From the IMG/VR virus record IMGVR_UViG_3300021479_000061, positions 1 to 22,798 of that record: a stretch of 22,798 nucleotides of DNA, one strand, 5' to 3'. This document shows, piece by piece, positions 1 to 22,798 of the stretch. Every line of letters starts with the position of its first letter. Within the stretch, counting starts at the first letter, position 1. The notes under the pieces were generated by a model. The model searched no databases. It saw only the letters and a program-made list of their open reading frames with translations, and was not told where the DNA came from. Position numbers and translations under genes: made by a program. This DNA comes from a virus.

Positions 1-3000
1 TCGCCGCCGCCGCCCCTGGCTGTAGCTCCGGCCCCGCCATCGCGCGCTTGAGCGACTCGATCTCGGTGACCATCGGTCGCCCGCCCATGGCTTTGACGTT
101 GTCCATGGTGTTGAGGATCTGATCCTTGAGGAAGCGCTGGAAGGACGTGGCGTTCTGCAAATACTGCTGCGGAACAGCGTCGATGCCGAAGATCGACGCC
201 GCCTTAGCGGCAAGCTCTGCCTTCTCTTCCGCGAACGCCCCAGGCTGGTAGCTCTGCATCAGGCCCTTGATTTCCTCCAGCCGGTCATTCACGACCTGAC
301 GCGCTTGCATCTTCTGTGGAAGCGCGGCGTCGGTCTTGGCGGCGTCCTCGCCCATGCCCTTGCCGTATGCGATCTGCGATTCCGTGCTCGCCTTCTCCTG
401 AGCGACGCCAGGGATCTGAACGCCGCCCGCCATGCCACCCTCCCAGATCTTATGGGCTTGTTCGATGAACGACGCCCCCTGCTTCCTCGTCGTCTCGTCG
501 GGGCTGGCCAAGTAGAGTTGCCCGCGACGCACCAGTTCATACGGGTTCTCGGACCACTGCTTGTCCTTCCAGAACTGATCGTCCGGTCCTGGCGCTCCCG
601 GAGGCGCTGCAGACGCGTCAGGAGCCGCGCTGGGCGGCGTTGTCGCTGTCGGGGCTGCAGTGGTAGGCGCGGCGGCTGGAGGGGCGCTGGCGGGCTTCCC
701 TGTGGGTCCTGCAGGGGTCGTGCTGGTCACCGTGGGAGAGACGGCGCCGGGGCCGATCGGCACCTTCGGTCCAGCCGCGACAGGCGACTTCACGCTTGGC
801 GCGGTCGAGGGAGCCGAGGGCGCAGAGGTTGACGGCGCGGACACGGCGCCGGGGAGCGTCGGCATCTGCGGCGGATCGCCCTTGCCGCCGCCTGCGAGCC
901 AAGTCTGATACTGGACGCCATATGCGCCCAGCTTCGCCTTGTACATCTCAAGGCTCAGATTCTGCGTGGCGAGATTGGTCTGGGCGTCGCGGTATTTCGC
1001 TTGGCTCTGATAGTCCTGGATCTGGGCCTCGTTCTTCTGCCACTCGCGATCGAGTTCACGCTGCTTCTGCATGTACTGCATGCCCTGCATCGCGCCCTGG
1101 CCGATATTGGTCATGGCGTTCGGCGAGGTGCCGCCCATGATGGAAAAGCCCACCGCCATCAGCGTCTGGCTGAGATCAGGCGACATGAGCTTTCTGTCGG
1201 GCGGGCGAGCGGCGTCCTCTATGGCCGCGTTCATCTGCTGCTGCTGCTGCCCGTTCTGATCAGGGCCGCCCGCGTAGGCCAGCGCACTTCCGCCAGAGCC
1301 GCCGCCACCACTGCCGCCACCGCCACCACCACCACCCTGGCCCTTGACGTAGGCATCGCCCTTCCATGGTCCGAGGCCGCCTTTCTTCATCTGATCCATG
1401 GCGAACATGTTCGCCTTTTGCCATTGGTTGGGATCGCGCGGGTCGATGCCCGCCTTCTCTGCGTCAACGCCCATGCCCGCCTTGGTGTTAAGCTGGAAGT
1501 CGCCAAAGCTGAACGGCTTCCCATTCTCGACATCGACGGTCGAGGGACCAGCGCCGGGGGCGTTGAGGCCTTCGGCGCGGGTGACGCCAGATGCGCGGTT
1601 GGGATCAAGGCCGATGCTCTTCGCATAGGCGCGGTTGAAGGCGTCGCGCTGGGCGGGGGTCGTCTCGGCGCGGTTGGTCGGGAACGCGGAGGCATCGAAC
1701 TTCGAAGCCGCAGCGGGCGCAGCCGCCGTGGCAGACGAGGGGATCACGATCGGGGCAGGAGCAGGGACTGGCGCAGGAGTCGGGGGCGCGGGCGGGCCAG
1801 CACCAAGCATTGGCGCGGACCCGCCCTCATCAAAACCCGAGCGTGTGATCCCTCCCAGCCCATAAGCGATGCGACCGCCGGTCGCGCTGCCAAATGGGCG
1901 GAGCCACTCACCGCCCCCTCGCTGTTGCGCCAAGGCCTGTTGCTGGGCGGGGCTCATTGCGGCTTCCGCCGTCTGAGCGGTCACCACCCCTCGTGGGGCT
2001 GGGGCCGTCGGCGGGCCGGTTGCGCTCGCGGTGGCTGGCGGGGCGCCAGGGGCAGGACTGCCTGGGTTTGCAACGACAGTAGGGGCAGTTGGTGGCCCTT
2101 GCGTCTCGCCGCCTCCATACCCCTGGTTAGCATATCCCTCGGTAGGCGCCACGCTGGGCGAATAGGCTGGCCCGAAGGTCGGCCCTTGCTGCGATGGCGA
2201 TCCACCCCCATACCCACCAGCAACAGCGGGGCCGGCAGGGCTTGGCGTGGGAGTGCCGCCTCGGTTGGCTATCTGGTCCTTTAGCGCCTGAATGACAGTA
2301 GGATTGCCGAGGCCTTGTCCTTCCGCGACCGCGTCGCTGCCGATGCCACCAGGGCCGACGCTAAGCCCCGGCGCGCCGAGTCCGCCCGGTCCCCCGGCGA
2401 CGGCGTCGCTGCCAATGCCGCCGGGGCCCCCTGGCCCTAAAGTGGCGAATGCGTTCTGCCCTGTATTGCTGGCCGCAAGGCCAGGATCGTTGCCTTTGAC
2501 AGTCGCAAACCCGTAGCCGGGGGCAACGCCCGCCCCGAGGGCTTGCAGCGAGTCTCGTACGGCGGTGTCACTCTGGGCCGCCGCCGCGTTGGCCTGCCCC
2601 TGCGGGCTGTGGGTGCCAGTCCCAAATCCAGAGCCGAATGCAGATGGCGTTCCGCCAAAGGCCCTCATCTGCGCCAAGGCCTGTTGCTGGGCGGGGCTAA
2701 GCGCAGCTTCCGCTTGCTGGGCGGTTATAGCCCCTGCATGCGCCGAACCGATGCCAAAGGCGTTGCCGATCGCAGCCGCCAGCCCTCCTGGGCCTGCCGT
2801 CGTGCCGCTCCCGCCTGCCGCCGTGCCGCCGCCACCGCCTGTCGTTCCACCTCCAAAGCCCCCACTGCCTGATGGACCTACGGAGTAACCGCCCACCCCT
2901 GGTGTTCCGCCCGTACCGGCAACGCCACTAGGGCCAACGGAGTTGTCCGCGCCTATGCCAAGGCCAGGACCATAGCCTGTGGTAGTTCCCATGGTAGCAC

Positions 3001-5947
3001 TACCACCAGCGTCGCTCGTTCCGTCGTCGGCAGTGCCGCCGTCCTGAAACCTCGATCGTACGATCCCACCAAGGCCGTAGCTGCCACTGTCGTCAAACGC
3101 CGTGTCCGAAATGTTGGAGAAGGTGTCGGCCCCGCCGGTCGTCGAAACGTCGTCAAGGGTGGCGAAGTCAGCGCTGCTGGGGCCACTGGCGCTGCTGGCC
3201 ATGTTCTTGCCGATCTGGCCGATCGCCTTGCTAAGCTGGTCCGAGGACTTGAGCATGTCGTTGAGCGACATCGCCTGTGACTGCGACGGGGTCGCGCCCT
3301 TCGGGATGCTGCTGCCAGCCGCCGTCAACGGCGCAAGATTGACGAGCGACATGGCGCTCGGGATCGGCTGGACCGTGGGCATTTGCCCGTAGGCGCCCAA
3401 CGAAGCGAGGCCGCCGCCTTGGAAGCCCTCGCGCGCGGACTTGGAGCCCGCGTCGAACAGGCCGCCGAAGCCCGCGCCTTGGCCTTGGCTGTCGCGGCCG
3501 GTCACGCCGTGGCCCTGCGGCGTGTAGCCGGTGGCGCCCACGAGCGGCATCTGGCCCATGACGCCGCCCGAGTTGAAGCTCGGACGGTCTTCATCACCCC
3601 AGGAACCAGCTATCTGATCGTCAGCAGCAGCGGGCCTCTCTGGGTATCCAGCGATCGGGTTAAACATCATGCCGCTGCCGATCCGGAAGCGGTTCAAATC
3701 GATTCCGGTCGGGAACCTCCCCGGATTCGGCGTGTCATTCGGGTTGAGCGTCGGCAGGGTCATCTGCGGCTGGGCATTGGCCTGCGGGCGCGGATAGGTC
3801 TGATCTGGCCAGCGGATCGACGGGTCTCTCGTTTCGTCAGGATTGAGGGCAGGCAATGGCATTGGCGCGTCGGGCCGCGAGACGCTGACGGTCGGCCGAG
3901 GAGGCGGCGCCGGAGCCTGCGCTACGGGCGCAGGAGCGGGGCGAGGCGGCGGGTAGGGAACGTGGGCAGGGAGAGGCGCGCGCGCAGCAGGCGCGCTATG
4001 CCGAGGCGTATATATCGGTCTTGAAGGGGGCAGCGGCGCGGGAGCGGCAGCAGGAGCAGGGATCGCCGGATGATAGGCCGCGCCGCGCGCATTGCCAGTC
4101 GTCGGCGTGTAATAGCTGTAGCGCGGATCATCCAGGCCGCCGCCCTCCTGTCTTCCGATCCGTCCGCCGCGCGCATGCGGAGCCGTCTGGGTGGCTGGCG
4201 TCTCGATCCCCGGCCGCGCGATCAGGCCAGCCAGCGAATTTTCCGCCCCTGCAGTCTGAAAGTCATTGGCCGGGTGCTGATAGTCGATCGGCGCAAAGGT
4301 CGTCCCCGGCGGCGCGCCGGCAAGGTTCGGCTGCGACGGTGTGATAACGTCATTGCCGAACGACTGGCCGCCAACCCCGCCCGCGCCGCCACTTGCGCCG
4401 CTCCCCCCGCTCGCGGCGGAGAACAAGATGTTGGGCACGCCGGATACTGGGTTCGGGCTCCCCCAGCCCTGCGCAATCGCCATCGGCGTGGCGTAGTCGA
4501 TGAAGCCGAGATCAGGCGCCGTCGTGGCGTTGCCAAACGTCGGCGTAGCGCCACCGCCCTGGTAGGGCAGGCGCCCGTAGTTGATCGCCGGATAGGGGGT
4601 CAGGGGCGAAGGGCTGCTGCCAGACGATGTCGTTGGCGCGCGCTGGCCTTGGCCGAACAGCGTCCCTGCCGGCGAATAGTAGAGGCTACCTGCGCCCTGG
4701 CGCCCAGACCCCGCGCCCGCCCCTGGCACCCCCATCATCGCCAAAGCCCCAGCGGGGCTGAAATGTCCGGACCCTACGTCGTAGGGCGTTCCTGTGGGGC
4801 TGACGCCGCCCAAACCGCCGCCAGACTGGAAACCCGCGCGCTCCGCTTCTCTGGTGGCGGCGTCGTAATCGACGTATTTTAGGCCGCCAAAACCCTCGCC
4901 AACGGCGCTCGGATGTCGACGCTCGACCTCCTGGGCGCTGAGCCCGATCTGGGTGCGAGGGTCGCCTCGGTAGTTGAACTTATAGATCGTCTGATCGTCG
5001 AAAGTCTTGCCGACCGGTTCGAGGTTCTCTTTCATCCGGACGTCGGAGAAGATGCCCAGCGCGGAGGCGGCGCTTCCCAGCGCGCTGCTAACGCCGGGAC
5101 TGCCGAGAGCGCCTAATCCCGCAATGCCCAGGCCAAGGTCCTGGCTGAGGCTGCTCGGACCCGGCGCTGACGTTGACGACGTTCCCCCGCTCGCGCTGCC
5201 GATCCCCTCGATGACATTGCCGAGAAAGCCGGTCGTCTGAAACGGATAGGCCTGCCCCTGCGTCCAGTCGCTCTGCAGCGCCGTGTCGATCGCCTGCTGC
5301 TCGGTCTGCGGAACCATCCCGGCGCTGACGTCGGCGGTCGCGCCCTGGAGGCCTGCAGTCTGCAGCCCCGCGCCAATGCCAGCGGTCTGCGCCGCCCCGG
5401 CGAGTTGTGTTTGCTGCTGGTTGTTAAATTCCGCCAGCGCCTGTTCGTAGTTGGTCTGGTTGAGGCCCGCGATCGTCGGAGCCTCGGACAAGTCCTGCTG
5501 CCCAGCCAGGATTGCTTGCGAGACGCCCGCCCGGTCGCCGCCGAACGCGCCCGCACCGATGTTCTGGCTGTTCAGGAACTGCGCTTGCTGTTCGTTTTGG
5601 TTCTGAAACTCCGCCTGAGTCGCGTTGACGACGTCTGTTGTGAACGGGTTCTCGTACTGGCCGATCGACGCTGCGGTCGGGCCCGCCATCGCCGCCTGCG
5701 TCTCCTGCCCCGCTTGGGTGTAATAAGGCTGCGCCGCCTGCGCAGCTTGGCCGACTTGCCCAAGCCCGGTCAGGGTCTGGTTGCTCAGCGGCGCGACTTG
5801 TTCGCCGGGATAGGGCGTATAGGGCGTGTTGGCGACGCTGGTCGCCCGGTTCACAAGGCCCTGGTAATTGGCCAATACCTGGGGCGGCGGCGCCGACGCC
5901 TGGGTCGTCGTTTGCTGATTGCCGGTCCCGCTGCCCTTTGAGCCCAT
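1..5947 (-). CDS. Giant virion protein with S74-like and lysozyme-like regions (probable DNA-ejection protein), 3' end outside window
   Basis: Translating the minus strand from the ATG at 5945-5947 gives 1,982 codons without a stop up to the left edge, so the C-terminus is missing. The start follows GGAG at 6-nt spacing and lies 3 bp after the GNAT gene. Residues 1-300 are Gln/Ala/Gly-rich (start MGSKGSGTGNQQTTTQ). Residues about 300-371 resemble the S74 intramolecular chaperone: SDVRMKENLEPVGK, then TQIGLSAQEVE and KYVDYDAATREAE. A long Gly/Ala/Pro-rich region with internal repeats follows. Residues about 1418-1530 look like a virion lysozyme or transglycosylase: TRAEGLN with candidate Glu1459, SFGDFQLNTKAGMG, GIDPRDPNQWQKA and GPWKG. 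Next come Gln5, a SPNAMTNIGQGAMQGMQYMQ motif typical of ejection or tape-measure proteins, and charged helices. Inferred role: internal virion/ejection protein that opens peptidoglycan, like T7 gp16. Family-level function is likely; exact identity is not established. Confidence 0.85.
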   Translation of the reverse strand, partial: MGSKGSGTGNQQTTTQASAPPPQVLANYQGLVNRATSVANTPYTPYPGEQVAPLSNQTLTGLGQVGQAAQAAQPYYTQAGQETQAAMAGPTAASIGQYENPFTTDVVNATQAEFQNQNEQQAQFLNSQNIGAGAFGGDRAGVSQAILAGQQDLSEAPTIAGLNQTNYEQALAEFNNQQQTQLAGAAQTAGIGAGLQTAGLQGATADVSAGMVPQTEQQAIDTALQSDWTQGQAYPFQTTGFLGNVIEGIGSASGGTSSTSAPGPSSLSQDLGLGIAGLGALGSPGVSSALGSAASALGIFSDVRMKENLEPVGKTFDDQTIYKFNYRGDPRTQIGLSAQEVERRHPSAVGEGFGGLKYVDYDAATREAERAGFQSGGGLGGVSPTGTPYDVGSGHFSPAGALAMMGVPGAGAGSGRQGAGSLYYSPAGTLFGQGQRAPTTSSGSSPSPLTPYPAINYGRLPYQGGGATPTFGNATTAPDLGFIDYATPMAIAQGWGSPNPVSGVPNILFSAASGGSGASGGAGGVGGQSFGNDVITPSQPNLAGAPPGTTFAPIDYQHPANDFQTAGAENSLAGLIARPGIETPATQTAPHARGGRIGRQEGGGLDDPRYSYYTPTTGNARGAAYHPAIPAPAAAPAPLPPSRPIYTPRHSAPAARAPLPAHVPYPPPRPAPAPVAQAPAPPPRPTVSVSRPDAPMPLPALNPDETRDPSIRWPDQTYPRPQANAQPQMTLPTLNPNDTPNPGRFPTGIDLNRFRIGSGMMFNPIAGYPERPAAADDQIAGSWGDEDRPSFNSGGVMGQMPLVGATGYTPQGHGVTGRDSQGQGAGFGGLFDAGSKSAREGFQGGGLASLGAYGQMPTVQPIPSAMSLVNLAPLTAAGSSIPKGATPSQSQAMSLNDMLKSSDQLSKAIGQIGKNMASSASGPSSADFATLDDVSTTGGADTFSNISDTAFDDSGSYGLGGIVRSRFQDGGTADDGTSDAGGSATMGTTTGYGPGLGIGADNSVGPSGVAGTGGTPGVGGYSVGPSGSGGFGGGTTGGGGGTAAGGSGTTAGPGGLAAAIGNAFGIGSAHAGAITAQQAEAALSPAQQQALAQMRAFGGTPSAFGSGFGTGTHSPQGQANAAAAQSDTAVRDSLQALGAGVAPGYGFATVKGNDPGLAASNTGQNAFATLGPGGPGGIGSDAVAGGPGGLGAPGLSVGPGGIGSDAVAEGQGLGNPTVIQALKDQIANRGGTPTPSPAGPAVAGGYGGGSPSQQGPTFGPAYSPSVAPTEGYANQGYGGGETQGPPTAPTVVANPGSPAPGAPPATASATGPPTAPAPRGVVTAQTAEAAMSPAQQQALAQQRGGGEWLRPFGSATGGRIAYGLGGITRSGFDEGGSAPMLGAGPPAPPTPAPVPAPAPIVIPSSATAAAPAAASKFDASAFPTNRAETTPAQRDAFNRAYAKSIGLDPNRASGVTRAEGLNAPGAGPSTVDVENGKPFSFGDFQLNTKAGMGVDAEKAGIDPRDPNQWQKANMFAMDQMKKGGLGPWKGDAYVKGQGGGGGGGGSGGGGSGGSALAYAGGPDQNGQQQQQMNAAIEDAARPPDRKLMSPDLSQTLMAVGFSIMGGTSPNAMTNIGQGAMQGMQYMQKQRELDREWQKNEAQIQDYQSQAKYRDAQTNLATQNLSLEMYKAKLGAYGVQYQTWLAGGGKGDPPQMPTLPGAVSAPSTSAPSAPSTAPSVKSPVAAGPKVPIGPGAVSPTVTSTTPAGPTGKPASAPPAAAPTTAAPTATTPPSAAPDASAAPPGAPGPDDQFWKDKQWSENPYELVRRGQLYLASPDETTRKQGASFIEQAHKIWEGGMAGGVQIPGVAQEKASTESQIAYGKGMGEDAAKTDAALPQKMQARQVVNDRLEEIKGLMQSYQPGAFAEEKAELAAKAASIFGIDAVPQQYLQNATSFQRFLKDQILNTMDNVKAMGGRPMVTEIESLKRAMAGPELQPGAAAA
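1926..1954. repeat. 29-bp direct repeat in the giant gene, copy 1
   Basis: The sequence (starts tgcgccaaggcctgttgctg) is identical at 2670-2698. It encodes the SPAQQQALAQ part of a longer repeated segment (TAQ(T/Q)AEAA(M/L)SPAQQQALAQ). Confidence 0.85.
2670..2698. repeat. 29-bp direct repeat in the giant gene, copy 2
   Basis: This is identical to 1926-1954. The flanking protein also repeats: YGLGGIVRSRFQDGG (3.06 kb) pairs with YGLGGITRSGFDEGG (1.85 kb), so a block of the linker region appears to have been duplicated. Confidence 0.85.
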
Positions 5948-5950
5948 GGC

Positions 5951-6508
5951 TCACTCCGCTGCGACTTGATTGGCGGAAGGGGTTAACGACAAGCGCACAA
6001 GCTCCGCCGCTTGGTTCTCCGGCCGATAGCAATAGAACTCGCCCACCTTCGGCATCACCCGCTGATAGAGACGGCACTTCGCCTCGGTCCGCTTGTTGGA
6101 GAGCACGCCGCACAGGAAGTCGATGCCGAGGTCGTCAGCGCATCGCTTGCCATAGGCGAGGAGATCTTGCGCGAAGTGGGATTTGCGCGCGTCGGGCCGC
6201 ACGTAGTTGAAATATTCGAGCAGTTGGAAGTCGTCGCTGTACCAGATCGGCTCGATCACCATGAAGATCGCCGCCAGGAGATTGTGCGGCTCGCCGATCA
6301 CCCCAATGATGCCGCGCGTGCGCTGCGTCGCTAGCCGCACCATCGCCGCCACCTTCGGCCACGCCAGCGGATGCAGCCCCGCCTCGGCGTGCATCAACGA
6401 ACATAGATTGAAGATCTGCATCTCGTCGCCTTCGCCTGCGAGGCGGATGTGGCTCAGATCGGCAGAGGGCTTGGGCGGCCTCGTGTTATGCGAAAATTCT
6501 CTGGACAT
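5951..6508 (-). CDS. GNAT-fold N-acetyltransferase-like phage protein (185 aa)
   Basis: The protein resembles phage GNAT-family proteins. A beta segment, NLLAAIFMVIEPIWYSDDF (about 76-94), leads into LLEYFNYVRPDARKSHFAQD (about 97-115). That stretch looks like the acyl-CoA-binding motif (valine, then a basic phosphate loop, then a helix). The segment GIDFLCGVLSNKRTEAKCRL (about 128-147) and a terminal VGEFYCY strand complete the fold. The ATG directly follows the TAA of the upstream gene (TAAATG) and has no good Shine-Dalgarno, so translational coupling is likely. Its place after the nozzle gene and before the giant ejection protein parallels T7 gp13, an internal virion protein with a GNAT-like fold. 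It may therefore be a morphogenesis factor rather than an active enzyme. No substrate can be inferred. Confidence 0.8.
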   Translation of the reverse strand: MSREFSHNTRPPKPSADLSHIRLAGEGDEMQIFNLCSLMHAEAGLHPLAWPKVAAMVRLATQRTRGIIGVIGEPHNLLAAIFMVIEPIWYSDDFQLLEYFNYVRPDARKSHFAQDLLAYGKRCADDLGIDFLCGVLSNKRTEAKCRLYQRVMPKVGEFYCYRPENQAAELVRLSLTPSANQVAAE

Positions 6509-7279
6509 TTATTTTGCAGGCCCCGGCAATTTTTTGAGCGTCTTGATGTGGTCCTGGCGCAGATGATTCACCCAGGCGTCGAGGATCTCGTGGCCTCGGT
6601 TGATGTCGCCTCGACCTCGGCGCTTCACCTCGCCCGGTGGCACGACGAACTCGCCGCCGCTGATGTTGATCGGCGTTCCCGGCTGTCCGCCCTCACCGGG
6701 AACGACGCCGCCGTGCGCGTCGCCGCGTGAGAAGGTCGGCTGGCCTTCAGAGCCGTGCGGACCGGCATAGAGGGTGTAGCGTGGCATGCCCGCGATTCGC
6801 GGCGCGATGCCCTTCGGGATGTTGACGCCTGGGCCCATCGGCAGCTTCTGCGGCGTCGCCCCGAATGGCGCGCCAGTCCCCCCATAGGGCGCGCCCTGGC
6901 CCATCAGCGCAGTCTGCTTGGCCGACTGAGCCTGCAGCGGAAGAAACATCTTGGCCAGGACCTCCTGGCCGGCGGCGGTGTTGCCCTCGCCGATGTGCGA
7001 GACGATGTCGGCGGGCATGACGTAGGAGCCGGGTGGAACGTGTGTCGGCTCCATGTCTGCTCGACCGGGAGTCGAGGTATTGATCGCCCCGATGACCGGA
7101 GACATCGGATGATCAGGAATGCCGCCGCCGTCGGCGCGCCGCAGCCCAGGCGGACGCAGCAGGCCCGCCGCTGGGCGCGTCGGCGGGAGCTTCGGCATCG
7201 GCGGGGCGACGTGCGGTTGGTGCATGCCGAGCATCCGGCCGATCCGGATCGCACTGGGTTCGGGGTTCCACCCAGCCAT
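6509..7279 (-). CDS. Conserved phage protein with a duplicated GG(E/S)(F/Y)V.P motif (256 aa)
   Basis: The ATG at 7277-7279 is preferred over the GTG one codon upstream because GAGG sits 5 nt before it. The N-terminal third is Pro/Gly-rich. Two related segments are visible: PPGSYVMPADIVSHIGEGN with GQEVLAKMF (about residues 82-112), and ISGGEFVVPPGEVKRRGRGD with GHEILDAWV (about 207-238). The C-terminus HIKTLKKLPGPAK is basic. The second segment matches a motif I recognise from uncharacterised proteins and tape-measure or ejection-type proteins of tailed phages. No enzymatic motif is seen. It lies between an 81-aa protein and the GNAT protein, next to the virion genes, so a structural or assembly role is likely. 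The function is unknown. Confidence 0.8.
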   Translation of the reverse strand: MAGWNPEPSAIRIGRMLGMHQPHVAPPMPKLPPTRPAAGLLRPPGLRRADGGGIPDHPMSPVIGAINTSTPGRADMEPTHVPPGSYVMPADIVSHIGEGNTAAGQEVLAKMFLPLQAQSAKQTALMGQGAPYGGTGAPFGATPQKLPMGPGVNIPKGIAPRIAGMPRYTLYAGPHGSEGQPTFSRGDAHGGVVPGEGGQPGTPINISGGEFVVPPGEVKRRGRGDINRGHEILDAWVNHLRQDHIKTLKKLPGPAK

Positions 7280-7286
7280 CACCGCC

Positions 7287-7532
7287 TCACTTGTAATAGG
7301 CGACCTTGCGGAGGCCGACGCGCGGAATGTCGATTGTGATGTAGCCGTCTAGTTCCGGCGGCGCGCCGCCTTCGCTTGCGGACGCGGCTTCTGAAGCCGT
7401 GATTGGGCCACCGACCGACGCAGTGTAGGCGTGCGTCTGGACGGCGCTGACGAGATTGCCAATCGCCACGGTTATCGCCTGCAGCGCGGCGACGACGGGT
7501 TGGAGATCTCCAAAGGAGGAGAGGGGAGGCAT
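7287..7532 (-). CDS. Small conserved phage protein of unknown function (81 aa)
   Basis: The stop of the nozzle gene overlaps the ATG at 7530-7532 (TGATG). A GTG one codon upstream is possible, but AAGGG is better spaced (7 nt) for the ATG. The N-terminal half is an Ala/Val-rich amphipathic or mildly hydrophobic helix (VVAALQAITVAIGNLVSAVQ, about 13-32). A Ser/Ala-rich linker follows. The C-terminus GYITIDIPRVGLRKVAYYK looks like a short beta hairpin of a type common at the ends of small phage virion proteins. There is no signal peptide and no convincing transmembrane segment. The tight coupling to the nozzle gene suggests a minor virion or assembly protein, but this is inference. Confidence 0.7.
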   Translation of the reverse strand: MPPLSSFGDLQPVVAALQAITVAIGNLVSAVQTHAYTASVGGPITASEAASASEGGAPPELDGYITIDIPRVGLRKVAYYK

Positions 7533-9094
7533 CACCCGGCCCTTCCATCAGGCGAAAACCGGAACTTCACCGCGCCTAAGCGGACGAAGCTCCCCAGGTC
7601 TGATCCCTCCACTCGGAGACTGAAATAACGCCCGCGTGCGCGCGGGTCAAATGGGCCCGAGCTATCGGTGCAAGTAAAGGGCCCGTAAACCTTGGGCGGC
7701 TTCGACGGATTGTCGCTGTCGTCTTGCGTGTAAAGCGTGATCTGGACCTGAGCGCTGCTCTGCACGTTGTCCTGAAACTGACGCCAGCGGAAGTCAGGGC
7801 GACAGCGATCGACGAACAGGAAGTCCTCGCCTTCGCTGAGCAGGAACAAGCCGGTGCGAAACCACCAGTCCATCGGCTGATCGTCGGCGTCCCGGCCCGT
7901 CTCGTGCATCATGATCTGCGATGCCGTGCCCCCCGGCAGCGTCATCGCCGAGATGGGATGGCCCATCACGTTCATGTCGATCCAGTCGGAAACCATGAGG
8001 CCGCCCTTTACCGGAGGGCTGTTGGAGAACACGTCGACCGGCGTGCCGTAGTCCCATTCGCCAGTGACCCGGTTGAATTTGACGTAGGAATCGTTCTCTG
8101 GCAGCGCGCCCGCGACCATGGTCGCAACCGAGGGGAAGAACCAAGTGATCTCGTCAAAACCGGCGTTTGTACCGCAGCGAATTTTGTCGAGAAGATTGGT
8201 ATTCAAATTCTGGAAGACGGCGTCATAGACCTCGCAAGGGATGGGCGCGACCTGACCGCCCGAAAAGGTCCAGAACCGATCGCGCGACATCCAGAACACC
8301 TGGGTGCCGCAGACCGCAACGGCCTTCTTGCTGATGAGACCGCATTCCTGGGCGATTTCGTTAAAACCCCATACATCGGGGTACCCGATGTACGTCATCA
8401 ACCACAGGCCGACGTCGGTCCACAACATTGCCTGCATCGGCGTCTGCATGCCGCCGACGATCTTCGATCCGCGCGCGAGGCGAAAGCTGCCAGCCTGATT
8501 GCTCACTGCGGCTGTCCAGTCAGTGTAAGAGGCGTTGTCGGAGAACCGCACCAGCATCGGATCTTGCACGGCGGTCGTCCCGGTCGCGGCGCCGTACAGC
8601 ACCAACTGCTGTTGCGGCATCGCCAGAAACATGCCTTCGGAGACCAGCGGCGCAGTCGGGATCAGTTGCGCCGTGTCTGCGCTCCCGGCCGTCCAAATGA
8701 ACAAGCCCCCGCCCTCGGGCTGAGCAATCAGGTCTTGGCCAAAATTGACCAAGCACCAATCGTCGACCGGCGTGGGCACGTTAGGGCCGGTCGGCGTAAT
8801 GGGCGTATCTTTGCCGTTAGAGATGACAAAGAGGCCCTGGTCGCCGCCAAGGGCGAGGTAATAGTTGTCGTTGAAGTCCGTCCATGGCCACATCTCGCGA
8901 ATTGGCCCTGGCATTGTTGGCGGCACGAGACTCTGCCCAGGAATGGAGAAGAAGAACTTCTTCCATCCGCCCATCTTTTCTGCGAGCCCATCGCGCCATC
9001 GGAGGTTGTTGGACTGGCAGATGGCCGCCTGGAGCAGAAGCGGCGTCTGCTCGGCGTGGACCCCCGGCATCAGCTTGACGGTCATGAACGGCAT
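7532..9094 (-). CDS. Probable tail nozzle / packaged-DNA stabilisation protein (520 aa)
   Basis: The N-terminus KLMPGVHAEQTPLLLQ followed by QSNNLRWRDGLAEKMGGWKK (about 28-47) is characteristic of phage tail-tube, nozzle or stabilisation proteins of short-tailed phages (compare T7 gp12 and P22 gp10). Repeated Trp/Gly beta motifs follow, such as REMWPWTDF, YYLALGGDQGLFVIS, LIAQPEGGGLFIWTAG and VFWMSRDRFWTFSGG. These are consistent with a beta-propeller. The start ATG lies 3 bp after the adaptor stop; only a weak GGGG-type ribosome-binding site is seen, so coupling is likely. Immediately downstream of an adaptor gene is the standard position of the nozzle. Precise orthology (T7-like or P22-like) cannot be decided from sequence reading alone. 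Confidence 0.75.
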   Translation of the reverse strand: MPFMTVKLMPGVHAEQTPLLLQAAICQSNNLRWRDGLAEKMGGWKKFFFSIPGQSLVPPTMPGPIREMWPWTDFNDNYYLALGGDQGLFVISNGKDTPITPTGPNVPTPVDDWCLVNFGQDLIAQPEGGGLFIWTAGSADTAQLIPTAPLVSEGMFLAMPQQQLVLYGAATGTTAVQDPMLVRFSDNASYTDWTAAVSNQAGSFRLARGSKIVGGMQTPMQAMLWTDVGLWLMTYIGYPDVWGFNEIAQECGLISKKAVAVCGTQVFWMSRDRFWTFSGGQVAPIPCEVYDAVFQNLNTNLLDKIRCGTNAGFDEITWFFPSVATMVAGALPENDSYVKFNRVTGEWDYGTPVDVFSNSPPVKGGLMVSDWIDMNVMGHPISAMTLPGGTASQIMMHETGRDADDQPMDWWFRTGLFLLSEGEDFLFVDRCRPDFRWRQFQDNVQSSAQVQITLYTQDDSDNPSKPPKVYGPFTCTDSSGPFDPRARGRYFSLRVEGSDLGSFVRLGAVKFRFSPDGRAG

Positions 9095-9097
9095 GGC

Positions 9098-10384
9098 TCA
9101 CGGCCCCGGTGTGGCGGGCGGCGTCGGCGGCGGCGCCTTCTCGGACGTCAATCCCATCCACCCGTGCACCTTCTTCCGCATCTCTTCGGCCTGGGCGGGA
9201 GCGAGCAGCGTCTGATAGTTCGTCTCCCACGACATCGATTGGCGTGGATCGTCGGCCGAGGCGCTCCAATTGTGCTGGTAAGCAGAGCCCGCGCACATCG
9301 CGGCGGCGAGGAAGAGATCCGGCAGGATCGCGGTCAAGACAGTCGTCTGCGTCCCATCGCCAGGGGCCGCCTGATAGAGAGGCGTCGGGCGGAATTTTCC
9401 GATCAATTCTGTCGCGTAATTCTGATCGGGGAAAGGCCCGACCAGGATCGAATGGTCGTCGTTCATGGCGTAATATTCTGGCATGCCCCTGGTCTTGCTC
9501 AGCCCGTAGACCATGCGCAGCCATTCTTTGCTGACGGGAACGAGCGGCACGCGCTCGCCCTGGTCGGCGGCCAAGAAAGCGCCGCCATCTATCTGGTCAC
9601 CTGGATTGACGGCGATCACCCATTGCGCGGAAACCCCATCGTCGTACCAGACGTACAACTGAGCGTCAGTGGTGCTGAACCAGAGCGCGCCATTGGCTGG
9701 CGAAGGCGGCGGAGCATCGCCGACGGACGCGAGGTTGGCAGTAGCGCTAATGCTGCGACTTCCCTTGCTTCTCGGCGCGCCGCCGGAGCCCGGATTGGTC
9801 GCGATCACCCATTGGGATGAGTCGCCATCGTTGTACCAGACGTAAAGTTGCGCATCGCTGCTGCTGAACCAGAGCGCGCCGTTCGCAGGGTTCAAGGGTG
9901 GAGCGTCGCTGACTATGGCGCGCGCGGAGCCGCCGCTGCTTCCGCCGCCTACGCCCGCTGGGCCGCCCGTCCCCTGGTTGGTCGCGATCACCCATTGGGT
10001 CGAGTTTGGATCAACGAACAGAACATACAATTGCGCGTCCGTGCTGCTGAACCACAGGGAGCCGTTGACCGGCCCAGCGGGCGGGCCGTCGCTGATGATC
10101 ACCGCAGCGCCGACGACGTTGTGGTCTGTGACGACGAGGTTGACGTCCTCCAAGATCAAAAGCTGCGGCATGAGACTGGAGAAGTCGAGCTTCGATGAGC
10201 CGCGCGTCAGATGGGCGATTTGCGTCGAGGTGGCGTAGAGGAGGTCGAGGTCGCGGTAGCACCGCTGTTCGGCTTGATCGATCAGGGTCTGCAGGATGGC
10301 GACGAACTGGGCGTCGGTGGGGTCGTTGTTAGGGACCGCCATTTCAATTGCTAAAGCTTGGCTGAAACTAGCGTAGGTGAACAT
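9098..10384 (-). CDS. Probable head-tail adaptor with three inserted fibre-type repeats (428 aa)
   Basis: Residues 1-93 (MFTYASFSQALAIEM, LIDQAEQRCYRDLDLLYATS) and about 278-412 (SKEWLRMVYGLSKTRGMPEY, LVGPFPDQNYATELIGKF, LPDLFLAAAMCAGSAYQHN) resemble the adaptor family that sits below the portal in short-tailed phages (T7 gp11 / SU10-adaptor type). These halves are separated by about 180 residues with three tandem repeats of about 42 residues (about 97-138, 158-200, 222-262). Each has the form SDxPPxxPxNGxLWFSSxDAQLYV..QWVIATN, and Gly/Ser linkers join them. Similar units occur in the 612-aa and 714-aa fibre proteins. The ATG at 10382-10384 is chosen because MFTYxSFSQAL looks like a natural N-terminus. 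An upstream TTG at 10420 would overlap the 344-aa gene, and neither start has a good Shine-Dalgarno. The C-terminus is Pro-rich. Confidence 0.78.
   Translation of the reverse strand: MFTYASFSQALAIEMAVPNNDPTDAQFVAILQTLIDQAEQRCYRDLDLLYATSTQIAHLTRGSSKLDFSSLMPQLLILEDVNLVVTDHNVVGAAVIISDGPPAGPVNGSLWFSSTDAQLYVLFVDPNSTQWVIATNQGTGGPAGVGGGSSGGSARAIVSDAPPLNPANGALWFSSSDAQLYVWYNDGDSSQWVIATNPGSGGAPRSKGSRSISATANLASVGDAPPPSPANGALWFSTTDAQLYVWYDDGVSAQWVIAVNPGDQIDGGAFLAADQGERVPLVPVSKEWLRMVYGLSKTRGMPEYYAMNDDHSILVGPFPDQNYATELIGKFRPTPLYQAAPGDGTQTTVLTAILPDLFLAAAMCAGSAYQHNWSASADDPRQSMSWETNYQTLLAPAQAEEMRKKVHGWMGLTSEKAPPPTPPATPGP
9599..10096 (-). repeat. Three tandem repeat units inside the adaptor gene
   Basis: Units lie at about 9971-10096, 9785-9913 and 9599-9724. 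At DNA level the shared words include gatcacccattg, gtaccagacgta and gctgaaccagagcgcgcc. At protein level each unit encodes a core NGxLWFSS(T/S)DAQLYV plus QWVIA. The units are similar but not identical, so the duplication is not very recent or is under selection. Confidence 0.85.
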
Positions 10385-10388
10385 GGGC

Positions 10389-11423
10389 TTAGCGCGCGGA
10401 CGCGCCCTCCAGCGCGGCAACCTTGGCGCTCAGTTCGTTGACCGCGTTGATGAGCACCGCGACGATGTTCGAATAGGCGATGCCCAGCATCGGGTTGGCA
10501 GGGTCTCTCGGATCGCTCGGCTGCGGGGGCGACTCAAACACCACCTCTGGCAGCGGCTTAATGACATCCTGCGCGATCAGCCCCACCTGTCGCCGGGGAT
10601 CGGACTTGAACTGATAGAACACGCCCTGCAATTGGCTGATGATGGCGAGCGCATCCTTGACCGGCTCAATGTTCCGCTTCGACCGCCCGTCGCTGCCGTT
10701 GACGATCGGCTGCGCAAAGGTGACGACGCCCGTTGCGCGGCTGATCTGGATCGGCAGGGAGAGCGACGCCCCAGAGTCAGAGAAGTTCGAAATGAAAAAC
10801 CCTGATCCAGAGTTGGGGGGTGAGCCAGTCTCATTATTCGTGTCAGAACCCATCTGCCAGCGAACCGAGCCATTGTTCGTAAGGGTGATCGCCGCAAAGT
10901 GGGTCGCACCGGCTTTGTTCAGGATCAGATCCGCAGCGGCAGGATCAAACGTCCCCGGATACGGCGTCGCTCCCGCTCCGTTTATCTTTACCGGACTGGT
11001 GATCGTTCCAGCGGTTCCGCCACCAGTCGGCACGACGGCCCAAGCCGCGCTTTGACGACCATAAAGCTGACCATCGGTTGGCGCGTCCGCGAGGCCCCCC
11101 GAGCCGGAGTGCGCGTCGACATACTGCTTGGTCGCGGCGCCAAGCGGAACCGTGGGATCTCCGGCAAGGATCAAGGGGCCCGTCAAGGCGCCGCCAGTCA
11201 GGGGCAAACCACCCCCGCCGCCACCCTGACCAGTAGGCACAACCGTCCAAGCGGCGCTCTGACGACCATATTGCTGGCCATCGAGCGGGGCTTCTGGGAC
11301 GCCGCCCCCGCCACCCCCCGACGAGGCGGCGCTCCCCCTCCATTTCACACCGTCCCAAGTCCAAGTTGCGCCGGCAGAAACGAAGGTCTGCCCAACTGTC
11401 GGGTTATTAGGGAAGTCGAGCAT
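10389..11423 (-). CDS. Tail fibre/appendage protein with C-terminal S74 chaperone domain (344 aa)
   Basis: Anchor type B opens the protein: MLDFPNNPTVGQTF with TWTWDGVKW (1-28). Two copies of an (E/D)APxDGQxYGRQSAAW(T/A)VVPTG unit follow (about 43-65 and 112-134). They flank a fibre repeat, LPLTGGALTGPLILAG with GAATKQYVD (about 73-103). A beta region containing ISRATGVVTF comes next; this unit is also in the 612-aa protein. The C-terminus (about 244-344) is an endosialidase-type intramolecular chaperone: SDGRSKRNIEP, QVGLIAQDVIKPLPEVV, then a helix NAVNELSAKVAALEG. Ser244 and Lys249 have the spacing of the S74 catalytic dyad, so autocleavage releasing the last ~100 residues is plausible. The gene starts 3 bp after the 714-aa gene and is preceded by an AGAGGGG ribosome-binding site. 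Confidence 0.85.
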   Translation of the reverse strand: MLDFPNNPTVGQTFVSAGATWTWDGVKWRGSAASSGGGGGGVPEAPLDGQQYGRQSAAWTVVPTGQGGGGGGLPLTGGALTGPLILAGDPTVPLGAATKQYVDAHSGSGGLADAPTDGQLYGRQSAAWAVVPTGGGTAGTITSPVKINGAGATPYPGTFDPAAADLILNKAGATHFAAITLTNNGSVRWQMGSDTNNETGSPPNSGSGFFISNFSDSGASLSLPIQISRATGVVTFAQPIVNGSDGRSKRNIEPVKDALAIISQLQGVFYQFKSDPRRQVGLIAQDVIKPLPEVVFESPPQPSDPRDPANPMLGIAYSNIVAVLINAVNELSAKVAALEGASAR

Positions 11424-11426
11424 GGG

Positions 11427-13571
11427 TCATCCCCTCTTCTGCATGGCGGCGATCCGCCGCGCTTCACGTCGCGACGGGATGTGGGTCGCGCGGACCAAGG
11501 GTGCTGGCGGCTCCTCCGGAAGCAGTGCCGGGGGCGCGTCTGAACTAAATGGTATATTCGGCCCCTGGAGGTTCCAAGAACTTATAACAAGTTGAGCTTG
11601 ATTGCCGAAATAAGGAAGTTGACCGCCAATTCCTCCAGTGAACAACGCCACTATAGGGATAGTATAGAACAGTGCGGTTGTGTACACAGGCAGGTAACTT
11701 AATCCGTCTGTGCTGATTTGAAACGAAAATGTCGTAGTCGTAGCAATGAGACGAACCCATATCTTGTTTCCAAGGCTTGGAATAAGGTAACCGTTTCCTG
11801 TCGGGAAAAGACTACCACCATCATAATTAAGATAAGCCGCATTAACAACGTTCACTAGATTATTAGCCCACCTAGTTTGATTATCATAACCCCCAATCTG
11901 CATCATCAGAAAACCAGTATTCACGTTCAGACTTTGCGACATCCCAACACCGAACGACAAATTGCCGGTATAACCAGCACTGGGGTCAAGGAACAAACCA
12001 AGAGAGGAAATAGCGATGTCAAGGGTATACGGAGGTATGGGTTGCGACCCAACACTTATTGCCGAACAATACTGACTTTGATAAGTCTGCGCGTTCGAAA
12101 GAGCCTGAAACGCCACCCCGCCTGGAACATCAACAAGCAGGACATCTGGACCTGCCGAGTATGAAAAGTTTACAGTGGCCCAGTTCGCAGCCGGTGGCGG
12201 CGGCACGACGAGCGGACCTCCGCCTCCACCGCCCCCTCCACTCCCGATAGCATTATCTATGTACAACCACACAAATGATTCAGGAATAAAATCTCTTTCC
12301 GCACGAATTCTAAGCGCGTTACACCCGCCAACGTGCGTCGTAAAACCACCCATGGCGACAATTGGAACGCCACCACCGGGCGCTACACCCGGCCCAACTT
12401 GAGGAACAACACCAGGATTAGTGGGCGATACTATATCACCACCCGGCATAACGGTGCATATGCCAAAGTCGTTTGAATAGCCATCAATTATAAAACCTGT
12501 ACTAACATTGTAACTAGGAAAAGGATTCAAAGAATTAAGCGCCCAAATGAGCATATTCTGAGTTGACCATGTTACACCGTTGTCAGCCGATACATCCAAA
12601 TATAAATTACCAGTAAGAACATTAGTTGCTAAACCACTAATGAACATCATCAAAGTGCCACCAGTCAATGGAATATTATTAAAAACAGCCGTTGTATTAC
12701 CGGGCTGTATCATAACATTATCAATAACTTTGGTCCAACCCGATCCAGTAACACCCCCACCTCCGCCGCCACCGCCACCGCCAGGGGGAAGGCCCGCAAT
12801 GGCTGTTGCGATGCTGTCATCAACATATTCCTTGGTCGCTGCGCCCAGCGCAGCGGTTGGATCGGCATTTAGAATGAGATTGCCGAGCATGGTCCCGCCG
12901 CCAAGCGGCAAGAACGGGCCACCCGACGGCGGCGTTCCCGACGCCCCGCCGCTAACCAGGACCCATGACCCGCCAGCGCCCGTGCCAGGGTCGTACCAGA
13001 TCGTCAGTTCATCGACGGGAGGAGGGTTGAACCACAGATCGCCGTCAACCGGATTGGGAGGCGGCAAGGGGCCAATGGAAACATCGCCTCCGGGGGGTCC
13101 AGGAACCCCTGGCGGTCCCGCGACGCCAGGAGGTCCAGGAACCCCGCCAGGGCCGATCTGATCCCATTGCAGCGGATTGAACGTCCCTGGACTGACCGCC
13201 TGATTGGCGACGTAGAGGACGCTGTTGTAGGTGACGAAATCGCCGGTAGCGTAGCTCGACGTCGGCGAAAACTTCCTCACCGCGAAGTCGACTTCCCCGA
13301 CCAGCACGGCCCATTGATTAGGGGCGAACGGCCCTGGCGCCACCGGGCCGATCGCGCACCAGAGGTCGCCATTGAAGATGACGAAGTCGCCGAGGTTGTA
13401 AGCCGCCGTGCTGGAAAAGAAACGCACCGCAATCAGATCGATCGGGGTGTTGCTGGCGTTGATCACGCCAAGCTGCAGATCCGCCCAGTTGGTGTAGAGT
13501 TCTCCGGGGAATCGTCCCACTGGACGGGCGAGCGGAACAGAACTCCTGATTGTTTGAATCCGATTCGTCAT
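11427..13571 (-). CDS. Large modular tail fibre/receptor-binding protein with AT-rich distal half (714 aa)
   Basis: Anchor type A (about 1-50, PVGRFPGELYTNWADLQLGV) is followed by two CBM5/12-like units (about 51-91 and 98-138) with the pattern YxxGDxVxYNxxLYxA...P..W. A collagen-like stretch (about 140-162) and a GDLWF unit (about 165-208) follow. A LPLGGGTMLG/GAATKEYVD fibre repeat (about 219-252) and a ten-Gly linker (264-273) come next. Two beta-rich domains (about 278-470 and 475-680) are separated by a second poly-Gly run. The C-terminal domain looks lectin-like. The end is Pro-rich and basic (HIPSRREARRIAAMQKRG). DNA for residues about 281-680 is strongly AT-rich compared with all flanks, except the poly-Gly linker. 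GAGAGG lies 10 nt before the ATG. The likely role is host-surface binding; the ligand is unknown. Confidence 0.82.
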   Translation of the reverse strand: MTNRIQTIRSSVPLARPVGRFPGELYTNWADLQLGVINASNTPIDLIAVRFFSSTAAYNLGDFVIFNGDLWCAIGPVAPGPFAPNQWAVLVGEVDFAVRKFSPTSSYATGDFVTYNSVLYVANQAVSPGTFNPLQWDQIGPGGVPGPPGVAGPPGVPGPPGGDVSIGPLPPPNPVDGDLWFNPPPVDELTIWYDPGTGAGGSWVLVSGGASGTPPSGGPFLPLGGGTMLGNLILNADPTAALGAATKEYVDDSIATAIAGLPPGGGGGGGGGGVTGSGWTKVIDNVMIQPGNTTAVFNNIPLTGGTLMMFISGLATNVLTGNLYLDVSADNGVTWSTQNMLIWALNSLNPFPSYNVSTGFIIDGYSNDFGICTVMPGGDIVSPTNPGVVPQVGPGVAPGGGVPIVAMGGFTTHVGGCNALRIRAERDFIPESFVWLYIDNAIGSGGGGGGGGPLVVPPPPAANWATVNFSYSAGPDVLLVDVPGGVAFQALSNAQTYQSQYCSAISVGSQPIPPYTLDIAISSLGLFLDPSAGYTGNLSFGVGMSQSLNVNTGFLMMQIGGYDNQTRWANNLVNVVNAAYLNYDGGSLFPTGNGYLIPSLGNKIWVRLIATTTTFSFQISTDGLSYLPVYTTALFYTIPIVALFTGGIGGQLPYFGNQAQLVISSWNLQGPNIPFSSDAPPALLPEEPPAPLVRATHIPSRREARRIAAMQKRG
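11540..12730. other. AT-rich cassette encoding the distal domains of the 714-aa fibre
   Basis: Hand counts give 21/60 G+C for 11821-11880 and 18/60 for 12481-12540, against 37/60 in a typical flanking line (8881-8940). The boundaries coincide with protein domain boundaries: the ten-Gly linker on one side and the basic tail on the other. A small GC-rich island at about 12190-12245 encodes the internal poly-Gly linker. The reading frame stays open throughout, so this is coding DNA of different composition rather than an insertion that breaks the gene. Confidence 0.75.
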
Positions 13572-13593
13572 GGCTATCTAGCCTCTCGCTCAT

Positions 13594-13609
13594 GGCGTCA
13601 TATGACGCC
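13594..13609. promoter_or_regulatory. Perfect 16-bp palindrome upstream of the 714-aa fibre gene
   Basis: GGCGTCATATGACGCC reads identically on both strands. It lies 22 bp before the ATG of the 714-aa gene, in the only sizeable intergenic gap of the window. A second perfect palindrome, ATCGTACGAT, sits two bases away at 13612-13621. This could be a protein-binding operator or an RNA structure masking the translation start region. It has no T-run after it, so it is not a typical terminator. The function is inferred. Confidence 0.4.
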
Positions 13610-13620
13610 CAATCGTACGA

Positions 13621-13695
13621 TCATCTCGTCGGACGCGGTACACCTTTCCTGGTCAGACGCGCCACACTCTCCTCAAGCGCGCTGATGTCATTATA
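13621..13695 (-). pseudogene. Remnant of a second copy of the 85-aa coiled-coil gene
   Basis: A 21-bp stretch at 13667-13687 is identical to 15046-15066, which encodes ISALEES near the end of the 85-aa protein. Read in the matching frame, 13621-13695 gives DISALEESVARLTRKG and ends at a TGA, but it has no start of its own. The TAATG junction here provides an ATGACAT close to the ATGACCT start of the 85-aa gene, but in another frame. This fits an internal out-of-frame deletion of a former copy that followed the 119-aa gene. Loss of the reading frame is seen directly; the history is inferred. Confidence 0.55.
13690..13695 (-). promoter_or_regulatory. Possible -10 box (TATAAT) of an internal promoter
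   Basis: The minus strand reads TATAAT across the stop codon of the 119-aa gene, directing transcription into the gap before the 714-aa fibre gene. The best -35 candidate, TTCAAC, is poor (3 of 6 matches) with a 19-nt spacer. The hexamer could be chance, because it is made from the CTA-TAA end of the coding region. It is listed because it lies at the only real gap and is followed by two palindromes. Confidence 0.22.
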
Positions 13696-14050
13696 GCTCT
13701 GCATCGAGAGTGACGTTGAAGGAAACAGCCATCTGGCCTGCAAAAGCTCCGTCAACGCTCAGAACCGCGAGCAAAGAGCCATCACTAGCGCCGATACCTC
13801 CCTGCCATGCCAGATTGCTGTTGCCGTCAGTAGTCAGTATTTGATCGGTTGCGCCGCCATCAACTTGAAGATTGCTAGGTGAAACAGCCAAAGGCCCGGT
13901 CATTGTACCACCAGCCAACGGCAGATAGGCGCTCATATCGACAACGTTAGCGCCGCCGCCCGTCCATTTAACGCCGTCCCAAATCCATTGGACAATACCG
14001 TTATTAAACACGTCATCAACAGCAGGAGTGTCGGGGAAATAAAGAGCCAT
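13691..14050 (-). CDS. Short tail appendage protein, anchor type B (119 aa)
   Basis: The anchor MALYFPDTPAVDDVF with QWIWDGVKWTGG (about 1-32) belongs to the same type as the 325- and 344-aa proteins. A fibre repeat YLPLAGGTMTGPLAV (about 41-55) and a segment ILTTDGNSNLAWQGG (about 71-85) follow. The latter is common in phage fibre proteins. The C-terminus SFNVTLDAEL shares the terminal DAEL with the 612-aa protein and AEL with the 325-aa protein. GGAG lies 8 nt before the ATG, encoded within the last codons of the upstream gene, and the spacing to that gene is 2 bp. It lacks the large distal domains of its relatives, so it is either a short fibre/adaptor version or a trimmed one. Confidence 0.75.
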   Translation of the reverse strand: MALYFPDTPAVDDVFNNGIVQWIWDGVKWTGGGANVVDMSAYLPLAGGTMTGPLAVSPSNLQVDGGATDQILTTDGNSNLAWQGGIGASDGSLLAVLSVDGAFAGQMAVSFNVTLDAEL

Positions 14051-14052
14051 GT

Positions 14053-15030
14053 TTAAAGCTCCGCATTCGCACTATATCTAATGTTTACCCTTGCAGTCCC
14101 TACGGCCGTTGCCGATGCATTTACATAAAACATATTCCCTGGCGGTGGATCATGATTAAGTGACGGAGTAGCGCCTAGGTTTGTCGACGTGTTCCTTACG
14201 ATTGTCATTGTTGCGGTCGCCCCAGTTCGTGGAGGGACTGGGCATGTGTTACTAAAATAAATAGCGTTGCCAGCATTTATTGCGTAAAGGCCATCACAAT
14301 AAAGGGTGCCAATTTGGTAATATCTCTGACAATCTGTCATACATCTAGCCATCGACAGTCGGTTGAACGGCGTGGCAGCGGCTCCACTTTCAAATTTAAC
14401 CCGCGTTATCGTTCCAGTGTTGAACTCGACTATGGTGTTTACGCCAGGAGTCAACGCTGGCGTGGTGAGGGGGCTCGCTGCATAAGCGCCGGTGGGAGCA
14501 CCTTGGTAAACTCTCGCCTGCGCTGTTCCTGCCCAGGATAGGGTGTACGGACCGCCATCGATGACCCCAGCCTCGATGATCTGGGTCAACGTTCCTGCGG
14601 TAATCGTCACAGTCGTATCTGGAATCACCGCCGCGAATGTGTAGGTGCAGCCACCTGCGCCCGCCTTCCAGCGGTCATGGCCGTAACCGTTCATGATGGT
14701 CGGGACTGCGGGGAGCGCCGTGCCAGAAACGTAGGCGCGCTGATTGATGGCGAAGTTGCCGTTAATAATTAGATTTTCGCCGACGCCACCCCCGCCACCG
14801 CCACCAATGCCGCCAATATTGGCGTCAACATAATCCTTAGTAGCTGCGCCCAGACCAACAGTCGGGTCAGCGTTGAGAATAAGATCGCCTGTGAGCGTGC
14901 CTCCAACTAAGGGCAAGCAATCTTGCCCCGCAATCATAGTCCATTTGACCCCATCCCAAGTCCAAGTGATCCCAGTCCCAGCGTCAGTGAACTGCTGGCC
15001 TAAAGTTGGACTGGCTGGAAAATCAATCAT
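14053..15030 (-). CDS. Tail fibre/appendage protein with distal binding-type domain (325 aa)
   Basis: The order is: anchor type B (MIDFPASPTLGQQF, ITWTWDGVKW, about 1-30); fibre repeat LPLVGGTLTGDLILNAD with GAATKDYVD (about 39-69); poly-Gly linker (about 76-82); and a distal domain starting at NLIINGNFAINQRAY with GHDRW (about 86-121). That start motif and the later TRVKFESGAAATPFNR and DCQRYYQ are shared with the 612-aa protein. They are typical of phage appendage tips with a jelly-roll fold. The protein ends in NIRYSANAEL. The ATG overlaps the stop of the 85-aa gene by 4 bp (ATGA). The 3' part of the gene is noticeably AT-richer than the 5' part. It is probably an alternative receptor-binding fibre; the ligand is unknown. 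Confidence 0.8.
   Translation of the reverse strand: MIDFPASPTLGQQFTDAGTGITWTWDGVKWTMIAGQDCLPLVGGTLTGDLILNADPTVGLGAATKDYVDANIGGIGGGGGGGVGENLIINGNFAINQRAYVSGTALPAVPTIMNGYGHDRWKAGAGGCTYTFAAVIPDTTVTITAGTLTQIIEAGVIDGGPYTLSWAGTAQARVYQGAPTGAYAASPLTTPALTPGVNTIVEFNTGTITRVKFESGAAATPFNRLSMARCMTDCQRYYQIGTLYCDGLYAINAGNAIYFSNTCPVPPRTGATATMTIVRNTSTNLGATPSLNHDPPPGNMFYVNASATAVGTARVNIRYSANAEL
14056..14062 (-). promoter_or_regulatory. Ribosome-binding site embedded in conserved C-terminal codons (for the 119-aa gene)
   Basis: GGAGCTT is formed by the GCG-GAG-CTT (Ala-Glu-Leu) codons that end the 325-aa protein. GGAG is 8 nt before the next ATG. Confidence 0.6.
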
Positions 15031-15284
15031 TGCAACGCTTTCATGCTCTCCTCAAGCGCGCTGATGCGCTGCTCCTGCTCATAAACTTGCGCAGCAAGCT
15101 CTTCTACCGTTGGCACGTTCTCTTCTATCGGTGGCGTTGGAACACCTGGAGCCGGATTAGGTTCGTTCCCCTCCGCGAGCCACGCTTGATAAGTTTGATA
15201 GTCGCGATTGGCGGGATCAGGCGGAATGAACGCGCCATCTTCATCGCGGACAATATAAGCACTATCAGTCAATGTGTAGGTCAT
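15027..15284 (-). CDS. Small fibre-associated protein with C-terminal coiled coil (85 aa)
   Basis: The N-terminal half (YIVRDEDGAFIPPDPANRDY, then YQAWLAEGNEPNP) matches a motif widely found in small phage proteins encoded next to tail fibres, often labelled fibre-assembly or hypothetical. The C-terminal half forms heptads (VEELAAQVYEQEQRISALEE) and ends in SMKALQ, so a short coiled coil is likely. The ATG directly abuts the stop of the 612-aa gene (TGAATG) and has GGAG 9 nt upstream. It overlaps the 325-aa gene by 4 bp. A role as a fibre chaperone or a minor appendage subunit is possible. Part of its 3' end is duplicated in the gap at 13.6 kb. Confidence 0.75.
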   Translation of the reverse strand: MTYTLTDSAYIVRDEDGAFIPPDPANRDYQTYQAWLAEGNEPNPAPGVPTPPIEENVPTVEELAAQVYEQEQRISALEESMKALQ

Positions 15285-17123
15285 TCACGAAAGCTCCGCG
15301 TCAAGGTTAACTCCAAATGTAACTCTAGACGTAGCGGTGACGCCGGTAGTAAAACTTGCATTAATAATAGAATTTCCAGGAGTAGGAGCCGATACAAAAG
15401 CTAATCCAGCACCAGTACCAGTATACACTGGACTCACAGGCGTAGCAGTTGGAACTATTCGCTTTGGAACACAACCTATTGACATATATGTAGTGCTATT
15501 GCTAGTTACACCATTTATTAAGCAACCATCAATACGCTCAAAATATCGTTGACAATCTGCCAGATTTTTAGCCGCCGACTGCTGCTCAAACGGCGTCGCC
15601 ACGTCCCCAACCTCCAGTTTAACGCCGGTCAGGTGAAGAAAATTGCCAACGCCCACAGCCGGGCTCACCGCGCCATTGGCGCCAACGATCTGACCGGTGG
15701 CGGTCCAAACAAAGGGAGGACCGCGCGTCGTTGCGCCGCAACCGAGATCAAAATAGACCCATAGCCCCACGCCAGTGCCAACAAAAAGATGATTGAAACC
15801 ACTAGGATCGCCAGGAATCGTTACAGCGACCTTCGTCCAGGTTTGTGCCGGCGGTGGGAGTGAATAAGTAAATGGGCAGACTCGGCTCACAGTGCCGCCC
15901 CCCAGCGATCCGCCAAAGAGTCCGGTCAGGTTGGACCGAGCCCAAAACGATAAAGTGACCGGTGTCGCCCCATTTCCAAACCTAACATCAGCAAGCATGC
16001 TAGCTTCAATAGCATGCTGCCAAGCATTGGCTTCGGCCGCACCTAAAGCGAGATTAGAATTCGAGGCAAAGGCCAGATAATAATAAAGATTAGAAGCAAG
16101 AACGAGCGGATCAGTATTAGAGGGGACCGTGATCCGCTGACAGTTTGCAGCTCTACCTCCGTTCCTTACATTACGCCAACGATCAGCAACCATACCAGTA
16201 ACATTCGTGCCCGTAACCACCGCGCCGTTATTACGCTGATCAATTGACATATCGCCATTGATGATGCGATTGAAGTTACTCCCAGCGCCGAGGGGAACAT
16301 ACGTTAACTGATCGGTCCCAAGCCTAGCCTGATTCCCCGCATCGGTTGAGATAGCGGTCGGCCCTGGAGGACCAATAGGACCAGTGTTACTAATCACCGG
16401 CACCCATTGGGACGAGGTGGCGTCCACGTACCAAACGTACATTTGCGCGCCGACGCTATCCCACCACAGATCTCCTTCTGAAGGGTTGAGGGGCGCTGTA
16501 TCGCTGACAGTTGCGCCACCGGCGCCCCCGCCAATTGGAACACCGAGGACAGTCGGAGCGGCTCCAAAGTCAGCAACACCCGTAGCGCGGCTAATAGTCA
16601 GCGCGGGCGGCATGAGGTTGCCAACATCGCTGCAAGGAGTCAGAACGAAATTAGAGCCAGCATTCACTCCGCTCTCAGCAGTATAATCTGCGAATTGTAC
16701 CTGCCAGCGGTTTACCCCGGCGGTCTGAGCAATGAGCGCCCTTGCGCTCCCCGCTGCTCCATTGATCACAACGCTGTTGTTGGCAGGAAACCGGACAATT
16801 CCAGTGAACGTGCCCCCCGACAAAGGCATGTAGAGAGCGAGGTCCGTCGCCATCGTCACGACGGTCCAGTCAAGCGGGTTGAATGGCCCCGGTCCAAAAA
16901 TGCCCGTCGCGATATAAATTTTGCCGTTGTAAAGGACGCAGTCACCTGTGAAATAGCTCGCTGCGGCTGAGAAATGGCGCACCGCGATCAGGTCGACGGG
17001 CGCGTTCGTGTCGTCGATCACCCCCAACTGGTTGTCGGGCAAGTTCACATAAAGCTCACCTGTGTCCCGTCCGACAGGACGGGCGCCAGCGGTCGAGCTT
17101 CGCAGGATCAGAATGCGGTTCAT
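15285..17123 (-). CDS. Modular tail fibre/receptor-binding protein, anchor type A (612 aa)
   Basis: Residues 1-50 are anchor type A (ILRSSTAGARPVGRDTGELY, then DNQLGVID). A CBM5/12-like unit follows (about 51-89; SYFTGDCVLYNGKIYIATG, PLDW). A fibre repeat MPLSGGTFTG (about 99-108) and a unit ending LTISRATGVADF (about 140-186), shared with the 344-aa protein, come next. A GDLWWDSVGAQMYVWY unit (about 206-247) is related to the adaptor repeats. The distal part (about 285-610) starts with RIINGDMSIDQRNNG and ADRW, and contains VKLEVGDVATPFEQQS and DCQRYFE. This matches the jelly-roll tip of the 325-aa protein. The protein ends in NLDAELS. The ATG is preceded by GAGGGG and lies 13 bp from the upstream stop. 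The last ~90 codons and 16.0-16.3 kb are AT-richer than the anchor. Likely role: adhesion to the host surface. Confidence 0.82.
   Translation of the reverse strand: MNRILILRSSTAGARPVGRDTGELYVNLPDNQLGVIDDTNAPVDLIAVRHFSAAASYFTGDCVLYNGKIYIATGIFGPGPFNPLDWTVVTMATDLALYMPLSGGTFTGIVRFPANNSVVINGAAGSARALIAQTAGVNRWQVQFADYTAESGVNAGSNFVLTPCSDVGNLMPPALTISRATGVADFGAAPTVLGVPIGGGAGGATVSDTAPLNPSEGDLWWDSVGAQMYVWYVDATSSQWVPVISNTGPIGPPGPTAISTDAGNQARLGTDQLTYVPLGAGSNFNRIINGDMSIDQRNNGAVVTGTNVTGMVADRWRNVRNGGRAANCQRITVPSNTDPLVLASNLYYYLAFASNSNLALGAAEANAWQHAIEASMLADVRFGNGATPVTLSFWARSNLTGLFGGSLGGGTVSRVCPFTYSLPPPAQTWTKVAVTIPGDPSGFNHLFVGTGVGLWVYFDLGCGATTRGPPFVWTATGQIVGANGAVSPAVGVGNFLHLTGVKLEVGDVATPFEQQSAAKNLADCQRYFERIDGCLINGVTSNSTTYMSIGCVPKRIVPTATPVSPVYTGTGAGLAFVSAPTPGNSIINASFTTGVTATSRVTFGVNLDAELS
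15291..15297 (-). promoter_or_regulatory. Ribosome-binding site embedded in conserved C-terminal codons (for the 85-aa gene)
   Basis: GGAGCTT is formed by the GCG-GAG-CTT codons of the terminal DAELS of the 612-aa protein. GGAG is 9 nt before the ATG. Confidence 0.6.
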
Positions 17124-17136
17124 GACCCCTCAAAAC

Positions 17137-18078
17137 CTATGGGAACGTGCCTGCATCGAGGATCGCATTGTCGACATAGCCCATGGTCGCCGCATGCAGC
17201 GGAATGGTCGGGGGTCCAGCGAGCGTGAGCGCGCCGGTCAGCGTGCCGCCGCCAAGCCCCAGATAGCGTGTATCGGCCTCGGCCACCGTCAAGCCAGAAC
17301 CCTCGACCGTGTCGAAGGCCGCGCCGTTCCAGATGACGAGATCGCCGTTGCCAACCAACGACCCACCGACGCCCAATACGCCAGCGGGCGCGAGTTCCGG
17401 CACGGCCGGATCGACGGTGACCGCCATGTAATAGTCGCCCATGGTTATCCCGGCAGGGGTGCCATTGAGGTTCGGGATGTTGGCCGCCACCTCCCAGGTC
17501 CCCCGGAACAGCCGAAGAGCAGCGATCGCGGTGTCGACGTAGTCTTTGTTCGCCGCTTCCGTCTGCAAGGTCGGTGGACCCGGCTGGAGGATCAGCGCGC
17601 CCAGCATCGTCCCGCCCGCGAGCGGGAGCCGCGACGTGTCGGAGGGATGGACGTGATCTTCTCGCGCCCAGATGGTTGTCGTGCCGACCGCCGCCACGCC
17701 ATCCATCAGCGGGGCAATCGTGGCGGCGGGGAGAACCGTCGTCACATCGGCCGTGGTCAGGACGACGGGACCGGTGCGGCCATTGAAGCTGTCGACGCCA
17801 GTCGCCGCGCCCACCACGGGCGTCCAGTTGACGCTCGGCGGCGGGGAATTAGTGTTCGCAGTGACGCAGACGAAAAGCTCGCCCGCGCTCAATACGACGT
17901 CATTGACGGCGTAGCTCGCCGTGCTGAGCCAGAACCGGACAGCGAGCAAAGGTGTCGCCGCCGCGTTCCAGACCCCGAACTGCCCATCGGCGAAGTTCAC
18001 CCAAGGTTCCCCAGCCGTCTTGCCAGCGGGCAGCACACCAGCCGTCGAAGAGCGGAGGATTTTGATGGTATTAGGCAT
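17137..18078 (-). CDS. Tail fibre/appendage protein, anchor type A, DAG-aromatic C-terminus (313 aa)
   Basis: Anchor type A opens the protein (IKILRSSTAGVLPAGKTAGE, then FGVWN; about 1-50). A CBM5/12-like unit (about 51-89) ends in PPPSVNWTPVV. A segment FNGRTGPVVLTTADV (about 98-112) runs to IWAREDHVHPSD, also seen in the long right-edge fibre. A further unit (about 152-300) contains LPLAGGTMLGALILQ, EAANKDYVD and RGTWEVAANIPN. This unit is related to two tandem units of the right-edge fibre. The protein ends AILDAGTFP, like the 158-aa (IIDAGAF) and 80-aa (WDAGYYY) proteins. AAAGG lies about 8 nt before the ATG. It has no large distal domain, so it may be a linker or short fibre rather than the receptor-contacting tip. 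Confidence 0.78.
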   Translation of the reverse strand: MPNTIKILRSSTAGVLPAGKTAGEPWVNFADGQFGVWNAAATPLLAVRFWLSTASYAVNDVVLSAGELFVCVTANTNSPPPSVNWTPVVGAATGVDSFNGRTGPVVLTTADVTTVLPAATIAPLMDGVAAVGTTTIWAREDHVHPSDTSRLPLAGGTMLGALILQPGPPTLQTEAANKDYVDTAIAALRLFRGTWEVAANIPNLNGTPAGITMGDYYMAVTVDPAVPELAPAGVLGVGGSLVGNGDLVIWNGAAFDTVEGSGLTVAEADTRYLGLGGGTLTGALTLAGPPTIPLHAATMGYVDNAILDAGTFP

Positions 18079-18093
18079 GGCGCTTACCTTTCT

Positions 18094-18570
18094 TCAGAAT
18101 GCTCCTGCGTCGATTATGGCGGTCCAAGCCGCGTTCAGTCGACCATAGGTGGTGCCGTCGCTCGGGGCATCAGGGATGCCGCCGCCGGGACCGACTGGGA
18201 CCACCACCCAGGCGGCGTTCTCGCGCCCGTAAAGCTGACCATCGCTGGGGGCGTCGGCGATGCCGCCGCCTCCGCCGCCCCCGAGGTTGGTCCCGCTTAT
18301 CGCCTCCCAATTGACGTTGGGCGGCGGCTGGTTGGTGTGCGGGAATAGGCAGCGATAGATGACGCCCGCCGAGACGACGAGGTCCTCGACCACGTAGGCG
18401 GTCGTCGGGGACCACCAGCGGATCGCCAAGAGGTCCATCGGTTGGGCGGTGTTGCCGTCCCAGACGCCCCACTGACGGTCACTGTAATTGACGTATGGCT
18501 CGCCATCCTGCCGCCCAGCCGGCCGGACGCCGGTGGCGTTGCTTCGAAGGATGCGGAGGACAGCGGGCAT
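18094..18570 (-). CDS. Short tail appendage protein, anchor type A (158 aa)
   Basis: The start ATG (18568-18570) overlaps the TGA of the 80-aa gene (TGATG). An in-frame extension to 18783 is open but Arg/Gly-rich, antisense-like and overlaps that gene, so it is rejected. The protein contains anchor type A (LRILRSNATGVRPAGRQDGE, QWGVWDG; about 1-50) and a CBM5/12-like unit (about 51-91) ending PPPNVNWEAISG. A Gly7 linker follows. Then come two copies of (A/P)DAPSDGxxYGRxNAAW (about 105-121 and 133-149). It ends AIIDAGAF. It looks like the minimal member of the type A series and could be a base-plate-proximal connector onto which longer fibres dock. That role is inference. Confidence 0.75.
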   Translation of the reverse strand: MPAVLRILRSNATGVRPAGRQDGEPYVNYSDRQWGVWDGNTAQPMDLLAIRWWSPTTAYVVEDLVVSAGVIYRCLFPHTNQPPPNVNWEAISGTNLGGGGGGGIADAPSDGQLYGRENAAWVVVPVGPGGGIPDAPSDGTTYGRLNAAWTAIIDAGAF

Positions 18571-18812
18571 CAGTAATAATACCCCGCGTCCCACTCCAGG
18601 TCCGGGTCGACCGGCCCTGGCACGCCTTGCGGCCCCTGCAGGCCCTGCGGCCCAACCGGCCCCACCGGTCCGACCGGCCCCACCGGGCCCGCGACGGGCG
18701 CGTACCACTGGCTCACCAAAGGCGAGGTGTTGAACTGGACGCGGATGGCGTCGCCGACCGCTGGGTTCGGCGGCGGCAACCATCGCGCGAGATCGAACGC
18801 CCTGGTCGTCAT
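18570..18812 (-). CDS. Collagen-like small appendage protein (80 aa)
   Basis: The ATG at 18810-18812 overlaps the stop of the cupin-like gene (ATGA). A longer open frame to 19049 is an Arg-rich shadow of that gene. The N-terminus MTTRAFDLARWLPPPNPAVG leads into QFNTSPLVSQWYAP. Residues about 41-67 are Gly-X-Y triplets (GPVGPVGPVGPVGPQG and on), which should form a short collagen-like trimer. The end is WDAGYYY. Collagen-like segments are frequent in phage fibres as trimerisation or spacer elements, and a similar stretch occurs in the 714-aa protein. Coupled translation with both neighbours suggests it is made in step with the fibres. Confidence 0.72.
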   Translation of the reverse strand: MTTRAFDLARWLPPPNPAVGDAIRVQFNTSPLVSQWYAPVAGPVGPVGPVGPVGPQGLQGPQGVPGPVDPDLEWDAGYYY

Positions 18813-19165
18813 GCGGGAGCCTGTTCGTAAGCGTTGAGCCAGCCGGTGTATTCGAGCGACACGTCGCCTTGAGGATAGCGGTGCGAGTACACGCACCAAG
18901 CGTGGCCGATCGGCGCGCCGCCGAGAAAGGTGAACTCGTGCAGGCAATCCTTCTCGATCAGGACGTGAAACGGACCTTCGCGCTCGAAATCGAACGCGAC
19001 CGCGCCACCCGGCTCCCATTTCGTGACGTGCCAGTTGCCACAGAAGCAAATTGTGGTGTGATCGAATCGATGGAGGTGTCCGCCGACGACCTCACCCTTC
19101 TTGAGGCCCATGCCGCCCTCGCCCATGGCTCTTATGTACAGGCTCCCGCTCACCCACTCGGTCAC
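18809..19165 (-). CDS. Cupin-like small phage protein (118 aa)
   Basis: The GTG start at 19163-19165 overlaps the TGA of the long fibre (GTGA) and has GGAG 8 nt upstream, within the last codons of that gene. The sequence resembles a single-domain cupin: GGHLHRFDHTTICFCGNWHV (about 28-47), IEKDCLHEFTFLGG (about 70-83) and AWCVYSHRYPQGDV (about 89-102). His30, His32, His36 and His76 are candidate metal ligands. Similar small proteins are often encoded next to phage fibres, but their role is not known to me. It could be an enzyme acting on sugars or a virion decoration. The fold call is moderately sure; no substrate can be named. Confidence 0.7.
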   Translation of the reverse strand: MTEWVSGSLYIRAMGEGGMGLKKGEVVGGHLHRFDHTTICFCGNWHVTKWEPGGAVAFDFEREGPFHVLIEKDCLHEFTFLGGAPIGHAWCVYSHRYPQGDVSLEYTGWLNAYEQAPA

Positions 19166-22100
19166 CGCTCAAGCTCCTTCACCCGCAATTCCAGTTGCTT
19201 GATCTTGGCGATGGCGATGCTTAGCACCCCAGCCAGATCGTAGGCCTTCACCATGTTCGGTTCCGGGTTCTCGATCGGGTTGCCGTGAAAATCGAGATGC
19301 TGGGTGTAATCCGCGAGCGTCACCAGATCGGGCGCGCCGATCTCGACGTCGTCAGCGAGCAAGCCCCAGTGCACCCGGTTCGGATCACGCATCGGCCGAT
19401 CGGTGTAGCCGGTCGCGGACAGCGGATTGCGCTCTCGTGGCGGCTTCAGCTTGTAGCGCACCGGGTTGAAGGCTTTGAACGCGGCGTCGACCTCATCGAA
19501 GTTGACCGGCGTGATGTCGGATTTCAGCCTGCTGTCTGACGGCGGGCTGACGCTGGCATAAACGACGCCGTTGAACGTGGTGGACGGCCCTACGTTGCTA
19601 TGCATAAACCATTGATATCCGTAGCCACCGTTGCCGTTATAAAGGTACATCTGGCCCTGGGCCCCGCCATAGCCAGTGTAGCCGTCATGCATTTGGTAAA
19701 GCCCGCAAGTGCCTTGACCGATGGAGTTGACAGCCAGCACAACTGGGAGCGGGGACGGATTGTTAGCGCTGGTGGAGTCGATCCAGCGGTAGTAGTTCCC
19801 GCCAGACTGGTATAGGTCGATACGACCGTTCTGAAGAGTTATCTGGCCATTGATTGGCTGATCAAATCGCCAACTATAGCCATTCTCAGCGGTGATATGA
19901 TTGATGTTCCCGGAGCCATAGCCGATATAGCCAGTGCGGGTCGTGCCGTTGGGGGCATAGAAGCTGATCTCGCCGGTCTGCGCCGTGCTTCCACTATGCA
20001 ACTGAAGCGAGCCAACGCTCGCATTGGCGCGCACCGTCACTGTGCCAGCCATGGTCGCCGCACCCGTCGTACTGAGTGCGCCGTTAATTATAAACGTGCC
20101 AGCGTTAGCTTGTAGCTGATTAGCCCCTGTCGTCAGCAACGATACAGTATTCGGCCAGAACAGCCCAAGCCCATTGTTGGCAAAATTCAAACTGCCAGTC
20201 ATCGTACCGCCGCTGGCGTCAATAATATCGTTGGCTGCCGTGCCAGCATTATTCAAGATCTGCGGCTGCACGTCCCCAGGCGGTTTCTGGATGTACAGTA
20301 CATATCCACTAGAAACAAGCCTTGTGCCAGCAAAATTCACTCCTGCAAGAGACGGAAAGTTCAAATCGCCGGTCATCGTATCGCCAGCGAGATTAACGAA
20401 CGTCGCCAACGCGGTGGACATCGATAAGCTTGGGCCCTTCGTCAAATTATACTGACGTGCGCCCTCGTTCCACCACACGATCCAGCCGCTATCAACTGAC
20501 TGCCCAGAGAGACCCGGAACATTGGGCGGGACAACTTCTGGCAAATTCGGGTCTTGAGTTTGGATAAACCACGTCCAACCATCCTGCGGGTTCATGCTCG
20601 CAGGGTTAAGATCGGGGTAGTTCAGAGATGGAAGATAAACGCCTTTCCACAACGCATTGGTCGTGATTGCGCTATCAACATAAATCTTATTCGTCGCCTC
20701 TAAAGCAAGCGTAGGCGGAGCCGCTGGTAAGGTGAGCGGCCCTGTCATGGTATCGCCAGCCCTGTTTACCTTCAGCGCCTCCCACAGAAGTATGAGAGTA
20801 TCGACGTAATTCTTGGTCGTCGCCTCTGTATTGAACTGTGCATCGCGAGACAACAATAAAGGCCCAGCCATCGTGTCGCCAGCTTTGATCACATAGCGTG
20901 CGTCACCATTGACAGTGTCGATGATATCTCGACCGTTCAGGCCAAAAACATTGGCGATCTGCGGCTGCTCGCCGCCGTTGCCTTCTTGCAGCGTCAACGG
21001 CCCGAATGATGATTGATAAATCCCAGAATTATCGGCAAAGAGAACTTGACCGCCGGGGCTAAACAACAGATTGCCGGTCATCCGGTCGCCAGCGATCTCG
21101 ACAAACGTCGCCCGCGCCTCCTGAATGCTGAGCGACGAGCCCTTGACCATGTCGTAGGCGGCGGTGTTCGCGTCCCACAGAATGCGGTCGCCGCTATCGA
21201 TCAGCATGCCGCCAATACCCGGCAGAAAGGCTGGCGCAGTTTCAGGCGCGTTCGGATCAATGGTTTGCGCGATCCACGACCACCCGTTGAGCGGGTTCAT
21301 GACGCTGGGCGTCAGATCGGGCGTGTTTTGCGCCACATGCCACACCCCTTGATAGAGCGCGCTGGCGGCAATGCTCTCGTCGACATACTGCTTGTTCGTC
21401 ACCTCATCGGGACTGGTCGGCGGGATGGCGATGTACAGCGGACCCGTCATGCTGTCGCCAGCACGGTCCACCTTGATGTTGTTCAGGTTGGCGATCCCGG
21501 CATCGAGTTCGTTGATTGCCGGGACAACCTCCTTCGCCGCCGTCGTCATATTGGCGACGTCGTCGCCCATCACGCCCCGGAGGGTGAGCGAGGTGACGGG
21601 AAAGACGTCGTCGGTCCCGGTCACGATGTCCGCAGGCTGCGCGACCGCCAAGCCCAAGGCGGCCTCTGGCAGGAAAGGCGGCGCGGCGGGGATGAGGGTG
21701 AGGGTGAGCGCGGACCCGGCGGGCACGTTCACGAGGCCAGGGACATCCTCGCTGGCCAGGATGACGCTCAATGGGTTCTGCGTCGTGCCGTCGCCGGTCA
21801 TCGTCCAGTCGTGCTCGACGACTGACAGGAACCCGATTTGGCTCTTGGCGTAGTAGATGATGAATGACTTGGCGTCGGCCTCCGGCGGATAGATGAACTC
21901 GATGAACTGGCCGGTCTGATCGAGCACGAAATCGATCCCCGGATCTTGCTCGACGCCATCGACGACGACGTGCAGATCGGTCACCTCGCCAGCGGTCACC
22001 GCGAGGCCGGTCAGGCTCAGCAGCGCGAAGCTCGTCGTCACCCCGTCGAATGGCAGCGTGGCCAGCTTCTCGGTCAGCACCAGGACGGGCGCAATGTCCT

Positions 22101-22798
22101 TCGGGTTGATCGTCACGCTGATCGCTATGATCGCGCCAGCCGCCGCGCCCTGCAGCAGACTGACAGTCTCGGTCGCGACGTCGATGATGTAGTCGCCCGA
22201 AAAGGTGGCGCTCCATGGCGCGAGCTTGACGCCGTTGAGATAGACGTCGACCCCTTCGTTACCCGCGAATATCGCCGAGAGGCTCTGGCCAAAGATGTCA
22301 GGGGTGTTGATGGGGAAAGCGGTCTGCGCCGCGATCGCCTGATAGTAGAGGGTCTGCGAGGCCTCCGCCCACACCCTGGCGGCCGGGTGGACGTGATCGG
22401 CGCGCGCCCAGGTCGGGCTGACGCCGATCGCCGCGTGGCGGCCTTCCACCTTTGGCAGCGTCGTCGAGCCGACCGGAATGATGATGTCGGCGGTCAAGGC
22501 GTAGGGGGCGAGCGTAACGGCCCAGTCAGTGATGTCGTTGTGGTCGAGAACCACCGCGCCGCTGCGGCCCGCCACCGAGCCAACGCTGGGCATCCAGGCG
22601 TTGTTCTGGCGCGCATACCACCGTCCGTCGGCGGGCGCATCGATGAGGCCGCCGACGCCCACGCTGGGCGCTCCGGACCCGACCCCTGGCGGCGTGCCAT
22701 AGGTGTAGCAAGCCTCAACCTGCGACCCGACGCCGACGCTGTAGACCGGGTGAACCCATTGGATCGTACGACCGGTCGTGGTGAAGTCGGGCGGACTC
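19162..22798 (-). CDS. Long tail fibre with C-terminal S74 chaperone domain, 5' end outside window
   Basis: The frame is open to the right edge. Codons upstream of a GTG at 22662 continue without a stop (GRTIQWVHPVYSVGVGSQVE), so the true start lies outside; 1,211 residues are visible. A DAPADGRWYARQNNAW unit and a SGAVVLDHNDITDWA to ARADHVHP segment lead into beta domains. Two tandem units of about 135 residues (about 21070-21460 and 20362-20765) carry GDxMTGPL, TNKxYVD, MNPxxGWxW and KGxSLS motifs. The last 125 residues are an endosialidase-type intramolecular chaperone: SDSRLKSDITPVNFDEVDAA, WGLLADDVEIGAPDLV, and a helix ending LELRVKELER. The Ser-x4-Lys spacing of the S74 dyad is kept, so autocleavage is likely. 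It is probably the main tail fibre or tailspike, and it opens the visible appendage operon. Confidence 0.88.
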   Translation of the reverse strand, partial: SPPDFTTTGRTIQWVHPVYSVGVGSQVEACYTYGTPPGVGSGAPSVGVGGLIDAPADGRWYARQNNAWMPSVGSVAGRSGAVVLDHNDITDWAVTLAPYALTADIIIPVGSTTLPKVEGRHAAIGVSPTWARADHVHPAARVWAEASQTLYYQAIAAQTAFPINTPDIFGQSLSAIFAGNEGVDVYLNGVKLAPWSATFSGDYIIDVATETVSLLQGAAAGAIIAISVTINPKDIAPVLVLTEKLATLPFDGVTTSFALLSLTGLAVTAGEVTDLHVVVDGVEQDPGIDFVLDQTGQFIEFIYPPEADAKSFIIYYAKSQIGFLSVVEHDWTMTGDGTTQNPLSVILASEDVPGLVNVPAGSALTLTLIPAAPPFLPEAALGLAVAQPADIVTGTDDVFPVTSLTLRGVMGDDVANMTTAAKEVVPAINELDAGIANLNNIKVDRAGDSMTGPLYIAIPPTSPDEVTNKQYVDESIAASALYQGVWHVAQNTPDLTPSVMNPLNGWSWIAQTIDPNAPETAPAFLPGIGGMLIDSGDRILWDANTAAYDMVKGSSLSIQEARATFVEIAGDRMTGNLLFSPGGQVLFADNSGIYQSSFGPLTLQEGNGGEQPQIANVFGLNGRDIIDTVNGDARYVIKAGDTMAGPLLLSRDAQFNTEATTKNYVDTLILLWEALKVNRAGDTMTGPLTLPAAPPTLALEATNKIYVDSAITTNALWKGVYLPSLNYPDLNPASMNPQDGWTWFIQTQDPNLPEVVPPNVPGLSGQSVDSGWIVWWNEGARQYNLTKGPSLSMSTALATFVNLAGDTMTGDLNFPSLAGVNFAGTRLVSSGYVLYIQKPPGDVQPQILNNAGTAANDIIDASGGTMTGSLNFANNGLGLFWPNTVSLLTTGANQLQANAGTFIINGALSTTGAATMAGTVTVRANASVGSLQLHSGSTAQTGEISFYAPNGTTRTGYIGYGSGNINHITAENGYSWRFDQPINGQITLQNGRIDLYQSGGNYYRWIDSTSANNPSPLPVVLAVNSIGQGTCGLYQMHDGYTGYGGAQGQMYLYNGNGGYGYQWFMHSNVGPSTTFNGVVYASVSPPSDSRLKSDITPVNFDEVDAAFKAFNPVRYKLKPPRERNPLSATGYTDRPMRDPNRVHWGLLADDVEIGAPDLVTLADYTQHLDFHGNPIENPEPNMVKAYDLAGVLSIAIAKIKQLELRVKELER
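19171..19177 (-). promoter_or_regulatory. Ribosome-binding site embedded in the end of the long fibre gene (for the cupin-like gene)
   Basis: AAG-GAG-CTT codons (Lys-Glu-Leu) near the C-terminus of the long fibre form AAGGAGCTT. GGAG is 8 nt before the GTG start, supporting that non-ATG start. Confidence 0.6.
20362..21460 (-). repeat. Two diverged tandem units in the long fibre
   Basis: Unit 1 (about 21070-21460) and unit 2 (about 20362-20765) both run from GD(S/T)MTGPL through TNK(Q/I)YVD, (Q/K)GV, PDL(T/N)P and MNP(L/Q)(N/D)GW(S/T)W to (I/L)AGD(R/T)MTG. A third relative lies in the 313-aa gene at about 17225-17610. They are similar in protein and clearly diverged in DNA. Confidence 0.7.

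Follow-up and report, generated by a model that had tools for sequence, protein, structure and literature searches.

Three tandem fibre-type modules inserted in an SU10/T7-type head-tail adaptor of a phage

The window analysed here is a stretch of 22,798 nucleotides of viral DNA (IMG/VR record IMGVR_UViG_3300021479_000061). It holds a head-tail adaptor gene, with a nozzle-type gene downstream and a cluster of fibre genes upstream. The adaptor reading frame contains an insert with three copies of a small module, whose match values below were obtained with a profile built on repeats from other contigs only (the window-free profile).

7532–9094, minus strand: nozzle-type tail protein, 520 aa, adjoining the adaptor gene (phrog_3287, E = 5e-61)
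9098–10384, minus strand: head-tail adaptor gene of the SU10/T7 type, 428 aa from an ATG (Pfam, insert-less homologues, fold match)
9101–9559, minus strand: C-terminal part of the adaptor (aa 276–428), with the remaining dock strands, two helices and the C-terminal tail (Pfam match, alignment, predicted secondary structure)
9560–10129, minus strand: insert (aa 86–275), standing for ~10 aa of insert-less homologues (alignment)
9605–9727, minus strand: module copy r3 (aa 220–260; window-free profile E = 9e-22)
9794–9916, minus strand: module copy r2 (aa 157–197; window-free profile E = 3e-22)
9977–10102, minus strand: module copy r1 (aa 95–136; window-free profile E = 3e-21)
10130–10384, minus strand: N-terminal part of the adaptor (aa 1–85), comprising two helices plus the first strands of the dock (alignments, predicted secondary structure)
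10389–11423, minus strand: 344-aa fibre with a C-terminal intramolecular chaperone (Peptidase_S74, E = 3e-15), directly upstream of the adaptor gene and without the module
11427–13571, minus strand: fibre of 714 aa, whose single module copy, at about 12942–13091, is diverged (E = 2e-5 window-free, 1.6e-10 with the iterated profile)
15285–17123, minus strand: 612-aa fibre with one module copy at about 16380–16529 (tail-fibre PHROGs; module E = 7e-23)

An upstream TTG start would lengthen the adaptor ORF to 10420. The order of adaptor and nozzle-type gene is the same in relatives, and the product of 7532–9094 is presumably a nozzle protein, judged by its place beside the adaptor. It has 520 residues in the window and a similar length in L005–L007 and L009, and reaches about 750–1180 residues in L002, L003, L036, L041 and L044, where a large insertion lies near residue 100–110; in L002 and L003 this insertion region weakly matches an endosialidase β-barrel. 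Matches to CBM_5_12, a carbohydrate-binding module, were found at 11427–13571, 17137–18078 and 18094–18783, those in the 714-aa and 229-aa proteins being above cut-off. A 1983-codon frame (2–5950, minus strand) runs off the left edge of the window and possibly encodes a large internal virion protein.

The flanks of the insert are those of an adaptor, as a sequence-only reading of the window had proposed. Residues 273–400 match Pfam SU10_adaptor (PF24175) with 43.7 bits (E = 5e-11), well above the curated cut-off of 27 bits, and homologues exist that lack the insert. When the adaptor model was compared with solved adaptors, it matched those of cyanophage A4 (Z = 13.8), VP1 (Z = 13.4) and Pa223 (Z = 13.2) and SU10 gp11 (Z = 12.4). 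The whole-protein AlphaFold model has low confidence overall (mean pLDDT 54.8; 122 residues score 70–90), most helices and several dock strands lying at 65–85. It places a β dock domain between the helix pairs of a four-helix bundle, and the predicted order of elements is two helices, strands, insert, strands and two helices. A PDB sequence search with the adaptor returned no relative, and no relatives of the window type were found in bacterial genome contigs. The window adaptor presumably forms a dodecameric ring on the portal.

Adaptors are regarded as conserved, normally compact structural rings. Ten relatives align across both adaptor flanks, and one of them, L001, which is 99% identical overall, shares the insert. 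In the other nine (L002–L009 and the Manatee Spring phage MW202675) the sequence reads straight through the empty site (VNIVLPATVTNPELGER; in L002, for example, LILEDVNIVLPATVTNPELGERAPVYPVSKEWL). With the adjacent nozzle-type protein as query, a scan returned 80 loci, in which the adaptor profile then identified about 100 adaptor ORFs; among these, the complete ones besides those of the window and L001 measure at most 279 aa from stop to stop and hold no comparable insert. The family alignment comprises 66 distinct full-length, single-match sequences, all insert-less. In a sample of 398 genomes from the phylum to which an Achromobacter genome belongs, 38 hold an SU10_adaptor match above cut-off, nearly all in frames shorter than 300 aa; a 348-aa frame is long merely because the open frame continues upstream of the adaptor start, and one of 335 aa occurs in G254. 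The sequence-only reading had expected adaptors to be compact and had proposed searching homologues for variation in repeat number: the insert does not normally belong to this family, its site being empty in the homologues, and has been seen in just two contigs, which are closely related. An assembly chimera is unlikely because a second strain, most of whose flanking segments are 92–95% identical, carries the same insert. Between the window and L001, identity is 99% over 8608–10386 and 95% over 10444–13623. The break falls shortly upstream of the start of the adaptor gene, and the two adaptors also differ at several of their ~10 N-terminal residues, which together suggests a recombination point.

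The adaptor ORF, the insert and the repeats lie where they had been placed at first sight, to within about 40 bases. The length of about 180 residues given then is right for the net gain (~180 aa), while the insert itself spans ~190 aa. The three tandem copies are confirmed, with the spacers falling outside the repeat unit: each module has a length of ~41 residues, and between the copies there is first a Gly/Ser-rich linker of 20 residues and then one of 22. The best internal self-match of 41 residues has 32 identities, against a maximum of 14 in 100 shuffles; this control and the matches of the window-free profile rule out chance repeats or a reading error. The related units that had been noticed in the 612-aa and 714-aa fibres were also recovered with the window-free profile, the latter by a weak match.

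That the repeats are of the fibre type was likewise borne out. Three stretches each match the tail-fibre families phrog_3304 (E = 3e-20) and phrog_9729 (E = 9e-18), and in BFVD the module matches predicted fibre proteins, some from cyanophages and others from uncultured phages; several of these are annotated as collagen triple helix. Runs of at least six G-X-Y triplets, which we counted as collagen-like, are present in 37 of the 114 unique module-bearing ORFs, as compared with 111 of the 1802 ORFs of at least 200 aa from the same loci. Judged by these sequence matches, the module is a common module of phage fibres. One copy is found in 92 of the 114 ORFs, two in 19 and three in 3, a census that does not support a strict copy number of three. 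Three tandem copies occur in fibre-type proteins of the cyanophages S-B68 (L128, 1–3489) and S-CRM01 (L129, 2887–4197). The profile of another head-tail adaptor, Ad2 (phrog_211), weakly matches the module at 9599–10096 (E = 0.006), so the module may also be present in a different adaptor family.

One module-bearing ORF, that of L027, also matches the adaptor profile (SU10_adaptor, E = 2e-25). Its adaptor part is directly followed by one module copy and then by a fibre-type end domain of ~90 aa, which has weak similarity to Phage_depo_C. A scan with the L027 adaptor part returned 44 loci; the C-terminal module is present in eleven rows, some of them near-copies of each other, and the remaining adaptors have either a different C-terminal extension or none. 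In bacterial genome contigs one L027-type relative was found, in an Achromobacter genome. The adaptor cores of L228 (4001–5143) and L232 (4001–4987) share 96.5% DNA identity over 663 bp; their C-terminal parts differ, and only L228 has the module. A different insert of ~90 aa is located in the dock domain of the SU10_adaptor proteins of L254–L259 and L261–L263, between the last two dock strands. The extra loop of SU10 itself lies at about this place. The decoration of adaptors with extra modules is thus recurrent, since the L027 lineage has a C-terminal module and the L254-type group another dock insert, and gain or exchange has taken place at three places or more. The window protein is an unusual combination of a known adaptor family with a known fibre module, and the L027 lineage provides a second, independent case.

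In T7 gp11, a five-stranded β domain serves as the fibre dock (PMC6702177). The layout of SU10 gp11 is the same; here the dock loops project radially, and the long fibres are held by them at their coiled coil (PMC9509320). When the profile of the window adaptor family was aligned with SU10 gp11, the match was significant over the second helix; past this helix the global alignment is uncertain, and the insert site, judged by eye, corresponds to the turn near SU10 residues 82–88. On this assignment, the insert would lie between strands 2 and 3 of the small β domain that docks the long tail fibres in SU10 and T7. The long extra loop of SU10 (about residues 130–151) appears to lie between strands 4 and 5, on another hairpin. 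We propose that the hairpin between dock strands 2 and 3 has been lengthened by three small tandem β modules into an arm of 190 residues. The arm would point outward, although its orientation is not fixed by the full-length model because of the low confidence of the latter. With the usual dodecamer assumed, twelve arms would place up to 36 modules round the neck. We would not expect the arm to belong to the ring-forming machinery; it may be a displayed accessory, providing either an additional contact to the cell surface or support for the fibres that emerge at the same level. On balance, we consider it probable that the protein is an SU10/T7-type adaptor subunit with a three-module arm displayed for one of these purposes, and the display of surface modules already envisaged in the sequence-only reading is the interpretation that we prefer.

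The position of the insert within the fibre-dock domain could also mean that the arm is an enlarged dock element, which holds the bases of the long fibres through contacts other than the pairing of repeats. The fibre cluster adjoins the adaptor gene, and it is by its dock loops that SU10 holds the fibre coiled coil. However, in at least one relative without the insert (L002/L039) fibre genes likewise lie near the adaptor, the extra dock loop of SU10 is apparently on another hairpin, and the module of the L027 lineage sits at the C-terminus, which in SU10 embraces the portal. We therefore regard an enlarged dock as possible but not probable. Docking of the neighbouring fibres through repeat–repeat contacts, which had been suggested as well, is disfavoured because module-bearing fibres and module-bearing adaptors each occur without the other. 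In L002/L039 the module is present in fibres beside an insert-less adaptor, and around L027-type adaptors the few kilobases of flanking sequence retrieved can be free of any further ORF with the module, although such fibres may lie farther away. The two cases speak against an obligatory pairing of repeats.

A model of a single module (r2) is confident, with a core pLDDT of about 95. Its best match among solved folds is weak (Z = 4.7, r.m.s.d. = 2.0 over 40 aa) and lies at residues 583–624 of the CBA120 tailspike TSP3. This segment overlaps the D4 subdomain, described as a three-stranded unit that forms a threefold β-prism II when three chains come together (PMC6517402). The trimerisation domains of collagen XV/XVIII rank next, again as weak matches (Z = 4.0–4.3, r.m.s.d. 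= 4–5 over 47–49 aa); kinship with this collagen-type (multiplexin) trimerisation domain, suggested by the fold rank, is not supported by the sequence profiles, whose hhalign probability of 0.4% is within the range of column-shuffled controls. When the module was searched against PDB sequences, no plausible relative emerged. The 189-aa insert did not match B_lectin, the bulb-type GNA β-prism II family, at E values up to 10, nor did the members of the module family; more generally, Pfam assigned the insert to none of the recognised families of glycan-binding domains.

From the weak fold matches, a threefold assembly of modules is conceivable. The three copies, with their linkers of 20–22 residues, might then close a threefold β-prism within one chain and so imitate a trimeric fibre knob. 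The overlap with the three-chain prism of TSP3, the collagen XV/XVIII domains at Z of about 4 and the tandem triplets in the S-B68 and S-CRM01 fibre proteins would agree with this. Yet Z-scores below 5 are weak, and in the profile comparison the collagen domain does not score above column-shuffled controls. Pairs in tandem are common (19 ORFs have two copies, as compared with 3 that have three) and the L027 adaptor lineage makes do with one copy, so that we see a single-chain prism as a long shot. We also think it unlikely that such a prism, folded in cis on the dock domain, mimics a trimeric knob on a twelvefold ring and that, in a broader sense, the adaptor is an overlooked site of surface-module swapping.

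Copies r1, r2 and r3 form one clade (support 100/83) in the tree built from 143 module sequences, many other forks of which are unresolved. The simplest history, as read from these sequences, would be a single acquisition of a fibre-type module followed by amplification in place, because the three adaptor copies group together. Their mutual amino acid identity is 61–76%. Pairwise dN is 0.19–0.27 and dS 1.3–1.7, which is near saturation, giving dN/dS values of about 0.11–0.19. As dN is well below dS, this indicates purifying selection on the copies, part of which may predate the insertion. These values bear on the idea that the insert came from a nearby fibre gene through recombination, is nearly neutral and has no role of its own. 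Module-bearing fibre genes are indeed close by, phage genes recombine and the insert is confined to one lineage. The low dN/dS, with the reservations just given, speaks against a neutral gain, as do the divergence of the copies in a frame that is intact in two strains and the independent decoration of adaptors elsewhere, and we consider such a gain unlikely.

The preferred reading, a displayed arm on an adaptor subunit, can be set beside several known systems. With SU10 gp11 and T7 gp11 the window adaptor shares the helix bundle, the small β fibre-dock domain and the neighbouring fibre and nozzle-type genes. SU10 gp11, however, has 250 aa and is devoid of fibre-type modules, whereas the window adaptor has three between dock strands 2 and 3. 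The L027-type proteins, from other, uncultured soil phages, unite an SU10_adaptor protein with the same fibre module, but there one copy and the end domain of ~90 aa follow the C-terminus of the adaptor, in contrast to the three copies inside the dock domain. The closest established parallel to the arm is found in the lactococcal 936 phages, in which binding modules are located on the neck passage structure and one of them bound its host (PMC6669499). Like the window adaptor, the 936 neck passage structure and the evolved Dit proteins are structural neck or tail proteins with accessory binding modules (PMC6669499). They differ in being collar or distal-tail proteins of siphophages with other module folds, and binding has been shown there, whereas the arm is known from sequence. 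In the Dit proteins of T5, RcGTA and R4C, a domain with a proposed role in sugar binding is inserted in a tail ring protein (PMC7296036, PMC10276861), though both the ring protein and the domain fold are different. The D4 unit of TSP3 resembles the module as a small antiparallel β unit (PMC6517402); it is the closest, though weak, match of the module among solved folds, and the tailspike trimer has one unit per chain. The literature that we searched, with incomplete coverage, yielded no description of a fibre-module insert in an adaptor.

The decorated adaptors present three patterns, namely modules within the dock domain, a C-terminal module with an exchanged end and another dock insert, which suggests that phages have repeatedly turned the neck ring into a part that contacts surfaces. 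The naturally occurring pairs of adaptors with and without the insert make the role of the arm testable. If the adaptor modules do touch cells or fibres, searches confined to fibres and tailspikes would miss these determinants of host range.
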